Assembly: GCA_004321915.1 (NCBI GenBank) | Contig: SCQE01000081.1 | Coordinates: 1-64,000 of the forward strand | Direction: 5' to 3' | Length of the DNA: 64,000 nt | From: Nitrospirota bacterium | Lineage (GTDB): Bacteria > Nitrospirota > Thermodesulfovibrionia > Thermodesulfovibrionales > Dissulfurispiraceae | Shown here: positions 1 through 64,000 of the stretch, one piece after another | How positions within the stretch are numbered: the first letter of the stretch is position 1 | Layout: the number at the start of each line of letters is the position of its first letter | Translations under genes and position numbers: made by a program | The notes under the pieces: model-generated | The model's input: the letters and a program-made list of their open reading frames with translations, nothing else | Told to the model about the DNA's origin: nothing | Databases searched by the model: none

Positions 1-1
1 A

Positions 2-82
2 AACTATCAGACATTCAAAAAACTTACCGATGACTGGGTCGAACTTTCCCTCGCCATCGCTCGCCTACGCAAACAAAAATAG
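2..82 (+). CDS. C-terminal fragment of an unidentified protein
   Basis: An open frame enters from the left edge and ends at a TAG at 80-82. Only 26 codons are visible; they end in ARLRKQK. The charged tail, with no neighbour on the same strand, resembles the end of a mobile-element transposase, but that is a guess and no motif is visible. It converges on the receiver gene that ends at 153. The 70 bases between them hold no clear hairpin. Confidence 0.3.
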   Translation, partial: NYQTFKKLTDDWVELSLAIARLRKQK

Positions 83-152
83 TCTATAATCTCTATGAGA
101 ACTTTGCACTGTCGAGTTACATATAGATTGCCTTGAAATCGGTTCGACCCTC

Positions 153-533
153 TCAGCATGACTGTCTCCCTCTGTAGGCTATTTTTATCTTCTCTACCAA
201 TTCATCGAGTTCTATCGGCTTCAGGCAGTAATCATTAGCGCCGCATTCCATGCTTTGCCGGCCCGCATGCATTGAGGCATGGCCCGTAAGCAATATAACT
301 ATCGCAGAAGGCCTCTTCTGCTTGATTTCTTTCAGGCATTCTATTCCGTCTCTGTCCGGCAGCATTACATCCAGCACTGTCACTTGCGGCCAATCGCTCT
401 CGATAATCTCAATGGCCTCCGAGCAGGTGGTCGCGCTCCGGACATTGTAACCGCGGCGTGTCAGACGCTTAGTCGTTATCTCCAAAAAATCCTTTTCATC
501 ATCAACAAGAAGTATATTGAACTTATCACTCAT
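153..533 (-). CDS. Stand-alone response regulator receiver protein
   Basis: This is a 126-residue receiver (CheY-like) domain with no output domain. The acidic pair D11/D12, phospho-acceptor D55 in LDVMLPD, T83 and K105 followed by Pro are all present, so it should accept phosphate. Its ATG overlaps the stop of the upstream PEP-synthase-like gene (ATGA), and an AAGGAGA ribosome site precedes it, so the two are translationally coupled. The kinase partner is probably one of the two Cache kinases nearby (inference). Possible outputs are protein-protein control of the PEP-synthase-like enzyme or a relay step. Confidence 0.9.
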   Translation of the reverse strand: MSDKFNILLVDDEKDFLEITTKRLTRRGYNVRSATTCSEAIEIIESDWPQVTVLDVMLPDRDGIECLKEIKQKRPSAIVILLTGHASMHAGRQSMECGANDYCLKPIELDELVEKIKIAYRGRQSC

Positions 534-3082
534 GTTACGTTCTCCTTTGCCGGTTTAACTATTTTCTCCAAGTCAGCCAGAAGGCTCTGGCGGTAACTAT
601 CGACCATGCCCTGATCGCCCATCACCATATCGATCTGACGGGTATGGATAAGCAGATACCCGAGGACCTTCAGTCGTTCGATAAGAAAAGGCACGGGCTT
701 TTTCTCGATCCGGGCGGCCAGCGAATCGGACTTCTGCTGGACACGGAAGTCATACTGTTCCAGTATGTCCTTTATAAGGTTCACCCGTATAAACCTGCGG
801 TTCTCGTCGGCAGCGCCGCCTTTAAACTGAAAACTGACATAGTTTTCGGTAAGGAGATCGCTCAGGTGCGCCTCGGCCAGAGAGAAATGATAGCCCAGAC
901 GCACGCTCAGGTTGCAAAAATTCCTAGAGATGAGAAAATAGCTTTTTGATGCCATGGATGAGCGTACGGCAGGGTCAAGACTCGGATTCATGGTCGATTG
1001 AAAAAGGACAGATCCGAAACCCTTCAAATCGACAGGCGGCGGTCCTTTCCATGCCACGGCAGTCATGCCCTCCCATATTGCAAGCATAGGCAGAGAGACA
1101 ATGTCTTCTATGCGGACCCACCTGTCCTTCATATCCAGCCCTTCCCGAAAACCGTCTTCCAGATTTATCACCCACCACTGCAAGGGTATATCTCCGGCCA
1201 GTTGCTTCGCCCCCTTCTCGTCAAACCCGAATCTTGAACTGAACGAGAACATCTCGGTCACGGCCTTCTCATGGCAGAAACGGGTAATATCATGAAAAGT
1301 CTCACATGAAGAGGGCCTGAAATAGGGCGATGCCGGATTGGTCAGGTTAAGCGGAGTTATGAGCCTGAGCACCTCTTCGAGCAGTTTATAAACAGGACTG
1401 CCTGCCATTAAATTGGAAGGCGGTCCGGCTTTTTTAAGCAGGTCATCCCGACGGCCTGAATATATCCGGCGGCCCGATGAGTCAACCGTAATCATGTCGC
1501 CATTCCGGAGTATTTCTGTGGCATGCGCGATGCCGAAAATAGCGGGGATCCCGAATTCGCGTGAAACAGTCGCCAGATGCGCCGTAACATGACCGGTCTC
1601 GCTGACTACGGCAGCGGCACGGTTCAGGAGGGTGGCCCAGTCAGGCAAAGGGTGCGCTACAACAAGGACTGCGCCCTCAGGAAACTGTAAGAGGTCTATG
1701 TTTGAACGGACAATATGCACCGGGCCGCAAGCGACCCCTGCGCTGGCAGAGACCCCCCCGGCAAGCAGAGACGGTTGGGTTTCATCAACGTCTATACTCT
1801 CGGTCTCACCGTCCTGAACAGGCGCTGCCTGTGCAAGCGGCCGGCTCTGCAATATAATTATCCTTCCGTCACGGTCTATGGACCATTCGGTGTCCTGCGG
1901 TGTGCCGAAATGCCCTTCCAGACGGACTGCGATACCGGCCAGTTCAGCTGCCTGACTGTCCGACAGAGGGGAGGCGTCCTTGACCCTGAGCTCTCTGGCA
2001 AGGACCTCATGCGGGCCATTGCGCGATACCTTGAACATATCTGTCAGCGCCCTGCCATCCACCACCTGACTTGCAAGTCCGGGGGCGGCATTAATAATGA
2101 CCCAGTCGCTGCGCGGGTCACGAGGGGAGCGGGAATACATGACTCCGCTTACAACGCCGTCGACCATCGCCAGACAGCCAACGCACATGACCACATCCTG
2201 ATGCCGGAAGCCCCGCTGCATGCGATACACAATGGCCTGACTTTTGTATTTGCTGGCCACGATCTCTTTGTAGGTGATCCCAAGCATATCATCCGTAACA
2301 TTCAGCTGCGTCCTGTACTGTCCTGCAAATGAGATATTGCCGCTGTCCTCGCCCAGCGCACTCGAACGCATAGAGACCAGCACCCTGCCGTTGCTTCTTG
2401 CGGCCAGCTCTTCATACCGGCGAATGATAAGCTGTTCCAAGTCTTCGGGCAGTGGGGCATTCGCAATCAGTTGCTGGATCGAAGCGCTTGTGGTGTAAAG
2501 GTCTTCGAGGTCAGCGTCATCCATAAGTTTAAGCCGGCGGTTTATCTCGTCCTGAAGCTTGTTCGAATCCATAAAGTATTTTGTTGCGGCGGCAGTGATG
2601 ACAAAGCCGTCCGGGACATTGAGGCCGACCCTGTTGCGTATTTCGCCCAGATTGGCCATCTTCCCGCCGGCTTGGTCGGTTGAATGGATACCGACCTCAT
2701 CCATCGAAAGCACGAACTTTCTCCCGGCAATTTTAGGCTGGCGGGATAGTATCTCTTCGATCTTCCCTGAAACATTGTCGAAGACCTTGCTGAGCCCGCC
2801 ATATTTGCCGTTCGAAAGCTCATGCAGGTTCCGGACCATTTTATAAATATTTACTGTCAAGGCGGTACAGTGGCCCCTGACAAATGCCATGCTGAAGGGC
2901 TGCCCCTCACGCAAGGTCTTGTCCATGTCCGCCATAAGCTCAAGCGCAATATTATTGGCAGTCAGCAGAGACCGGAAGCTCTTGTAATGGTCCTGAAATG
3001 ATCTGCGAAGGTGAAGCGCCTCTGCCTCGGATTTTTCTTTGTTCAGGCAAAAGAACTTCTTTAAGGCGTCTATTATCATCAT
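530..3082 (-). CDS. PEP synthase/PPDK-like phosphotransferase with atypical C-terminal domain
   Basis: This 850-residue protein has about 130 N-terminal helical residues of unknown role. A pyruvate phosphate dikinase ATP-grasp domain follows at about 135-415, with GGKMANLGE, RSSALGEDS at 239-247 and a closing EWSIDRDG...LQSRP at 399-415. The phosphohistidine swivelling domain covers about 445-545, with the expected histidine H502 in TAHLATVSREFGIPAI. The last roughly 290 residues do not show the PEP/pyruvate TIM-barrel signatures of true PEP synthase. ATP-dependent autophosphorylation of H502 is therefore expected from the family, but the final acceptor is unknown; rifampicin phosphotransferase and related enzymes show that this architecture can be repurposed. 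No good ribosome site precedes the ATG. The gene lies downstream of an intrinsic terminator and is coupled to the receiver at 153-533. Confidence 0.75.
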   Translation of the reverse strand: MMIIDALKKFFCLNKEKSEAEALHLRRSFQDHYKSFRSLLTANNIALELMADMDKTLREGQPFSMAFVRGHCTALTVNIYKMVRNLHELSNGKYGGLSKVFDNVSGKIEEILSRQPKIAGRKFVLSMDEVGIHSTDQAGGKMANLGEIRNRVGLNVPDGFVITAAATKYFMDSNKLQDEINRRLKLMDDADLEDLYTTSASIQQLIANAPLPEDLEQLIIRRYEELAARSNGRVLVSMRSSALGEDSGNISFAGQYRTQLNVTDDMLGITYKEIVASKYKSQAIVYRMQRGFRHQDVVMCVGCLAMVDGVVSGVMYSRSPRDPRSDWVIINAAPGLASQVVDGRALTDMFKVSRNGPHEVLARELRVKDASPLSDSQAAELAGIAVRLEGHFGTPQDTEWSIDRDGRIIILQSRPLAQAAPVQDGETESIDVDETQPSLLAGGVSASAGVACGPVHIVRSNIDLLQFPEGAVLVVAHPLPDWATLLNRAAAVVSETGHVTAHLATVSREFGIPAIFGIAHATEILRNGDMITVDSSGRRIYSGRRDDLLKKAGPPSNLMAGSPVYKLLEEVLRLITPLNLTNPASPYFRPSSCETFHDITRFCHEKAVTEMFSFSSRFGFDEKGAKQLAGDIPLQWWVINLEDGFREGLDMKDRWVRIEDIVSLPMLAIWEGMTAVAWKGPPPVDLKGFGSVLFQSTMNPSLDPAVRSSMASKSYFLISRNFCNLSVRLGYHFSLAEAHLSDLLTENYVSFQFKGGAADENRRFIRVNLIKDILEQYDFRVQQKSDSLAARIEKKPVPFLIERLKVLGYLLIHTRQIDMVMGDQGMVDSYRQSLLADLEKIVKPAKENVT

Positions 3083-3120
3083 GGATATTAAAATTATTTC
3101 CCGAGTTTATCAACCCGACT

Positions 3121-3158
3121 AAAAACGGCAAGGAGGGAGACCTCTCCCTGCCTTGCCG
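3121..3158 (-). terminator. Intrinsic terminator inside the leftward signalling operon
   Basis: Read on the minus strand, CGGCAAGG and AGGGAGA pair with TCTCCCT and CCTTGCCG (8 bp plus 7 bp, one bulged base, two-base apex), followed directly by TTTTT. It sits between the 229-residue membrane protein and the PEP-synthase-like gene. Full or partial termination here would set the last two genes at a lower level than the transporter, or make them depend on a promoter in the 36 bases left before the ATG. Confidence 0.8.
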
Positions 3159-3182
3159 CAATCTTAGAAAAGAACGTTCGGC

Positions 3183-3872
3183 CTAATGCTCAAGCTTCAT
3201 GCCCCAGCCTTCAAACATAAAGAGTATGGCAAAGCCGTACCACATGGTATATATGACGTATCCTGCCAACGAAATAACAACCATAACGATCTTTTCCTTT
3301 ATGTCCGTGGCAACTATACCGTAGTAGTTATAAGAAGGTTCTATCGCCTTTGTCATTATCTGGTAAAAGAGTTTGGCTTCCTTAAACTTACCTTCTTTAT
3401 TCATATTGGTTTCAGCCGACTTCATGACGGTCCACCAGTCATACATGACCTGCTTTTCGTCATACCCGTATTTATTCTGGTTGATGGCCTGCCCGTTGTT
3501 GTTAAACATTGCATCGGCATCGACAAGGACATTGTCAAAAATCTTCCCCATGTCGCCGCTGACCTTGACGTTTTTGCCTTCAACCGTTACCGTGGCCTTG
3601 GCCGCTTCAAAAAGCTTTGCCATCCGGGTTGCCTGTCCCGGATCTTTTGCCTGAACAGAGAATTCAATCTGCTGTCCTTGGAACGGTTCGGTCTTCTTCT
3701 TTACAGCCGGGATGTAATATGATGATTTTTTCGAAATAGTGTTATACAGATTGTCCATGTAGTCCAGCAGGTTCTTCCCTTCAAACACAGGGGAAAGCAG
3801 GACGGCAAAGACCGCCCAGAAGGCTATAAACAGCACTACTCCAAGTCCGAATTCCTTTTTGTTAGCAATCAT
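3183..3872 (-). CDS. Membrane protein paired with TauE-like transporter
   Basis: This 229-residue protein has a transmembrane helix near residues 10-30, an extracytoplasmic region of about 160 residues and a second helix near 193-217, ending in a short tail. I do not recognise the soluble region. It contains two predicted alpha/beta stretches and an aromatic-rich segment (YDWWTVMK). Its ATG overlaps the TAA of the transporter gene by one base (TAATG), and GAGGGGG lies just upstream, so the two are made together. An accessory or substrate-gating subunit for the exporter is the simplest reading (inference). Confidence 0.7.
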   Translation of the reverse strand: MIANKKEFGLGVVLFIAFWAVFAVLLSPVFEGKNLLDYMDNLYNTISKKSSYYIPAVKKKTEPFQGQQIEFSVQAKDPGQATRMAKLFEAAKATVTVEGKNVKVSGDMGKIFDNVLVDADAMFNNNGQAINQNKYGYDEKQVMYDWWTVMKSAETNMNKEGKFKEAKLFYQIMTKAIEPSYNYYGIVATDIKEKIVMVVISLAGYVIYTMWYGFAILFMFEGWGMKLEH

Positions 3873-5161
3873 TAGTGCGCCCCCTCACTCTTAAGTTGTT
3901 TCATATTTTTGAAAAATGTAGCAAAGACCCAGATAGAAAAAATACTTATTACTACAAAGAAAACGTAAATGCCGATATCCTCTAGGATCTTGCCTGTTGC
4001 CGGAGATATGCTTATGATATCCATCTTTCCGAGCTTGACAGGTAAAGCAAAGAACCTGTTCACAAAGCCGGCCATGACCGCAACGGCATAAAAGCCGCGA
4101 ATGGTCGAGCCGGGGACCACCTTGGTCACAAGCGACCCTATCTGGATGCCTATAAGCGAGCCGAGCAGCATGCCCATCGCAAGGGTGTAGAAGATAAATC
4201 CATAGATCGCATATTGGCCGAGACCTGCATACCCTGCGGTAAACACTATTTGGAAGATGTCTGTCCCGACCGTTGTGGCTGATGAAACGCCGAGCATATA
4301 GACAAAAATAGGGAAGGTCAAAAAGCCGCCGCCCACGCCCATAATGGCCGCAGCAAGGCCTACCAGCGCTCCGCTCAGGACAAGAAAGATGGCCGATATT
4401 TTTCTGCCGCCCGGAACAACGCCCTGATCGAAATGGAGCATAGGAGCAAGGTTTATGGACTGGATCTTCTGGGCCAAACCTGTCATAGACTCGTCAGCCT
4501 TGACACTATGGCCTTCTGTTTTAGCTGAAGCTGCCGCAGGCTTTCTCGATTTTAAAAAGTCTATGAGGGAGTAAAAACTTAGAAAGCCGAGCATAAAGAC
4601 ATATATGCTTGTGATAAACGCGTCGCTCAATACAGGATTCAGTTCATAGAGCGTCCTGTTTATATACCCTCCGAGGGTCGCCCCGCCTATGGACCCTATA
4701 AGAAAGGTCACTGCCAGAGAAACCGAGATATTGCCGAGCTTCCTGTGCAGTACGCTGCCCATAATCGCCTTTGCAAATATATGAAACAGGTCTGTGCCGA
4801 CTGCCAGAATACCTTTGACACCTGCGCTCATAAGGGCGGGTGCGATGATGAAACCGCCGCCCGCGCCTATGCATCCGGTGATCAGTCCTGCTGCTATGCC
4901 TACGCCTATCGAGGCCAGAAATATTGTGTTCGTGTAAAACGAGGGGCAATAAGTGTTCTTGCCGCCTAATACAGATGGCAGCGCTCCGGCAACCTCGTCG
5001 GCAAAAGCTATGCCGCCCAGTATTACCGGCAGCAGCAGCAGTCCAAAGACAGCAAGCCGCTTCGGTTCGCGCAAAATACGGTTTGATACATCGAGTTCCC
5101 ACTTTGCGTGGGCGCGGGCACCCATCATCATGAAATGCCCAAATTCCTTAAAAAAGCTCAT
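3872..5161 (-). CDS. TauE/SafE family anion exporter
   Basis: This 429-residue multi-span inner-membrane protein is built from two inverted halves typical of the TauE/SafE (DUF81) family. The first half has GCIGAGGGF at 96-104 and GTDLFHI at 122-128; the second has GVGGGF at 275-280 and GTDIFQI at 299-305. A soluble linker of about 45 residues, rich in Ala, Lys and Ser, joins the halves at 205-250. Family members move sulfite, sulfoacetate, taurine-derived anions or sulfate; the substrate cannot be read from the sequence. It is larger than the usual 250-270 residues because of the N-terminal extension, the linker and an extra C-terminal helix near 395-415. It lies in an operon with sensor kinases, so its expression probably follows an extracellular signal. 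Confidence 0.88.
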   Translation of the reverse strand: MSFFKEFGHFMMMGARAHAKWELDVSNRILREPKRLAVFGLLLLPVILGGIAFADEVAGALPSVLGGKNTYCPSFYTNTIFLASIGVGIAAGLITGCIGAGGGFIIAPALMSAGVKGILAVGTDLFHIFAKAIMGSVLHRKLGNISVSLAVTFLIGSIGGATLGGYINRTLYELNPVLSDAFITSIYVFMLGFLSFYSLIDFLKSRKPAAASAKTEGHSVKADESMTGLAQKIQSINLAPMLHFDQGVVPGGRKISAIFLVLSGALVGLAAAIMGVGGGFLTFPIFVYMLGVSSATTVGTDIFQIVFTAGYAGLGQYAIYGFIFYTLAMGMLLGSLIGIQIGSLVTKVVPGSTIRGFYAVAVMAGFVNRFFALPVKLGKMDIISISPATGKILEDIGIYVFFVVISIFSIWVFATFFKNMKQLKSEGAH

Positions 5162-5192
5162 TTTCTTGTTTCCTCCTTGGGAATATGATTAA

Positions 5193-5654
5193 TTATTTTC
5201 TCGTGTCAATGACATGAGAACTCTGAGAGCAATCTGTTCTATTAGCGGCCATAAGCAGCTTTTCAAAAAGAGACTCGAACTCCACAGGCTTCATCAGATA
5301 ATCGACAGCGCCGTTCTTAATACCTTCGACGCCCTCGTTTACCGATGCATGACCGGTCAAAATAATCACCCTTGTGTCAGGCCTCATTGTTTTTATTTCA
5401 ACCAGAGTGCTATTTCCGTCCATATCAGGCAATTTCATGTCGAGCAGCACCACATCGAATTCTCTGGCGCAGATCTTTGAAATCGCCTCCTCCCCGCTTA
5501 ACACACCTTCGCATTCAAGCCCCCTGCGCCTGAGTCTTTTCATGAGAGTATGGATAAACTCTTTCTCGTCATCCACAACCAATACGCTGAACAAAGGGAC
5601 CGGATGGTTGTCCGTCCCGGCATTCTTAACTTGGGCCCCCATAATACCGGACAT
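5193..5654 (-). CDS. Stand-alone response regulator receiver protein
   Basis: This 153-residue receiver has a 20-residue N-terminal leader and no output domain. The D28/D29 acidic pair, phospho-acceptor D72 in LLDMKLPD, T100 and K122 (MKPVEF) are intact. The ATG directly abuts the TAA of the histidine kinase gene at 5655, so this is very probably its cognate partner. M5 is a possible later start. It is close in sequence to the receiver at 12566-12949, which sits next to the paralogous kinase. Confidence 0.9.
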   Translation of the reverse strand: MSGIMGAQVKNAGTDNHPVPLFSVLVVDDEKEFIHTLMKRLRRRGLECEGVLSGEEAISKICAREFDVVLLDMKLPDMDGNSTLVEIKTMRPDTRVIILTGHASVNEGVEGIKNGAVDYLMKPVEFESLFEKLLMAANRTDCSQSSHVIDTRK

Positions 5655-7331
5655 TTAATGTGCAGGCAGCATGACCGTGAATATGCTGCCCCCCTCCTTT
5701 CCGTTTCCTGCTTTAAGGTCACCGCCAAGCCTCTGCATAATGCTGAAAGAAATGGACAATCCGAGCCCTGTGCCCTTACCCGGCGACTTGGTGGTATAAA
5801 AAGGATCAAAGAGCTTTTTTATCGAATCCGGAGACAGACCGGGGCCCGAATCGGCAAACTCGGCTATGACATGGCCGTCATTGTTACGTGTAGATATATC
5901 GATAACACCGTCCTGTCCTATTGCATCTATGGCGTTGTTCAGAATATTGAGGAACACCTGCTGAAGTTGAGCGGCGTCCGTAATAACATGCATCAGGCCC
6001 TGTTCAAAGAAATAGCGCAGTGTAATGCGGTGCGCCTTGGCCTCATTTGCAAGCAGAGAGGCTGTATCTTCGATAAGCCGGTTGAGGTCTATCTCCTTTC
6101 TTTCATAGCCGTTTGATCTCGAAAAACCGAGCAGTCGATGTGTGATTTCTCCGGCCCTTTTTACATTGCCGCGTATTTTATTGATCGAGTCCCTGTATTC
6201 ATCATAATTTTTCAGCCGCTTATCATCCTCATCGTCAAGAAGCTCGTCTATCCATCCGGCTTGGGTGGTAATTATCTGCAGCGGGTTGTTGATCTCATGC
6301 GCCACACTGGCGGCGAGCCTTCCGACAAGCGCCATCTTTTCGACCTGACGCATACGGTTGTTCATGGCCATTCTTTTTTTGTCGGCCTCCTCTATCTTGT
6401 TCACCATCGACCTGACCAGCAGTGTAGCCACTATAAGGATTATCAGTGAGGCGCCCGCGATAATGAGCATGTCCCGCTTACGGGCCGTATAAAATTCGGC
6501 GAGAGAGGTGTTTATGTCGGTCTTAAGAACAAGGGTCCAATCGCCTCTGTTTATCGGCGCCATTGCATAAATATAATTGTCGGTAAAGCGGACCGAAGCC
6601 CTGTCACTGGAGATGAGCATCGCGAGTTCTTCCGCAGATAATGCTTTGCCCCCAAGCAGGCTGGGTGTCTGCAGCTCTCCTGCCCTGTTAATGATATAAG
6701 CGTCTCCGCCCGGTCCGACTTCGGCGCTTGCCAGAAGCGAATGAAAGAATTCTGAATTAATGGTCGCCCGCAATATCCATGTCCTTGCGGGGTCGGTCAC
6801 GGCCGCGATAAAATGCGGCTCATTCCGGTATCCTCTAAATACATCACTCACATACCTGCCGCCCTGCATGACCTCGGCAAACCATTCCGCACCCGCATAA
6901 TTTTTGTCCGCAAGCTGACTCTTATACGGGCCTACATAGGCCAGATGCCTGCCTCTCCGGTCTATTACACCGAGGTCAACAATTACACCGCTTTTGTTCA
7001 TGGCCCCGAACAGCTTTTCGAGGTTTCCCTGAACACTCAGGTACTCGAGGCTGTACAGATTCGTAAAGCCGGACAGGAGGTTTTCCTGATTTTTAAGGAA
7101 GAGATCGATTATCTCTTTTCTGCTTCCTGCAAGCCCTGACAGCTCAAGCGCTGTTTTTTGAAGCCATGATTTTTTGTAATAATGGGACGCTGTCCAGCTT
7201 ATTATTACAAGGGGCACGACAGAGACAACTATAACCACAAGCACGAAAAGCTGTTTCTGCCAAGCGTAGTAGCTGCCGCTGGATTTCATTTCGAGGGCCT
7301 TCAGACTTACAGTGCCGCTGCACATTTTCAT
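5655..7331 (-). CDS. Cache-domain sensor histidine kinase
   Basis: This 558-residue membrane kinase has a transmembrane helix near 28-47, an extracytoplasmic double-Cache-like sensor at about 50-285 and a second helix at 288-306. A short coiled linker without a clear HAMP domain leads to HisKA with H345 in VAHEINNP. The ATPase domain has its N box at LNNAIDA (465-471), DSGPG near 494 and TGLGLS at 521-526. All catalytic residues are present. The start is supported by ACAGGAG about 10 bases upstream. The sensor shares GYRN-PHF and surrounding residues with the kinase at 10821, so the two probably read the same or a similar small ligand. Confidence 0.92.
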   Translation of the reverse strand: MKMCSGTVSLKALEMKSSGSYYAWQKQLFVLVVIVVSVVPLVIISWTASHYYKKSWLQKTALELSGLAGSRKEIIDLFLKNQENLLSGFTNLYSLEYLSVQGNLEKLFGAMNKSGVIVDLGVIDRRGRHLAYVGPYKSQLADKNYAGAEWFAEVMQGGRYVSDVFRGYRNEPHFIAAVTDPARTWILRATINSEFFHSLLASAEVGPGGDAYIINRAGELQTPSLLGGKALSAEELAMLISSDRASVRFTDNYIYAMAPINRGDWTLVLKTDINTSLAEFYTARKRDMLIIAGASLIILIVATLLVRSMVNKIEEADKKRMAMNNRMRQVEKMALVGRLAASVAHEINNPLQIITTQAGWIDELLDDEDDKRLKNYDEYRDSINKIRGNVKRAGEITHRLLGFSRSNGYERKEIDLNRLIEDTASLLANEAKAHRITLRYFFEQGLMHVITDAAQLQQVFLNILNNAIDAIGQDGVIDISTRNNDGHVIAEFADSGPGLSPDSIKKLFDPFYTTKSPGKGTGLGLSISFSIMQRLGGDLKAGNGKEGGSIFTVMLPAH

Positions 7332-7404
7332 TTGAAGAAATCTCCTGTCTGTCTCCCGACAATCTCTTGAAAAATCGGCGGCATATCGATTTTTTGTGAA
7401 ACCG

Positions 7405-7851
7405 TCATCCCTTCATCATTTTGCGGGCCGTCTCATGCTCACCCGCTTCGGCAAAAGCAGCTGCCGCCATGCTGTCCTTCAGCTTCATGGCCTTTGCGGC
7501 CGCCTTTATCCGCTCGACAAGCAGCTCGACATCCACCGGTTTTTTCAGATAGTCGAAAACTCCGAGTTGCCGCGCTTCGGATTCGTCAAGGTCATTGCCG
7601 TGACCCGTCTGAATTATTACTTGGATATTCGGATAAGACTTCCTTACCCTGCGCAGGACCTCCATACCGTTAATGCCCGGCATCTTCAGGTCAAGGATCA
7701 TGATGTCCGGCTCTTGGTCGTTTACAATGCTGATGGCCTGTTCTCCATCAAACGCGGTATTGCTCTTGAGGTCTCTCATCTCAAGACGCTCAGAGAGGGT
7801 CCTGATAAAGTCTTCCTCGTCGTCAACTAACAGAATTTTGATGTCATCCAT
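7405..7851 (-). CDS. Receiver protein with C-terminal FAEAG motif
   Basis: This 148-residue protein is an intact receiver (D10/D11, D54 in LDLKMPG, T82, K104) followed by a short helix and a terminal motif around residues 128-146: MAAAAFAEAGEHETARKMM. The tail matches a motif that occurs once in the next gene and twice in the small protein at 8434-8736. In shape (small residues, then A-x-x-G, then E-x-A) it resembles one turn of a TPR helix pair, so it may be a docking or dimer patch (inference). It lies 73 bases upstream of the kinase gene in the same operon. Confidence 0.88.
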   Translation of the reverse strand: MDDIKILLVDDEEDFIRTLSERLEMRDLKSNTAFDGEQAISIVNDQEPDIMILDLKMPGINGMEVLRRVRKSYPNIQVIIQTGHGNDLDESEARQLGVFDYLKKPVDVELLVERIKAAAKAMKLKDSMAAAAFAEAGEHETARKMMKG

Positions 7852-7881
7852 ACATTCCTCCTAGTCAGGTTGCGGCCTCTG

Positions 7882-8409
7882 TCACTTTTTTTTGTCATCG
7901 TCCTGCTCCGGCGAGGAGCTGCCGGCGTCGCTCATATAATCTATGGCAGCATCAAATTCGCCGGCTTGAGCAAAGGCCGCTGCTGACATCGATTCGCTGA
8001 ACATTTCCATAAAGGATAATCCGCGTTTCTTATGCAAGAGTTTCTTTCTGCGTTTGAAGGCCTCGGTTATCTTTTTTTTCAATATGCCTGTGTCGCAGGG
8101 AACTATAATTTCATCGTTTGCGCCCGCCTGCATGGCGACAATGGATGACCTGATGTTATCGTGGCTGTTAATGAGGATTATTTCCGCACCCGGCCGGTTT
8201 TCTCTTATATGTTTCAACAGGCTCAGGGAAGTGTCCGGCGAAAGTCTGATATCGAGCAAAGCCACGTCTATATGTTCCTGTTCCATCAACACCACCGCGT
8301 CTTGCTCGGTGTTGTGATGGAATAGGCCGAAGCCCCAAAGCGAAAAGGTTTTTTTTAGAGTTTGGGCGAAGTTATAATCGCCGGTTTCAAGAAAAACAGC
8401 CGTTTCCAT
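7882..8409 (-). CDS. Degenerate receiver protein with FAQAG motif
   Basis: This is a receiver-fold protein of about 175 residues. Numbering here begins at the upstream TTG at 8418. The presumed phospho-acceptor D56 (LLDIRLS) remains, but the N-terminal acidic pair is replaced (LETGD), the conserved Thr is Ser (INSH) and the conserved Lys before Pro is lost (VPCDT). It is therefore probably a pseudo-receiver that binds partners without normal phosphorylation. Residues 143-157 carry the motif MSAAAFAQAGEFDAA found in its neighbours, followed by an acidic and lysine tail. I prefer the ATG at 8409; a TTG at 8418 is also possible because AAGG lies close to it. Confidence 0.75.
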   Translation of the reverse strand: METAVFLETGDYNFAQTLKKTFSLWGFGLFHHNTEQDAVVLMEQEHIDVALLDIRLSPDTSLSLLKHIRENRPGAEIILINSHDNIRSSIVAMQAGANDEIIVPCDTGILKKKITEAFKRRKKLLHKKRGLSFMEMFSESMSAAAFAQAGEFDAAIDYMSDAGSSSPEQDDDKKK

Positions 8410-8433
8410 AGCACCCAAGACCTTAAAACTTCC

Positions 8434-8736
8434 TTATAATATTGCCTCGATCGGCATTGTACCGTAGGTTATGCGAATACCCTTAAGGCCTATAGTCTCG
8501 AGAAAGTCCGACGATCCATAATTTTTGACCGGTTTTAGATTCATTATTTCGACCGCCTCTTCAGGAAGTCCTGCTTCGGCAAAGGTCACCGACATAAAAA
8601 TCCTGTCGAACCAAGTCAGCTGATTGTTTCCTTTTTTGGGGGTTGGCATCATCTGTCTTGCTGTCTCAAACTCACCAGCCTCTGCAAAGGTGACAGCGTT
8701 CATCCAACTGCTGAATGTGTCGAATATCCGTTTCAT
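8434..8736 (-). CDS. Small protein with two FAEAG repeats
   Basis: This 100-residue cytoplasmic protein has no signal peptide. It consists of two copies of a unit of about 35 residues: WMNAVTFAEAGEFETARQMM at 11-30 and FMSVTFAEAGLPEEAVEIM at 47-65. A 35-residue tail follows. The same unit caps the two receiver proteins encoded next, which argues for a physical link between the three proteins. I know no function for it. It is the first gene after the sigma-54 promoter and has a strong AAAGGAGG ribosome site, so it should be well expressed when the operon is on. Confidence 0.8.
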   Translation of the reverse strand: MKRIFDTFSSWMNAVTFAEAGEFETARQMMPTPKKGNNQLTWFDRIFMSVTFAEAGLPEEAVEIMNLKPVKNYGSSDFLETIGLKGIRITYGTMPIEAIL

Positions 8737-8774
8737 TTAAAACCTCCTTTAAAATTTGCTTGCAATTGCTGTAG

Positions 8775-8791
8775 AGCAAAGCCCATGCCAA
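8775..8791 (-). promoter_or_regulatory. Sigma-54 (-24/-12) promoter
   Basis: The minus strand reads TTGGCATGGGCTTTGCT, matching the RpoN consensus YTGGCACGRNNNTTGCW at every defined position except one (T for C after GGCA). The GG and GC elements are correctly spaced. Transcription should begin near 8764, giving a leader of about 28 bases with AAAGGAGG before the ATG at 8736. The divergent gene encodes a sigma-54 activator, which supports the assignment. Confidence 0.85.
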
Positions 8792-9025
8792 ACCTGAAAA
8801 ATACAATTAAATCAAAATGTTATCTTTTTCAAAAACAAATCTCAGAATATTTTTGACCCATAATGAAACAAACAGAAACAACATCCTCACATGCACAGAC
8901 AAATCCCCTAACAAAAACAAGGAATATCTTGGAGCACAAATCAATATTATCAAACTTAGCAATGGAGCCCTTGCGCGATAATTCCTTTGATAGTTAACCA
9001 TTAATAATCACAAATCATGGTACGG

Positions 9026-9054
9026 TTGACTTTTAATTTTGTCGCTGATATACT
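9026..9054 (+). promoter_or_regulatory. Sigma-70-type promoter of the activator gene
   Basis: TTGACT (9026-9031), a 17-base spacer and TATACT (9049-9054) give a strong housekeeping promoter. The predicted start point near 9061 lies only one or two bases before the ATG at 9063. The mRNA may therefore be leaderless, or translation may begin at the ATG at 9090, which has AAGGA three bases before it. Confidence 0.7.
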
Positions 9055-9062
9055 GAATCACA

Positions 9063-10466
9063 ATGAAACAAAACGAATCACAAGGACTTATGTCAGGCCA
9101 AATAGAGATAATCGATATAATGAACGGCATTCCCCATGGAGTGGCGCTTATTGATAAACAGCTTCGAATCTTCAGCATGAACAGAATCCTTGAAGTTATG
9201 ACGGGCTACTCCACTCAGGCGGTTCAGGGAATTGAATGCAATTATGTTCTGCGCACTGACCGGGATGAATGGCTTAACAAGGCGCTCAATAATGGAGGCG
9301 AAACACTGATCTGCGAGGGAAGCGTCATCGATGCAAACCGCAAAAGAGTTTCGGTAAGAATTACCGCTTCACCGCTTAAAGGGCGGGAGGGCCTAGATGA
9401 AAGCCTGCTGCTGGTCATCGAGGACATCTCTATGCTGAAAGAGATGGACATCAAACTTCAAGGCAGCCCTGAGAAAAAGGCGCTTCTCGGGAACAGTCCA
9501 AAACTGCAGGAGATTATAGAACTCCTGCCTGTCTTTGCCTATACGGATGCTACCCTCCTTATCACCGGCGAAACCGGCACCGGTAAGGACCTGCTGGCAG
9601 AGGCCATACACCGCAGTTCAAAGAGGTCAAAGTACCCGTTTATAAAGGTGAACTGCGGGGCCATTCCCGAGACGTTACTGGAATCAGAACTGTTCGGGCA
9701 CGTTCGAGGCGCTTTTACCGGGGCCAACTCTGACAAGCCCGGGATGTTCAGACTGGCACAGGGAGGTACGCTTTTTCTCACCGAGGTCGGGGACCTGCCG
9801 CTGAAATTGCAGGTAAAACTCCTGACAGTTCTTGACGATAAAGAGTTTTATCCGCTCGGCAGTTCGAAAAAAACAAAAGCGGACATAAGGCTGATTACAG
9901 GCACGCACAGGGACCTCAAACAGCTGCTGGATGAAGGCAAATTCAGGGAAGACCTTTATTACCGGTTGAATGTACTACGGGCACATATGCCTTCACTTAG
10001 AGAACGGGGCGACGATGTGCTCCTGCTTATGAACCATTTCCTTAAAGAGTTCAATAACAATCTTGGAAAGAGAATAAAGGGCTTTGCGAGTTCTGCGATC
10101 GATTATCTTTTGCGTTATGAATACCCGGGCAATGTCAGGGAACTGCGCAATATTATCGAACACGCGGTGAATATATGCCAAGGGAATATCATTCAAATGG
10201 CACACCTGCCTGCTTATATCCTTTCTGCCGGAAATAGCAATTCAGGCAAAGATAAAAAAAGCGGAGGGCAGCTTTCTGAAACCAAAGAAGAGCCGACGGT
10301 ATTTAGCGCTTCCAAGAGGGAATTTGTAAGCTGGCCGGAAATAGAAAAGGGCCGGATACTCGAGACGATGATGGCAACCGGAGGCAACCGCAGCGAAGCG
10401 GCCCTGAAACTCGGCTGGAGCCGCAGCACCCTATGGAGGAAGATCAAGCATTATGGCTTGGAATAA
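9063..10466 (+). CDS. Sigma-54-dependent activator, PAS-AAA-Fis type
   Basis: This 467-residue protein has a PAS-like sensor at about 15-125 in place of a receiver. The AAA+ domain has Walker A GETGTGKD at 169-176 and the sigma-54 contact loop GAFTGA at 216-221. A Fis-type helix-turn-helix lies at about 430-467 (GNRSEAALKLGWSRSTLWRK). In Walker B the usual Asp-Glu is Thr-Glu (GGTLFLTEVGD, T240-E241), which may alter ATP hydrolysis. Without a receiver domain it is not directly controlled by phosphorylation; PAS ligand binding or binding by the stand-alone receivers are options (inference). It is the likely activator of the promoter at 8775-8791. The ATG at 9090 (residue 10) is an alternative start. 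Confidence 0.9.
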   Translation: MKQNESQGLMSGQIEIIDIMNGIPHGVALIDKQLRIFSMNRILEVMTGYSTQAVQGIECNYVLRTDRDEWLNKALNNGGETLICEGSVIDANRKRVSVRITASPLKGREGLDESLLLVIEDISMLKEMDIKLQGSPEKKALLGNSPKLQEIIELLPVFAYTDATLLITGETGTGKDLLAEAIHRSSKRSKYPFIKVNCGAIPETLLESELFGHVRGAFTGANSDKPGMFRLAQGGTLFLTEVGDLPLKLQVKLLTVLDDKEFYPLGSSKKTKADIRLITGTHRDLKQLLDEGKFREDLYYRLNVLRAHMPSLRERGDDVLLLMNHFLKEFNNNLGKRIKGFASSAIDYLLRYEYPGNVRELRNIIEHAVNICQGNIIQMAHLPAYILSAGNSNSGKDKKSGGQLSETKEEPTVFSASKREFVSWPEIEKGRILETMMATGGNRSEAALKLGWSRSTLWRKIKHYGLE

Positions 10467-10469
10467 GCA

Positions 10470-10793
10470 ATGAAAATATTGGTGACACTGACTGCCGACC
10501 AGATAGCGCCGAGATTCGATCTCTGCACAGAGGTCCTGATTGCCCAATTTAATGATGACAGGACCGGACCGGAACCCCGCACTGTGCTGTTGCCCGGCCC
10601 TTCGGCTGATGAGCTCTGCAGCCTTATCCTGAAAGAAGGCATCGATATAGTGGTCTGCGGCGGCATCGAAGACTCTTTCTTTCAGTATCTGATATGGAAA
10701 AAGGTCAGGGTTATAGACAGGGTAATAGGCCCGTCAGCAAAAGCACTGCAACTGGCGCTTGAAGAAGGCTTGCGGGCTGGAGCGGTCATTTAA
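10470..10793 (+). CDS. NifX/NafY-like dinitrogenase cofactor-family protein
   Basis: This 107-residue protein has the RNase-H-like fold features of the dinitrogenase iron-molybdenum cofactor family: an opening MKILVTLTADQIAPRFD, a central IDIVVCGGIEDSF and a closing alanine-rich helix. Family members bind FeMo-co precursors or Mo/Cu/Fe-S clusters (orange-protein relatives). No nif genes are nearby, so nitrogenase assembly is unlikely. It starts three bases after the activator stop and precedes the sensor kinase, so it could serve as a metal or cluster sensor or carrier in the circuit (inference). Confidence 0.75.
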   Translation: MKILVTLTADQIAPRFDLCTEVLIAQFNDDRTGPEPRTVLLPGPSADELCSLILKEGIDIVVCGGIEDSFFQYLIWKKVRVIDRVIGPSAKALQLALEEGLRAGAVI

Positions 10794-10820
10794 CTACCAA
10801 GAGTGACTCGGAGGTCGAAT

Positions 10821-12569
10821 ATGGGACTTAATTTGCGGGACAAGTACCTTAATTTTTACAGCAGCGACGATTCGAACCTCTCGATCAAAGAGAGGTATCT
10901 GACGCTGAGCAGGAGCTTCCTCATAATCATGCTTCTGGTCACAATTGTTCCGCTGAGCATCACGACCGCCTTGAGCTATTTCCAGTACCGTTCCCTGATA
11001 AGACAGGAGACGATCAATAATGCGCAGTGGAATGCCGAGAGCACCCGGCAGGGCATCGAGTCCTTTATCGATAAACTCCGGGCCATGATCCAAGTTGTTT
11101 CCGAATCGTACAGATACAAAGATCTCTCGGTACAGGAAAATCTGGACAAAGTATTCGAAAACCTCAAATCAAAAAACAAGGGGATTGTCGACTTGAGCGT
11201 AATCGGTCCTGACGGTGTTCAGCAAGCTTACTCGGGTCCTTTCAACCTTAAAGGCAAGGATTACAGCGACAGCCCTTGGTACCAAAAAACCCTGACAAGA
11301 AAGGTCTATGTAAGCGAGGTCTTCCTCGGATACCGTAATGTGCCGCATTTCGTTATAGCCATAAGCAAGAAGGTCTCAGGAGAAAACGGTTATTGGGTCT
11401 TAAGGGCGAGCATAGACACGGACACACTGGACCAATTCCTTGCCGGGGTCAGAAATGAAAACCTGGTGGATGCATTTCTTATAAACAGCAAAGGCGCTCT
11501 CCAGAGTTCTTCCCACAATTACGGCAACGTGTCGAGCCAGTCGCCTGTATCGGTAGAACGGCTGCCGAAAAACAAAGACATTCTGACGGTGGAAAACAAA
11601 CAAGGCTCCAAGTCCATGGTCAATGTCGTTGCCCGGATAAATGAGAGTCCTTGGTTTCTGGTGCTTGAACAGTACGGATATGCGGACAAAAAAACATGGG
11701 TCCTTTTTAAGCGGGAGTTGCTTGTTATCTATGTGGTAAGTTTTGTCGTGATCATCTGCCTGACCTTTTTCATCGCCTCTTTTCTTACATCAACCGTTCG
11801 CAAGGAGGAGGAGACAAGGGAAATCATACTTGCAGAGAGCGAACACGCCAACAAGTTGGCCTCGATAGGCAGACTGGCTGCAGGCATAGCCCATGAAATC
11901 AATAATCCTTTGGCCATAATCAATGAAAAGGCCGGACTGATGAAAGACCTCCTGCAGGTTTCTAATGATTTTAAATACAAGGACAAATTTCTCATGCAGA
12001 TCGACGCTATGGAAAACGCGGTAAAACGGAGCAGGACCATAACCCACAGGCTTCTGGGATTTGCCAGAAGAATGGATATCAAGCTCGAGCCCGTAGACAT
12101 TAACAGTGTGATTACTGAGGTCCTCGGCTTTCTTGACAAGGAGGCCGCATATCAGGAGATCAGGATTGATCAGGATTTACAGCCGAATCTGCCTGACATC
12201 ATGAGCGACCACGGGCAATTGCAGCAGATATTCATGAACATAATCAATAACGCCATAGATGCGGTCGGCAACGGCGGTATAATCCAGATATCCAGCAGGC
12301 AGATTGACACAAAAACGGTCAGGGTCGATATTTGCGACAACGGTCCGGGTATGCCGCCGGAGGTGCTGAAAAAAGTCTTTGAGCCTTTTTTTACTACGAA
12401 AAAAGGCTCTGAGAGACAAGGCACAGGTCTCGGACTTTCAATAACATATGGACTTATAAAGAAACTTGGCGCGAAGATATCCGCCAGCAGCGAGGTTGGC
12501 ATCGGAACGACGTTCACAATCCTGATCCCTATAAGGTCCGTATCTGCAGAGGGAGGAACAGACAGATGA
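10821..12569 (+). CDS. Cache-domain sensor histidine kinase (paralogue)
   Basis: This 582-residue kinase starts at the ATG at 10821, preceded by GGAGGT; an in-frame GTG at 10803 lies upstream of that ribosome site and is unlikely. It has transmembrane helices near 32-52 and 300-322, with a double-Cache-like sensor between them. HisKA has the phospho-acceptor His in GIAHEINNPLAI (about 358). The HATPase domain has NNAIDAVG, DNGPGMP and TGLGLS. The sensor repeats the GYRN-PHF segment and the GVI-type strand pattern of the kinase at 5655-7331, so the two are duplicates. Its stop overlaps the next ATG (ATGA). Confidence 0.92.
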   Translation: MGLNLRDKYLNFYSSDDSNLSIKERYLTLSRSFLIIMLLVTIVPLSITTALSYFQYRSLIRQETINNAQWNAESTRQGIESFIDKLRAMIQVVSESYRYKDLSVQENLDKVFENLKSKNKGIVDLSVIGPDGVQQAYSGPFNLKGKDYSDSPWYQKTLTRKVYVSEVFLGYRNVPHFVIAISKKVSGENGYWVLRASIDTDTLDQFLAGVRNENLVDAFLINSKGALQSSSHNYGNVSSQSPVSVERLPKNKDILTVENKQGSKSMVNVVARINESPWFLVLEQYGYADKKTWVLFKRELLVIYVVSFVVIICLTFFIASFLTSTVRKEEETREIILAESEHANKLASIGRLAAGIAHEINNPLAIINEKAGLMKDLLQVSNDFKYKDKFLMQIDAMENAVKRSRTITHRLLGFARRMDIKLEPVDINSVITEVLGFLDKEAAYQEIRIDQDLQPNLPDIMSDHGQLQQIFMNIINNAIDAVGNGGIIQISSRQIDTKTVRVDICDNGPGMPPEVLKKVFEPFFTTKKGSERQGTGLGLSITYGLIKKLGAKISASSEVGIGTTFTILIPIRSVSAEGGTDR

Positions 12570-12949
12570 GTAAGACCAAGGTGCTTATAGTGGATGATGA
12601 GGAGGAGTTTTCAAACACCCTTGCCGAGAGGCTGTGTTTCAGGGGTTTCGACGCGGTTTCGGTCGGGAATGCGGATAAAGCGATTGCGGCAATTAGAAAC
12701 GATTGGGTCCCTGACGTTGCCTTGTTGGACCTTAAAATGCCCGGCCTCAGCGGTCTCGATACGCTCGAAATGATAAAAAAACTTGACTTGGGCATAGAAG
12801 CGATCATGATAACAGGACACGGTTCCACTGCCAGCGGCATAGAAGGAATGAAGCGCGGACTTTTTGACTACCTGATGAAGCCGGTAGACATAAACGAGTT
12901 GGTAGCCAAGATAAATGAAGCGGCAAAGAAGAACTATGATAAGACATAA
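12566..12949 (+). CDS. Stand-alone response regulator receiver protein
   Basis: This 127-residue receiver has an intact D10/D11, D55 in LLDLKMPG, T83 and K105 (MKPVDI), with no output domain. Translation is coupled to the upstream kinase, which should be its phosphodonor. It is most like the receiver at 5193-5654, in the same position relative to the other paralogous kinase. That pairing supports duplication of a kinase-receiver unit on both sides of the activator gene. Confidence 0.9.
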   Translation: MSKTKVLIVDDEEEFSNTLAERLCFRGFDAVSVGNADKAIAAIRNDWVPDVALLDLKMPGLSGLDTLEMIKKLDLGIEAIMITGHGSTASGIEGMKRGLFDYLMKPVDINELVAKINEAAKKNYDKT

Positions 12950-12975
12950 GTCAACAAAACTTGGCCGGAAAAATT

Positions 12976-12992
12976 AAAGTGAAACTCACTTT
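12976..12992. terminator. Possible weak bidirectional terminator
   Basis: AAAGTGA, a three-base loop AAC and TCACTTT form a perfect seven-pair stem in the 52-base gap between convergent genes. The stem is AT-rich and the T run is short (four on the plus side), so termination is likely to be partial. Confidence 0.3.
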
Positions 12993-13001
12993 TGAACGAA
13001 A

Positions 13002-14219
13002 TTATTCTGCCTTCAATGCCTCTATCGGGTCGAGCCCTGCTGCCTTGGCCGCAGGGTAAACGCCGAAGATAACGCCGATTATAGCGGAAAACAAAAAGGC
13101 CACAATGATTGCCGGAACGGACAGACTCATGGGCCACTTCGTGATATGCGAGGCCCCGAGAGATAAAACAATGCCGAGCATTGTCCCGACCAAGCCGCCG
13201 CTTACGCTCAAGGTCAGGGATTCCACAATGAACTGGAGTAAAAGGTCTCGTTTCATCGCGCCGACAGCCCGTCTCAAACCGATCTCCCTTGTCCGCTCTT
13301 TAATGGATATAAGCATAATGGCGAGAATGCCGACCCCTCCGACGAGCAGGGAAATCCCTGCGACAGCGCTCAACAGATTGGTGAATGTCTGCGAGGTCTC
13401 TTTCTCGGTCTTAAGGATTTCAGTCTGGCTCTGAACGGTGAAATCATCAGGCTTGCTTCGTAAGCGGTGTTTCTCGCGGAGAATGTCCCTTACTTCAGAT
13501 GCCGCTTTATCCACATATACGGACCCCTTTGCCTGAGCATAGATATTGTTGATATAGGTCAGATTGAAGAGCCGTCTCAGTGCGGTATTAACAGGGATGT
13601 AAATCACATCGTCCTGATCATTTCCGACAAGGTCGGTTCCTTTTTCCTGAAGAACGCCTATGACCTCAAACGCGACTTTTCCGATACGAATGGACTCCCC
13701 CAGAGGATTTCTGTTCTCGAAAAGATTCTTTGCAACAGTCTTCCCGATCACGGCGACCCGCTGCAAGGTCCTATCTTCATCATTGTTAAAAAAGCGGCCG
13801 TTCTGAAGGGCAATGTTTCGTATCTGTACAACAGTATCGGTTGTTCCGGTAATGTAGGTGGTTGTGCTGAGCGCTTCGTATTTTACGAGCATTTTCTTCG
13901 CTTGTGCCGGTGCAACGGCTTTTATGTGTTGCGACTCTTCCGAAATCGAAGCGGCGTCTCTTAATGTGAGGGTGGAGACATTGCCGGTCTGCCTCTGTCT
14001 GCCCGCTATTATTTTCACCTGCCCGGCAGTCACAATTACAAGGTCGGTGCCCATCGCCTGTATTTTTGAGAGTACCTGCTTCTGCGCGCCGTCGCCGATT
14101 GCAGCCATTACGATGACAGAACAGACACCGACAACAATACCCAGTGTGGCAAGGGCGGTCCTCAGCTTGTGGCTGAAAAGCGTTTTGAGAGCAATGCGTG
14201 TGCCTTTAATCAGTTTCAT
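13002..14219 (-). CDS. MacB-type ABC transporter permease (second copy)
   Basis: This 405-residue permease has an N-terminal helix (about 20-42), a periplasmic MacB core domain of roughly 220 residues and a C-terminal FtsX domain with three helices. The cytoplasmic coupling segment ERTREIGLRRAVGA is the FtsX-family contact to the ATPase. It has no ATPase domain of its own. It follows another full-length permease by 46 bases, so the pair probably forms a heterodimer with the ATPase at 15477. It is the last gene of the operon. Confidence 0.88.
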   Translation of the reverse strand: MKLIKGTRIALKTLFSHKLRTALATLGIVVGVCSVIVMAAIGDGAQKQVLSKIQAMGTDLVIVTAGQVKIIAGRQRQTGNVSTLTLRDAASISEESQHIKAVAPAQAKKMLVKYEALSTTTYITGTTDTVVQIRNIALQNGRFFNNDEDRTLQRVAVIGKTVAKNLFENRNPLGESIRIGKVAFEVIGVLQEKGTDLVGNDQDDVIYIPVNTALRRLFNLTYINNIYAQAKGSVYVDKAASEVRDILREKHRLRSKPDDFTVQSQTEILKTEKETSQTFTNLLSAVAGISLLVGGVGILAIMLISIKERTREIGLRRAVGAMKRDLLLQFIVESLTLSVSGGLVGTMLGIVLSLGASHITKWPMSLSVPAIIVAFLFSAIIGVIFGVYPAAKAAGLDPIEALKAE

Positions 14220-14265
14220 CCGCTTCTGGGACCGTCCACTCTACCCCTTTCTGACTTCTTCATTC

Positions 14266-15477
14266 TCACCCCTTTATCGCCTGTACCGGGTCCATGGCAG
14301 CAGCCCGCTTAGCAGGCTGAAGGCCCGCGGCAATGCCTACGATTGTTGAAAATAAAACGGCAAGGACAAACGGCTCCCATGAGATCATTGCAGGCATTTT
14401 TTTGAGGACCGCTATTCCCTTTGTTATGCCGATGCCGAGAAGAGTTCCTGCGATGCCGCCCAAGAGTGTGACTATGAGCGCCTCGCACAGGAACTGGTTC
14501 ATAATGTCCTTTGCCCTCGCGCCGAAAGCGCGCCTGATGCCTATTTCTTTCTTTCTCTCATTGACCGAAATGAACATGATATTTGCGATGACAATGCCCC
14601 CGACCCCTAAAGAGATGAGCGAGAGCAGCATCAGGAAGGTGGTCAATGTCTTCGACACGCCTTTGACCGTCTTTGCCATGGCCTCCGTGCTTGTTACCCT
14701 GAAGTCGTCTTCCTGCGGAGGGGTTATATGATGTCGCTCCCTGAGAAGTGCGGCAACGCTGTTGGAAATATCCCCGAGCTTTGCCGGGTCTTCCGCGTAA
14801 AGTCTTATCATGCCGATGTAGGTGACATTGTAAAGCCTCTTCATCGCGGTAGTGAGCGGCACCATCACCCGCCTGTCCATGTCCATGCCGTGCGGACTCG
14901 ATCCCCGCGCGCTCAGGACCCCGACGACCTTGAAATTGGTATTGTTGACCCTTATGCTCTCCCCGATAGGATTCTGGTCGCCGAACAACTCCTTTACTAT
15001 GGTCTTACCGATCATGCAATTTCTCGACATCCCTGAGTTGTCCTCATCGCTTATAAAATCGCCCTGTTCAGCGTACCACTGCCATGCGTCCGCGAACTCA
15101 GGAGTTACACCAACCACCGGAGAAGTGGTGTTCATGTTGCCGTAAATAATATTCTGTTCGAGATTTACAGTGAATGGCGAGATATGCCTGATGCCTTTTA
15201 TGGATTCCTTTATCGCATTCGCATCCTCGATGGTGAGCGTAGCGGTCTTCTCATCAGGAGGGCCGAACATCTTCCCCCCTCCCGCAGAGACCATGACCGC
15301 GTTAGGCCCGAAGTTGGCGATGCTCTTCATCACTTTGTGCTGCGCCCCCTTTGCCATAGAAACAATGACCGTGAGCGTGGCGATACCGATGATCACTCCG
15401 AGCATCATGAGAAATGTCCTGAGTCTGTTTTTCGAAAGCCCTTTGAGGGCAATGTTTATCACCTTTCCGGAAGACAT
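14266..15477 (-). CDS. MacB-type ABC transporter permease (first copy)
   Basis: This 403-residue permease has the same layout: one N-terminal helix, a periplasmic core, and an FtsX domain with ERKKEIGIRRAFGARAKDI as the coupling helix. Its ATG shares one base with the TAA of the ATPase gene (TAATG), so subunits are made in step. The two permeases are clearly homologous yet diverged, consistent with an old tandem duplication. In MacB-like systems the permease drives mechanotransmission to a periplasmic adaptor and TolC, both encoded upstream here. Confidence 0.88.
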   Translation of the reverse strand: MSSGKVINIALKGLSKNRLRTFLMMLGVIIGIATLTVIVSMAKGAQHKVMKSIANFGPNAVMVSAGGGKMFGPPDEKTATLTIEDANAIKESIKGIRHISPFTVNLEQNIIYGNMNTTSPVVGVTPEFADAWQWYAEQGDFISDEDNSGMSRNCMIGKTIVKELFGDQNPIGESIRVNNTNFKVVGVLSARGSSPHGMDMDRRVMVPLTTAMKRLYNVTYIGMIRLYAEDPAKLGDISNSVAALLRERHHITPPQEDDFRVTSTEAMAKTVKGVSKTLTTFLMLLSLISLGVGGIVIANIMFISVNERKKEIGIRRAFGARAKDIMNQFLCEALIVTLLGGIAGTLLGIGITKGIAVLKKMPAMISWEPFVLAVLFSTIVGIAAGLQPAKRAAAMDPVQAIKG

Positions 15478-16157
15478 TATTTCGCCCTCCTTTCGTCGCT
15501 TACTATCCTGCCGTCCTTCATCCTGATTATCCTTCCGGCCTTTTCGGCAACGTCGGATTCATGGGTCACAAGAACGATGGTCCTGCCGTCTTGGTTCAGT
15601 TTGTTGAAGATGTTCATCACTTCGTCGCTCGAAGCGCTGTCGAGGTTTCCGGTCGGCTCATCCGCAAGTATGAGCGCGGGATTGTTGACCAAGGCGCGAG
15701 CTATCGCGACCCGCTGCTGTTGTCCTCCCGATAATTCGGAGGGCACATGAGTGGTCCGGTCTCCAAGGCCCACAGCCTCAAGGGACGCCTTTGCCCTAGC
15801 CTTGATATCAATGTCCTCAGGCGAGTAGATCAGAGGCAGCTCCACATTTTCGAGGGCTGTTGTTTTCTGAAGGAGGTTGAAGGACTGGAATACAAAGCCG
15901 ATCTTCTTGTTTCTCGTGCGGGACAGGTCATCATCATTCATGGTATCCACTTCAACTCCATCGAGAAAATACGCCCCGCTGCTCGGCTTGTCAAGACACC
16001 CGACAATGTTCATCAGGGTGGATTTACCCATGCCGGACGGCGCCATGATCGCCACAAACTCTCCGCTTTTTATCTCAAGGTTTATGCCTTCAAGCACCTT
16101 TACCTCGAGGTTTCCGTCTTTTTTGTATGTCTTGGTGATCTCTCTTAATTCAATCAT
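15477..16157 (-). CDS. ABC transporter ATP-binding protein (MacB/LolD type)
   Basis: This 226-residue ATPase begins at the ATG at 16157 (MIELREITKTY), preceded by GGGAGG; the longer in-frame extension runs into the adaptor gene and looks non-coding. Walker A is APSGMGKST, with Ala in place of the first Gly. The signature LSGGQQQRVAIARA, Walker B LILADEPTGNLD and the switch His in VTHE are all present. It should energise the two downstream permeases for export of a small molecule or lipid-like substrate from the periplasm or inner membrane. Confidence 0.9.
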   Translation of the reverse strand: MIELREITKTYKKDGNLEVKVLEGINLEIKSGEFVAIMAPSGMGKSTLMNIVGCLDKPSSGAYFLDGVEVDTMNDDDLSRTRNKKIGFVFQSFNLLQKTTALENVELPLIYSPEDIDIKARAKASLEAVGLGDRTTHVPSELSGGQQQRVAIARALVNNPALILADEPTGNLDSASSDEVMNIFNKLNQDGRTIVLVTHESDVAEKAGRIIRMKDGRIVSDERRAK

Positions 16158-16177
16158 TTTTTTGAGTCCTCCCTGAT

Positions 16178-17254
16178 TTATTCTTTTTCGGTGTTTATTG
16201 TTTCGCCTGTGATTACAACGCTGCCTTCTTTCAGCCCTTCTATGACTTCGGTATAGCTGCCGTCCTTCCATCCGGTCTTGATAGTTTTTCCGGCAGGCTT
16301 CCCGTTTTCGAGTACCTGCACAACTTTTTTGCCGCCCTCCCGCTTGATGGCCTTATTCGGAACAGCGAGGACATTGCTCCGTTTGCTCAGAAACATGGTC
16401 GCATTCACCGTCATGTCCGGTTTGAGCTTGCCCTCAGGGTTCTCTATGGAAATAAGCGTGATATAGTAAACAACATTGTCCTGTATGGTCGCCTTGGGAT
16501 ATATGGCGCTCACCTTCCCCTTGAAATCCTTCTCCGGAAATGAGTCAACAGTGAACGTCGCCTCAAGCCCCGGCTTTATCTTGCCGATGTCCGTCTCATC
16601 AACGTAGGCGTAAATCTCGAGCCTGCTCAGATCCACGATGGTCACAAAGGTAGGCACATTCAGGGACGACGCAGAGACCGTCTCTCCCTGCTGCGTAGTG
16701 ACAGATGCGATTACGCCCGAAATGGGCGCATAGATGCTGGCATATGACATTTGGGTCTCATTGAACCTTATCGTCTCTTTGATCTGATTGACCTGCGCCT
16801 GCGCCGTCTTTAAATCCCTTTCAGCCACATCCACTTTGTCTTTGGACACGAAATCCTTTGCGTAGAGGTTCTGCATCCTCTGCATTGTTTTCTGCGCAAG
16901 CTCAAGATTGGCTTCGGCGGTTTTCAGGTTCATCTTGGCTTCGTCAACCTTCGCCTGTAAATCCAGTTGCTCGAGACGGGCTATCAGTTGCCCTTTTTTC
17001 ACCACGTCGCCGATGTTGGCATAGAGCCTTTCGACCCTGCCCGAGATCCTCGCTCCGACTTTTACCTCCGCCCCGATCTTCGCCCTTATTACGCCTGTAG
17101 CCTGGACCGATGCAGCAATATCGCGCCGTTTTACAGCCTCTGCCTGAAAGGCCGTTTTCTTGTCGTCCCTGTGAAAAAGCGTCCAATATGCCGCAAATGA
17201 TCCGGCAATAACAAGCGCGGCTATAATCATAAAAAGCCATCTGTTCTTCTTCAT
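16178..17254 (-). CDS. MacA/HlyD-type periplasmic adaptor
   Basis: This 358-residue membrane-fusion protein has an N-terminal anchor helix (8-26), a lipoyl half-motif, a long alpha-hairpin coiled coil at about 90-160, the second lipoyl half (ASIYAPISGVIASV), then beta-barrel and membrane-proximal domains. It bridges the MacB-type permeases to the TolC-like channel encoded just upstream. Its ATG overlaps the TolC stop (ATGA). Confidence 0.9.
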   Translation of the reverse strand: MKKNRWLFMIIAALVIAGSFAAYWTLFHRDDKKTAFQAEAVKRRDIAASVQATGVIRAKIGAEVKVGARISGRVERLYANIGDVVKKGQLIARLEQLDLQAKVDEAKMNLKTAEANLELAQKTMQRMQNLYAKDFVSKDKVDVAERDLKTAQAQVNQIKETIRFNETQMSYASIYAPISGVIASVTTQQGETVSASSLNVPTFVTIVDLSRLEIYAYVDETDIGKIKPGLEATFTVDSFPEKDFKGKVSAIYPKATIQDNVVYYITLISIENPEGKLKPDMTVNATMFLSKRSNVLAVPNKAIKREGGKKVVQVLENGKPAGKTIKTGWKDGSYTEVIEGLKEGSVVITGETINTEKE

Positions 17255-18570
17255 TTAGTCTCCTTCCGCATATCTTCTCCTGTGGCCCTGTCAAGTTTCG
17301 CTTTTGCATTCGCAATGTCATAAATTGAAACAATGTCGTTTGTCTTGGCCTGAGTCAGCGCCGTTTGCGCATCTATCAACTCAAGGACATTGCCTAATCC
17401 TTCTTTGTATCTTCCTTCCGATACACGCATGTCTTCCCCTGCCTGCTCAAGTGTCTTTTTAGTCACACCGGCACGCTCCAACGCTTCTTTGAGCGAAAGC
17501 CATGCCTGCCGGACCTCAAGCTCGACATTTCTCAGTGTCTGGAGTTCGACGGCCTTGGTCCCGTTAAGGTTTGCCTTGGCCTGATTTATCTTCGACTGCG
17601 TGGTGAGCCGCTCGAAAACAGGTATGCTGACGGTAAGCCCTACGCTCCACTTCCTGTCCTGAGGTATAAAATTAGTTTCCTGCCAGCCGTATGAAGCGTC
17701 GATGCTCAAGTTCGGATATAGCCCGCTTTCTATCTGCTTGATGCTTGTATGCGCCGACTCGATCTTCGCCTTAACGCCTCGGACTTCAGGCCTCCTGTCA
17801 TACGCATGCGCCATGGTTGCGGTGAGCGTAGGCAGCAACGGCGTTTGCGGATCCGGTGCCTCTGCTTTGATCTCAAAAGTCATTGCTGCGGACAGACCCA
17901 TTGCAGCCGCAAGGTTAGCCTTTGCGAAAAGAAGCGCGTTTTCGGCCTTTATTAAATCAAGCCGCGCATTGGACACCTGCACTTCCGTCTTTATCACATC
18001 CGAGCGCGGTGACAGGCCTTCTCCATATAGGGCCTTTGCCTGTTCAAGATGTTTTTCAGCGCTGTCTAAACTGTTTTTTGCCGCCCCTAAAAGATCGCGC
18101 CTCTTCAGCGCCTCGTAAAACGCGCCTTTGATATTCAGGACAATATCCAGCTTGATTTTTCTAACATCATATTCCTGCACCCTGATGTTTTGGCGCGCGC
18201 CTTCCACAAGATTTGACGTTGCTCCTGCGTCGTACAAGGTCTGCTTTACGTAAAATCTCGTGTCGTAAAGGTCCGGGGATGTCGCTGCCCTGCTGTCTAA
18301 CGGAGTGGTATAAGCGTACGAAGATGAGAGTTTAAAAGACGGGTAGTAGCCTCCCTTTGCCTCGCCGACCCTCTCCTGATGCCCCTTAAGGTTCTGCAAT
18401 GATATTTCAGCGGAGGGGTTCGTCTGCAGGCCGATATCTATACATTCGTCGAGTGTAAGTGTCTTGCCTTCAATCTCATTTAATGCGGAATAGGCATGGC
18501 TATTGAATAAGCTTAAAAATAAGACTGAAAAACCTACACATATTATTCGTGCGCTATTGACGACGGACAT
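17251..18570 (-). CDS. TolC-family outer membrane efflux protein
   Basis: This 439-residue protein has a signal peptide (cleavage after the AYS of about residue 28) and the paired TolC repeats with long heptad-like helices. The family segments LTLDECIDIGLQTNPS near the start and DAQTALTQAKTND near the end are present. It should form the trimeric outer-membrane duct of the MacAB-like pump. The start overlaps the 3-prime end of the Spy-like gene by 28 bases. Confidence 0.9.
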   Translation of the reverse strand: MSVVNSARIICVGFSVLFLSLFNSHAYSALNEIEGKTLTLDECIDIGLQTNPSAEISLQNLKGHQERVGEAKGGYYPSFKLSSSYAYTTPLDSRAATSPDLYDTRFYVKQTLYDAGATSNLVEGARQNIRVQEYDVRKIKLDIVLNIKGAFYEALKRRDLLGAAKNSLDSAEKHLEQAKALYGEGLSPRSDVIKTEVQVSNARLDLIKAENALLFAKANLAAAMGLSAAMTFEIKAEAPDPQTPLLPTLTATMAHAYDRRPEVRGVKAKIESAHTSIKQIESGLYPNLSIDASYGWQETNFIPQDRKWSVGLTVSIPVFERLTTQSKINQAKANLNGTKAVELQTLRNVELEVRQAWLSLKEALERAGVTKKTLEQAGEDMRVSEGRYKEGLGNVLELIDAQTALTQAKTNDIVSIYDIANAKAKLDRATGEDMRKETK

Positions 18571-19031
18571 CCTGCTTGCCTCCCTTGTGTCATGGCATTT
18601 TCTATCAAATCGAGAAACTTTTTCTGTTGTGCTTTATCGAGCAGGGCTTTTTCTTCGAGGATATGAAGGGCAATCTGTCTTTGCATGTCTCCCTGCATTC
18701 CGCTGATCCCTGAGATAACAGCATTGATCGGCTTGATATCGGGCGTGTCGGAACGCATGAGTGTAATGAGTTCCTTTCTCTTTTGCGTTATCTCGTGCCG
18801 CCTCCGGTCTATTTCAGAGCGGAACCGCATCGCCCTTGCTTTCATCTCTTTCAGGTGTTCCGGGCTCAAAGAGAGCTCCTCAAAGATGAACCTGTTCTTC
18901 TCCATCTTCTTGCCGAAGGGTGATACCCAATAGTCCGGCTGTTTGTAGTAGAAGTAACCGGCGGCGGCGATGACTGAAATGTTTAAAACAAGAGAGACGA
19001 GGAGAATGAACTTTAGAGTGCTACTTCTCAT
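18543..19031 (-). CDS. Periplasmic metal/stress sensor of the CnrX/Spy type
   Basis: This 162-residue protein has an N-terminal signal anchor (7-28) and a helical periplasmic region. LSLSPEHLKEMKARAMRF and the following four-helix pattern resemble the LTxxQ proteins CnrX, ZraP, Spy and CpxP. It ends with a Cys-containing tail (AGCPSS). In CnrYXH-type systems such a protein senses metal and controls the anti-sigma factor. Its place directly after the anti-sigma gene, overlapping by 11 bases, fits that arrangement. The ligand is unknown. Confidence 0.75.
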   Translation of the reverse strand: MRSSTLKFILLVSLVLNISVIAAAGYFYYKQPDYWVSPFGKKMEKNRFIFEELSLSPEHLKEMKARAMRFRSEIDRRRHEITQKRKELITLMRSDTPDIKPINAVISGISGMQGDMQRQIALHILEEKALLDKAQQKKFLDLIENAMTQGRQAGCPSSIAHE

Positions 19032-19473
19032 TTCCGACCTCCGTCATGGCGAGATAGACGCCGCCCAGCGAGTCCGGCGGCGCAGGATCAAAGATGTCGA
19101 GCGATAAAGACCTTGCGGTTGCGGAGAATTTATCAGGCATGAGCTGGCCGGCCAAGAACCCGCCCGAGATTATCCCGGTGAATATTATCATGAGCAGAAC
19201 AACGGCCCCGGCAAATCTTGTAAAAATCGGGGCCCATGAAATGCCGTCTGCTTTTTCAGGGGCGATATTTGCCATCACCTTGGTCGAAAAGCCATAGGGG
19301 GCCTTAAACTGTTGCGCATGAGCGAAAAGACTGCGCTGCGATTTTGTCTCTTCGACCGCCGTGCCGCATGCCCCGCAGGATTTAACATGGGATTCAAAAG
19401 CCTCTTTGTCCCTTGCATTAAGTTCACCGTCAATGTACGCTGAAGTCAGCTTATGTATTTTCGAGCATTTCAT
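19021..19473 (-). CDS. Zinc-finger anti-sigma factor
   Basis: This 150-residue protein has an N-terminal anti-sigma zinc domain (C3, then H28-x3-C32-x2-C35 in SHVKSCGAC), a linker, one transmembrane helix near 85-110 and a short periplasmic tail. It should hold the ECF sigma factor encoded upstream at the membrane until a periplasmic cue frees it. A strong AGGAGG lies before the ATG. The overlap with the CnrX/Spy-like gene suggests the two products work together. Confidence 0.88.
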   Translation of the reverse strand: MKCSKIHKLTSAYIDGELNARDKEAFESHVKSCGACGTAVEETKSQRSLFAHAQQFKAPYGFSTKVMANIAPEKADGISWAPIFTRFAGAVVLLMIIFTGIISGGFLAGQLMPDKFSATARSLSLDIFDPAPPDSLGGVYLAMTEVGNEK

Positions 19474-19505
19474 CTGCGCCTCCTGTTTATTTAAACGAAC
19501 GAAAT

Positions 19506-20078
19506 TTATTTTTGTTCCGTAAAACCTTTCAGCAATATCTTCAATTCGTCCCTCGCCCTCGAAATCCTCGATTTAACGGTGCCTATCGATACATCGAGAG
19601 TGTCAGCCATCTCTTCGTAAGAAAGCCCCTCGAATTCCTTCAACACTATAACGGCCCTCAGTTTGGGAGATAATTTTTTTAGGGCCGTCTGCAGGGCCTG
19701 TTGGATCTGTTTGGATTCGTACTCTCTTTCAGGGGTGGGCGAGGCGGAAGGATGTTCGATAACCACTTCCTCGCCTGTGTCGGAACGCCTGAAAAGGGAT
19801 TCGAAAAACGGTCTGCGCCTGTAATCTATGCAGGTATTGACCGCTATCCGGTAGAGCCATGTGTAAAAAGCAGCGTCCGGTTTGAATCTACTCAGGCCTT
19901 GATACGCCTTGATGAATGTGTCCTGAGCCGCGTCCTCTGCCTCGTGGGCATTGCCGAGCATGTAAGCGCAAAGGTTGTATATCCTGTCCCTGTATTTAAG
20001 GACAAGCTCTTCAAATGCGGAAATGTCGCCTTCTTTGAATTTGTTTACAAGACCGAGATCGTCAGTGCTTTTATCCAT
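19506..20078 (-). CDS. ECF RNA polymerase sigma factor (RpoE-like)
   Basis: This 190-residue group-4 sigma factor has region 2 with DAAQDTFIKAYQGLSRF and WLYRIAVNTCIDYRRR, and region 4 with LSYEEMADTLDVSIGTVKSRI. No sigma-3 domain is present. It heads the operon that encodes its anti-sigma factor, a CnrX/Spy-like sensor and a complete tripartite ABC efflux system, so that system is probably its direct target. No clear ribosome site precedes the ATG. Confidence 0.93.
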   Translation of the reverse strand: MDKSTDDLGLVNKFKEGDISAFEELVLKYRDRIYNLCAYMLGNAHEAEDAAQDTFIKAYQGLSRFKPDAAFYTWLYRIAVNTCIDYRRRPFFESLFRRSDTGEEVVIEHPSASPTPEREYESKQIQQALQTALKKLSPKLRAVIVLKEFEGLSYEEMADTLDVSIGTVKSRISRARDELKILLKGFTEQK

Positions 20079-20391
20079 TGCTCTAGTATATTAACGATTC
20101 AAAAAGGAATTTGTTCCGCAAATAAATATATACGGATTGGATTTATAGGCTGCGCGGTGCGGTTTTTAAGACATGCCCGGCAATAACAATTCGAAATATC
20201 GATGGCACGACATTAGATCTATTAGCGGATGTTTCCCGAATCAATCCGGATATCGCCTCACCTGTAGACAGCCCTTCTAACGGCCCTAAGCACTGTATCG
20301 CACACGAAAAAATTCTGTAAACAGGCAATTTATGCTTCACTTCAGGACAACTTTGTTGACGGTCTGCGCTATTAAAGGTTATCTTAACATT
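20079..20391. other. Divergent intergenic region between ECF operon and aroC
   Basis: These 313 bases hold the candidate ECF promoter on the left. On the right is a weak housekeeping promoter for aroC: TTGACG at 20356-20361, an 18-base spacer and TATCTT at 20380-20385. The middle is open on the plus strand to a TAA near 20322, reading IDGTTLDLLADVSRI, but it has no start codon or ribosome site. It may be chance or the remnant of a lost gene. Confidence 0.5.
20091..20117 (-). promoter_or_regulatory. Candidate ECF-type autoregulatory promoter
   Basis: On the minus strand GGAAC (20113-20117), a 16-base spacer and CGTTAA (20091-20096) resemble the GGAAC...CGT pattern of RpoE-like promoters. The predicted transcript start leaves only about seven bases before the ATG, which weakens the call. 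GGAA-N4-TTCC also makes a short palindrome here. Confidence 0.4.
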
Positions 20392-21570
20392 ATGCACAGC
20401 AAGCTTAGATTTCTCACCTCAGGAGAGTCGCACGGCAAAGGCCTGACCGGTATAATCGAGGGGTTTCCGGCCGGGCTCGAACTGTCTTCCGGGGACATAA
20501 GCAGAGAGCTTAAAAGGAGACAGGCCGGATACGGCCGAGGCGGCAGGATGAAGATCGAGCAGGACAAGGCGGAGCTTATATCAGGAGTGCGCTGGGGAAA
20601 AACCATGGGTTCGCCCCTTACGATCTTCATAGAAAATAAAGACTCGAAAAACTGGCAGAAAGGCATGTCGTCCCTGCCTGAACATGAAAACTCTATCCCT
20701 GCAGTGACAAAACCGAGACCGGGGCACGCTGATCTTTCCGGGGTCATGAAATATAACCAGACGGACGCTAGAAACATTCTCGAACGTTCAAGCGCGCGGG
20801 AAACGGCAATGCGTGTTGCTGTAGGAGCAATAGCAAAAAGGTTTCTCTCCGAATTCGAAATATCTATCGGCAGTTATGTAACAAGCATCGGGAGCGCCGA
20901 CATGCCGCAGAACGATGAGCATGCGGACCTGCTTGAGCTCTTTCAAAAAGCCGAGGGGTCGTCTGTGCGTTGTCCGGACGAAGCTGCCTCGTTAAAAATG
21001 ATTTCGGTCATAGACGAGGCGGTCAAAAACGGAGATACCGTAGGCGGCAGGTTCGTTGTCTTCGCAATAGGGGTACCGGTAGGCCTCGGCAGCCATATTC
21101 AGTGGGACAAACGCTTGGACGGCATAATTGCCCAAGCGCTGATGAGCATTCAGGCCATCAAGGCTGTAGAGATAGGGGCAGGCTTTAAAATGGCCGAAAG
21201 CTTCGGATCGCAGGTGCTTGACGAGATATTTTTCGACAAGGACGAAAAAAAGTTTTACCGCAAGACCAACCATGCAGGAGGAATCGAGGGCGGAATGACC
21301 AACGGCATGCCTATAACTGCAAGCGCAGTAATGAAGCCGATACCGACGCTGAGAAAACCGCTGATGTCGGTTGATATGGCATCCAAAGAGCCGTTTGAGG
21401 CCGCCTACGAGAGGTCCGACGCCTGTGCCGTGCCGGCAGCCGCGGTCGTTGCAGAGGCCATGCTCGCAATAATAGTTGCGGATGCCCTTCTTGAAAAGTT
21501 CGGCGGCGACAGCCTGACCGAAACACGCAGAAACTTCGACTCCTATGCGCAGCAACTCAGAAATTTCTAG
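20392..21570 (+). CDS. aroC: Chorismate synthase
   Basis: This 392-residue enzyme converts 5-enolpyruvylshikimate 3-phosphate to chorismate, the last shared step of aromatic amino-acid synthesis, using reduced FMN. The family signatures are clear: GESHGKGL near the start, YGRGGRM, and ARETAMRVAVGA in the middle. I start it at the ATG at 20392 (MHSKLRFLTSGESHG); a longer frame from 20332 adds residues foreign to the family. The end overlaps the next gene by 26 bases. Confidence 0.95.
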   Translation: MHSKLRFLTSGESHGKGLTGIIEGFPAGLELSSGDISRELKRRQAGYGRGGRMKIEQDKAELISGVRWGKTMGSPLTIFIENKDSKNWQKGMSSLPEHENSIPAVTKPRPGHADLSGVMKYNQTDARNILERSSARETAMRVAVGAIAKRFLSEFEISIGSYVTSIGSADMPQNDEHADLLELFQKAEGSSVRCPDEAASLKMISVIDEAVKNGDTVGGRFVVFAIGVPVGLGSHIQWDKRLDGIIAQALMSIQAIKAVEIGAGFKMAESFGSQVLDEIFFDKDEKKFYRKTNHAGGIEGGMTNGMPITASAVMKPIPTLRKPLMSVDMASKEPFEAAYERSDACAVPAAAVVAEAMLAIIVADALLEKFGGDSLTETRRNFDSYAQQLRNF

Positions 21571-23488
21571 CAAATCGGCGCTAACGTTATTAGTCGCGGT
21601 CTTCCTGCTCGCTGCTTCCGGTCTATACGCGGACCTGTATGCCGAAAATAACGGCGATGATGCGCTCCACCTGAAAAACGGCAGGGCCAACCTCGAAAAG
21701 AACAATTATGATCAGGCCGTATCGGAGTTGACGGCAGCGCTCGAAAAATTGCCGCTGCTCGGAGATTATGCGCTCCTTTGGCGCGCCTCTGCCTTCGAAG
21801 GCAAAGACAATATCGATGCCGCGCTCTCGGACATCAGCCTCTTGAAAGACAGACATCGAGATTCCCCCCTGCTTAAGGCTGCAAGGGCAAAAGAAATCTC
21901 TCTGCTCAAAAAGAAAAAGGACCCGAAAACCGCAAAGGCCTTTCAGGAATATTTGTCCGACTATCCTTCGGACACCGCCCTAAAACTGCAATACGCGGAC
22001 CACCTGAAACAAAACGGGGAAAAAGAACACGCAAAAAAACTGTTCCTGCAGATTTATATCGCTGCGGCCGGATATTCCAAAAACGCATTGGAATCGCTCT
22101 CCCCCTCCGATATAACGGCTGAAGACCTGTTCAAGAGATGTGAAAACCTGAAAAAATCATGGTATTTCGAAGAGTCCGAGCGCTGCTTTAAAGATGTCCT
22201 GCAAAAAGACACCGCTAAAAAACTGAACCGTGACGCTACCGACGGTCTCGCTTACTCTCTGTTCAGGCAGAAAAGATACGGCGAAGCGCTCAAGATATAC
22301 AAGGAGAACGGCAACAGGTACTGGCGCGCCCGGACCGCTTTCAGGACAGGAGATTTTGAAACACTCAGTTCTGATTTGAATTCACTTTTCAAATCGGGAG
22401 ACAACAAGGCAGGACAACTCGTTCTGGCTTACGCCGCAAGCAAAAGACGCGCCGGAGACAGCGAGGGTTCGCTCAAGCTTCTCAATGAAGCGCTGGTATA
22501 TTTCCCTTCGATGAAGGAAGATACCCTCTGGGCAAAGGCTTGGACATATTACCGAAACAAAGACTGCAAAAATGCGTCCGAAATATTTTCGCAACTTCAT
22601 AAATCGTACGGGGAATCCAAATACCTTTATTGGAAGAACAGATGCTCCGAAAATCAGGAAAGCGGCGATCCTTCGAAAAACCAAAAGGCCCGTTACAGGG
22701 ATTTCTACGCCTACCTGCTCGACCTGAAGAAAAACAAGAAACCGGAAGCAATTGAAAAAGAGGCCGTGAAGGTGGCGATCAGCTCGTCCGCGTCCGAAAG
22801 GATAGACACGCTGACAAGATTAGGTTTCACAAACGAGGCCACAGGCGAGCTCCTTCATCTTTCCAGAAAGAACCCGGACAGTTCCATCCTGATTTATACA
22901 AGCTCTTATCTGGCCAAGCTCGGCAGCTACAAGGCCTCAGTAGGCCTGATATCGAAAGTCCCGTACAATCAGGACCTGCACCGGCTCTATTACCCCCTCG
23001 CCTATTGGCAGGAACTCGAAGAGGAGGGCAGGACAAACGAGATCGACCCGCTCCTTGTACTTTCCGTTATGCGCGAGGAATCGCGTTATGACAACGAAGC
23101 GCGCTCGATAGCAGGCGCGCTCGGCCTGCTTCAGCTTATGCCGCAGACTGCGCAGCGCGTGGGGAAAAGTTTGAAGGTCAGCCTAAAACACAACAACGAC
23201 CTGTACAATCCCAAGACCAACATAGCTATAGGAAGCCGCTATCTTAAAAGCCTTGTCCAGAGGTTCGGCTCGCTGCCTGCCGCAATCGCCGCATACAATG
23301 CAGGAGAAGAAGCCGTGTCGGGGTGGCTGAAAAAAGGCGGGTACAACGGTATCGACGAGTTCATGGAAGACATTCCATACGACGAAACAAGGAACTATGT
23401 CAAAAGGGTGCTCACAACATATTTCGAATACATGCGCCTCCGCGATACGGACATATCCGCCGTTTCGAAAAACATGGGCAAGCTTTGA
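21545..23488 (+). CDS. slt: Soluble lytic murein transglycosylase (Slt type)
   Basis: This 647-residue periplasmic enzyme has a signal peptide (about 1-32), a long superhelical region of TPR-like repeats (about 40-480) and a C-terminal GH23 lysozyme-like domain. The catalytic Glu lies in VMREESRY; GLLQLMPQTA and AAYNAGEEAV are the other family motifs. It cleaves peptidoglycan to 1,6-anhydromuropeptides. It starts inside the end of aroC, and the signal peptide begins at the first Met, so the start is well supported despite a weak ribosome site. Confidence 0.93.
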   Translation: MRSNSEISSKSALTLLVAVFLLAASGLYADLYAENNGDDALHLKNGRANLEKNNYDQAVSELTAALEKLPLLGDYALLWRASAFEGKDNIDAALSDISLLKDRHRDSPLLKAARAKEISLLKKKKDPKTAKAFQEYLSDYPSDTALKLQYADHLKQNGEKEHAKKLFLQIYIAAAGYSKNALESLSPSDITAEDLFKRCENLKKSWYFEESERCFKDVLQKDTAKKLNRDATDGLAYSLFRQKRYGEALKIYKENGNRYWRARTAFRTGDFETLSSDLNSLFKSGDNKAGQLVLAYAASKRRAGDSEGSLKLLNEALVYFPSMKEDTLWAKAWTYYRNKDCKNASEIFSQLHKSYGESKYLYWKNRCSENQESGDPSKNQKARYRDFYAYLLDLKKNKKPEAIEKEAVKVAISSSASERIDTLTRLGFTNEATGELLHLSRKNPDSSILIYTSSYLAKLGSYKASVGLISKVPYNQDLHRLYYPLAYWQELEEEGRTNEIDPLLVLSVMREESRYDNEARSIAGALGLLQLMPQTAQRVGKSLKVSLKHNNDLYNPKTNIAIGSRYLKSLVQRFGSLPAAIAAYNAGEEAVSGWLKKGGYNGIDEFMEDIPYDETRNYVKRVLTTYFEYMRLRDTDISAVSKNMGKL

Positions 23489-23492
23489 CGGA

Positions 23493-24494
23493 CTAAAGCG
23501 GCAGATAAGCCTTAGGGTTCAAATCCAGACCGGCGATATTTCCCGACTTAAAACGGTGCAGCCCTGCGGCAGCTATCATAGCAGCGTTATCGGTGCATAA
23601 AGCCGGCGAAGGCATAAACAGTTCTATTCCCCTCTCATCCGCCATCCCGGAAATCTTTTTCCTCAGTCCGCTGTTCGCCGAAACACCGCCGGAAAGAACG
23701 ACCCTTTTTATGCCTTTCTTTACTATCGCCCACTCGACCTTGCGGACGAGCACATCCACGACCGCGGATTGGAACGAGGCCGCAATGTCCGAGATCAGCG
23801 TTTGATCGGCAATAGGCGCAGGTTGTTCCGTAACCACGAGCCTTACGGCATTTTTCAAACCGCTGAAACTGAAATCAAACGATTCGGGCAGATATGCCCT
23901 TGGGAAATCGAATGCGCGGGGATTGCCTTCGCGCGCAAGCTTATCGATTACAGGGCCGCCCGGATAACCGAGTCCGAGAAGCTTCGCAATCTTATCGTAA
24001 GCCTCCCCTGCCGCGTCATCCCTTGTCCTGCCGAGTTCCGAATACTGGCCGAAGCCTTCGGCCAGATAAAGGCTAGTATGTCCGCCGGAAGCTATCAGGG
24101 CCAGAAACGGAAACTCAGGTTTGTGCGCCTCTAAAAAAGCGGAGAAAATGTGGCCTTCAAGGTGGTTGACCGCAACGACCGAAAGCCCCTTCGCATATGC
24201 TATGGCCTTGGCGAATCCGCACCCTACAAGCAACGAGCCTATCAATCCGGGGCCGCAGCAGACCGCCACGGCATCGACCTCGGCCAAGACGCATTCCGCT
24301 TTGTTCAGTGCCTCGTCCACAACAGGCCATATCATTTCGATATGCTTTCTCGATGCAAGTTCGGGGACTATCCCGCCGTATTTTTTGTGGATTTCGGTCT
24401 GCGATGAAACTACGTTCGAAATAATCTCATAACCTTCGCCTACAACCGACGCAGAAGTATCGTCGCAGGAAGTGTCTATCCCGAGAATGCGCAT
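23493..24494 (-). CDS. tsaD: tRNA threonylcarbamoyladenosine transferase TsaD
   Basis: This 333-residue Kae1/YgjD protein attaches threonylcarbamoyl to A37 of ANN-decoding tRNAs. It opens with MRILGIDTSCDDTS, and the metal-binding histidines are in VAVNHLEGH. Nucleotide-binding segments ASGGHTSLY and SGGVSANSGLR are present. The length is normal. It ends four bases from the convergent slt gene, leaving no room for a separate terminator. It is the last gene of a leftward run from 32512. Confidence 0.95.
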   Translation of the reverse strand: MRILGIDTSCDDTSASVVGEGYEIISNVVSSQTEIHKKYGGIVPELASRKHIEMIWPVVDEALNKAECVLAEVDAVAVCCGPGLIGSLLVGCGFAKAIAYAKGLSVVAVNHLEGHIFSAFLEAHKPEFPFLALIASGGHTSLYLAEGFGQYSELGRTRDDAAGEAYDKIAKLLGLGYPGGPVIDKLAREGNPRAFDFPRAYLPESFDFSFSGLKNAVRLVVTEQPAPIADQTLISDIAASFQSAVVDVLVRKVEWAIVKKGIKRVVLSGGVSANSGLRKKISGMADERGIELFMPSPALCTDNAAMIAAAGLHRFKSGNIAGLDLNPKAYLPL

Positions 24495-24515
24495 CGAATG
24501 GATTTTAACGCTTTG

Positions 24516-25604
24516 TTATCCGCCGCCGTACGAATGCAGTCCGCTCAAAAGAAGATTGACGCCAAGATAGGTGAATATGGTGCTTACAAAACCGAGCACG
24601 GACACGGCCGCTATCTTGTTGCCCCTCCAGCCTTTAAGAAACCTTGCATGCAGAAAGAACGCATAGACAAACCATGTGATGAGAGACCATGTTTCCTTGG
24701 GGTCCCAGCTCCAGTATTTGCCCCATGCCTGATCAGCCCAGATGGCCCCGAAAATAAGCCCGCCGAGAGTAAACACAGGGAAGCCTACCGCAATGCTTTT
24801 GTAAACCAGCTCGTCGAGCATGTCCTGAGAAATTTCAAACGACTCTATAATCCTTTTCAGGACCTTTCCGTATTTCCATACCGCAAAAATGAAACCAGCA
24901 AGCGCCAGATAGCTGAACAGCGCTACGGGCATGGCCCCGTTCCTGAAGGAGGCCTTGAAAAGATGGCTTTTGACGAGCGATTCGGTGGAATGCGCCCCGA
25001 CTTTGAATACGAGAAAATCTATGCCCATAGCAACAAGCACCGCAATAAAAACACCGAGGGTAACGGTCCATGTGATGTAAGGCCAGCTCTTTTCGTCTTC
25101 GGACGACACAGCAAGGAACATTACGGCCGTGGCAAAAGAGATCGCAAAGGCGGCATACGCCAAAAAGCTCATCGTAACATGCGCCAGCAACCAGTTGCTC
25201 TGCAGAGCGGGTATAAGCGGATGGATGTTCTTGTCCATGCCCGAGATGTCGATAAAGGCAAGCACCATTCCTGCAATAGGCGTGATAAACGCGCCGAAAG
25301 AGCGGTTCTTGTATTTCCATTCGATGAGCAGATAACCGAGGATAATGCACCATACGAAAAACACGAGCGATTCGTAAAGGTTGGTCAAAGGTATCGCGCG
25401 GAGAATGCTGCCCAGCTGCGCAAGGTCGTAAAACTCCTTGCCCCGCATAAAGAAAGCGAGTGTCTGGGCCACGAAGCCGACCGTGGTAATGGTCGTGGCA
25501 ACCAGACCTACGGTAGAATTTCTAAATACGAGGTAAGCGATGTATGTCACCATCGCAAGAATATATGCAATACTCGATATGCCGAAAAATTGTGAGCTGT
25601 CCAT
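24516..25604 (-). CDS. ccsA: Cytochrome c maturation protein CcsA
   Basis: This 362-residue multi-span protein of the heme-handling family has the WWD-type heme loop WGKYWSWDPKETW and several conserved His residues in or near membrane segments. With ResB, encoded 11 bases upstream, it forms the System II cytochrome c synthase that moves heme outward and attaches it to apocytochromes. A GAGGAGG ribosome site supports the ATG. A long antisense frame over the gene is an artefact of its codon pattern. Confidence 0.93.
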   Translation of the reverse strand: MDSSQFFGISSIAYILAMVTYIAYLVFRNSTVGLVATTITTVGFVAQTLAFFMRGKEFYDLAQLGSILRAIPLTNLYESLVFFVWCIILGYLLIEWKYKNRSFGAFITPIAGMVLAFIDISGMDKNIHPLIPALQSNWLLAHVTMSFLAYAAFAISFATAVMFLAVSSEDEKSWPYITWTVTLGVFIAVLVAMGIDFLVFKVGAHSTESLVKSHLFKASFRNGAMPVALFSYLALAGFIFAVWKYGKVLKRIIESFEISQDMLDELVYKSIAVGFPVFTLGGLIFGAIWADQAWGKYWSWDPKETWSLITWFVYAFFLHARFLKGWRGNKIAAVSVLGFVSTIFTYLGVNLLLSGLHSYGGG

Positions 25605-25615
25605 AATTGCCTCCT

Positions 25616-27046
25616 CTATTGCTTGTCGCCGACAGTCTTCATAAGCCGGTCTATCTTGCCTTCAAGCGAGACCCTGTTCTTATTGGCTGTTGCGGCAACA
25701 AAAACCCTTGTGTTATTTTTTTCTTCCCTCACGAGCACCCATATCTTTGAGTGGCTCATGAAAAATGCGGCATAAAGACCTACAGCCATTATAAGACATC
25801 CCAAATAAACAACCCATACGCCGGGATCTTTTCTGACCTGCAAACCGGTGTATTGCGCGCCCCAAAGGTCCTTGAATTCGACCACGCCGTCGGCCACGGC
25901 CCATGTATTGGGGAACCTCTTCAGCAGCCATTGCGTATATTTAGGCTTGCCGTTTTCGGAAAACTCTATAAGCACGGCAGGATTGTGCATCTGCTCGGCA
26001 TAAGTATAAAGCTTGCCGGAGGGATCGACGCCTATTGCGGGACTGAAGTCGAGGACCTTGCCGACAACATTCGTCCCCGGAATAACGAATGTTCCGCCGA
26101 ACTTGATCCGTACATCCTCCCTCTTCCCGTCGCGAGACATTAAGCCGAGCCTGAATTCGGAATCTTTGTTCGGAGAAAAACCGTAACTCGACTGGTAAAA
26201 CGTTATGCCTTTATATTTGAGAGGCGTGTTGACCTCTATATCCGTAACTTCTTTTCCGTCGATCTTTACCGGCTTCCCGTTCTCGAAAATCAAAAGCTTG
26301 CTGCGGAAAGATTTGGGAGTGTCCGAATTCTCGTAGTACAAAACATCGAAATCCTCGCAGGCTATAGAAAAACCGAGAGGGATTTCCTTGCCGTTCCTGC
26401 CGAAGGCGACCGAGGATTCCGTGCCTTCAAGTAGATTAAGGGACGCGTTGAATCCGCCGAAGATGCCTATTATGGCCCCTGCAAATATAAGCAGGATGCT
26501 GAAATGAGTAACGTATACGCCGAGCCTGCTGTATCTGCCTTTTTCTGCACAAAGCTGGGTCCCCTCGGCCTCATTGCTTATGGCAGGGGTATAGCCCGCG
26601 CTTTTTATCGCCGACTCCAGAAGGGGGACGACCTTGTCGGCCTTGCCTTTTATGACCGTTTCCCGCTTTATCTGCATAGATGAGAACCCTGATGCGGCAA
26701 GCGGCCTGATCGGGGTTTTTACGAGCTTCAGAATTCCGGGCAGTCTATCGAGAGAACATATAATCAGGTTTGCCGCAAAGACAAAAAGAAAGGTAACAAA
26801 CCACCAAGAATGAAACATATTTGTAAATCCGAGCGCATCAAGGACCCTGAATGCGTCGGGGGCCGAACTCCCGAAAAACTTGGTCAGCAATTTTATGTTT
26901 TTTTCCGGCTCCGCATCCTGCTCTACGATCGTACCTACTATGGATGTAAGCGAAATCAGCGTGAACACAACTACGGCCAGCTTTATCGAAGAGAAGAAGC
27001 TCCAGACCTTATCTACCGATTTTTTTTCCTTTTCAATGCTTTCCAC
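25616..27046 (-). CDS. resB: Cytochrome c biogenesis protein ResB (Ccs1)
   Basis: This 476-residue partner of CcsA has three N-terminal membrane helices (about 18-40, 75-95, 175-200), a large periplasmic domain and a fourth helix near 420-440. It begins at a GTG, seven bases after AAGGAG. System II is typical of epsilon- and deltaproteobacteria, Nitrospirota, Aquificota, Gram-positives and cyanobacteria, which informs the placement of this genome. Confidence 0.92.
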   Translation of the reverse strand: MESIEKEKKSVDKVWSFFSSIKLAVVVFTLISLTSIVGTIVEQDAEPEKNIKLLTKFFGSSAPDAFRVLDALGFTNMFHSWWFVTFLFVFAANLIICSLDRLPGILKLVKTPIRPLAASGFSSMQIKRETVIKGKADKVVPLLESAIKSAGYTPAISNEAEGTQLCAEKGRYSRLGVYVTHFSILLIFAGAIIGIFGGFNASLNLLEGTESSVAFGRNGKEIPLGFSIACEDFDVLYYENSDTPKSFRSKLLIFENGKPVKIDGKEVTDIEVNTPLKYKGITFYQSSYGFSPNKDSEFRLGLMSRDGKREDVRIKFGGTFVIPGTNVVGKVLDFSPAIGVDPSGKLYTYAEQMHNPAVLIEFSENGKPKYTQWLLKRFPNTWAVADGVVEFKDLWGAQYTGLQVRKDPGVWVVYLGCLIMAVGLYAAFFMSHSKIWVLVREEKNNTRVFVAATANKNRVSLEGKIDRLMKTVGDKQ

Positions 27047-27175
27047 TTAATTGCTCCTTATGCGTGATTTGCTTTGCAGTTCCTGCAACCGATGAAGAAA
27101 ATATTATGGATGCGTTTTGCCGAATATTTTACCAGAAGCCGGATAAATCATTCAAACCAAGAAAAAAGCTCGAAT

Positions 27176-29011
27176 TCAGGCAGCAGGTCCGAAAGGGACA
27201 AAGGCCGTGAAGACGGACCCCTTGCCTTCTATGCTCTCTGCCTCCAGCCTGCCACCGAGCGCCTGTAACGTGTTTTTGACTGCAAAAACCGTAAAACATC
27301 CGGGCACATATACGGACGTATCGAGCTGCTCCAGAAGCTCTTTTGAAAACCCCCTGCCCGTATCCGAAACCGCAAACCTAAAATATTCCGCATTGTTCTC
27401 TGCGGCTAATCCTGCAGTCACCGTAACGGTGCCGACATCCGTGCTTAAAACAGCCGCAAAGGTGAGCGCCTTCATTATATAATAAACACTGTCCCTGTCC
27501 GTCAGCAAAACCCGGGGGACGCTACTGTCGCAATCCACCACCAGTCCGATCTCCTTTTGTCCGATCAGTCCGGCGGCCTGCTCCTCGATTATTTTCAGTC
27601 CATCGGCAGGATTGAATTCCGAAGATAACGACCCTGTCCTGCCGTTTTCGAGCCTTACGAGGGCCGTTAAGTCGTCCGCAGTTACCAGCAGCCTGTTTGC
27701 GTCAGCAACCGTATCATGCAATCCGGCGTAAACAGCGGGGCCTTCGGACATTAACGCCTCCATGTCCGAGATAATCCGGGCAATTGGTTCCCTAAGCTGC
27801 TTAGATACACACTCTTCGGATATTCTCGACGAAGGGATGGGTTCGACTGTCGGCTTCTCTTCTTCTCTGACCGGGACATCGAGTTCCTCACGCAAAAGCC
27901 TCTCCCTTTCAGAAAAATAACCGACAGCATCTTCAAAGGCGCTCTTTAGCGCGGCCAGTTCTCCCTTGTACTCCAAGTCCAGATCCAACTCCCGGCTGCC
28001 AGCGGATGCGGCATTGATATAAGCGGTAAGCTCGGCAACAGGCCTTGAAACAACGCTTGGAGCGATATAAGAGGCCTGAACAAGCAGCACGATTATTACC
28101 AGAAACGCACAAGCGCAGTAAAGCGCAAACAAAAAGTTCATAGGGGCCTTGGCCTCGGATTCCTGTACGGTCCCGATCAGCCTGAACTGCGCGTCTTCAA
28201 GGTTCGCGCAATAAAAAAAGGTGCCGGCCTTGTGTCTTACTGACTCGTCATTCCGGCCCGCAGGGACATTATATCTGAGCTTTGCAGAAGGGACGCCGTC
28301 CTTGCTTAAAACCACATTGCCCTCGCCGTCTATCAGTTCGACCTTGCCGGTCCTGTAGACCCCCTTTTCTATCTTCATGAGCGCGGCCAGCTCTTTTGAG
28401 TCTACAGCTGCGTATATCATACCTTCGACCGTATTATTGTCGCCGTAAAACACCGAAACGAATTCGGCGCTATCGCCTGCGCCGCCCTCGGATGTTATCC
28501 GGAAAACAGCCGGAGATTTTTTTATTTTCGCGCTTCCCTTGTAGAACTCCCTGTCGGACCAGTCGGCGCCCAAGATTTCGTGCTTGCTGCCCGCAAAGAC
28601 CCTGCCGTCTTTAGATATCACCGCAAGCATCCTGTATTTGCCCGAAGCGGTTTTATCGGCAAGCAGCGCAGACAGGCCGGCCGAAATATTTTGCCGCTCC
28701 TGCTCTGCCTTGCGCCGTTTAAGCGCAGACAGTTTGTCCAAAGAGGAATTCATTATTATCCCCGCCTCTTTGACCGACGCTGTTCCGGAAAGGCCATTAA
28801 TGTCGTTTTTGTAAAATTCGAACCAAGAATCGACCGCAAGCTTCTTTTCCGATGTAATATTTACAAGATAAAGCTTGTAGTAGTCCTTAAACGCCTGCGA
28901 ATAATCAAGCCAATAAAAAGCCGCCCCTCCGACAGCCAGAATCAAAACAACCAATAAAAAAGGCAGCGCGGTAAGACGTATGTGAAGCCTTTTGAAAAAT
29001 GCCGGTCTCAT
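27176..29011 (-). CDS. Degenerate histidine-kinase-like membrane sensor
   Basis: This 611-residue protein has transmembrane helices at about 13-34 and 293-312, a double-Cache-like outer domain and a HAMP-like segment. Regions at about 396-450 and 480-608 align in layout with HisKA and HATPase. The phospho-acceptor His is missing where SHE-x-R-x-P is expected (SKQLREP). The N-box Asn is also lost (YYIMKALTFAA). One ATPase motif, DTGRG at 550-554, remains and GLGL is replaced. It is therefore likely a non-phosphorylating sensor that acts through partners, perhaps the hybrid kinase encoded 57 bases upstream. Confidence 0.8.
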   Translation of the reverse strand: MRPAFFKRLHIRLTALPFLLVVLILAVGGAAFYWLDYSQAFKDYYKLYLVNITSEKKLAVDSWFEFYKNDINGLSGTASVKEAGIIMNSSLDKLSALKRRKAEQERQNISAGLSALLADKTASGKYRMLAVISKDGRVFAGSKHEILGADWSDREFYKGSAKIKKSPAVFRITSEGGAGDSAEFVSVFYGDNNTVEGMIYAAVDSKELAALMKIEKGVYRTGKVELIDGEGNVVLSKDGVPSAKLRYNVPAGRNDESVRHKAGTFFYCANLEDAQFRLIGTVQESEAKAPMNFLFALYCACAFLVIIVLLVQASYIAPSVVSRPVAELTAYINAASAGSRELDLDLEYKGELAALKSAFEDAVGYFSERERLLREELDVPVREEEKPTVEPIPSSRISEECVSKQLREPIARIISDMEALMSEGPAVYAGLHDTVADANRLLVTADDLTALVRLENGRTGSLSSEFNPADGLKIIEEQAAGLIGQKEIGLVVDCDSSVPRVLLTDRDSVYYIMKALTFAAVLSTDVGTVTVTAGLAAENNAEYFRFAVSDTGRGFSKELLEQLDTSVYVPGCFTVFAVKNTLQALGGRLEAESIEGKGSVFTAFVPFGPAA

Positions 29012-29068
29012 TATCAGTTCACCCTCATCATCATTAATATGGATTCCGTTTGTGCCCGGTTAGTATAT

Positions 29069-31198
29069 CTACTTTTGCCCTAAATTATCACTAAGCAGGC
29101 GGCACACAACAGCCAAAAGCTCTTCAGCAGTAACAGGCTTCCTCATGAAAGCGTCGACGTCTACGTCCAAGACGCTGTCCGAATACCCGGTTATTGCCAC
29201 TACCTTAAGCCGGGGCTCTATTTCGCGCATATTTTTTATGAGCGTGCAGCCGTCCATCTTAGGCATTACAAGGTCGCTTATAACAAGGTCTATCTTTTTG
29301 CTGTTCAGCTTGAAAAACCCCAGCGCCGCAAGGGGATTGTCATAAACAAACACATTGAACGAATGCTTGGACAAAACAGTCTTGACGCTTCCTAAAATAT
29401 TCACCTCGTCGTCAATTACAAGGACGGTCCCGGTCACCCCGGGATACGGTTGAGGGCCGCTGCCGTCCGCCGCGGTGACCGCCGAAATAGAGACCGGCAG
29501 GTAGACGTTAAAGGTAGTTCCCTTTCCTATTACGCTTTCCGCAGTTATATAACCGTGATGGTCCTTTACAAGTCCGTAAACTATGGCGAGACCGAGTCCG
29601 GTACCGTGCTCCTTTGTCGTATAAAAAGGTTTGAAGATATCTTTCAACTGTCCTTCGGTCATCCCTTTGCCGGTGTCCGACACCTTGATATGCACATAAC
29701 TTCCGGAAACCACTTCGGTCGGGATGGCAAGAGAACCGTACCTTAGTTCGACCAGATCGGTCGCAACAGATATTTCCCCGTCGTCGGATATCGCGTCTTT
29801 GGCATTGACCAGAAGGTTCATCATAATCTGTTCCATCTGGCTTTCATCGCTGTCAACAGGCGGGATGTTGTAGTTGAAGCTGTTCCTTACTTCGATCTGT
29901 CTGGGAATAAGCCTCGAAACCATTTCGAGCATGTCCTCGATGATGTTATTCACATAAACAGGAACAAACTTCTTGTTCTCCCTTTTTGCATAGGCAAGCA
30001 ATTGCGAAACGACATGCCTCCCCTTTTTTACGGCGCTTTCTATAACACGCATATGGTCGGCAACCTCGGAAGAAACATTGCACATGGATATAACATCCAC
30101 GTAACCTTGAACGACCGATAGTATATTGCCGAAATCGTGCGCAACCCCGCCGGCAAGTATGCCTATCGACTCCATTTTCTGCGAATGCACAAGCTGCACC
30201 ATCAGCCTTTTTTTCTCCGTTATGTCCCTGTAAAACAGCTGAATGAACACCGTTCTGCCGGACCGGATCGCCTTAGCGCTTACATCGAGGATGGTCTTGG
30301 TCCCGTCTTTGTTGGAATATTCGGTCTCAAAGACCACGCCCTCCTTTGCCAAGACCCTGTTAAGCCGCTCCTTCCAAAGCGGCCTGTATTCCGCGTCCTC
30401 GAGGTTTGCAGCGTTCAAAAGAAGCATTTCGCGCTTGTCCTTCCCGAACATCTCGCAGGCGCGTCTGTTGGCTGTGAGTATCCGGCCTTCGGAATTGGTG
30501 ATGATTATCCCGTCAATGGCGTTTTCAAAAAGCTCCTTGAGCATGATTTCCGCGTTTTGCAATTCCTTGACCTGATCATTGTAAAGAGAACTCAATGTCG
30601 ATGAATACTCCTCCACTTCGATCTTTTTCTTCTCCGATTCATACTGGGACTCTATCTGCTCCATAAGCCTGTTCCTGCTCAAATAACTCAAGTACAACAG
30701 CGCGGACAGGCAGGTTATAAGAAAAAAATTGTGCGTAATAAAATGCTCGGTATCGGTTATCTTTTCAAAAAACAAGATCGGCAGCAAATAGCCGAAATAT
30801 ATGATAAGCGCCGAAATCAGGTCGAACAGAAAATTCGAGGGCAAAAAGTTTATTACACAGATACCGACAAGGATAAATCCTACATAGTAGGATGATTTGT
30901 GGCCTCCGAAATCCAGAATCATGGCTTCCAGCGCCAAAGAAGAGACCATGACCGCGATGATGCCGAGTGCGTATTTGAAGCGCCTGCTCCTGACCGCAGC
31001 AGACCAGAAGGATATAAGGAAAAGGACCAGAGATGCAGCAACCCTGTATTTTAAAAACCGGTCGAAGTTCTGCGGTGTGACGAGATGGTCGAGGGCCCCG
31101 AAAACAAGAAAAAGCACGGCCCCAAAAGCGGTTATCCTGCCGAGCCAGACATCGAAAAGATTATCGAGCCGGTCTTTTATATATCGGTCTTTATCCAA
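29069..31198 (-). CDS. Hybrid sensor histidine kinase with PAS and receiver
   Basis: This 709-residue protein has about six N-terminal membrane helices (20-175), a coiled linker and a PAS domain at about 220-325. HisKA has H354 in GGVAHDFGNIL, HATPase has NLLVNAKDAI, DTGKGM and TGLGLAIVYG, and a C-terminal receiver from about 590 has Asp in VISDLVMPKMDG. Catalytic residues are intact. Start is a TTG at 31198, 24 bases after the HDOD gene stop, with no strong ribosome site, so translation may depend on coupling. The output partner could be the receiver-HDOD protein. Confidence 0.9.
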   Translation of the reverse strand: MDKDRYIKDRLDNLFDVWLGRITAFGAVLFLVFGALDHLVTPQNFDRFLKYRVAASLVLFLISFWSAAVRSRRFKYALGIIAVMVSSLALEAMILDFGGHKSSYYVGFILVGICVINFLPSNFLFDLISALIIYFGYLLPILFFEKITDTEHFITHNFFLITCLSALLYLSYLSRNRLMEQIESQYESEKKKIEVEEYSSTLSSLYNDQVKELQNAEIMLKELFENAIDGIIITNSEGRILTANRRACEMFGKDKREMLLLNAANLEDAEYRPLWKERLNRVLAKEGVVFETEYSNKDGTKTILDVSAKAIRSGRTVFIQLFYRDITEKKRLMVQLVHSQKMESIGILAGGVAHDFGNILSVVQGYVDVISMCNVSSEVADHMRVIESAVKKGRHVVSQLLAYAKRENKKFVPVYVNNIIEDMLEMVSRLIPRQIEVRNSFNYNIPPVDSDESQMEQIMMNLLVNAKDAISDDGEISVATDLVELRYGSLAIPTEVVSGSYVHIKVSDTGKGMTEGQLKDIFKPFYTTKEHGTGLGLAIVYGLVKDHHGYITAESVIGKGTTFNVYLPVSISAVTAADGSGPQPYPGVTGTVLVIDDEVNILGSVKTVLSKHSFNVFVYDNPLAALGFFKLNSKKIDLVISDLVMPKMDGCTLIKNMREIEPRLKVVAITGYSDSVLDVDVDAFMRKPVTAEELLAVVCRLLSDNLGQK

Positions 31199-31222
31199 AT
31201 TGTTGTTTAAGAGGCACGAATT

Positions 31223-32512
31223 CTAAACAAGGTTCCTCATTTTATCGACATAGTCTTTGACATCGACCGATATGGAGTCGAGCATTCCCGAATTCAATCC
31301 GGTCAAAAGGGGCGATGCCTTTTTAACGATATCTTCGCCATCGTCCTTAAAGCGGCTGAACCCGAGTTTTCTGACATACAGGTTGGCGATGTGCACAACC
31401 GCAAGCTCCACACCCGGAGTCGCTATTCCGGATATATCTTCGTGGTTGAGGGCTATAAACTGGTATATGGGGGGGAATCCCCATTTTACGAACAGCATCT
31501 CCCCGATTTTACAATGCAGCGAATCGACGATATTCAGGGTCTCCTCGACATCGAGTCCCTTCATGTCCTTCGTGACCACCGACACCGCCTGAAGCACAAG
31601 CAGTTTGCCTATGTCGTGAAGCAGGCCGTAAGCAAAATAACCGTTGGGATCGCTGAGCCCCAGCTTTGTAGCGATAGCCTTGGCCGCGGCCCCGCAGGCT
31701 ATGGAATGGACGAACAGCTCGTCAATACTGCCCTCATATCTGGCGTCCTTCATGGCAAAGAGGCTGCGGTTTGAAACCATGTGTATAAGTTCACGGGTTT
31801 CCTGTAGCCCGAGTCTGCTTATCGCCTCCTGAACAATATCACACTTGGAAAAGCCGCTGTAAAAAATCGAATTCGCCACCGCTATGATTTTTGAAGATAT
31901 GCCTGCGTCCATTTCCACGACATGGGCCAGTTCTTCTATATTTGTGTCCTCTCTGCCGAGAAGCTCCTCTATCTTGAAGACCACCTGAGGCATCGCCGGC
32001 AGCGCTATATCGCCTCCTCTGATTATGCCCATAACTCTGGACGAAAGGGTTTCGGCATCAAGCACGCCTTCCTTCGCAGGGGCGGCGGCGGCATCGAGAG
32101 GGGCCCTTCCCCCCGACTTTTGCGTCAAAAGTTTTTCGATCTTCTGAAAAAGGCTGTTCTTGTCAAACGGCTTTATTACATAGTCGGTAACACCCGTCTT
32201 TACGGCATATACAACGCTCTCGCTGTCTTTTCTTACCGTAAGCATTAAAAACGGGATATGCTTCCCCTTCTCGGTGGAACGAATGCGGCTCAAAAGCTTC
32301 TCGCCCGAAATGCGCGGCATGTTCCAGTCCGAAAGTATGATATCGTAGGCAAAGTCTTTACTTTCGAGCGTTTCCCAAGCCTCCATACCGTCGGTAGCGG
32401 TATCGATAACAAAATCAGGGTACCGCGCTTTGACCACAAGCGAAAGCGCGGTGCGAATATTTTCCTCGTCCTCTACTATCAACATTCTCGAATACTTAGA
32501 GTTCATGTCCAT
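31223..32512 (-). CDS. Receiver-HDOD signalling protein
   Basis: This 429-residue protein has an N-terminal receiver (acidic DEE, phospho-acceptor in LSDWNMP, Lys in IKPFDK) and an HDOD domain at about 155-350 (LPAMPQVVFKIEELL, HVVEMDAGISSKII). HDOD domains are catalytically inactive HD relatives used as signalling scaffolds. I start it at the ATG at 32512, after CGAGGT; an upstream in-frame ATG lacks a ribosome site. A TATAAT box on the minus strand at 32566-32571 may serve as its -10 element. It heads the leftward run that ends in tsaD. Confidence 0.88.
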   Translation of the reverse strand: MDMNSKYSRMLIVEDEENIRTALSLVVKARYPDFVIDTATDGMEAWETLESKDFAYDIILSDWNMPRISGEKLLSRIRSTEKGKHIPFLMLTVRKDSESVVYAVKTGVTDYVIKPFDKNSLFQKIEKLLTQKSGGRAPLDAAAAPAKEGVLDAETLSSRVMGIIRGGDIALPAMPQVVFKIEELLGREDTNIEELAHVVEMDAGISSKIIAVANSIFYSGFSKCDIVQEAISRLGLQETRELIHMVSNRSLFAMKDARYEGSIDELFVHSIACGAAAKAIATKLGLSDPNGYFAYGLLHDIGKLLVLQAVSVVTKDMKGLDVEETLNIVDSLHCKIGEMLFVKWGFPPIYQFIALNHEDISGIATPGVELAVVHIANLYVRKLGFSRFKDDGEDIVKKASPLLTGLNSGMLDSISVDVKDYVDKMRNLV

Positions 32513-32642
32513 TTTGACCTCGCGGAAAACTATTATGCATCGGCGCATCAAAAAACATACGGGAAATTATATCAAATCCGCCACAGTTTCATCCCGAATG
32601 TCTTGGAAAAGCAACTGCGCCGCTCCTGTGATATATTAAAAC

Positions 32643-34469
32643 ATGGATCCCGATATTTCGAAACTGCCTAAGCGTCCCGGCGTTTATATCTTCAAGGGCG
32701 GCAAAGAAGATGTGATCTATGTCGGAAAGGCGAAAAACCTGAAGAACAGGCTTGCGAGCTACTTCCAAAAATCGTCCGGACTCGACGCGCGCAAACAAAA
32801 AATGGTAAAGCTGATACGCGGGTTCTCTTATATCGTGACCGGCAACGAGCTTGAAGCCTTAATCCTAGAGGCAAACCTGATCAAGCAGCACAAACCCCGG
32901 TTCAATATAATACTCAGGGATGACAAAAATTACCCCTGCCTCAGGCTTACGGTAAAAGAACAGTGGCCGAAACTGGAGGTGGTGCGCAAGGTCAAAAACG
33001 ACGGGAACATCTATTTCGGGCCTTATGTTCCTGCGCAGGCAATGTGGGAAGCGCTTGCAGTAATCCGCAAACATTTCAGGATAAGGACCTGTAAATACCC
33101 GCTGGACAGGCCGATGAGGCCCTGCATACAGTACCAGATGAAGCGGTGTCCCGCTCCGTGCGCCGGTTTTGTAGGCAGGGAAGAGTATATGAAGACGGTG
33201 GAAGATGTGCGGCTTTTTCTGCTCGGCGAAAAAACCGCGCTTATGGACAGGCTGCAAAAACAGATGCTCAAACTTTCGGACGAGATGAGGTTCGAAGAAG
33301 CCGCAATTGAACGGGACAGACTGACAATGCTCCAGAGGGCATTTGAGTCTCAAAAGGTCATAGCCCCCGAACTCGGCGACATCGACGTAATCGGATATTA
33401 CTTCGGCGATGCCGGCGCCGACGACATTTCAACAATGCCGCCGGTCGCCTTCCATGTCCTTTTTATCAGAAACGGTATAATGATCGGCGCAAAAGACTTT
33501 ATGATCGAAAACCCGCTTGCAGACAACGAAGAATCGATACTGTACGGATTTATAGAGGCCTTCTACTCAAAGGATATGACACCGCCTCCTCTAATCCTTG
33601 CAAACAAAACACCTCATGGCATTAAAACGCTTCAGGAATGGCTCGGCTCAAAACGCGACGCTAAAGTCCGTATCTCAACACCTGCACGCGGGAAAAAACG
33701 CGGACTGCTTATCATGGCAAACGAAAACGCAAAACTGCATATGGGCTCCCCTAAACACACGGAAAAACAAAATATCATGACCGAAGTGGCATCAAAACTG
33801 AATTTGGCAGCCCCCCCAAAAACAATAGGGGCATTCGATATTTCTACAATTCAGGGCAGCGATTCCGTCGGGGCTTATGTTTTCTGGGAGGACGGAGATT
33901 TTGACAAAAACCGTTACCGCCATGTCCGCATTAAAAATGTCGAGGGCATGGATGACTATGCCATGATGAGAGAGGCGGTCGAAAGAGTGCTGAATTCTTC
34001 GGTCCGCGATAACGCAGAGACCGGAATTCCCGCTCTTGTCCTGATAGACGGGGGCGCAGGACAGCTCGCTGCCGCAAGAGACATTATCGAAGGGTCCGGC
34101 ATAAATGTCGAACTGGCGGGCATAGCAAAAAAACCGGACAGGGCCTTTCTGCTCAGCGGAGAAATAATAGACATAGACGACAAAAGCGCTTCGTCGCTGC
34201 TTTTGCGAAGGATCAGGGACGAGGTCCACAGGTTTGCCGTAAGCTTTCACAGAAGGATCAGGGACAAACGCGCCCTCGAATCTCCGCTTGAAAAAATACA
34301 AGGCATAGGGAAAAAAAGAAGACTTGCACTGCTGAGACATTTCGGCAGCTTAGACGGGATACGGAACGCATCGGTCGACGAAATTGCAGGAATAAAAGGT
34401 TTTAACATAAAGCTTGCCGGAAAAATAAAAGAAGCCGCCTTCGATGAAAAAACTTCAGGCAGGACCTGA
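32643..34469 (+). CDS. uvrC: UvrABC system protein C
   Basis: This 608-residue excision nuclease makes both cuts in nucleotide excision repair. It has the GIY-YIG domain (GVYIFKGGKEDVIYVGKAKN), a Cys cluster near 150-165, the UVR coiled motif that binds UvrB (MRFEEAAIERDRL), the RNase-H-like domain (GAFDISTIQGSDSV) and C-terminal helix-hairpin-helix motifs. Length and order are normal. The last codons contain CTTCAGG-N5-CCTGAAG, which may act as a weak terminator before the convergent tRNA genes. Confidence 0.96.
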   Translation: MDPDISKLPKRPGVYIFKGGKEDVIYVGKAKNLKNRLASYFQKSSGLDARKQKMVKLIRGFSYIVTGNELEALILEANLIKQHKPRFNIILRDDKNYPCLRLTVKEQWPKLEVVRKVKNDGNIYFGPYVPAQAMWEALAVIRKHFRIRTCKYPLDRPMRPCIQYQMKRCPAPCAGFVGREEYMKTVEDVRLFLLGEKTALMDRLQKQMLKLSDEMRFEEAAIERDRLTMLQRAFESQKVIAPELGDIDVIGYYFGDAGADDISTMPPVAFHVLFIRNGIMIGAKDFMIENPLADNEESILYGFIEAFYSKDMTPPPLILANKTPHGIKTLQEWLGSKRDAKVRISTPARGKKRGLLIMANENAKLHMGSPKHTEKQNIMTEVASKLNLAAPPKTIGAFDISTIQGSDSVGAYVFWEDGDFDKNRYRHVRIKNVEGMDDYAMMREAVERVLNSSVRDNAETGIPALVLIDGGAGQLAAARDIIEGSGINVELAGIAKKPDRAFLLSGEIIDIDDKSASSLLLRRIRDEVHRFAVSFHRRIRDKRALESPLEKIQGIGKKRRLALLRHFGSLDGIRNASVDEIAGIKGFNIKLAGKIKEAAFDEKTSGRT

Positions 34470-34493
34470 AGCCTGTTTCGATAAACTAAAGTA

Positions 34494-34570
<77 letters not shown>

Positions 34571-34594
34571 AATCGGGGCACCGCACAGAGAAAA

Positions 34595-34670
34595 TGGTAG
34601 GCGGAACAGGGATCGAACCTGCGACATCTGCCTTGTAAGGGCAGCGCTCTCCCAGCTGAGCTATCCGCCC
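34595..34670 (-). tRNA. tRNA-Val (TAC)
   Basis: The minus strand gives a 76-base cloverleaf with acceptor GGGCGGA pairing to TCCGCCT (one G-U at the first pair). The anticodon loop is CTTACAA with TAC, and CCA is encoded. A promoter with a perfect -35 box lies just upstream. Confidence 0.96.
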
Positions 34671-34682
34671 GAGAGAATTAAT

Positions 34683-34712
34683 ATTTAACTACACAATAAA
34701 TGTTTTTGTCAA
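34683..34712 (-). promoter_or_regulatory. Promoter of the tRNA-Val/tRNA-Asp unit
   Basis: On the minus strand TTGACA (34707-34712) is followed after 18 bases by TTAAAT (34683-34688). Transcription would start about six bases before the mature tRNA-Val end. Confidence 0.6.
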
Positions 34713-34786
34713 TTGGCCCTTGCTTTTTGATTTTGAAGCGAAATGACGGCTTTTCTAACTTTCACGGCAAGCGCCGTATTTTATGC

Positions 34787-34815
34787 TTGAAAAAAAAAAT
34801 AGTTGGGTGTATGCT
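34787..34815 (+). promoter_or_regulatory. Promoter of the lipoprotein gene
   Basis: TTGAAA (34787-34792), a 17-base A-rich spacer and TATGCT (34810-34815) precede the gene, giving a leader of about 37 bases with AAAGGAGGTG. The strong ribosome site suggests abundant product. Confidence 0.5.
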
Positions 34816-34858
34816 GTTAAATAAATTAATAAAAACCGGAAAGGAGGTGTTAACGTAT

Positions 34859-35239
34859 ATGAAGAAAGTTTTATTGCTTATGGTAGCAGTTATGTTTCTC
34901 TTATCCGCAGGTTGTGCAACAAAAGAATACGTAAAGCAGCAGATAGACCCGCTTGTTGACAGAATCGGCAAGCTGGAAGCAAGAGTTGCCGCTATCGAGT
35001 CCAAGGTAAGCTCCATAGAGGGCAGGATGGCCGACCTCGATCAGGCAAAGAAAGACGCAAGAGACGCAAAGGCCTTAGCTGCCGATGCCATGTCTATGGC
35101 AAAAGATTCTGCCGCAAAAGCAGATGCGGCTGCAAGAAGAGCTGAAGCTGCTGCTGACAGAGCCGAAGCTGCCCTGTCAAAGGCTGAAATGTCTTCAAAG
35201 AAGGCACAGAAGGCTTTTGAACTCCATCAAAAGAAATAG
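34859..35239 (+). CDS. Alanine-rich coiled-coil lipoprotein, Lpp/OprI-like
   Basis: This 126-residue protein starts at the ATG at 34859, after AAGGAGGTG. The lipobox LSAGC places the lipidated Cys at 19. The mature part begins with a heptad coiled coil (LVDRIGKLEARVAAIESKV). A long alanine-rich helix follows, and the chain ends in two lysines (ELHQKK). Braun lipoprotein likewise ends in a Lys that L,D-transpeptidases join to peptidoglycan. The mature chain of 108 residues is almost twice as long as E. coli Lpp (58). The facing gene encodes a LysM L,D-transpeptidase, so a covalent outer-membrane tether is a reasonable inference. Confidence 0.85.
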   Translation: MKKVLLLMVAVMFLLSAGCATKEYVKQQIDPLVDRIGKLEARVAAIESKVSSIEGRMADLDQAKKDARDAKALAADAMSMAKDSAAKADAAARRAEAAADRAEAALSKAEMSSKKAQKAFELHQKK

Positions 35240-35257
35240 TTTGTTTTATAAAATCCC

Positions 35258-35295
35258 AAAAGGCCTAGGATTGCGAATCCTAGGCCTTTTTTTTT
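35258..35295. terminator. Strong shared bidirectional terminator
   Basis: AAAAGGCCTAGGATT and AATCCTAGGCCTTTT form a perfect 15-pair stem around a GCG loop, with a T run on the plus side and an A run on the other. It ends the lipoprotein transcript and overlaps the stop of the convergent transpeptidase gene, so it can serve both. Confidence 0.92.
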
Positions 35296-36178
35296 ACTCT
35301 GTTATGTCCGTAGGGATCCCTGTTTTGTCCCGTATGACCTGATAGAGCTTTTCGGTGCTTATATCTTTTAACAGATTTTTCCTCTTTAATGCCCCTACTG
35401 CAATCCTCATATAGTTCTCGGACTTCTCCTCATCGTCTTTGTGCACTTCGAGATATATTTTACCGTTCTTCAAACCGACCTTTACCGGCTGTCTTGTAAT
35501 AACGACCTTAGCGCCGGCCACGACGTTTTCAAAAAGCTTGGGAATGTCTTCGGGGTAAAGCCTGAGACATCCGTGCGTAGCCCGCCTTCCAACAGCCCAA
35601 GGTCTGTTAGTGCCGTGTATCATTATGCTGTGCGACGATAGCCTCAAGGCATGCGAGCCGAGAGGGTTTTCAGGGCCGGGCGGCACAACTCGCGGCAGTT
35701 CGGGACGCTCCTCTCTTATGGAATCCGGCACATGCCAACTCGGCTTTACCACTTTCTCGACTACGCTGAATTTTCCAAGCGGCGTATCGTTCCCTTCGCT
35801 TCCGATGCCTATCGGGAAAGTCTGCACAAATTTCCTGCCTTTTCGCGCAAAAAAATGATACAGCCTCATTTCGGAAATATTGATGACTATGCCGTCGTAT
35901 GTTTCCGCTTCCGGCAGCGCCCATTCTGTCGGTATTTTTATTTCTCCGTCCACCGCAGGAACAAAAGGATCAAACTCGGGATTGGCGTTTACGATAGAGT
36001 TGTAACCCACGTCAAATTTTCTCGCAATCTCTATAAGCGATTCGTTGTCCTGCACTTTGTAATTCCGTCCGGCCCCTATTAACGGACTACCCGTCCCATA
36101 GGTAAAAACTTCCGCGTATGCCGTCGAACAAAACAGCAAAAGAACGATAACCAAGAATGGAATTTTTGCAAACCGCAT
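35294..36178 (-). CDS. LysM L,D-transpeptidase (YkuD family)
   Basis: This 294-residue periplasmic protein starts at the ATG at 36178, where a signal peptide begins (MRFAKIPFLV...AYAE). It has a LysM-like peptidoglycan-binding segment (YKVQDNESLIEIARKFDVG) and the YkuD catalytic domain with HGTNRPWAVG and the active Cys in ATHGCLRL. Its family forms 3-3 cross-links or joins lipoprotein to diaminopimelate. The layout matches E. coli ErfK/YbiS/YcfS. The gene faces the Lpp-like lipoprotein gene. An upstream in-frame ATG at 36250 would bury the signal peptide. Confidence 0.9.
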   Translation of the reverse strand: MRFAKIPFLVIVLLLFCSTAYAEVFTYGTGSPLIGAGRNYKVQDNESLIEIARKFDVGYNSIVNANPEFDPFVPAVDGEIKIPTEWALPEAETYDGIVINISEMRLYHFFARKGRKFVQTFPIGIGSEGNDTPLGKFSVVEKVVKPSWHVPDSIREERPELPRVVPPGPENPLGSHALRLSSHSIMIHGTNRPWAVGRRATHGCLRLYPEDIPKLFENVVAGAKVVITRQPVKVGLKNGKIYLEVHKDDEEKSENYMRIAVGALKRKNLLKDISTEKLYQVIRDKTGIPTDITE

Positions 36179-36269
36179 TTGTCTGGATAATAATAAAGAA
36201 GATTGGCCAAAATCAATAACGCTGAAATTCCACCCATACGGATTGCTCAAAAAAACAATTCGGGAAATC

Positions 36270-36299
36270 TTGACTTTAAGGCGATGAAAATTTTAATGT
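36270..36299 (+). promoter_or_regulatory. Promoter of tRNA-Phe
   Basis: TTGACT (36270-36275), an 18-base spacer and TAATGT (36294-36299) lie just upstream of the tRNA, which starts at 36310. The spacing fits a start point near 36306. Confidence 0.5.
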
Positions 36300-36309
36300 T
36301 TATGTCCAT

Positions 36310-36385
36310 GGGCAGTTAGCTCAGTCGGTAGAGCAAGGGCCTGAAAAGCCCTGTGTCCGCAGTTCGATTCTGCGACTGCCCACCA
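36310..36385 (+). tRNA. tRNA-Phe (GAA)
   Basis: This is a 76-base cloverleaf with acceptor GGGCAGT pairing to ACTGCCC. The anticodon loop is CTGAAAA with GAA, the T arm contains AGTTCGATTCT, and CCA is encoded. It precedes the nucleoside transporter gene by 119 bases on the same strand. Confidence 0.96.
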
Positions 36386-36504
36386 TGTTTCCCTTTTTTG
36401 CAAAAACATCCTTAATCCATTTCCTTCTTTTCAAACGACCTTTTGGTGGGTTAAAATGTGCCTGCCTTAGGCGCAGCGCAATTCTTTTTTCGCGGGGAAA
36501 GACC

Positions 36505-37746
36505 ATGATGAAACTCCAGAGCTTGTTCGGACTTTTTGCGATCGCCGGTATTGCGTGGCTGTTGAGCGAGAATAGGCGTAATGTTAAATGGAAGAGCGCA
36601 GCCGCCGGAATTTTGCTTCAGATCGCAATTGCGGGGCTGATGCTTAATGTCCCGGCATTCAAGGATTTCTTTCTTGTCCTCAACAAACTGGTAATAGCGC
36701 TTGAAGATGCATCAAAGGCCGGCACCGCTTTTGTTTTCGGATATCTTGGAGGAGGTCCTCTTCCGTTTGATGAGAAATTTCCGGGATCGTCTTTTATTCT
36801 TGCGTTTCAGGCATTGCCTCTTGTGCTCGTTATCGGGGCACTCTCGTCATTGCTTTTTTATTGGCGCGTTCTGCCCTATGTTGTAAAGGCCCTGTCCTTG
36901 GCCCTTCAAAAGGCCCTTAATATCGGCGGCGCCTTGAGTCTCGGCTGTTCTACTACTATCTTTTTAGGCATGGTCGAATCACCGCTGCTCATAAAACCCT
37001 ATCTGAAGCAAATGACGAGAAGCGAGCTTTTTTCTCTTATGACATGCGGAATGGCTTGTATAGCAGGTACGGTCATGGTCCTGTATTCCACAATTCTTAA
37101 AGGCGTCATCCCGGACCCGATGGGGCATATACTTATAGCCTCGTTAATCCATGCTTCCGCTGCTATTACAGTGGCAAGGATCATTATTCCGGAAACAGGT
37201 GAGCAGACCACGGGAAGTCTCATGCCCGGGCAGACAGCTTCAAACTCTATGGATGCAATTGTAAAAGGCACTCTTGACGGATTACACCTTCTGCTTAATA
37301 TTATTGCGATGCTGGTTGTTATGGTCGCGCTTGTATATCTGGCCAATCAATGTTTGAGTGCATTGCCTGATATTAACGGAGGCCCTGTTACCCTGCAAAA
37401 ATTGCTCGGGTATCTCATGTCGCCCATTGTCTGGCTGTTCGGAATTCCATGGTCCGAAGCGCAGGCCGCAGGCTCATTGATGGGGACAAAAACAATGCTT
37501 AACGAGCTCCTTGCCTACATAGAACTGGCAAAACTTCCGCCTGAGGCTTTAAGTCCCAGAAGCAGACTGATAATGACTTATGCGCTTTGCAGTTTTGCGA
37601 ACTTCGGCAGTCTCGGAATACTTATAGGCGGTCTCGGAAGTATGGTGCCCGAAAGACGTGACGAGGTCGTCTCGTTGAGCATTAAAGCCTTACTTGCAGG
37701 AACGATTGCGACCTGTATGACCGGGGCGGTCGTCGGTCTCTTTTAA
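36505..37746 (+). CDS. Concentrative nucleoside transporter (NupC/CNT family)
   Basis: This 413-residue multi-span protein starts at the tandem ATGs at 36505/36508 after GGGGA; the longer frame begins in the tRNA and is rejected. The Gate/nucleoside-recognition features are present, including a small-residue helix followed by ESPLLIKPYL, MTRSELFSLMTCGMA, and GTKTMLNELLAYIEL near the C-terminus. Members use a proton or sodium gradient to import nucleosides. It stands alone, with a terminator after it. Confidence 0.9.
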   Translation: MMKLQSLFGLFAIAGIAWLLSENRRNVKWKSAAAGILLQIAIAGLMLNVPAFKDFFLVLNKLVIALEDASKAGTAFVFGYLGGGPLPFDEKFPGSSFILAFQALPLVLVIGALSSLLFYWRVLPYVVKALSLALQKALNIGGALSLGCSTTIFLGMVESPLLIKPYLKQMTRSELFSLMTCGMACIAGTVMVLYSTILKGVIPDPMGHILIASLIHASAAITVARIIIPETGEQTTGSLMPGQTASNSMDAIVKGTLDGLHLLLNIIAMLVVMVALVYLANQCLSALPDINGGPVTLQKLLGYLMSPIVWLFGIPWSEAQAAGSLMGTKTMLNELLAYIELAKLPPEALSPRSRLIMTYALCSFANFGSLGILIGGLGSMVPERRDEVVSLSIKALLAGTIATCMTGAVVGLF

Positions 37747-37770
37747 TTTGTTTTTATAACAGTATCTGCA

Positions 37771-37814
37771 GCAAGAAAAAACGACTATTTTTTCCTTGCA
37801 ATATTGTTTTTTTT
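37771..37814 (+). terminator. Intrinsic terminator after the nucleoside transporter
   Basis: GCAAGAAAAAA and TTTTTTCCTTGC form a stem with one bulge around CGACTA, followed a few bases later by a run of eight Ts (37807-37814). Confidence 0.6.
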
Positions 37815-37820
37815 AGGTTA

Positions 37821-37850
37821 TTGTATAGCCTAACTGGTTAGTATTAGAAT
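37821..37850 (+). promoter_or_regulatory. Candidate promoter and operator of the pilus operon
   Basis: TTGTAT (37821-37826), an 18-base spacer and TAGAAT (37845-37850) would start transcription near 37857, before the GTG at 37871. The spacer contains the perfect palindrome CTAAC-TG-GTTAG (37830-37841), a possible regulator site. Confidence 0.4.
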
Positions 37851-37870
37851 TATGGCTGAAAAGGGGCGGT

Positions 37871-39268
37871 GTGGCTAAGAAGGTATCCGTAAGCTTCGAG
37901 AACGAGATCGTCAAGGTGGTTTATGCTTCTCCGTCAAGCGAAGGGGTGACGGTAGAATCTCATATTACCATGAAGGACGAGGAGTTCGATGAGTTTCTCA
38001 AGACAGAAAAAACACGCCGTTTTACAGTAACCGCAAATTTCAAACGGACATATCAGGACATAATCACACTGCCTCCGGTCAAGGACAAAATTCTCAGTAA
38101 GCTGGTAGAACTCGATATAAAAAAGAAGGCGCCCGATTTAGGCGAAATCTCCTTCTATTACTCCGTGCTCAACGACATGATCGAAGAGGGCAGAAAGGTC
38201 ATTTCGGTTTTTGTCTATGCGGTAAGCGGCGAAGAACTGTCGCAGGTATTCGGGAGATTTTCAAAATACGGAAAAATAGTCAATGACCTGTATCCGGATT
38301 CGCTTCTGCTGTCATGCCTTAGCACTGCCGGAGAAAAAACCGCAAATGAAGCCAATGTTTATGTCAGTGAGAGCGGAAGCATTAAAAACATTCTACTTGC
38401 CGAAAACGGCAAGGTGTATTTTATGCGCAGTTTTCAGTCGTCGGAAAGCGGAATAAACGATGCGGACGTCCAGAACATAAACATGACCCTGAACTATTGC
38501 CGCCAAACCCTAAGAAAGAACCCTGTGGCTGTAACGTTTATGGGGACCGCGGCTTACAAGTACAGTGCGAATATAGCCCTTGCCGCTCCTCCATGCTGTT
38601 CCACCCACAGCATAAATTCAAACCTGTCTTCGGAAAAATGCGCCGAGTACTTGGCCCCCATTGCGGCGCTAATGCCGCTCGCAGACCTTGCCAAATACAG
38701 TTTCCTGCCTGAAGACACAAAAGCCGTGCGTTTGCAGAAGATGATCATGCTGTACAGCTCGTGTGCCCTTATAGTCATATCGCTTGCCGGAGGCGCATAT
38801 CTAAACAAACTCTCTTCAGAGCGCAAACAGGTCCAAGACAATATAACGGCGCTAAGAAGCGAAATAGCGCAGATGGGTTCTGTGACGGCCGGTTACAAAG
38901 CGAGGTTTGACGAACTCCAGAAGGTAATGCCTCGGATACAGTTTATCAATGATATAAATTCTTCCCCCGACATGAAGAAAACACTGATCGCTTTATCCGA
39001 GATTGCGCCTGCAAAGCTCAATCTTCCTACTGTCAGCTTCGGCTCCATACAGATCGAGCGTGAGGCCAAAAACGTGAAGCTGATCATAAAAGGGAACATA
39101 AAATCCTTTACCTATATCGATCTCGAGACTACTTACGCCAAACTCCTTGACGCGTTGAAAGGCAAAGGACTGGAAGTGATCTCTAAAAACATGTCCATCC
39201 AAGAAAAAACCTTTCAGGTCGAGGCCCGGATGGTTGCAAGCCCTGCTGCCGGAGGTGCCGTAAAATGA
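37871..39268 (+). CDS. MshI-like pilus assembly protein (PilM-PilN fusion layout)
   Basis: This 465-residue protein has a cytoplasmic N-terminal region of about 280 residues consistent with the PilM/GspL actin-like fold. One transmembrane helix lies at about 292-311, followed by a periplasmic part with a coiled coil and a ferredoxin-like PilN-type domain. It begins with GTG after AAGGGGCGG. In MSHA systems MshI joins the inner-membrane platform to the secretin through the J and K proteins, which follow here. Sequence divergence makes the family call rest partly on gene order. Confidence 0.75.
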   Translation: MAKKVSVSFENEIVKVVYASPSSEGVTVESHITMKDEEFDEFLKTEKTRRFTVTANFKRTYQDIITLPPVKDKILSKLVELDIKKKAPDLGEISFYYSVLNDMIEEGRKVISVFVYAVSGEELSQVFGRFSKYGKIVNDLYPDSLLLSCLSTAGEKTANEANVYVSESGSIKNILLAENGKVYFMRSFQSSESGINDADVQNINMTLNYCRQTLRKNPVAVTFMGTAAYKYSANIALAAPPCCSTHSINSNLSSEKCAEYLAPIAALMPLADLAKYSFLPEDTKAVRLQKMIMLYSSCALIVISLAGGAYLNKLSSERKQVQDNITALRSEIAQMGSVTAGYKARFDELQKVMPRIQFINDINSSPDMKKTLIALSEIAPAKLNLPTVSFGSIQIEREAKNVKLIIKGNIKSFTYIDLETTYAKLLDALKGKGLEVISKNMSIQEKTFQVEARMVASPAAGGAVK

Positions 39269-39795
39269 CCGCCCAATTTTTTAAAAGGATAGATATTAAA
39301 TTCACGGTTTTTTACGTTTGCTCCGTCTTGGTCCTGACCGGCATAATAGTTGCAATTTCCCTCTCGATACGGCATAATCAAGCGCTTTCCGCCGATGTGA
39401 CCAGCCTTCAGAACATCAAATCTAACCTTGCTAAAATGAAGAACGCCCCTGAGCTTATAAATGCGGCGATCGAAGACATTAAAAAAGCCATTCCGGAGAA
39501 AGACATAAAAACACCCGAAGTGCAGGTCTTCGCAGCGGTTGATGAACTGAAGGCCAAGTTTCAAGGCAGCGATGTTTCGTTTACCGCTATGGAACAGAAG
39601 AGCAATGAAATTATCATGCCGGTAATTATTAAGGGGTCATTCGACGATTATACCGATTTTACAAATGTGGTAGGTAATCTGCAGACATGGAAGTCCCCGT
39701 TTTTTGTAATAGATTCAATCTCTCTTACCGAAGGCAAGAGAAACGAATCTGTCGATTTCGAGTTAAAGGCAAAACTAAGGACTATAAAAAACTGA
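39265..39795 (+). CDS. MshJ/PilO-like inner-membrane pilus protein
   Basis: This 176-residue protein has one N-terminal transmembrane helix (12-34), a coiled coil (about 40-75) and a small alpha/beta domain, the PilO/GspM layout. It should pair with the upstream MshI-like protein in the periplasm. The ATG overlaps the previous stop (ATGA). Assignment is by topology and position. Confidence 0.75.
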   Translation: MTAQFFKRIDIKFTVFYVCSVLVLTGIIVAISLSIRHNQALSADVTSLQNIKSNLAKMKNAPELINAAIEDIKKAIPEKDIKTPEVQVFAAVDELKAKFQGSDVSFTAMEQKSNEIIMPVIIKGSFDDYTDFTNVVGNLQTWKSPFFVIDSISLTEGKRNESVDFELKAKLRTIKN

Positions 39796-39796
39796 T

Positions 39797-40288
39797 ATGG
39801 GAATGTTACAGAAATTTATTGCGTTTATGATTGCGCCGCTTCTCTTGCTGCCGTTAGGGTACTACATATCGAAAAAAATAAATATCGGGACCTCTCTTGC
39901 TCCTGCTGAAAAAAATGTCCAGCCTTTCAAACAGGACGATGTTAAAGTGCTCCCTCAGGAAATCGCGGCAGACGCAAAAAACATTCAGAGTCCGATAGAG
40001 CTTAAGCTGCCGGAAAAAAAGGTCGTAGAGAAAAAGGCCGCTAAGAAAAGCTATCCCAAAGACTCGCTGGCCGCTATTACAGAACAGGCAGACAAGAAGA
40101 AAGAGCCTCCCGAAGAGGTTGTCAAGCTGAACTTGACTCTTACGAGACATGATAAAAAAATGGCCGTAATCAATGGGAAACTGGTGCGTGAAGGCGACCA
40201 GTTTGAGGACAATAAGGTAGAAAAAATCGAGCGTACTAAAGTTTTACTAAAAGACAAAAAGGGGGAAAAATGGTTGATAATGGAGTAA
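39797..40288 (+). CDS. MshK/PilP/GspB-like periplasmic linker
   Basis: This 163-residue protein has one N-terminal helix (8-25), a long Lys/Pro-rich spacer (35-105) and a C-terminal beta domain (LNLTLTRHDKKMAVINGK...VLLKDKKGEKWL). That domain resembles the GspB/GspC/PilP fold that contacts the secretin. The end overlaps the secretin gene by 19 bases, so the pair is coupled. Confidence 0.72.
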   Translation: MGMLQKFIAFMIAPLLLLPLGYYISKKINIGTSLAPAEKNVQPFKQDDVKVLPQEIAADAKNIQSPIELKLPEKKVVEKKAAKKSYPKDSLAAITEQADKKKEPPEEVVKLNLTLTRHDKKMAVINGKLVREGDQFEDNKVEKIERTKVLLKDKKGEKWLIME

Positions 40289-41994
40289 GCTCCAAAAAAT
40301 CGAAATTGCGGAGGTCGCTCGCTTTAACGGGGACTCTATTGACCGCTTGTGTTTTCCTGTTGTCGGCATGTAAGTCGTCTCCGTTTGACATTAAAAGAGA
40401 CATAGCCATCCCCAAAGAGGCAAAAGAAACCAAGCGCGACAAGCCTATCCCCCCAAAGCCTGAAGCGCCTGAGTTTGTGCCTGTAAGCGAAGACGCATCC
40501 CCTCTAAAAACCCGGATGATCGATATTGTAGCGAAGAATATTTCGCTCGGCGATGTTATTAACGTAATCGCCGAGGCGACAAACCTGAACCTTGCTCTGG
40601 ATAAAGATGTAGATACCGGAAAGACGCTGAGTTTGAACCTTAAGAATGTTACTGCCGAAGACGCTTTGAACACTGTATTTACCTCTTTCGATTATTACTG
40701 GGCGCTTAAAAACAATATGCTGATAGTAAAGGCCGTTGACACGAAGATTTTTGAGATCGGCCATCCGGCAGTGACCCAAACCCTCGATATTGACATCGGC
40801 GGCGATATTATCGGAGGCGCAATGTCGGCAGCAGGCGGAAGCGCAAGCAATATAAAAGGCAATATAACACAGAAGGTTGCGTCCGATAAGTCGGCCCTCG
40901 ATTTCTGGACCGCGATAGAAGGTTCCGTTGGGAACATTATGGGAGCAAGCTGCGGAAGCGGAGGAGGAGGCAGCGCTGCAAGAACACAGACCGCTTCTAC
41001 GCCAACGCAACAAACAGCGCAACCTGCAGCACAATCACTCCTCCAGTCTCAAGGGCAGACTGTACAGTTAAGCGCGCCTTCTCAGGCCGGCCCTGTCTCG
41101 GCTGCCCGAGAAACCTGCAGCGTCAACAAGATGGCCGGGACAATAATGGTCACGACCACCAAACGCAATATGGAGAAGATCGAGCAGTACATAAATGTTG
41201 TAAAAAAGGTGCTCAACAGGCAGGTTGTGGTCGAGGCCAAAATAATAGAGGTGAACCTGAATAATAATTTGACTTTCGGCATCGACTGGTCTGCTGTCAG
41301 GCATTCCATGAGCAGCGCAGACAGGTTTGCAGCCAGCACTATTTCAACGCTTCCCAGCGCTAATTTCACGACGAGCGGAGGTTTCTCGAGCGTTCTCTCG
41401 ACAGGGTCCTTCTTCACTGCAAAGTGGGGAAGAGGCGATATGTTTCAGATAGTGTTAAACGCGTTACAGACCCAAGGCGACATAAGGACCCTCTCGAACC
41501 CGAGAATAAACCTTATGAACGGACAGACCGCCCTATTGGGCGTTGGGCGCAGCAGGACATACCTTGCAAAAATACAAACTAACGTGACTGCAGGCACAAC
41601 AACAACAACCTCAACAACAACCGAGGACAGGACCGTCCTGTCCGGCTTGATGATAGGGATAGTCCCCTATATCAGCGATGCCGGTGAAATTACCCTGACC
41701 GTAACTCCGATAATTTCTGAACTCCAATCCCTAGATACTATTGCACTGTCCGGCGGTAATACAATCCAACTGCCGACGATAGATCTAAGGGAGATGAGCA
41801 CAACCGTAAAGGTCAAGGATGATGAAATGGTGGTAATAGGCGGCCTGATAAAGAGAAAAGAGGGTATTGACGACAAACAGGTCCCTTTATTGGGAAGCAT
41901 TCCGTTGTTAGGAAATCTTTTCAAGAGTAAAGCCAAGACCGATGAAAAGACGGAGCTGGTAGTAATACTGCATCCTGTGCTGGTGTCGAGATAA
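40270..41994 (+). CDS. mshL: MshL-type secretin lipoprotein
   Basis: This 574-residue outer-membrane secretin has lipobox LLSAC (Cys34), periplasmic N domains (about 70-160) and a GspD-type domain. Its C-terminal beta-barrel secretin signature includes VPLLGSIPLLGNLFK. A Gly/Ser/Gln-rich linker flanked by two cysteines (near SCGSGGGG and ETCSVN) interrupts the N region, and a Thr-rich loop lies in the gate region. It should form the multimeric exit pore for the pilus. Confidence 0.9.
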   Translation: MVDNGVSSKKSKLRRSLALTGTLLTACVFLLSACKSSPFDIKRDIAIPKEAKETKRDKPIPPKPEAPEFVPVSEDASPLKTRMIDIVAKNISLGDVINVIAEATNLNLALDKDVDTGKTLSLNLKNVTAEDALNTVFTSFDYYWALKNNMLIVKAVDTKIFEIGHPAVTQTLDIDIGGDIIGGAMSAAGGSASNIKGNITQKVASDKSALDFWTAIEGSVGNIMGASCGSGGGGSAARTQTASTPTQQTAQPAAQSLLQSQGQTVQLSAPSQAGPVSAARETCSVNKMAGTIMVTTTKRNMEKIEQYINVVKKVLNRQVVVEAKIIEVNLNNNLTFGIDWSAVRHSMSSADRFAASTISTLPSANFTTSGGFSSVLSTGSFFTAKWGRGDMFQIVLNALQTQGDIRTLSNPRINLMNGQTALLGVGRSRTYLAKIQTNVTAGTTTTTSTTTEDRTVLSGLMIGIVPYISDAGEITLTVTPIISELQSLDTIALSGGNTIQLPTIDLREMSTTVKVKDDEMVVIGGLIKRKEGIDDKQVPLLGSIPLLGNLFKSKAKTDEKTELVVILHPVLVSR

Positions 41995-42013
41995 ATATAA
42001 AAGGTATCCGCGA

Positions 42014-43660
42014 ATGGCGACTATAAGAATAGGAGACCTGCTTAAGTCCAGAGGACTTATAAGCGACAAGCAGCTCGGTATCGCGCTGATCCAGCAGAAG
42101 GTAACGGGAGACCTGCTCGGCGATGCCATTATAAAGCTGGGCTTTGTTTCTTCAAAAGAAATGGCCTATATTCTGGCCGAACAGTCGGGAATCCCGTTCG
42201 TAGATTTGACCGAATATCAGATCCCCGAAGCTGCATTGCGCGCCGTGCCCAAAGAGGTTGCGGCCAAGTCAAGATTTATACCGCTCGATTACGCTGACGG
42301 GAAGCTCACAATAGGCATCATTAATTCAAGCAACATTATGGCTGTCGATGCCGCCGCAAGGATCACCAAAACAACTCCTTCGGTCTGTATCGTTGATTCG
42401 GACGGATTTGACGACTACCTTGAAACAGCTTATTTCTTTCTCGAAAACCCGATCCTAAAACAGTTTGACGAAAACGTCAAGTCCATTACCACTACAGGAA
42501 CCGTCACCGGCCCGATCATTACGGCGCTGACCGATCTTATGATAATGGACGGCATAAGAAGAAGCACGACAGACATTCATATTACGCCTCTAAACGATAT
42601 AGTCCATATCTTTTATAGAGTTGACGGCGTTCTGCAATACGGGCACGGGGTGCCTAAAGTTGCGCAGAGCGGTATCATATCCAGAATAAAAATTCTTTCA
42701 CAGCTCGATATAGCCGAGCAGCGCCTGCCTCAGGACGGCGCTATGACCTTTACGTTCTTAAACAGAAAATATGACATCCGCGTATCTACTATACCGACGA
42801 TATACGGCGAAAACACTGTTTTAAGAATACTGCCGGTTTCTCTCGGTCTTGCAAATCTCGACAGGCTTGGATTTGATGAAGCCAACATAAAGAACATCAA
42901 AAGATTGTTCAAAAAACCTTTTGGCATTATTCTGGTGACAGGCCCCACCGGCAGCGGAAAAACCACGACGCTTTATGCGGCGCTTAGAGAAATAAATATC
43001 TTGGAAAGAAATGTTCTGACGGTCGAAGACCCTGTCGAATACAAGCTTGCGTTCGTAAAACAGACGCAGGTCAACGAAAAGGCGGGGTTCGATTTCGCGC
43101 TTGCCGGAAGAAACTTCATGCGGCAGGACCCCGATGTAATCCTGCTCGGAGAGATAAGAGATGAAGAGACCGCAAAAATAGCGATCAGGGCATCGATAAC
43201 CGGACATCTGGTTATTTCAACCCTGCATGCCAACGATGCCACTACTGCCGTGCCCCGTCTTCTTGACCTCGGCATAGACAGGTTCCTGTTGTCCACCTCT
43301 ATTCTTGCCGTGGTTTCGCAGAGACTCATAAGAAAATTATGTCAGGCATGCAGAATATCTTACGAGCTTAATAACGAAGAATCGGCCGCTTTCAAAGAAT
43401 ACGGCTTGTCCGTTACGACCGCCTTTAAGGAAAAAGGGTGTCCTAAATGTTCCGGCTCCGGATTTACAGGCAGAACGGTCATAGGGGAAATAATGATTAT
43501 CGATGACGAAATAAAAGAACTTATATTCTCGGGCGCATCGGTCACGAAAATAACGGAAGCCGCTATACGAAAGGGCATGAAAGTGTTCAAAAGCGAAGGC
43601 CTCAGAAAGGCGTCCCTCGGCATAACCTCACTCGAAGAGGTATTGAGAGTTACAGGTTGA
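42014..43660 (+). CDS. mshE: Pilus assembly ATPase MshE (GspE/PilB family)
   Basis: This 548-residue extension motor has N-terminal MshEN nucleotide-binding domains (c-di-GMP-binding in studied homologues). The motor domain has Walker A GPTGSGKTTT, an Asp box, Walker B DPDVILLGEIRD and a His box (GHLVISTLHAND). Near the end CQAC and CPKC form the tetra-cysteine zinc motif. It should power pilin polymerisation through the MshG platform encoded next. No PilT-type retraction ATPase is nearby. Confidence 0.93.
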   Translation: MATIRIGDLLKSRGLISDKQLGIALIQQKVTGDLLGDAIIKLGFVSSKEMAYILAEQSGIPFVDLTEYQIPEAALRAVPKEVAAKSRFIPLDYADGKLTIGIINSSNIMAVDAAARITKTTPSVCIVDSDGFDDYLETAYFFLENPILKQFDENVKSITTTGTVTGPIITALTDLMIMDGIRRSTTDIHITPLNDIVHIFYRVDGVLQYGHGVPKVAQSGIISRIKILSQLDIAEQRLPQDGAMTFTFLNRKYDIRVSTIPTIYGENTVLRILPVSLGLANLDRLGFDEANIKNIKRLFKKPFGIILVTGPTGSGKTTTLYAALREINILERNVLTVEDPVEYKLAFVKQTQVNEKAGFDFALAGRNFMRQDPDVILLGEIRDEETAKIAIRASITGHLVISTLHANDATTAVPRLLDLGIDRFLLSTSILAVVSQRLIRKLCQACRISYELNNEESAAFKEYGLSVTTAFKEKGCPKCSGSGFTGRTVIGEIMIIDDEIKELIFSGASVTKITEAAIRKGMKVFKSEGLRKASLGITSLEEVLRVTG

Positions 43661-43667
43661 TTTATTA

Positions 43668-44885
43668 ATGGAACTTTATGCATATAAGGCGGTAGATTCT
43701 TACGGCGCCGAGATAAAAGGGTTCACCCAAGGCAGGGACATCTCGGACATCTATCGCGAACTCAGCGCGAAAGGCTTTCATGTTTTAAGCGTAAAAAAAG
43801 AACACCAGATGCTCGTCGGCGTAATCAGATTTTTCGAAACATGGCGGGTCAAACGCACCGACATTATCGAGTTTTCGAGCAATCTTTCCATGATGCTTAA
43901 AGCGGGTGTCCCGATACTTACGGCCCTTGAAGACATATCGTCTACCCTAGACAACAAGGTCTTTAAAAATGTGGTTGAAAACATAACCCGAGAAGTCCAG
44001 ATGGGAATGAGGTTCTCGGATGCGCTCGCCATGCACCGGCAGTATTTCCCGGATATATTCGTAAGGCTGGCAACGATAGGCGAGGAATCGGGACAGCTCG
44101 ACAACAGTCTTAAAGAAATAGCGGACCATCTCCAACGCATGGAGGACCTCGTAGCCTCCATAAAAAGGGCTTTGATGTACCCGGTTTTTGCGGTTGTAAC
44201 CACTACAGGGGCTTTAATCTTCTGGCTCGCATTCGTATTGCCCAAAATGGTCCCTGTAATTAAGGATATGGGCGTCAAACTGCCGCCGTTAACGCTGTTT
44301 TTGATGTTTGCCAGCGATTTTACGCAGAAATACTGGTTTACGGCGGTACTGATACCGTTTATCGTGCTTCCTGCCATAAAAATACTTGGACGCATAGAAC
44401 GCGTTAAATATTATTATGATTATGCAAAAATAAAGGTCCCGATAGTAAAACTTATTATTTACAACAAACTGCTGGCGATATTCACGGAACAGTTCAGAAT
44501 ACTTATCATGGCCGGCCTTCCGATGGACAGGATTTTTGATATAGTGTCCGGCGTAATTTCGAACAAGGTTTTTGAAAAGGCGATATTAGAGACAAAGGAA
44601 AGGGTAATGTCGGGCGAGAGCATATCGAGCTCGCTGAAAGCCCAGCCGGTATTCCCGCCGCTCGTTATAAGGATGGTCGATATCGGTGAAACCAGCGGAA
44701 GTCTTGACAACCAGTTCGGATTTCTTGCAGAGCATTACCTGAAAAAATTAGACGACATATCCGAAAAACTCGGAAAGATATTGGAGCCTGTTATAATGGT
44801 GGTCCTCGGAGGCCTTTTCGCAATTATTATTATGGGGCTCATGTTGCCTATCTATGAGCTTGTTTCTAAATTCGGGAAGGGATAA
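43668..44885 (+). CDS. mshG: Pilus platform protein MshG (GspF/PilC family)
   Basis: This 405-residue inner-membrane protein is built of two GspF repeats, each a cytoplasmic helical bundle followed by membrane segments (near 168-190, 218-240, 370-395). FSSNLSMMLKAGVPILTALE and the matching FRILIMAGLPMDRIFD mark the repeat pair. It couples ATPase rotation to pilin extraction. It starts eight bases after the ATPase stop. Confidence 0.93.
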   Translation: MELYAYKAVDSYGAEIKGFTQGRDISDIYRELSAKGFHVLSVKKEHQMLVGVIRFFETWRVKRTDIIEFSSNLSMMLKAGVPILTALEDISSTLDNKVFKNVVENITREVQMGMRFSDALAMHRQYFPDIFVRLATIGEESGQLDNSLKEIADHLQRMEDLVASIKRALMYPVFAVVTTTGALIFWLAFVLPKMVPVIKDMGVKLPPLTLFLMFASDFTQKYWFTAVLIPFIVLPAIKILGRIERVKYYYDYAKIKVPIVKLIIYNKLLAIFTEQFRILIMAGLPMDRIFDIVSGVISNKVFEKAILETKERVMSGESISSSLKAQPVFPPLVIRMVDIGETSGSLDNQFGFLAEHYLKKLDDISEKLGKILEPVIMVVLGGLFAIIIMGLMLPIYELVSKFGKG

Positions 44886-44890
44886 AGACT

Positions 44891-46243
44891 ATGGATTACC
44901 TTGAATTCTTCAATATAAAAGACGACCCCTTCAGGATAACCCCCGATTCGGAGTACTTTTATCCGTCTCAGGAGCACAACGAGATACTTTCATCTCTCAC
45001 ATACGCGGTCAAGCAGAAAGAGGGGTTTTTCTTGGCCACTGGAGAGCCCGGAACAGGCAAGACAACGATACTGAAGGTGTTCCTGAACGAATGGAAAGAC
45101 AAGGCCGAGATTGCTCTGGTAATGACGCCGCGTCTTTCGCCTGAAGAATTCCTGCTTGCAGTGCTTGAAGATTTTAATATACCGGTTTCGAGCAATAATA
45201 AAAACGATATCATAAAAACCTTTAGGGATTTTCTTTTAAGACATTCGCAGGAAGGCAGGCGGGTGATAATAATCGTTGATGAGGTCCAGAACCTTCCCGA
45301 CGAAACGCTTGAAGAGCTTCGCCTTCTCTCGAACCTCGAAACCGATAAGGAGAAACTGCTGCAGATAATACTTATCGGCCAGCCTGAATTCAGAAAGCGA
45401 CTTGAATCGCCGTCGCTCAGACAGCTTAACCAGAGAATTACGGTCAGGACGTCCCTGAGGTCTCTAAATATAAGCGAAACTCAGGACTATATGAATTTCA
45501 GGCTTATGAAAGCCGGACACGGCCCTGTCTTTTTTGAGTTTAAGGCGAAGAAACTTATACACTCTTATTCGCAAGGAACGCCGAGACTTATCAACCTGCT
45601 CTCATCGAGGGCCATGATGGCTGCGTATGTGGACGGCAGCAGAAATATCAAGGACAAGCATATCGTTTACGCGGCCAATAATGTATTTGACGAAAGTTTC
45701 AGAAATAAGGACAAAGTCAAAAAGTTTTTGAAATACGCCGCGATGTTTTTGGTTGTTTTGCTGGCCGCAGTCCAAATATCTTTTATCATGCGTTCCAAGA
45801 CGGATGTCGTAAAACAACCTGAGCAAACGAACATCCCCGCATTAACAGCAACAACCCAACCTTCGACAGCCAAGCCTAATACTTCGAAAAAAGCGGCAAA
45901 TTCCAAGCCGGTGTCACAGATTGTTTCAAACAACCCGCGCCCACATCAGGACACGGCAAAACAGGTGAAACAGAGCACTGAAAGTTCCGCAATAGAATCA
46001 GTTCAATCCTTGTCGCCGACATTGATTATTGAAAAAGAAGTTGTAAATCTAAGAACAGGGCCACAAATAGAGTTTCCTGCCGTATCATGGGCGCTAAGGG
46101 GGAGAACATTTCCGATACTTGATGCAAAAGCAGACACTGATGGGCACAAATGGTTTAAAATAAAAGTCGATACCGGCAAGGAACTTTGGGTTTCAAACAG
46201 TGTGGTCAAAGTTAATCAGCAAGCTATCGAGGAGGGAAGATGA
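44891..46243 (+). CDS. mshM: MshM/ExeA-type AAA ATPase with SH3-like domain
   Basis: This 450-residue ATPase has Walker A GEPGTGKTT at 51-59 and Walker B VIIIVDEVQN near 121-130. One transmembrane helix lies near 283-303, followed by a low-complexity Thr/Pro/Lys linker and a C-terminal bacterial SH3 domain (VVNLRTGPQIEFPAVSWALR). In ExeA/GspA the outer domain binds peptidoglycan and helps place the secretin in the wall; the SH3 fold here could do the same. Its stop overlaps the next ATG. Confidence 0.88.
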   Translation: MDYLEFFNIKDDPFRITPDSEYFYPSQEHNEILSSLTYAVKQKEGFFLATGEPGTGKTTILKVFLNEWKDKAEIALVMTPRLSPEEFLLAVLEDFNIPVSSNNKNDIIKTFRDFLLRHSQEGRRVIIIVDEVQNLPDETLEELRLLSNLETDKEKLLQIILIGQPEFRKRLESPSLRQLNQRITVRTSLRSLNISETQDYMNFRLMKAGHGPVFFEFKAKKLIHSYSQGTPRLINLLSSRAMMAAYVDGSRNIKDKHIVYAANNVFDESFRNKDKVKKFLKYAAMFLVVLLAAVQISFIMRSKTDVVKQPEQTNIPALTATTQPSTAKPNTSKKAANSKPVSQIVSNNPRPHQDTAKQVKQSTESSAIESVQSLSPTLIIEKEVVNLRTGPQIEFPAVSWALRGRTFPILDAKADTDGHKWFKIKVDTGKELWVSNSVVKVNQQAIEEGR

Positions 46244-47517
46244 GTCTTATAGCTGACCTGCTTTCTAAGATAAAACGGGAGGAAGTGAACAATAAAGCTG
46301 ACGTGCCGCCCGCGCTCAGACGTACCGTTGTAAGCGCGTCTAAGAGCACTAAAATGAGAAACAGGATTGTCCTGTTCGCAGCGCTTGTCTGCTTTTCGGT
46401 TGCAGCCGGTTACGGAGCGGTATTTTTGCTTAATCAGTATGTAAAGCCGCTTAAAATACCCGAAAATATTTATGCCAAGAAGGATGCTGATTCGCAGCCC
46501 AAGACACAGGAACCGTCCCCGGCCCCTGTTATTCCTGTACAGCAACCCGTGCAGAAGGTTGCCGAGTCTTTGCCGAAAGCAGCTGTGCAACCTGAGGCCC
46601 CGAAACCTGCTCCTCTTCCTGTCGTAAAACCTGTTCCTCAGCCTGTCGTTAAGGAACAACCTAAACCTACGGCGGTTCCTGCCCCTGTAAAAAAAGAGCA
46701 GCCTAAAGAACAGTCTGTTAAAGCGATAGCAAAGCAGTTGGCAAAAGAAAAAACCGACGGGATATCCGCGGCAAAGAAACCTGCCGCAAAACCGGTTCAG
46801 GCAAAGACTGCAAAATCTACAAAGCCTGCCATGGATGCCTTGGTCCCTGTCGCGGCTGTCATGTCCGGAAAAAGCGCACAAAAAGCTGCGGCATCTGCCG
46901 TTCAAACCCCTGCAGATGCTCCTGTCTTGGCCTCCAAAAAAGAAGCGAACGAGAATAGAGACGCCTATTTATACACGGCCCAGACGTACGAGGCAAGAAA
47001 AGATTACGACAAAGCCATGCTGAATTACAAAAAAGCGCTCGAACTAGATCCTCAAAATTACATACTGATGAACAATGCAGGAACGGCTGCGCTGAATAAA
47101 GGTTTATATGAAGAAGCCATCAAATATTACAACAGCGCGCTTGCCCTAAAGCAAAATTATGTCCCATCCCTTATCAATCTCGGCCTTGCGTATATAAGGA
47201 CCAACAAACAGGCCGAAGGCGAGGCGTACCTGACAAAGGCCGTTAAGATCGAACCTTTAAACAAGATGGCGCTCTTAAATCTCGGCATATTCCATGAACT
47301 GAAGGACAACTATGAAAACGCCGCCAACTATTTTGCCGAGATCTCACGCATGGGCGACCAGCAGGGATACCTCGGACTGGCAAGGGTCGCTGAAAAACAG
47401 GGCAAGGTTTCCGAAGCCATAAGGGCCTATAAAGAGTTCCTTTCCCTGCCGGATATAGACGTGAAAGGCCGTAGGATGGCCGGAGAGCGTATCGTAAAGC
47501 TGGAACAATCGCTTTAA
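46240..47517 (+). CDS. MshN-like TPR pilus assembly protein
   Basis: This 425-residue protein has a short cytoplasmic head, one transmembrane helix (about 46-66) and a Pro/Lys/Val-rich spacer (about 85-200) long enough to cross the wall. At least four TPR repeats follow at 245-415 (AQTYEARKDYDKAMLNYKKA, GTAALNKGLYEEAIKYY). It closes the locus. Its stop directly abuts the stop of the convergent lytic transglycosylase gene with no base between them. Confidence 0.82.
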   Translation: MSLIADLLSKIKREEVNNKADVPPALRRTVVSASKSTKMRNRIVLFAALVCFSVAAGYGAVFLLNQYVKPLKIPENIYAKKDADSQPKTQEPSPAPVIPVQQPVQKVAESLPKAAVQPEAPKPAPLPVVKPVPQPVVKEQPKPTAVPAPVKKEQPKEQSVKAIAKQLAKEKTDGISAAKKPAAKPVQAKTAKSTKPAMDALVPVAAVMSGKSAQKAAASAVQTPADAPVLASKKEANENRDAYLYTAQTYEARKDYDKAMLNYKKALELDPQNYILMNNAGTAALNKGLYEEAIKYYNSALALKQNYVPSLINLGLAYIRTNKQAEGEAYLTKAVKIEPLNKMALLNLGIFHELKDNYENAANYFAEISRMGDQQGYLGLARVAEKQGKVSEAIRAYKEFLSLPDIDVKGRRMAGERIVKLEQSL

Positions 47518-48045
47518 TCAGTTAGGCGAAGCTTCCCTGATTTTAAAGTAAAGAAATGAGTTGGTCCGCTGCGTCAGGGCGGCAGGGGAATTCTTTTGAT
47601 ATTTTGTTTCTTTGCTTTCCTGTTCCGGTTCGTTGACCATAATGTTCAGTTTTTTGTGAATTCTCCACGTATAGTCAACCCGCTTGTTTTTATCTACGGC
47701 ATTGTAACACCCTACCGCTTCCCACGAAAGTCCATAGCGATCAATGCATTGCTTTAATATTTTCGCCCCGACAAATGTGTTGTAGCAGGGGTCGGACATA
47801 AGGTCGGACGGTTTCAGTCTCAGCGGGCCGATCCATGAGGAGTTTATCTGCATCAGGCCATAGTCAAGCGACCCGTTACGGTTCCTGTTTACCGCTTTGG
47901 GATTAAGATTCGATTCGTTTTTTGCTATGGCCTCAAGCAGGGCAGGGCTTATTCCGTATTTTTTACCCGCCTCCTCGAAGCAAAATGCGTTTGCATAAGC
48001 AGGGGACAATACAAGAACAGTCATTAAATATATCAGTATCTTCAT
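47518..48045 (-). CDS. Small lytic transglycosylase (IagB/VirB1/PilT-like)
   Basis: This 175-residue protein has a signal peptide (to about AYANA) and an SLT domain with catalytic Glu in AIAKNESNLNP, YGLMQINSSW and VGCYNA. A roughly 45-residue polar tail follows. Enzymes of this size usually open the wall for secretion systems or pili, and it lies tail to tail with the MSHA-like locus. Two Cys residues in the mature part may form a disulfide. Confidence 0.88.
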   Translation of the reverse strand: MKILIYLMTVLVLSPAYANAFCFEEAGKKYGISPALLEAIAKNESNLNPKAVNRNRNGSLDYGLMQINSSWIGPLRLKPSDLMSDPCYNTFVGAKILKQCIDRYGLSWEAVGCYNAVDKNKRVDYTWRIHKKLNIMVNEPEQESKETKYQKNSPAALTQRTNSFLYFKIREASPN

Positions 48046-48118
48046 GGCTAAATATAAAACATATCTACGGGGAAAGCAATATCCGCTAAAATGGCCCTGT
48101 TTCTCTTTTTGTTTTTCC

Positions 48119-48148
48119 TTGAGATTTTTTGATGCACATTGCTATTAT
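48119..48148 (+). promoter_or_regulatory. Promoter of the yajC-sec operon
   Basis: TTGAGA (48119-48124), an 18-base spacer and TATTAT (48143-48148) give a start near 48155 and a leader of about 72 bases. The leader contains the palindrome CTGTA-A-TACAG. Confidence 0.45.
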
Positions 48149-48226
48149 AATTGTTAAACCTACACTGTAATACAGGGTATTTGCGCTTGTATTCCGCAAA
48201 ACAAGGGTTAATAATGGAGGTGCTTT

Positions 48227-48583
48227 ATGCTCAATATACTTGGTCTGGTAACAGAAGCTTACGCTATGGGCCCCGCACAGCAACAAGGAGCTGCGCAGCC
48301 GGGCGGAGTGCAGGGCATGCTGGCAAGCATGCTGCCTCTCGTTCTGATCTTTGTGGTCTTTTATTTTCTGCTCATAAGACCGCAGCAGAAAAAGGCAAAG
48401 GAACATAAACAGATGCTCGATAACATCAAAAGAGGCGACAAGGTGACAACACAAGGCGGCATTTACGGTGTTGTGGAGTCTGTTACCGATAACACGGTCA
48501 CGCTGAAAATAGCCGAAAATGTGAAGGTAAAATTCGGAAAGTGGGCCGTATCCGCACTCAGATCATCGGCTGACGAAGATTAA
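48227..48583 (+). CDS. yajC: Preprotein translocase subunit YajC
   Basis: This 118-residue inner-membrane protein has a Gly/Gln-rich N-terminus, one transmembrane helix (about 25-47, MLPLVLIFVVFYFLLIRPQQ) and the conserved cytoplasmic KRGDKVTTQGGIYGVV segment. It associates with SecDF, encoded just downstream. The ATG follows GGAGG. Confidence 0.95.
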   Translation: MLNILGLVTEAYAMGPAQQQGAAQPGGVQGMLASMLPLVLIFVVFYFLLIRPQQKKAKEHKQMLDNIKRGDKVTTQGGIYGVVESVTDNTVTLKIAENVKVKFGKWAVSALRSSADED

Positions 48584-48601
48584 TCGGAGGTTTTTAAATA
48601 G

Positions 48602-50224
48602 ATGAAAAAAGGGATATTCTGGAGAGCAGCGCTTATTGTCGGGACCGTAATTCTTTCGGCGGTATTTTTCATGCCGAACACCCCGTTTTTTCAGGTCATG
48701 CCGAAATGGTGGAAAGACGCACTGCCGAATAAAGGCATCGTTTTAGGCCTTGATCTGCAGGGCGGACTGCATCTTGTTTTCGAAGTTGAAGGCGATAAGG
48801 CCGTTGAAATAGCGATGGACAGGATCACATCCCATCTCTCGGGCGCGCTCGAAAGAAAGAAGATAAAGGCCGACGTCAAAAAAGACGGTCTTGTTTTGAG
48901 CGTGTCCCCAGCAAGCTCCGATGCGAAAAAGATTGTCGAAGAAACCTACCCGCAGCTTTCGTTGCTTGAAGCCAAAGATTCTTTAAAATACAAACTCAGT
49001 CAGAACGAGGTCGCGAGGATCAGGGACACGGCGACGGACCAGGTTGTCGAGATAATCAGAAATCGCATAGACCAGTTCGGTGTTGCAGAGCCCATTATAC
49101 ACAGGCAGGGCGAACATGAGATAGTTGTTCAACTTCCGGGAGTCAAAGATCCGAAAAGGGCCGTTGAGATGATAGGAAAGACGGCGCAGCTCGAATTCAA
49201 GATCGTTGACGATGAATCGCTTGCCGCAGCAGAACTGCCCGCTTCGGTGCTTCCGTCGGAAGAGCCCCAGTTTTTCGAAAAGTTCGACTCTAAGATACCG
49301 AAAAGCGATGAAATACTTTTCGAAAGGATCATAAACAGAGAAACAGGCGCGGTAACAAAAAGACCGATGCTGCTGAAAAAAGAGGTGTTGCTTTCGGGAG
49401 ACCTTTTGACCGAGGCAAGAGTGACCATAGACCAGAGATTTAACGAGCCGTACGTTTCGATAACTTTTAACAGCACCGGCGCAAAGATATTCGAAGATAT
49501 TACGGGACAGAATGTAAAAAAGAGGCTGGCCATAATACTTGACGGCAATATTTATTCGGCGCCTGTAATTCAGGAAAAAATAGCCGGGGGCAATGCGCAG
49601 ATAACAGGCAGTTTTTCGATGGAGCAGGCAAAAGACCTTGCTATCGTCTTGAGGGCTGGAGCTCTTCCGGCCCCGGTAAAAACGCTCCAGAATGTTACGG
49701 TCGGCCCTTCACTCGGAAGAGACTCTATAGAAGCGGGACAGAAAGCCGGTGTAATTGGAACGCTGCTCGTAATAGCCTTCATGATCTTTTATTACAGACT
49801 TTCCGGTGTAATAGCAAACCTCGCGCTTCTGCTGAACATAATCCTGCTTATCGGGGCCATGGCATCGCTCAATGCCACGCTTACCATGCCCGGCATAGCC
49901 GGAATAATCCTTGCCATAGGCATGGCGGTTGATTCAAATGTGCTTATGTTCGAAAGAATGAGAGAAGAACTGCGCGCAGGCAAAACGCCGCGGGCTGCAG
50001 TTGAAGGCGGCTATAAAAAGGCATTCTGGACCATATTCGACTCGCATGTCACAACGCTTATTACTGCGGCGGTGCTTTTCCAGTTCGGCACAGGTCCGAT
50101 AAAGGGATTTGCGGTGACACTGAGCCTCGGTGTTGCGATAAACCTGTTTACCGCGCTTATAGGGACCAAAACGGTCTTTGACATAATGCATACTAAAGGA
50201 GAAGTAAAGGGGTTGAGCATATGA
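48602..50224 (+). CDS. secD: Protein translocase subunit SecD
   Basis: This 540-residue proton-driven translocation factor has helix 1 near 8-27, [14 protein letters not shown], a large periplasmic P1 domain and a C-terminal bundle of five helices with [19 protein letters not shown]. It helps pull exported proteins through SecYEG. It overlaps secF by four bases. Confidence 0.96.
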
Positions 50225-51141
50225 TCGAGCTTATAAAAAACACTAACATAGATTTTATGGGAATGAAGAAGTACGCCTTTATTTTTTCGGGCATAATATC
50301 GGTCATAGGCGCGATAGCGATTGTGCAGATAGCGCTCGGCAATGCAAATTTGGGCGTGGACTTTGCAGGCGGCACGGCCGTCCAGATAAAATTTTCGAAA
50401 TCCGTCCCGCTGCATGATGTCAGGCTTGCGCTTGAAGGAAGCGGGCTAAGAGACTTTGATCTTCAGGACTTGCCCACCGAAAATAAAGTGTTGATACGGG
50501 TAAAAAAGCAGGAGGAGAAGTTGGGCGGATTCTCCGAGAAGATCGTGCAGACACTGTCCCAGAAATTTGCGGACAAGAACCCGCTTATCGATTCGACAAC
50601 CGAGATAGGTCCCAAGGTCGGTTCGAAACTGAGGCAGGACGCGATGTGGGCAGTTATTATATCCACCTTAGGCATTCTGATATACATAGCATGGAGGTTC
50701 CAGTTCAGGTTCGGGATAGGCGCGACCGTTGCAACTTTTCACGATGTCCTTGCCGTTCTTGCAATATTCTATATCATGGGCAAAGAGATCAACCTGATCG
50801 TATTAAGCGCCCTGCTCACTATCGCAGGCTATTCTCTTACCGATACCGTCGTGGTCTTTGACAGGATCAGAGAGAACATGAAACGCTACATAAAAGACCC
50901 CATAGAGACAGTAGTAAATAAAAGCATAAATGAGGTGCTTTCGAGGACTATTGTTACTTCTCTCACAGTGTTCATTGTCTCCCTCTCTCTCTTTTTCTTC
51001 GGAGGAGAGGTGCTGCACGATTTTTCGCTCGCTATGCTTATAGGCCTCGTGATCGGGACCTATTCCTCGATATTTATGGCGAGCCCCGTTGTGGTCCTTT
51101 TGCGCAAAAACACATCCGCCTCAAAAAGCAAAAAAAAATGA
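50221..51141 (+). CDS. secF: Protein translocase subunit SecF
   Basis: This 306-residue partner of SecD has helix 1 near 18-37, [14 protein letters not shown], a short periplasmic domain and five further helices. [15 protein letters not shown] carries the proton-relay Asp. It ends in a lysine-rich tail. Confidence 0.96.
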
Positions 51142-51149
51142 CAGGATAG

Positions 51150-52862
51150 ATGCTCGACGACAAGCGCAGATGGATCGTAAGCAGGACCAACTCAGAATAT
51201 GTCGAGTATCTTTCCAAAGCTGTTTCGGTCTCCGTTCCGTTTGCTCAAATCCTTATCAATAGAGGGATAAAAAGCCCGCAGGCGCTCTCCGCTTTCCTCG
51301 ACCCTTCGGTTTCAAAATTTTCGGACCCGTTCGATATTAAAGGCATAAGCGCGGCCGTCGAGAGGATACGGCTCGCAAAATCAACAGGCGAACTCGTGCT
51401 CATACACGGCGATTATGATGCGGACGGCGTCTCTGCAACCGCAATAATGCTGGAAGGGCTGAGGCTGTTCGGGGTCGAAGCCCGCTATTTCATACCTAAC
51501 AGAATAACCCACGGCTACGGCTTCGGAAACGCAGGCGTAGATAAAGCGCGTTCCGTAGGCGCAAAACTTATCATTACTGTTGACTGCGGAATAACGTCTT
51601 TCGATGCCGTAAGCGCCGCGAATGCCTTAGGCATGGACGTTATCATAACCGACCATCATGAGGCTGTAAGAAGCGAATCTGGAGAACCCCTTGTTCCTGA
51701 TGCTGCAGCGGTCGTGAACCCGAAGCTCGATAGCGGGATCAGGGAATGGTCATGCCTTTCGGGCGCCGGAGTTGCCCTTAAGATAATACAGGCGCTTTTC
51801 CGGAACAACAGCGAACATATGCATAGGTTCTTCGATCTTGCGGCCATAGGCACAGGCGCCGATGTTGTCCCGGTGCTGGACGACAACAGAATCATTCTTA
51901 AGGAGGGACTCGGTCTTATCCAAGCCGGCGAACGCCCCGGCATAAAAGCCATTAAAGAATCAGCCGGCATCAAGGCCGATTTTTTCAAAGCGTCCTTTCT
52001 TCCCTACATAGTCGTACCACGGATCAATGCGGCCGGACGGATTGCGGACGCATCGGACGTGGTCGAACTTCTGACCACAAATTCATACCCCGAGGCCGAA
52101 AGACTTGCCGTATGGTTAAACGGACTTAACCTGAAAAGGCAGGAGATAGAGCAGCAGGCCTATTCCGAAGCGCTCGCAATGCTCCGCACAATGGATACAG
52201 GCAGGGGCGCCCTTGTTCTTGCGTCCGAAGGGTGGCATCAGGGTGTTGTCGGCATAGTTGCCTCGAGGGTGCAGGAGGAGTTCAACAGGCCTGTTTTTGT
52301 GCTTTCCATAGAGAACGGTCTGGCCAAAGGCTCCGGCAGAAGCATTCCGTCCTTCGATATGCATAGCGGTCTATTTCAATGCAGAGAACTGCTTAAGAGG
52401 TTCGGCGGCCATAAACAGGCCGCAGGCCTTGCGCTTGCAAGCGATGACATCGGACGATTCAGGGAGAAGATCTCCGGAATTGTCGAGAACGCACTTGCGG
52501 CTGACGATTTTGTGCCATCTCTAAATATTGACGCGGCCGTTAAAATTTCCGATATGAGTTTGGCGCTTGCCGAAGAAATATCCAGACTCGAACCGTTCGG
52601 CTATGGCAATGAAGCGCCGTTATTGGGGGCAAAGGGCCTCAATATCATACAACCTAGGATTGTGGGGAAAAACCATCTTAAAATGTATCTTCGTCAGAAC
52701 GGAACAAAGATTGACTCCATCGGTTTTGATTTAGGCGGCGCCCTCGAAAAAATCGACGAAAGTTCTCTCGTGGATATTGCTTTTCAGCCTACGGTCAATG
52801 ATTGGAACGGGGGGCGGTTTCTGCAACTCAATCTTAAAGCGTTAAGGAAAACATCTTTATGA
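51150..52862 (+). CDS. recJ: Single-stranded-DNA exonuclease RecJ
   Basis: This 570-residue 5-prime to 3-prime exonuclease has DHH motifs HGDYDADGVSA (about 86-96) and TDHHE (about 166-170) that bind manganese. The DHHA1 domain has GSGRSIPSFDMH and GGHKQAAGLA, and an OB domain follows. It starts eight bases after secF and its stop overlaps the next ATG. Confidence 0.95.
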   Translation: MLDDKRRWIVSRTNSEYVEYLSKAVSVSVPFAQILINRGIKSPQALSAFLDPSVSKFSDPFDIKGISAAVERIRLAKSTGELVLIHGDYDADGVSATAIMLEGLRLFGVEARYFIPNRITHGYGFGNAGVDKARSVGAKLIITVDCGITSFDAVSAANALGMDVIITDHHEAVRSESGEPLVPDAAAVVNPKLDSGIREWSCLSGAGVALKIIQALFRNNSEHMHRFFDLAAIGTGADVVPVLDDNRIILKEGLGLIQAGERPGIKAIKESAGIKADFFKASFLPYIVVPRINAAGRIADASDVVELLTTNSYPEAERLAVWLNGLNLKRQEIEQQAYSEALAMLRTMDTGRGALVLASEGWHQGVVGIVASRVQEEFNRPVFVLSIENGLAKGSGRSIPSFDMHSGLFQCRELLKRFGGHKQAAGLALASDDIGRFREKISGIVENALAADDFVPSLNIDAAVKISDMSLALAEEISRLEPFGYGNEAPLLGAKGLNIIQPRIVGKNHLKMYLRQNGTKIDSIGFDLGGALEKIDESSLVDIAFQPTVNDWNGGRFLQLNLKALRKTSL

Positions 52863-53809
52863 GAGCGCTCGTTTTTGACAAAAAACTTGAGGTCAAGGAT
52901 GTTGAAAACCCTGTACGCCAAAAGGGAGAGGCGCTGATAAAAGTTTCAATTGCGGGCATCTGCAACACCGACCACGAAATAATAAAAGGATATGTCCCGG
53001 GCTTCAGCGGCATTCTCGGCCATGAGTTCTTAGGCGTAGTTGAAGAGTCTGATGATAAAGACCTTGTAGGCAAAAGGGTTGCGGGAGAGATAAATCTGGC
53101 CTGTGGAGCGTGCGAATTCTGCCGAAAAGGGCTCGGCAGGCATTGTTCCAACCGTTCGGTCCTCGGTATTATCAACAAAAACGGTGCTTTCGCCGAGTAT
53201 CTTACCCTGCCTGAACCTAATGTTTTCGCAATCCCCGATTCAATACCTGACACTCATGCTATTTTCGTCGAACCGCTCGCTGCGGCCTTGGAAATCATTG
53301 AACAGGTCAATATAGCTCCTGAACATAAAGTCCTTCTGATAGGGGACGGGAAACTCGCACTGCTGATTGCCTTTGTGTTGAAAACGACCGGATGCGGCCT
53401 CACAGTACTTGGAAAGCATAGAGAAAAGCTGGATTTTGCAAGGGATTACGGCATGGCCACCGTTCTTTTCGATGACTTTACACCGGCCTTGCACGATATT
53501 GTCATTGAAGCGTCAGGCAACCGCTCAGGCTTTATGACTGCGCTCGACAGCGTTAAACCTAGAGGGACCATAGTGCTTAAGAGCACCTATGCAGAACCCT
53601 TTGCTTTCAACCCCTTTCAGATAGTGGTGAACGAGCTTACGGTCGTCGGTTCGCGCTGCGGAAGATTTGAAGATGCCATACGTTTTCTTCAATCCCACCG
53701 CCTTCCCATCGATAGGTTGATCAGCGCAGAGTTCGGCCTTGACGAGGCCGAAAAAGCATTCGCTCTTTCGGCTAGGCCTGATACGCTTAAAGTCTTACTG
53801 AAGATTTGA
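52859..53809 (+). CDS. Zinc-dependent alcohol dehydrogenase-like protein
   Basis: This 316-residue medium-chain dehydrogenase has catalytic-zinc ligands Cys35 (GICNTDHE) and His55 (GHEF). The structural-zinc cysteines are 82, 85, 88 and 96 (CGACEFCRKGLGRHC). The Rossmann segment LLIGDGKLALLIAFVL deviates from the usual GxGxxG pattern. The substrate is unknown; threonine- or sorbitol-dehydrogenase-like proteins are nearest in layout. It is about 30 residues shorter than typical members. It overlaps recJ by four bases. Confidence 0.88.
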   Translation: MRALVFDKKLEVKDVENPVRQKGEALIKVSIAGICNTDHEIIKGYVPGFSGILGHEFLGVVEESDDKDLVGKRVAGEINLACGACEFCRKGLGRHCSNRSVLGIINKNGAFAEYLTLPEPNVFAIPDSIPDTHAIFVEPLAAALEIIEQVNIAPEHKVLLIGDGKLALLIAFVLKTTGCGLTVLGKHREKLDFARDYGMATVLFDDFTPALHDIVIEASGNRSGFMTALDSVKPRGTIVLKSTYAEPFAFNPFQIVVNELTVVGSRCGRFEDAIRFLQSHRLPIDRLISAEFGLDEAEKAFALSARPDTLKVLLKI

Positions 53810-53816
53810 CTGTTTG

Positions 53817-54935
53817 CTAAACAGGATTACTTGTCAGAAGGTTTTTGCAGATGACAAGGAAAGGCTTTATTATGTCAGGATCGAACTGTGTGCCGGAATT
53901 TTTCTTGAGCTCATCAACCGCGGTTTCGAAATCAAGCCCTTTCCTGTAAGGCCTGTCCGTAGTCATAGCATCAAAGGCGTCAGCAACCGTGATTATTCTG
54001 GCCATTATGGGTATGTCTTTGCCTTTAAGTCCGGAAGGGTACCCTTTGCCGTCGAACCTCTCGTGGTGATGTTTTATTCCCGGAATTATCTCTTTGAGTT
54101 TCTTGATGCGGGAGAGCATGTCAGCGCCTATTTCCGAGTGCTTCATCATTTCTTTAAGCTCTTCGGGATCGAGCCTTCCGGGCTTTAACAACACCGGGTC
54201 GGGTACGCCGATCTTCCCTATGTCATGAAGGATGGCGGACAATCTGAGTTTTTCCCTTTCGGACTGCGGAAGCCCCATTCTTATTGCGATGGCCATACTG
54301 AACTCCATGACCCGTCTCGTATGGCCTCCCGTATACGGGTCTCTTAATTCGATGGTTTCGGCAAAGGCATGGATGGTTTCGTAAAAAGTCTCTTTAAGCT
54401 CCTCGTGAAGCCTTGCGTTGTCTATAGTAATCGCAAGCTGGTGCGCGAAGGTCGCCATTATGGCCGACTCGCGCGCCGTGAAATGTCCTTCTTTCTTGTT
54501 GATTATCTGAAGGACCCCCATAAGCCTTTCTTTTGTGCCGACAGGGACGCATATCATATTGCGGGTAGCGAATCCGCTCGTTTGGTCAACGGTTTTACAG
54601 AATCTCGGGTCCGAAGAGGTGTTTTCTATTATCATCGGCAGGTGGTTTTCCGCGACCCACCCTGCTATGCCCTGTCCCTTCTGAAGCCTGATCGTTTTGA
54701 CCGTGTCGCCCTTCTCCCCCGTGGCCACGTCGAAATAAAGCTCGCCTGTTTCGTTGTCTACAAACAGCAGGCTGCCCGCCTCTGCTCCGGTCAGCATAGT
54801 TGCGGAATCTATGGCGCGTTTCTTGATTTCGTGTATGTCGAGGGAAGAGTTGACGAGCGCTGTCAGGTCTATAAGCGCTTCGAGGTGCAGAAGCCTGTTT
54901 TCGCAATCCGGATGGTAACCGGTGTCGTCCGGCAT
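53817..54935 (-). CDS. GAF/HD-GYP cyclic-di-GMP phosphodiesterase-like protein
   Basis: This 372-residue cytoplasmic protein has an N-terminal GAF sensor (about 25-165) and an HD-GYP domain. HDIGKIGVPD and HHERFDGKGYPSG hold the metal and GYP residues, so c-di-GMP hydrolysis is expected. I start it at the ATG at 54935, seven bases after AGGAG. It could lower c-di-GMP acting on the MshE motor (inference). It converges on the dehydrogenase gene; a small palindrome CTGTTT-GCT-AAACAG lies at 53810-53824 between them. Confidence 0.9.
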   Translation of the reverse strand: MPDDTGYHPDCENRLLHLEALIDLTALVNSSLDIHEIKKRAIDSATMLTGAEAGSLLFVDNETGELYFDVATGEKGDTVKTIRLQKGQGIAGWVAENHLPMIIENTSSDPRFCKTVDQTSGFATRNMICVPVGTKERLMGVLQIINKKEGHFTARESAIMATFAHQLAITIDNARLHEELKETFYETIHAFAETIELRDPYTGGHTRRVMEFSMAIAIRMGLPQSEREKLRLSAILHDIGKIGVPDPVLLKPGRLDPEELKEMMKHSEIGADMLSRIKKLKEIIPGIKHHHERFDGKGYPSGLKGKDIPIMARIITVADAFDAMTTDRPYRKGLDFETAVDELKKNSGTQFDPDIIKPFLVICKNLLTSNPV

Positions 54936-55024
54936 TTTCACTCTCCTAAATCGGTTGATAAACATTTATAGTTTACCAGAAAAACGCCTTATAATCACCT
55001 GCCGCCCCCGGGAAACGCCTTCTC

Positions 55025-55065
55025 TTGACTTTTTTCATATAAATGAATTTAAATATGTTTATATG
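55025..55065 (+). promoter_or_regulatory. arsR promoter with 30-base palindromic operator
   Basis: TTGACT (55025-55030), a 17-base spacer and TTTAAA (55048-55053) form the promoter. Over it lies CATATAAA-N3-ATTTAAAT-N3-TTTATATG (55036-55065), perfectly symmetric outside the two 3-base gaps. It runs through the -10 box to the G of the ATG start codon. Binding here by the ArsR protein should block both RNA polymerase and translation start, giving tight autorepression. Confidence 0.7.
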
Positions 55066-55473
55066 AATCAAGCGTTGGGGCTTTTTAAAATCTTCTCGGA
55101 CGAATCCAGACTGAGGGTGCTGAACATCCTCGGCAGGAAAGAACTGGCCGTATGCCAGATAATGGGCGTGCTCGGCATGTCCCAGCCGCTCGTCTCCCGC
55201 AATCTTTTTTTATTGACGCGGGCGGGCTTTATCGAATACAGGCGCGAGGGCAAGCTCATGTACTACAGGCTCAAGCCCGAGCTTCCCGAAAAGCAAAGGC
55301 TTCTTGTCAACGTGTTCGTAAAAGTAGCGGGTGCCGAAAATATTTTCAAAAAAGACATGGCCTCATTAAAAGATTGCGAGCGGTTTCAAAAGAAGGTCGG
55401 CAAATGCAACATGGAGACGCTCAAAGCGTTCATAGAATACAGGCAAAACAAAAAGAGCGGAGGAAAAGGATGA
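55063..55473 (+). CDS. ArsR-family transcriptional repressor
   Basis: This 136-residue winged-helix protein starts at the ATG at 55063 (MNQALGLFKIFSDESRLRVL); an upstream extension overlaps the divergent gene and its promoter. The recognition helix is MGVLGMSQPLVSRNLFLL and the wing is YRREGKLMYYRL. The metal-site helix keeps only one Cys (LAVCQI) where arsenic sensors have CVC. Two further Cys (DCERFQKKVGKC) lie near the end, so another metal, or thiol-redox sensing, is possible. It should repress the efflux operon that begins at its own stop (ATGA). Confidence 0.88.
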   Translation: MNQALGLFKIFSDESRLRVLNILGRKELAVCQIMGVLGMSQPLVSRNLFLLTRAGFIEYRREGKLMYYRLKPELPEKQRLLVNVFVKVAGAENIFKKDMASLKDCERFQKKVGKCNMETLKAFIEYRQNKKSGGKG

Positions 55474-56834
55474 TCAGGCGTATACCTTGTGGAAAATCTC
55501 GGGCGGCATTCATTCTTGCGGCAATGTTTTTTTTCCTGTTTTTTACCGAAACCGTTCCGGCTGCCGAAATGCAGGTCTCTTTGACCGAGGCTGTCAGGTT
55601 GGCGCTGGACGGCAGCCATGAAGTAATGGCATTCAAATACTCGCTCGATGCAGGCAGTCAGGATATAGGCATTGCTAGGAGCGCTTTGCTGCCTAAGATA
55701 AGCTTTGAAGAGCGCTTTATGAGGACAAACAGCCCGCCGTATTCGTTCATGACAAAGTTAGGGCAGGAGCGGATAGTCCAGCAGGACTTTAACCCGGACG
55801 CATTGAACAGGCCGAATGCCGTTAACGATTTCCAGAGTTCCGTCTCCTTCGAGCAGGCCCTCTATTCGAAGCGGGCCTTGATAGGTCTTGGCCTCTCGAA
55901 AAGAGATTACGAGGCCAAAAGAGAAGACATGAAAAGAAAAAAAGAAGAGGCTGCCATGAAGACGGCAGAGGCCTATCTGGAGGCAAAGACCGCAAAAGAA
56001 TACATTCTGGCGGCAGAAAGATCGGCGGAGGATGCCCGCGAACATTTGCGAATAGCCGAGCTGCGCTACAGCGCCGGGCTCGGTCTTTATTCCGATACCT
56101 TAAGGGCGGCGACCGTTCTTTCCGGGGCGGAAAGGAAATTACTCACCGCCCGGAAGACTTATAATATGGCCAAACGCTTATTGGGGCTGTCCGTAGGGCT
56201 TCAGGAGTCCGTAGACGCCGTGGAAATGTCCCCTGAAATAAAGCTCATGCCTCACGCTTATTATATCGACAAAGCGGTGAACAGAAAGGATTTGGCATCC
56301 CTCCGGATCATGCATGAAAATGCAAAGGAGCGCATAAAACTTGCGGAATCGGCTTATCACCCATTCGTCGGCATGGGCGGTTCCTATCAGTTGAACGACA
56401 ACAAAAGGCCTTTGGGGGCGCAGGGAGACAGCTGGCAGGTTTCGGCCTTTCTCAGATGGGACATCTTTGACGGATTGAAAAGAGAGCGCGAACGCATCAA
56501 GGCAAAGCTCCAAGCCGCAGAGATCGAAGAAAATCTTAAAGGGCTGAAAAACGCTATTTCATTCAGGATATACGGCGCATACCTCGAAGCCGAGGAAGCG
56601 CAGAAGAATATCGAGCTTTCGAAAAAGGCATTAAATACGGCGGAGGAAGGCAGGCGGCTGGTCAAGCTGAGATATGAAAACGCGCTTTCGCCTGTAGTTG
56701 ATCTGATCGACGCTCAGGCAAGCCTCGATAATGCCCGCGCCGCGGCCATAGCGCGCGAGAATGATTATAGGCTTGCGGTCATCAGGCTTGGATTCGAAAG
56801 CGGAACCATACTAAAGGATCTGAAAATAGAGTAG
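55470..56834 (+). CDS. TolC-family outer membrane channel of the RND operon
   Basis: This 454-residue protein starts at the ATG at 55470 after GGAGG; the signal peptide ends near VPAAE. It has two TolC repeats with long helices, including VSLTEAVRLALDGSHEV and VVDLIDAQASLDNARA. It overlaps the repressor stop by four bases. It is distinct from the TolC at 17251 and dedicated to the RND pump downstream. Confidence 0.92.
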   Translation: MIRRIPCGKSRAAFILAAMFFFLFFTETVPAAEMQVSLTEAVRLALDGSHEVMAFKYSLDAGSQDIGIARSALLPKISFEERFMRTNSPPYSFMTKLGQERIVQQDFNPDALNRPNAVNDFQSSVSFEQALYSKRALIGLGLSKRDYEAKREDMKRKKEEAAMKTAEAYLEAKTAKEYILAAERSAEDAREHLRIAELRYSAGLGLYSDTLRAATVLSGAERKLLTARKTYNMAKRLLGLSVGLQESVDAVEMSPEIKLMPHAYYIDKAVNRKDLASLRIMHENAKERIKLAESAYHPFVGMGGSYQLNDNKRPLGAQGDSWQVSAFLRWDIFDGLKRERERIKAKLQAAEIEENLKGLKNAISFRIYGAYLEAEEAQKNIELSKKALNTAEEGRRLVKLRYENALSPVVDLIDAQASLDNARAAAIARENDYRLAVIRLGFESGTILKDLKIE

Positions 56835-56845
56835 CGGAGGGATAA

Positions 56846-57919
56846 ATGAAAAAAATAAAAATTTATACTATTGCTGCCGCGGTTTTGATATTCCTGCTTT
56901 TATCGGGCGGCTGTAAAAAACCTGATAATACGGGGCAAGAAGTGAAGCGGCCCGGGATAACCGGAGTGACGATTTTGAAGGTTGAGCCTTCGCAAACAGA
57001 GATTTTTTATGAAACTACAGGCACGGTAAAAGCTCAGAATTCAAGCGTAATAGCGAGCAGGGTTATCGGCACCGTCGTGTCTATGAATGTAAGGGAAGGC
57101 GACAGTGTGCGGGCCGGACAGGTTCTGCTGACTGTTGATGACAGCGATGTCAGTCAGCGTGTCAAGGCGGCAGATAAAGGGCTTGAGTCGGCAATGCAGA
57201 GCCGGAACCTTGCCGAAACTACATTCAACAGATACAAAAAACTGTATGACGAAAAAGCGATTTCGCAGCAGGAGATAGACCAGATAGAGATGCGGAAAAA
57301 GGTTGCTGACATAGAGTTTGAACGCGCTAAAGCGGTTCTTGCCGAGGCTCAGGCGCATCAGGACTTTACAAAAATAACCGCACCTGTTTCGGGCGTGGTT
57401 GTTGAAAAAAAGATAGACAGGGGCAGCACCGCAGTTCCGGGAGCGCCGATAATCACGATTGAAGACAGCTCCGGTTACCGGTTTGAGGCTGCTGTTGACG
57501 AGAGACTTACAGGAAGTGTTAAGCGCGGCACACAGGCGGATGTTGTCATTGACGCTATCGGAAAAACAGTCAAAGGTGTGATAAACGAAGTCGTGCCTGC
57601 AGTGGACCCTGCTTCGCGTTCGTTCTTGGTGAAGGTCGCGCTCAAAGGCCCGGGGCTAAGGTCCGGTCTTTACGGAAGGCTTTTGATATCCGAAGGGAAA
57701 CGAAATGCCCTGCTTGTGCCGCAAAAAGCGGTTATCGAAAGGGGACAGCTTACAGGGGTCTATGCGGTTGATGAAAAGGGGGTCGTTACATATCGCCTGA
57801 TAAAGGCCGGAAGGGTCAATAACGGCATGATCGAAATTATTTCGGGCCTCAATGCAGGCGAAACGATTATCACCGATGGTGTTGAAAAAGCTTTTGACGG
57901 AGGCACCGTCAGGCAGTAG
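56846..57919 (+). CDS. RND periplasmic adaptor lipoprotein
   Basis: This 357-residue membrane-fusion protein has lipobox LSGGC (Cys23), two lipoyl halves (VVSMNVREGDSVRAGQVL and ITAPVSGVVVEKKI), an alpha-hairpin between them, then beta-barrel and membrane-proximal domains. It joins the RND pump to the TolC channel. Confidence 0.92.
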   Translation: MKKIKIYTIAAAVLIFLLLSGGCKKPDNTGQEVKRPGITGVTILKVEPSQTEIFYETTGTVKAQNSSVIASRVIGTVVSMNVREGDSVRAGQVLLTVDDSDVSQRVKAADKGLESAMQSRNLAETTFNRYKKLYDEKAISQQEIDQIEMRKKVADIEFERAKAVLAEAQAHQDFTKITAPVSGVVVEKKIDRGSTAVPGAPIITIEDSSGYRFEAAVDERLTGSVKRGTQADVVIDAIGKTVKGVINEVVPAVDPASRSFLVKVALKGPGLRSGLYGRLLISEGKRNALLVPQKAVIERGQLTGVYAVDEKGVVTYRLIKAGRVNNGMIEIISGLNAGETIITDGVEKAFDGGTVRQ

Positions 57920-57943
57920 CAGCGCCCCGGCAAAGGATAAAAC

Positions 57944-60900
57944 ATGGACAATATCGGGATCTCCGGAAAAATAGCCAAAGCGTTTATTCAGTCCAAGCTG
58001 ACGCCGCTGATAATCACAGCATCGCTTATCCTAGGCGTATTTGCGGTCGTCATCACCCCGCGCGAAGAAGAGCCGCAGATCGTAGTGCCGATGGTCGATG
58101 TCTTTGTTTCATATCCGGGCGCCTCGGCAAAAGAGGTTGAAGAGCGCGTGACCAAGCCTATGGAAAAACTGCTGTGGGAGATAAAAGGTGTGGAATATGT
58201 CTATTCCATATCCAAACCCGGAATGAGCATGGCCATCGTACGATTTTATGTGGGCGAGGACACCGAAAACAGCCTCGTAAAACTTTATAACAAGCTCTGG
58301 TCTAATTTCGACAAGATACCGCACGGCGTATCCCAGCCTCTTGTTAAACCGCGATCCATAGACGATGTACCGATACTTTCGTTTACGTTCTGGAGCGAAA
58401 AGTATTCGGGTTACGACCTGAGAAGAGTGGCCGTAGAGGTCGCGGATGAACTGAAGAAGGACCCCGAAATAGCCGAGTTTAACATTATAGGAGGACAGAA
58501 ACGTCAGATAAGGATAGACCTTGAGCCTGCGCGGGTCGCCGCTTACGGCACATCTCCTATACAGATAGCAGGAATGCTTCAGAAGGCGAATTTTGCGGCC
58601 CTCTCAGGCCCCATGCAAAAATCAAACAACGAACTCATAGTCAATTCGGGCTCGTTTTTAAAAGACGCAAAAGATGTAGGCAACGTAGTGGTGGCGCTCC
58701 GGAACGGCAGGCCCGTGTATCTGCGCGAAGTTGCGAAGATTCAGGACGCTGCCGAAGAGCCTTCGAATTTCGTCTTTATGGGCTTCGGTCCCGCCTCGAA
58801 AGATATGAAGGCCGGGCAGTTTGAAGCGGTAACAATATCGATAGCAAAGAAAAAAGGCACTAATGCAACGCATATTGCCGAACGGGCCATAAAGAAAATA
58901 GAAGCCGTAAAAGGGGGCCTTGTCCCGAGCGGCGTCCAAGTTACGGTCACTAGGAACTACGGAGATACGGCAAAAGACAAATCCGACGAACTGCTCGAAC
59001 ATATGCTCATTGCCGCCATATCGGTCACCATTCTAGTGGCTATTGCCCTCGGTTGGCGCGAATCCATAATAGTAGCGGTTGCTGTGCCGGTGACCCTCGC
59101 GCTTACGATCCTCGTCAACTACGCATACGGGTACACTCTCAACCGAGTTACACTCTTTGCCCTTATCTTCTCGATAGGAATTCTTGTGGATGACGCAATA
59201 GTGGTGGTGGAGAATATCCACCGCCATTTCAAGATGCGCAAGGTTTCTACTGAAACAGCGGTCCGGGCCGTCGACGAAGTCGGCAATCCTACAATACTTG
59301 CCACCTTTACGGTAATCGCGGCCCTTCTTCCGATGGCTTTTGTGTCCGGCTTGATGGGTCCTTACATGAGGCCGATACCGGTCGGGGCTTCTGCCGCTAT
59401 GCTTATCTCGCTTCTTATCGCCTTTATAATCAGCCCTTGGCTCAGCTATATCGTACTCAGGAATGTTAAGCACGGCGGACCTTCGGAGAGCGAAGAGAAC
59501 CGCCTTCTTGCGGTCTTCAACAGGTTTTATGAAAAGAACCTGCGCAGCCTGCTCGATAGAGGCAGAAAACGAATGTTCTTTTACGGCCTTGTAGTTCTGC
59601 TGATGGCGGGCGCCGTAATCCTTGTACCGCTCAAACTCGTGACCGTCAAGATGCTCCCTTTCGACAATAAGAGCGAACTGCAAATAATGATAGATATGCC
59701 GGAAAGCGCGGCCCTCGAAAATACCGCCGCAGTGACCGGAGAAATATCCGAATATCTGAAAACAGTGCCCGAGGTTACGAACTACCAGTCTTACATAGGA
59801 ACTTCAGCCCCATTTAATTTCAACGGGCTTGTGCGCCATTACTTTCTGCGTTCAGGCAGCAACATGGCGGATATACAGGTGAACTTTGCCGGTAAAAGCG
59901 ACCGCAAGGCGCAGAGCCACGACATCGCGAAAAGACTTAGGCCGGAGATAAAGCGCATCGGCGACAAATACGGCGCAAGGACCAAGGTGGTCGAAATCCC
60001 TCCCGGCCCTCCTGTATTAAGCACTCTGGTTGCCGAAGTTTACGGCCCTGATTTCGAGAGGCAACTGGGGGTTGCCCGGGAGATAAAGGGCGTATTCGAA
60101 AAGACTTCGGGTGTCGTCGATATCGACTGGTATGTCGAAGACGATCAAAAAAAGCTGACGCTGGATGTCGACAAAGAAAAGGCCGCATACCACGGTATCC
60201 CGACAGAGACAGTTGCCCAAACTTTGAAAACCGTTCTCGGCGGAATGAGCGCAGGACTCGCCCATATTGAAAGAGACAAAGAGCCTGTGGAGCTTTTGAT
60301 AAGGGGAGAACTTAAAGAAAGGTCGGATATGGCAAGCCTTCAGAACATTGCAGTGCCTTCAGCTGCAGGGGGGCAGATACCTCTTTCGTCTCTGGTCAAA
60401 GTAACAGAGGGCACAGAGGACAAGACCATATATCACAAAAACTTAAAGAGGGTTGTTTATGTGACCGGCGATGTGGCGGGAACAGAGGAAAGCCCGGTAT
60501 ATGTGATTTTAAAGATGAAGGAGATGATATCGAAACTTAAACTGCCTGAGGGCTACGAATTGAAACAGTACTCCTCGGTCCAGCCGGGACTTGAAGACAA
60601 GTATTCTCTGAAATGGGACGGAGAATGGCATATTACTTATGAGGTGTTCAGAGACTTGGGCATCGCATTCGGAGCGGTGATGCTACTGATTTATGTGATG
60701 GTCGTCGGATGGTTCCGCTCATTCATTGTGCCTCTTGTAATCATGGCGCCGATACCCCTCTCTCTCGTAGGCATACTGCCCGGCCACGCCTTGATGGGCG
60801 CGTTCTTTACAGCTACTTCGATGATAGGCTTTATAGCAGGCGCGGGCATAGTGGTGAGGAATTCTATTATCCTTGTCGATTTCATCGAGCTTAAATTGGC

Positions 60901-61135
60901 CGAAGGGGTCCCGCTTAAAGAAGCTGTTGTTCAGGCCGGCATCATAAGGTTCAGACCTATGCTTCTTACTGCAGCTGCGGTTGTGGTCGGCTCGTCGGTC
61001 ATACTCTTTGATCCGATATTTCAGGGCATGGCGATTTCCCTGATGGCGGGCGAAATAGCATCCACCTTCCTTTCGAGGACGATGGTGCCTGTGCTTTATT
61101 TTGTTTATAAGAACAAGCGGGAAGTAAAAACTTAA
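57944..61135 (+). CDS. RND efflux transporter (AcrB-like)
   Basis: This 1063-residue inner-membrane pump has 12 expected helices and two large periplasmic loops. The proton-relay aspartates in [15 protein letters not shown] match the AcrB/HAE1 pattern, and [15 protein letters not shown] lies in the second half. The CusA metal-relay methionines cannot be judged by eye. Drug, lipid or metal-complex export are all possible; the repressor type favours a metal or thiol-reactive cue. The length and order are normal. Confidence 0.93.
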
Positions 61136-61147
61136 GGAGGTGTTTAT

Positions 61148-61381
61148 ATGCTTTACATCGCAAAAACTGACGAATGGTATCTCGAAAGGGTGATCTGGCT
61201 TGTCGCCGGAGTGTTTGCTCTTTCAAGCGCGCTGTTGGCGGCGTTTCACAGCCCTTACTGGCTTATTCTGACCGGATTGGTCGGATTAAATCTGATAATC
61301 TTCGCCTTCACCGGCTTCTGTCTTATGGCGAACATCCTTTACAAACTCGGGCTGAAACCTAAACTGCAGAAGCAGGGATAA
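61148..61381 (+). CDS. DUF2892-like two-helix membrane protein
   Basis: This 77-residue protein has two hydrophobic helices (about 15-33 and 38-60) separated by HSPYW, with a single Cys in the second (FTGFCLMA). The shape fits DUF2892/YgaP-type membrane domains often found with rhodaneses and sulfur or metal detoxification genes. It lies 12 bases after the RND pump and has AAGGAGG before its ATG. Confidence 0.8.
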   Translation: MLYIAKTDEWYLERVIWLVAGVFALSSALLAAFHSPYWLILTGLVGLNLIIFAFTGFCLMANILYKLGLKPKLQKQG

Positions 61382-61417
61382 TCGAGCGTAAGGAGTTTTT
61401 AAAAGGAGATTTTTTTT

Positions 61418-62086
61418 ATGGCAAAGGCATTGTCTCAGGATGTGATCAGGAAGCGCTATATTCAATGGGTCCTTTTGCCCATAATGGTTTTGACCATTGC
61501 GCTAGGATGGAAATATCCTTTGTGGGGATATACTGTGGCCGTTGCTATGACGGCAGGCATGATCGGAGGCGCGTTCAGGGGCCGCTATGTTTGCGGCAAC
61601 CTCTGTCCGCGCGGCGCTTTTCTGGACCGTGTCCTATCAAAAATAAGCTACAGCAGACCGATACCGCCGTTTTTCAGGAGCATGAAATTCAGATGGGCCG
61701 TGTTTGCGGCGCTTATGAGTTTTATGACCTTCCAGATGATAAATAAATCGGCGGATATGAACTGGGTCGCTCACATAGGCAGGGTTTTCTGGTTCATGTG
61801 CGCCTTTACCACAAGCATTGCGGTCATATTGGGAGTATTTATACACCAGAGGACATGGTGCTCTTTCTGTCCGGTAGGGACCGTTTCGAATGCGGAAGGA
61901 CGGGGCAAATATCAGCTCAACATAGGACCATCATGCAAAGAATGCGGGTTATGCGAGAAGTCCTGCCCTATGGATCTCGAAATAGTAAAGCACAAACCGG
62001 ACGCTAGAATGCTTGATCCGGACTGTCTGAAATGTTCCGAATGCGCAGGCGTATGCCCTAAAGGGGCGCTGAGCTTTCCACGCTGA
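61418..62086 (+). CDS. NapH/CcoG-like membrane polyferredoxin
   Basis: This 222-residue protein has about four membrane helices (14-30, 34-50, 93-108, 124-143), the paired CGNLCPRG (59-66) and CSFCPVG (148-154) motifs of the NapH/NosR family, and two 4Fe-4S sites: C173/176/179/183 and C203/206/209/213. It should carry electrons between the membrane quinone pool and a partner protein. Finding it in an RND efflux operon is unusual. AAAAGGAG precedes the ATG. Confidence 0.88.
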   Translation: MAKALSQDVIRKRYIQWVLLPIMVLTIALGWKYPLWGYTVAVAMTAGMIGGAFRGRYVCGNLCPRGAFLDRVLSKISYSRPIPPFFRSMKFRWAVFAALMSFMTFQMINKSADMNWVAHIGRVFWFMCAFTTSIAVILGVFIHQRTWCSFCPVGTVSNAEGRGKYQLNIGPSCKECGLCEKSCPMDLEIVKHKPDARMLDPDCLKCSECAGVCPKGALSFPR

Positions 62087-62116
62087 TTTCATGACTGATA
62101 AAAAGGAGGCGTAAAA

Positions 62117-62251
62117 ATGGCTGATGATTTTTTGTGCATGAGTTGCGGGGGTTGTTATCAGACAGGCACTGCAAAAAGCGATAAATGCCCGAGATGCGGA
62201 AACGCGAATGTCATTAAAATCGATTTGGCGAAACTTTTCGGAGGCGGCTGA
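62117..62251 (+). CDS. 44-residue zinc-ribbon (rubredoxin-like) protein
   Basis: This short gene follows AAAAGGAGGC and ends at the TGA at 62249-62251. The protein has CMSCGGC near residues 7-13 and CPRCG near 24-28, giving two CxxC knuckles that bind zinc or iron. A short tail follows. It is the last gene of the arsR-led operon, 30 bases after the polyferredoxin, and could be its soluble redox or metal-handling partner (inference). Confidence 0.8.
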   Translation: MADDFLCMSCGGCYQTGTAKSDKCPRCGNANVIKIDLAKLFGGG

Positions 62252-62265
62252 AACACCTACTCCTG

Positions 62266-62796
62266 TTAAGACCCGGTCGGGTCTTGGCCGCCGTATTTGG
62301 CGCAAAGTCCGGCAATAAAGTTTTCCAATTCGTCAGGCGTACAAGGCGAATCAGGAAGGTTTTCTTCAAGCATGCAGGCTTGAAATATTAGCTTCAGTAG
62401 ATGCACCGGGGCATAAGCGGTCAGTTCCATAGGCAACGAGCTGACCGCATTTTCTATGAACAAGGTCTCCGAATACCATAACTCATCAGCTATCGGCTTG
62501 GCCGATACACAGTCTTTTCCTTTAAAGGGTTTCAAAGCTGCTCCGCGTTCCAAGGCCAGAGACCTCACCCCTAAATTGACCGACTGAAGGCCTTTTACAG
62601 CCGGATTCTGCCCAAGCCTATGCCGGCCTTTTGTAATAGACAGCAACCTTTCGAGGTTTACGCCGGAGCAGTATATAAACGATGCAGGTGCGTCGTCCGC
62701 CTGCTTGAAGACAAAATACATAAACGAGGTTTTATATTCGAAGACCGGAAGACTATCGGGGCCGGCAGGACGGTTCAGCAAACTTCTCCGCCCCAT
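62266..62796 (-). CDS. Protein of unknown function
   Basis: This is a 176-residue soluble protein, or about 151 residues if it starts at the ATG at 62721 (MYFVFKQADD). I recognise no family. It has six cysteines without a clear metal pattern and an acidic C-terminus. It overlaps the acyltransferase gene by 22 bases, and neither candidate start has a strong ribosome site. The perfect hairpin AAGACCCG-GT-CGGGTCTT at 62268-62285 lies in its last codons and may slow transcription from the convergent operon. Confidence 0.6.
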   Translation of the reverse strand: MGRRSLLNRPAGPDSLPVFEYKTSFMYFVFKQADDAPASFIYCSGVNLERLLSITKGRHRLGQNPAVKGLQSVNLGVRSLALERGAALKPFKGKDCVSAKPIADELWYSETLFIENAVSSLPMELTAYAPVHLLKLIFQACMLEENLPDSPCTPDELENFIAGLCAKYGGQDPTGS

Positions 62797-63563
62797 TCAC
62801 CGAGCTTTTTAGTAATAAAGTCTATAATCAAATTGTGCTCTTCCGTTCCTCTGTCTTTTATAAAGAGCGGGGCGCCGAAAGCGATATGCGCGGTTTTATC
62901 AGGTGATATCCTGCCGAAGTCTTTCAGGCGCTTGCCGTTGCCCCATGCATCGGTCTTAAGCGCAAAAGGTACTATAGGGACTTCCGCCCTCTTTGCCAGT
63001 TTCAGCCCTATGGTGTTAAACGCCTTGGCGTCGAACACTGCTATACGCGTCGTCTGCGGAAATATTATTACCGAAATGCCCGATTTAAGGCGTTCTGTGC
63101 CTTCTTCGAGGACTTTTTTCAAATCTTCGCGCGGATTTGAACGGCCTACCGCTATAGGGTTTGTGGCGCGCATAAGGTGTTTGAAAACAGGATAGTCGAT
63201 AAGGCCTTCCTTGATCACGAAGGTAGCCTGCTTTTCGGAAGATATGATGCCGGGCAACACAAAGGTTTCAAGAGCGCTCATATGATTTCCGATGAACACG
63301 GCCGGCCCATCGAGCGAAATGAAATTATCAACACCGTCTATCTCTAAGCGGATCCCGACCTTTTCGAGCGCATTCATAACATCCAAGCTGCTTCTCCACC
63401 AAGCCTCATTGTCGTATTTCCCTTGCTTGGCCATAGACGCGCATTTAAAGACTATCCTGAAAAGATTCCGATAAAAAGACAACTCAGGCATCAGCCGTGA
63501 AAAAACAGAAACACTCCTTTTGGGAGTGGCGTAAAAGCCGTTTATGTATTGCAGCCTGTCCAT
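62775..63563 (-). CDS. PlsC-like acyltransferase
   Basis: This 262-residue member of the 1-acylglycerol-3-phosphate acyltransferase superfamily lacks an obvious long membrane helix. The catalytic HX4D is HX4E here (H94 to E99 in NHMSALE), and the second block reads FPQTTR (168-173) where most have FPEGTR. VPIVPFAL is the usual final strand. The fold is likely kept, but the substrate or activity may differ from phosphatidic acid synthesis. Confidence 0.82.
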   Translation of the reverse strand: MDRLQYINGFYATPKRSVSVFSRLMPELSFYRNLFRIVFKCASMAKQGKYDNEAWWRSSLDVMNALEKVGIRLEIDGVDNFISLDGPAVFIGNHMSALETFVLPGIISSEKQATFVIKEGLIDYPVFKHLMRATNPIAVGRSNPREDLKKVLEEGTERLKSGISVIIFPQTTRIAVFDAKAFNTIGLKLAKRAEVPIVPFALKTDAWGNGKRLKDFGRISPDKTAHIAFGAPLFIKDRGTEEHNLIIDFITKKLGEWGGEVC

Positions 63564-63643
63564 AAGGAATTAGTTTATTTGCCGATTATGCGGCTTGTCA
63601 ATAAAACCGGTGAAATGTTTACACATTTTTGCTAATATAACAC

Positions 63644-64000
63644 ATGCTTTCGGAAATCGGAATATTCGCAAACCTCGGCAAAGCAGAACTCTCTTCGCTC
63701 GAAACAGCGTGCCACGCCGAGAGTTATAAAAAAAGGAACGCTATCTTTTCCGAGGGCGATCCTGCCGATTGGCTTTTTATTCTGCTCAAAGGCAAAGTCA
63801 AGATCACCAAGCTTTCGAATGAGGGCAAGGAGCTTATATTGGAAATGATAAGCCCGCCCGATTTCTTCGGAGGCCTCGCTGTGGTCAAGGGCTTTCCGTA
63901 TCCCGCCAATGCCGTAGCTATCGAAGACTGCGAAATATTAAAGATGCCCAAATCCGCCTTTCTCAAAACGATCGAAAAACATCCTGACATGACCGTGAAG
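63644..64000 (+). CDS. Crp/Fnr-family regulator, cut by window edge
   Basis: The first 119 codons are present. The protein has a cyclic-nucleotide-binding fold: LSEIGIFANLGKAELSSLE, then a beta-roll with GDPADWLFILLKGKVKI and ISPPDFFGGLAVV. The phosphate-binding Arg-Ser of true cAMP receptors is absent (GFPYPANAVA), and Fnr-type N-terminal Cys residues are not visible. The DNA-binding part lies beyond 64000. No strong ribosome site precedes the ATG. Confidence 0.85.
   Translation, partial: MLSEIGIFANLGKAELSSLETACHAESYKKRNAIFSEGDPADWLFILLKGKVKITKLSNEGKELILEMISPPDFFGGLAVVKGFPYPANAVAIEDCEILKMPKSAFLKTIEKHPDMTVK

Follow-up and report, generated by a model that had tools for sequence, protein, structure and literature searches.

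The window, a 64-kb stretch of a Nitrospirota genome, carries a minus-strand operon that begins with genes for a mini-protein and two receivers and goes on to genes for a histidine kinase, a TauE/SafE permease, and a PEP-synthase-like protein; a sigma-54 activator, a second kinase, and its receiver are encoded divergently (Table 1). Of the features by which we recognized a sigma-54 regulon, a -24/-12 promoter and a neighboring AAA+ activator, the operon has both.

Table 1. Features of the tagged operon and its divergent neighbors in the 64-kb window
Feature	Position	Strand	Evidence or remark
Operon of the window	8736 -> 530	-	
Two-unit mini-protein, 100 aa, first gene of operon	8434-8736	-	ORF; 21 orthologues aligned
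Unit copy 1, in 100-aa protein	8632-8727	-	leave-out profile E 9.3e-14
Unit copy 2, in 100-aa protein; slot-specific form FAEAGLPEEA	8524-8619	-	leave-out profile E 1.3e-7
Pseudo-receiver	7882-8409	-	PF00072 E 4.5e-11; 21 orthologues
Unit copy 3, C terminus of pseudo-receiver; slot-specific form FAQAGEFDAA	7921-8013	-	leave-out profile E 2.5e-5
Intact single-domain receiver	7405-7851	-	PF00072 E 3.9e-28; phosphorylation residues invariant
Unit copy 4, C terminus of intact receiver	7408-7491	-	leave-out profile E 4.4e-13
dCache sensor histidine kinase	5655-7331	-	PF02743, PF00512, PF02518
Third receiver, without unit	5193-5654	-	PF00072 E 5.9e-27
TauE/SafE (TSUP) permease, likely target	3872-5161	-	PF01925 E 6.1e-35
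Membrane protein without Pfam family, recurrent beside permease	3183-3872	-	ORF; homologues at other loci
PEP-synthase/PPDK-like protein without unit	530-3082	-	PF01326 E 9.1e-80
Divergent PAS sigma-54 activator	9063-10466	+	PF00158 E 7.2e-68, PF02954
Second histidine kinase of conserved cluster	10803-12569	+	local profile match and synteny
Receiver partnering second kinase	12566-12949	+	local profile match and synteny
Sigma-54 promoter TGGCATG-GGCT-TTGCT (TGGCATGGGCTTTGCT)	8775-8790	-	38 nt upstream of ATG of 100-aa gene

The unit and its copies in the window

The original prediction, made from the DNA sequence, was that four copies of a unit of about 18 residues occur here, the 100-aa protein having two of them and the two receivers that follow having one each at their ends. 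We built a leave-out profile solely from units of the other cluster type (112 units, all window-type loci excluded) and searched the window with it. This profile matches exactly these four copies in the 64 kb, and no further full match better than E 8 was found among the 1141 ORFs of the window. In shuffled controls (6000 proteins) the top score was 8.7 bits, compared with 20 to 47 bits for the four real copies. The copies are thus homologous, and the shared unit is real, but it is about 27 residues long, and the predicted 18 are only its core; its consensus is kkFEdxMxAvtFAEAGEfeTAreilk. An alignment of 184 cores gives the pattern [FL]-E-x-x-[MF]-x-A-[AVI]-[TA]-F-A-E-A-G-E-[FHW]-[ED]-T-A-R-x-[ILM]-[LM], in which the F and the G are present in 100% of the cores, the A that follows F in 99%, and another two alanines in 95%. 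A ligand- or metal-binding site was ruled out, as neither Cys nor His is conserved in the consensus. When the 3.6-Mb host genome was searched with the unit profile, seven units were found, the four of the window and three in two other clusters; the next match had an E value of only 1.95.

Individual slots keep their own variants of the unit. Copy 2 of the mini-protein orthologues mostly reads FAE[AE]G[LM], and the pseudo-receiver slot reads FAQAG in nearly all homologues. Because the slots differ in this way, the sequences suggest that each copy keeps a distinct contact, or they may simply be old orthologous positions. The mini-protein also has a conserved C-terminal tail, FLxxxGLxGIRxTYG (8437-8511 in the window), which was seen only in two- and three-unit proteins.

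The two tagged receivers differ in their active-site residues. In the intact receiver, the full set that we looked for (Asp10-Asp11, Asp54, Thr82, and Lys104) is invariant in 18 homologues. In the pseudo-receiver, for which the ATG at 8409 is a likelier start than the TTG at 8418 given in the ORF list, the phospho-acceptor Asp is invariant in 21 homologues; in the same homologues, an invariant Asn stands in place of the Thr/Ser and the conserved Lys is missing, so that the set is incomplete. Its description as degenerate was therefore apt. So was the idea that the unit is reused as a tag. In about 20 other genomes, too, a small protein with two units comes before a degenerate and an intact receiver; it may, as was predicted, be a scaffold for the two.

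The unit looks like a TPR-like helical hairpin, as had been proposed under the name of a single TPR-type helical turn. In an AF2 model of the 100-aa protein there are two helix-turn-helix pairs (helices 2-19/23-28 and 42-54/58-65), predicted with low confidence (mean pLDDT of 63). Tandem units are spaced by 34 aa, the TPR period, in 22 of 46 pairs, a count in which type I orthologues (see below) share their spacing by descent; in the window the spacing is 35 aa. Weak, sub-threshold matches to TPR_4 (PF07721) were found for 16 of 73 units, with a best E value of 0.012. Foldseek searches with the 100-aa model were dominated by PPR and TPR chains, with a nonsignificant best E value of 1.2, and the Z scores from VIA, up to 5.4 and 4.8 for the designed TPR 1na3, are within noise for helical proteins. 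At the sequence level, identity with ordinary TPRs was rejected: none of the unit proteins, the 100-aa protein included, passes a TPR model at its curated cut-off. What the unit shares with TPR and PPR repeats (TPR_4, TPR_6, and 1na3) is the helix-turn-helix, the small residue-G turn, and the 34-aa tandem period of multi-unit proteins. However, the unit is mostly one hairpin per protein, its consensus is much tighter, and the hydrophobic spacing of its first helix is different. It serves to tag other domains instead of building up a solenoid; most carriers have a single unit and none has more than three, and we took three or more stacked repeats to define a solenoid.

No relevant model of the unit family was found in Pfam, NCBIfam, PADLOC, or PHROGs, and a sequence search of the PDB gave no match up to E 10. 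In open-access papers we found nothing on point about the motif or about TauE/TSUP together with USP, sigma-54, kinase, or regulator. Thus, the helical tag is not described in the databases used or in the open-access literature searched.

Carriers and conserved neighborhoods

The unit occurs in several phyla. Whole-genome samples contained it in 78 of 246 Nitrospirota, in 37 of 297 Desulfobacterota (the phylum of a Desulfobulbaceae genome), and in 10 of 299 Pseudomonadota (that of a Thiotrichaceae genome). Scanning genome contigs, we obtained 214 related places and kept 80 loci; these are mostly from Nitrospirota and Desulfobacterota, but Thiotrichaceae and Latescibacterota, among a few others, are also represented.

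We found the unit in at least seven types of protein, where it may be N-terminal, internal, or C-terminal. Mini-proteins have one to three units; intact receivers and pseudo-receivers carry the unit at the C terminus; USP-like proteins and a small membrane protein carry it at the N terminus; in USP-fold proteins it is inserted after the second strand; and in a PEP-synthase-like protein it is likewise an insertion. The unit is detachable. An alignment of two adjacent PEP-synthase paralogues at one locus (L141, 7393 and 10007) showed that one has the inserted unit stretch and the other does not, and the unit of the small membrane protein is present in Desulfobulbia and absent from the Nitrospirota homologues. 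PEP-synthase-like proteins recur beside these permeases, as at 530-3082 of the window and at both positions of L141. One carrier from the host genome itself (L008, 317-796) has a USP fold: its AF2 model matched 4wny (E 1.2e-5) and 1mjh (E 4.3e-5) in Foldseek with a probability of 1.00, and it shows a helical pair at the unit, with low confidence there. The Usp family model (PF00582) does not hit this protein; it matches two other carriers below threshold (L007 and L086) and one above the cut-off (L094).

The unit-bearing loci fall into two types of cluster. Type I, that of the window, has genes for a sigma-54 AAA+ protein, a histidine kinase, and a response regulator on one strand; on the other are a two-unit protein, a pseudo-receiver with unit, a receiver with unit, a histidine kinase, a response regulator, and TauE. 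In type II, the commoner type, a histidine kinase and an NtrC-type regulator with an AAA+ domain adjoin a one-unit mini-protein, a USP-like protein with unit, TauE, and a tandem USP, often with the small membrane protein; its units are on USP-like proteins, and no receiver is tagged. The host genome has type I in the window and USP-type clusters on two further contigs (C129 and C131). A tag reserved for receivers was therefore ruled out, and the original interpretation is too narrow: the unit is also on USP-like proteins, the small membrane protein, and the PEP-synthase-like protein. Frequent occurrence in unrelated proteins had been named in advance as a point against a docking tag. Literally, this is what we found, but the unrelated carriers sit in the same kind of cluster, and the idea of a tag is thus strengthened rather than refuted.

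We then counted the neighbors of the units; some of the loci are related, and the counts are therefore not fully independent. In 23 Nitrospirota genomes, with a unit list that is the best-scoring part of the Nitrospirota whole-genome scan, TauE lies within 2 kb of 58 of 76 units and within 6 kb of 69, where about 3.1% would be expected. Four of the seven more distant units are on contigs on which no TauE was found. Conversely, 44 of the 139 TauE genes in these genomes are linked to units. At 40 further sites, one per genome and picked blind to their neighbors, there was a receiver at 38, a histidine kinase at 37, and a sigma-54 AAA+ protein at 32; TauE was present at 32 and a DASS/CitMHS-type permease at 6, so that 37 sites had either or both. 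What stays constant around the carriers is a permease of the TSUP or DASS type together with a two-component and sigma-54 control unit. Sigma-54 promoters are enriched, being found upstream of 46 of 155 unit operons, that of the window included, compared with 1.07% of random windows.

Clusters that lack TauE often have an unrelated anion permease instead. Among clusters chosen because TauE was not adjacent, CitMHS with TrkA_C or Na_sulph_symp (DASS) was recognized in six scanned proteins. A CitMHS transporter of about 600 aa with TrkA_C domains replaces TauE at L138, L140, L149, L151, L155, L181, L182, and L186. At two window-type loci (L139, 8321-10418, and L150, 7655-9754), the replacement is a DASS sodium:sulfate-type symporter with a separate neighboring protein, in which a CBS domain was confirmed in L150. 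The exceptions are 3 of the 40 sites, one of them on a short contig, which have no permease; kinase and regulator genes are still there.

Several loci have further peculiarities. Homologues of the membrane protein encoded at 3183-3872 of the window directly follow TauE at L142, L144, L163, L169, L171, and L192. At L142, two genes for unit proteins flank a sodium/calcium exchanger gene (5637-6641). In two Thiotrichales loci (L045, 6696-8636, and L066, 6713-8632), TauE and the tandem USP form one continuous ORF.

The host genome has dsrA, and so do 71 of 78 unit-bearing Nitrospirota, compared with 38 of 168 others. Within the class to which the window belongs, units occur in 58 of 87 dsrA-positive and 2 of 5 dsrA-negative genomes. 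This association is confounded by phylogeny, and therefore we do not take it as independent proof.

A possible assembly tag for control of permeases

What might such a tag do? On balance, we favor the explanation that the unit is an assembly tag of sulfur-respiring bacteria that gathers regulators into a complex controlling sulfur-oxyanion transport at or near the permease, which we infer from genome context. The carriers would be made from sigma-54 promoters beside a TSUP (TauE) or DASS/CitMHS permease, and their hairpins would bring them together in a single complex at this permease or close to it. The histidine kinase of the cluster would phosphorylate the intact receiver, and this would set the activity or stability of the transporter, as would the nucleotide state of the USP-like proteins; the sigma-54 activator would set its amount. 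Sulfur oxyanions such as sulfate or sulfite are the candidate substrates, a role predicted only from the families of the permeases (PF01925; PF00939/PF03600). A contact between USP and permease is plausible because of the fused TauE-USP-USP ORF in Thiotrichales and the precedent of TeaD and TeaABC, discussed below. A bolder form of this explanation, which we consider doubtful, is that single TPR-like hairpins, one or two per carrier, pair into a solenoid in trans and so form a shared scaffold on a sulfur-oxyanion permease that is itself interchangeable.

The main competing explanation has the tag docking regulators onto the histidine kinase or the sigma-54 activator, so that receivers and USP-like proteins share a kinase and the permease is a regulated target gene only. 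The signaling side could be the partner because the three sites without a permease keep kinase and regulator genes; kinases (37/40) and receivers (38/40) are as constant as permeases overall. At L177 and L179, the profiles used recognized no permease, although units, kinases, and AAA+ proteins are present. However, the unit is also found on the small membrane protein adjacent to TauE and on the PEP-synthase-like protein, which are not two-component outputs, and it stays in place while the permease families are swapped. We therefore regard docking on the signaling side as possible but unlikely.

It is less probable still that the unit is a degradation or localization signal, read by one host factor such as a protease adaptor or chaperone and giving the products of the operon a common fate. 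This would fit a short sequence that marks otherwise unrelated products of the same operon and is placed at either end of the protein. However, the unit also lies inside folds, and most of a mini-protein is made of two or three tandem copies, whereas degrons tend to be terminal and under less constraint; in addition, the slot-specific variants are kept. That the units are ordinary TPR repeats, their co-occurrence being a coincidence of family abundance, is very improbable: the weak TPR_4 matches and the 34-aa spacing point that way, but all unit proteins stay below the TPR cut-offs, the residues are far more tightly conserved than in a TPR (F 100%, G 100%, A 95 to 99%), and elsewhere in the 3.6-Mb genome the profile has no match below E 1.9.

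An assembly tag at a permease would have partial parallels. Dockerin-cohesin systems and encapsulation peptides are modular tags, in which one short conserved module is found on otherwise unrelated proteins of one assembly. We identified no receptor domain for the unit, in contrast to these systems, and it may pair with itself. The USP fold is encoded together with a permease in TeaD of TeaABC (3hgm) and in the USP domain of KdpD (7ji4), and a title cited in PMC9453808 (Schweikhard et al. 2010) states that the USP TeaD regulates the TRAP transporter TeaABC. However, these proteins lack the helical unit, and no common tag links them to receivers or mini-proteins. TSUP (CysZ/TauE) and DASS are two of the four families of candidate sulfate transporters of sulfate reducers, and each of the 44 genomes in that survey had TSUP proteins (Marietou et al. 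2018, PMC5840216). The permease families and the kind of organism are the same as those described here, but a search of that paper for universal stress or two-component partners found none mentioned.

The unit is a marker for those TSUP and DASS paralogues that are likely to be under two-component, USP, and sigma-54 control (44 of 139 TauE genes in our sample), and it makes that control directly testable. To our knowledge, the control of oxyanion uptake or export in sulfate- and sulfite-metabolizing bacteria is poorly known, and the TSUP permeases, which are abundant there, are uncharacterized. A module common to a receiver, a pseudo-receiver, proteins with a nucleotide-binding fold, a membrane protein, and an enzyme would be an unusually compact route to a regulatory complex.

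Follow-up and report, generated by a model that had tools for sequence, protein, structure and literature searches.

A lipoprotein gene and the enzyme gene facing it

In the window (the whole 64 kb stretch of DNA that was analysed), we identified a gene for an Lpp-like lipoprotein on the forward strand (34859..35239; ATG at 34859, 126 aa), preceded by a near-perfect Shine-Dalgarno sequence, AAAGGAGGTG, at 34840..34849 of the same strand. It converges with a gene for a 294-aa L,D-transpeptidase on the reverse strand (35294..36178), and a terminator-like hairpin of 15 pairs, flagged on both strands, lies between the two (35258..35290). tRNA-Asp and tRNA-Val genes (34494-34670) are located on one side of the pair and a tRNA-Phe gene (36310-36385) on the other; downstream, at 37871-41994, the ORFs resemble by eye a PilM-N/O-P-Q type cluster in which a secretin-like protein comes last. 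Under the rule applied to alanine-rich lipoproteins, the Lpp-like gene is the sole ORF of its kind within the window.

From its sequence, the lipoprotein begins with a signal peptide ending in the lipobox LSAG/C (34859..34912, forward strand). The codon of the predicted acylated cysteine, Cys19, occupies 34913-34915 of that strand, which leaves a mature chain of 108 residues ending in HQKK. The absence of Asp at position +2 is the rule for the lipobox of the Braun lipoprotein (Lpp). Here that position is held by Ala, a reading of the motif from which localization is predicted.

AlphaFold2, run on a single chain, models the protein as one helix from residue 2 to residue 125 with a mean pLDDT of 90. 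Along the mature part (34913..35236, forward strand), the core hydrophobic residues recur with a period of 3.50 residues, the same as in E. coli Lpp. They are Ile, Leu, Val and Met in the N-terminal half and nearly all Ala in the C-terminal half, with a register shift in mid-chain; the predicted helix thus runs uninterrupted from an aliphatic to an alanine core. It closes with AFELHQKK (35213..35236, forward strand; the pattern match includes the stop codon), the presumed transpeptidase acceptor. The initial annotation had described a lipobox, a coiled coil and a C-terminal Lys-Lys, as well as 108 mature residues against 58 in E. coli. Sequence, model and periodicity bear this out, Lpp of strain MG1655 being 78 aa long with 58 mature residues, and the coordinates and numbers given there were correct.

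Profile searches placed the lipoprotein at the margin of known families. It resembles the Lpp/OprI alanine-zipper lipoproteins in that it scores 23.1 bits with PF11839 (Alanine_zipper), a marginal pass exactly at the cut-off of 23.1, but it reaches only 32.6 bits, over residues 2-110, with NF040598, whose curated cut-off is 43. The Braun lipoprotein model PF04728 gave no match at the lipoprotein locus, its sole match in the same genome lying elsewhere with an E value of 3.97, and a Foldseek search of the PDB with the single-helix model returned no match. Homology of low-complexity coils is hard to prove by sequence.

The facing gene encodes a signal sequence and a YkuD domain (PF03734; E 5.6e-24, 85.8 bits against a cut-off of 23.4) with the catalytic His, Cys and Arg. 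Across 13 aligned rows, no variation was seen at the catalytic-motif residues H188, G189, G203, C204 and R206. LysM (18.6 bits, cut-off 20.9) and Ldt_C (18.2 bits, cut-off 26.8) were matched weakly, below their thresholds.

Lipoprotein and enzyme in other genomes

We found the lipoprotein in 50 of the 80 genomes searched, its own included. The set of relatives comprises 58 homologues from 49 of these 80 genomes, and 56 of them end in Lys, 41 in Lys-Lys. We left out a 70-aa protein of G034, in which the lipobox pattern was not matched, and the G011 gene, which contains a run of N and ends in QQKK; the G075 homologue was trimmed to its lipobox for the length count. The A2 alignment consists of 34 chosen rows, among which the two named lipoproteins that do not end in Lys were not taken up; K126 is invariant in it because of this selection. 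With an A2 profile, 29 of 148 Nitrospirota genomes gave a match, almost all from the window's order, Thermodesulfovibrionales. Given this patchy distribution, occurrence throughout the phylum was rejected.

Among the 58 relatives, the enzyme gene lies within 300 bp of the lipoprotein gene in 42; all 42 pairs are convergent and all 42 lipoproteins end in Lys. Three of the other 16 lipoproteins (in G022, G025 and G070) are encoded near contig ends. An enzyme of the partner type (E <= 1e-59) is present in 48 of the 50 genomes with the lipoprotein versus 9 of the 30 without it (Fisher p 2.6e-10, kinship ignored). In family f10, of the Thermodesulfovibrio type (G039, G051, G060, G069, G078), we also observed a second paralogue of 98 residues, encoded away from the enzyme and ending in Lys.

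A survey of named genomes used the enzyme alignment alone as query and covered the best 80 of 580 confirmed loci; some contigs are common to this survey and that of the relatives. An alanine-rich lipoprotein is encoded within 600 bp of the enzyme in 64 of the 80 loci (Nitrospirota 17/20, delta-like 26/33, alpha 4/5, gamma 17/22). The two genes are convergent in 56 of these pairs and tandem in 8, and 62 of the lipoproteins end in Lys. By-eye counting found GGAGGTG 5' of the lipoprotein gene in 12 of the 17 named Nitrospirota cases from the same best 80 loci. The lipobox rule was loosened after misses had been checked by eye, and the background was counted with the same loosened rule: it yielded 1 match in 275,661 bp of flanks more than 1 kb from the enzyme. 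Since 64 of the best 80 of 580 loci carry the lipoprotein, against that single match in the 275.7 kb of farther flanks, the pairing of lipoprotein and enzyme is not accidental. Besides these pairs, L111:1810-4688 encodes a lipoprotein-type L,D-transpeptidase of 438 aa; next on that strand comes an alanine-rich lipoprotein with the end SMKK, and after it another YkuD-like gene.

Not every partner has the same end. The partner opposite the enzyme in family f3 (L103-L107) is a distinct and shorter alanine-rich lipoprotein that does not end in Lys: three of these partners end in LKKH and two have His/Lys-rich tails. One f3 example, L144, is also among the 64 named pairs. The initial annotation had regarded homologues lacking the terminal Lys as evidence against its reading. 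Such proteins exist, in a minority: 2 of the 58 relatives, 2 of the 64 named pairs (best 80 of 580 loci) and 5 of 5 f3 partners.

Mature lengths of the homologues range from 66 to 131 residues. Within the order they are a multiple of 7 in 37 of the 58 homologues, a count inflated by kinship; the share is 22 of 41 for genus-length combinations (also kinship-inflated), 18 of 34 for family-length combinations and 8 of 21 for distinct lengths. Outside the order, multiples of 7 were found in 3 of 26 delta-like, 0 of 4 alpha and 2 of 17 gamma cases, and a remainder of 3 is the commonest there. A universal rule of lengths divisible by 7 was thus rejected. Within the order, the steps of 7 suggest selection on an intact rod. 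Many homologues also carry a vicinal Cys-Cys in the middle of the coil or near its end (for example in G007, G015, G061 and Methylophaga L164 and L167), possibly forming inter-chain disulfides; the pair is absent from the lipoprotein of the window.

Enzyme class and the C-terminal tag

The NCBIfam model that best fits the enzyme is LdtE (NF047955), with 174.4 bits, under its cut-off of 480. Two other L,D-transpeptidase models follow with 146 and 143 bits, and every such model stays below its own cut-off. According to passages of PMC12729407, LdtA, LdtB and LdtC link Lpp whereas LdtD and LdtE cross-link. A possible alternative is that the facing enzyme makes 3-3 cross-links as LdtE does, that the lipoprotein is linked by another YkuD protein of the genome, and that adjacency reflects shared history or regulation. 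The order of the NCBIfam scores is in line with this, and so are the four YkuD matches in the genome and the layout at E. coli ldtE, which in MG1655 converges with lpp across 63 bases. Because LdtE faces lpp and is nevertheless described as a cross-linker in the same source, facing does not prove an enzyme-substrate relationship.

Descent does not favour the cross-linker, however. A tree of 92 rows groups LdtA, B, C and E of E. coli in a single clade (100/100). This is nested in an alpha-plus-gamma clade (100/98), where most of the remaining members are encoded next to such lipoproteins. The window enzyme belongs to a separate set of 25 rows (100/97) with Nitrospirota rows nearest to it, and it is no closer to LdtE than to the linkers. 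With LdtA, B, C and E grouped together, enzyme class does not separate linker from cross-linker, and tight orthology of the window enzyme with either LdtE or LdtA/B/C was set aside as undecidable. Geobacteraceae rows standing amid Nitrospirota rows allow for horizontal transfer. In addition, 8 of the 64 named pairs (best 80 of 580 loci) are tandem, all of them delta-like, so the link between lipoprotein and enzyme survives rearrangement. On balance we consider a cross-linking role for the facing enzyme unlikely. The earlier assignment to the class that links Braun lipoprotein is true only in a loose sense: the best model is that of a cross-linker, matched below its cut-off, and in the tree the window enzyme does not fall into the clade of LdtA, B, C and E.

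The end of the lipoprotein recurs on a protein of another kind. The pattern [A/S]FELxQ(K/R)K-stop was found at 53 places in 39 of the 80 genomes, once in the window's own genome, and the reversed control gave 0. Eight extra places were read: seven encode lipoprotein ends, and the remaining one, in G021, corresponds to a short frame. The seven are beta-propeller-like lipoproteins (L240:1838-2887, L239:1238-2275, L242:1072-2091, L243, L244, L245 and L246) with an alanine coil and an AFELQQ(K/R)K end. Six are complete, with 325-349 aa, and pass into an alanine-rich coil ending in KKAFELQQKK; the seventh is cut by a contig end. Weak matches to propellers of the NHL/SGL type were obtained for the two tagged lipoproteins that were scanned and for a G071 protein, a propeller-like tagged lipoprotein that itself faces a transpeptidase (L108:2668-3819). 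Homologues in G025, G032, G044 (two) and G055 are without coil and tag. A search for tag co-variation between both kinds of lipoprotein in f3 found none, the propeller proteins there being without coil and tag.

By analogy, the tail of coil and tag looks like a transferable anchoring module. A comparable case is the "Lpp box" of Dickeya dadantii OutB, as presented in parts of PMC12274547: a C-terminal Lys tag is common to Lpp and another protein, and both are linked by L,D-transpeptidases, whereas linkage is predicted here. The second carrier also differs, OutB being an inner membrane protein and the carrier in our relatives a beta-propeller-like lipoprotein.

These observations bear on a further explanation, in which the lipoprotein is a non-covalent coiled-coil spacer or an abundant surface lipoprotein and its terminal Lys is incidental. 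A Lys at the C-terminus is frequent among periplasmic proteins: passages of PMC12274547 put its share at more than 20% of the periplasmic proteins and lipoproteins of E. coli, and it is missing from the five f3 partners. Against an incidental Lys stand its frequency in both surveys (56/58, and 62/64 from the best 80 of 580 loci), the reappearance of the conserved AFELxQKK end on a different lipoprotein and the tight pairing with the enzyme, and we regard this explanation as improbable.

A predicted Lpp-type tether, its length and its distribution

The conserved pairing, the terminal Lys and the architecture together support well the initial annotation of an Lpp-like lipoprotein with its probable L,D-transpeptidase. 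The reading that we favour, with fair confidence, is that the pair constitutes an Lpp-type tether between outer membrane and peptidoglycan together with its enzyme. What the analysis showed are the lipobox, the helix with heptad periodicity, the terminal Lys, the intact catalytic motif and the conserved convergent pairing. We infer from them acylation, outer membrane location, a trimer and a covalent bond. The lipoprotein would receive its acyl chains at Cys19, and LolA would take it to the outer membrane in the absence of a detectable LolB. There it would form a long alpha-helical coiled coil, about 16 nm in length if each residue adds 0.15 nm and, to judge from E. coli Lpp, probably trimeric; the facing YkuD enzyme would join the side chain of Lys126 to the diaminopimelate of a stem peptide. 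Wall anchoring by the lipoprotein is likely. Dickeya Lpp, which ends in Lys-Lys, is peptidoglycan-linked according to the same parts of PMC12274547. The facing gene probably encodes the linking enzyme; we infer that the bond is made by this protein and not by one of the other YkuD proteins, of which the genome has four in all.

Lipobox, aliphatic-then-alanine heptad core, period of 3.5, terminal Lys and a convergent L,D-transpeptidase gene are all shared with the E. coli Lpp (PF04728)/ldtE locus. Unlike E. coli Lpp, the window protein has 108 rather than 58 mature residues and no PF04728 match, its host is without detectable LolB and its linkage is predicted. In the portion of PMC8824477 concerned, natural Lpp length is described as nearly fixed, with Geobacter as an exception of 99 residues or more. 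Geobacter and Geobacteraceae loci L128, L129, L132 and L154 encode close relatives facing the enzyme; the Geobacter figure, at least 99 residues, refers to the whole protein, which in the window has 126 residues and belongs to Nitrospirota.

The initial annotation had further proposed that a longer tether sets a wider periplasm. This is not established, since passages of PMC8824477 report that lengthened E. coli Lpp partly tilts. The tether may be real and its length may still not set the width, if long rods tilt or other machines keep the spacing. Such a situation, compatible with the tether itself, has in our view a little under an even chance. It agrees with statements in that source that Lpp+21 was accommodated by tilt and less linkage, that the gain in OM-PG distance was below expectation and that the width in Pseudomonas differs despite a nearly equal Lpp length. 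Pointing the other way are the modest rise in IM-OM width given there (32-36 versus 30-32 nm) and the steps of 7 within the order, which suggest selection on an intact rod. With 66-131 mature residues, the homologues form a natural series in which the dependence of periplasm width on tether length could be tested.

The window's own genome encodes LolA. LolB was detected in 0 of 40 genomes searched, the same genome included, and E. coli was the sole positive among 14 controls; it is possible that an analogue of LolB escaped detection. In the titles and abstract openings of the searched literature, with subscription papers mostly outside it, no Lpp-like protein is described in Nitrospirota. Passages of PMC11784454 confine Lpp narrowly to E. 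coli and its close, LolB-bearing kin, and parts of PMC10260701 confine it to a subclade of Pseudomonadota.

New, then, are a predicted Lpp-type tether without detectable LolB, its mature lengths of 66-131 residues and a beta-propeller-like lipoprotein bearing that coil and tag; in length the tether exceeds the natural range published so far, and it lies outside the published taxa. A pair with these lengths and without detectable LolB challenges the statements on restricted taxa in those parts of PMC11784454 and PMC10260701 and on fixed length in that portion of PMC8824477.

More tentatively, and with somewhat worse than even chances, Lpp tethering might, rather than having arisen late in a gammaproteobacterial subclade, be an old two-gene system of lipoprotein and facing L,D-transpeptidase, found in Nitrospirota, Thermodesulfobacteriota, alpha- and gammaproteobacteria, that does not need LolB. 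E. coli lpp-ldtE would then be a shortened descendant and LdtA/B/C duplicates, and coil plus AFELxQKK would be a portable wall-anchoring module, carried also by a beta-propeller lipoprotein.
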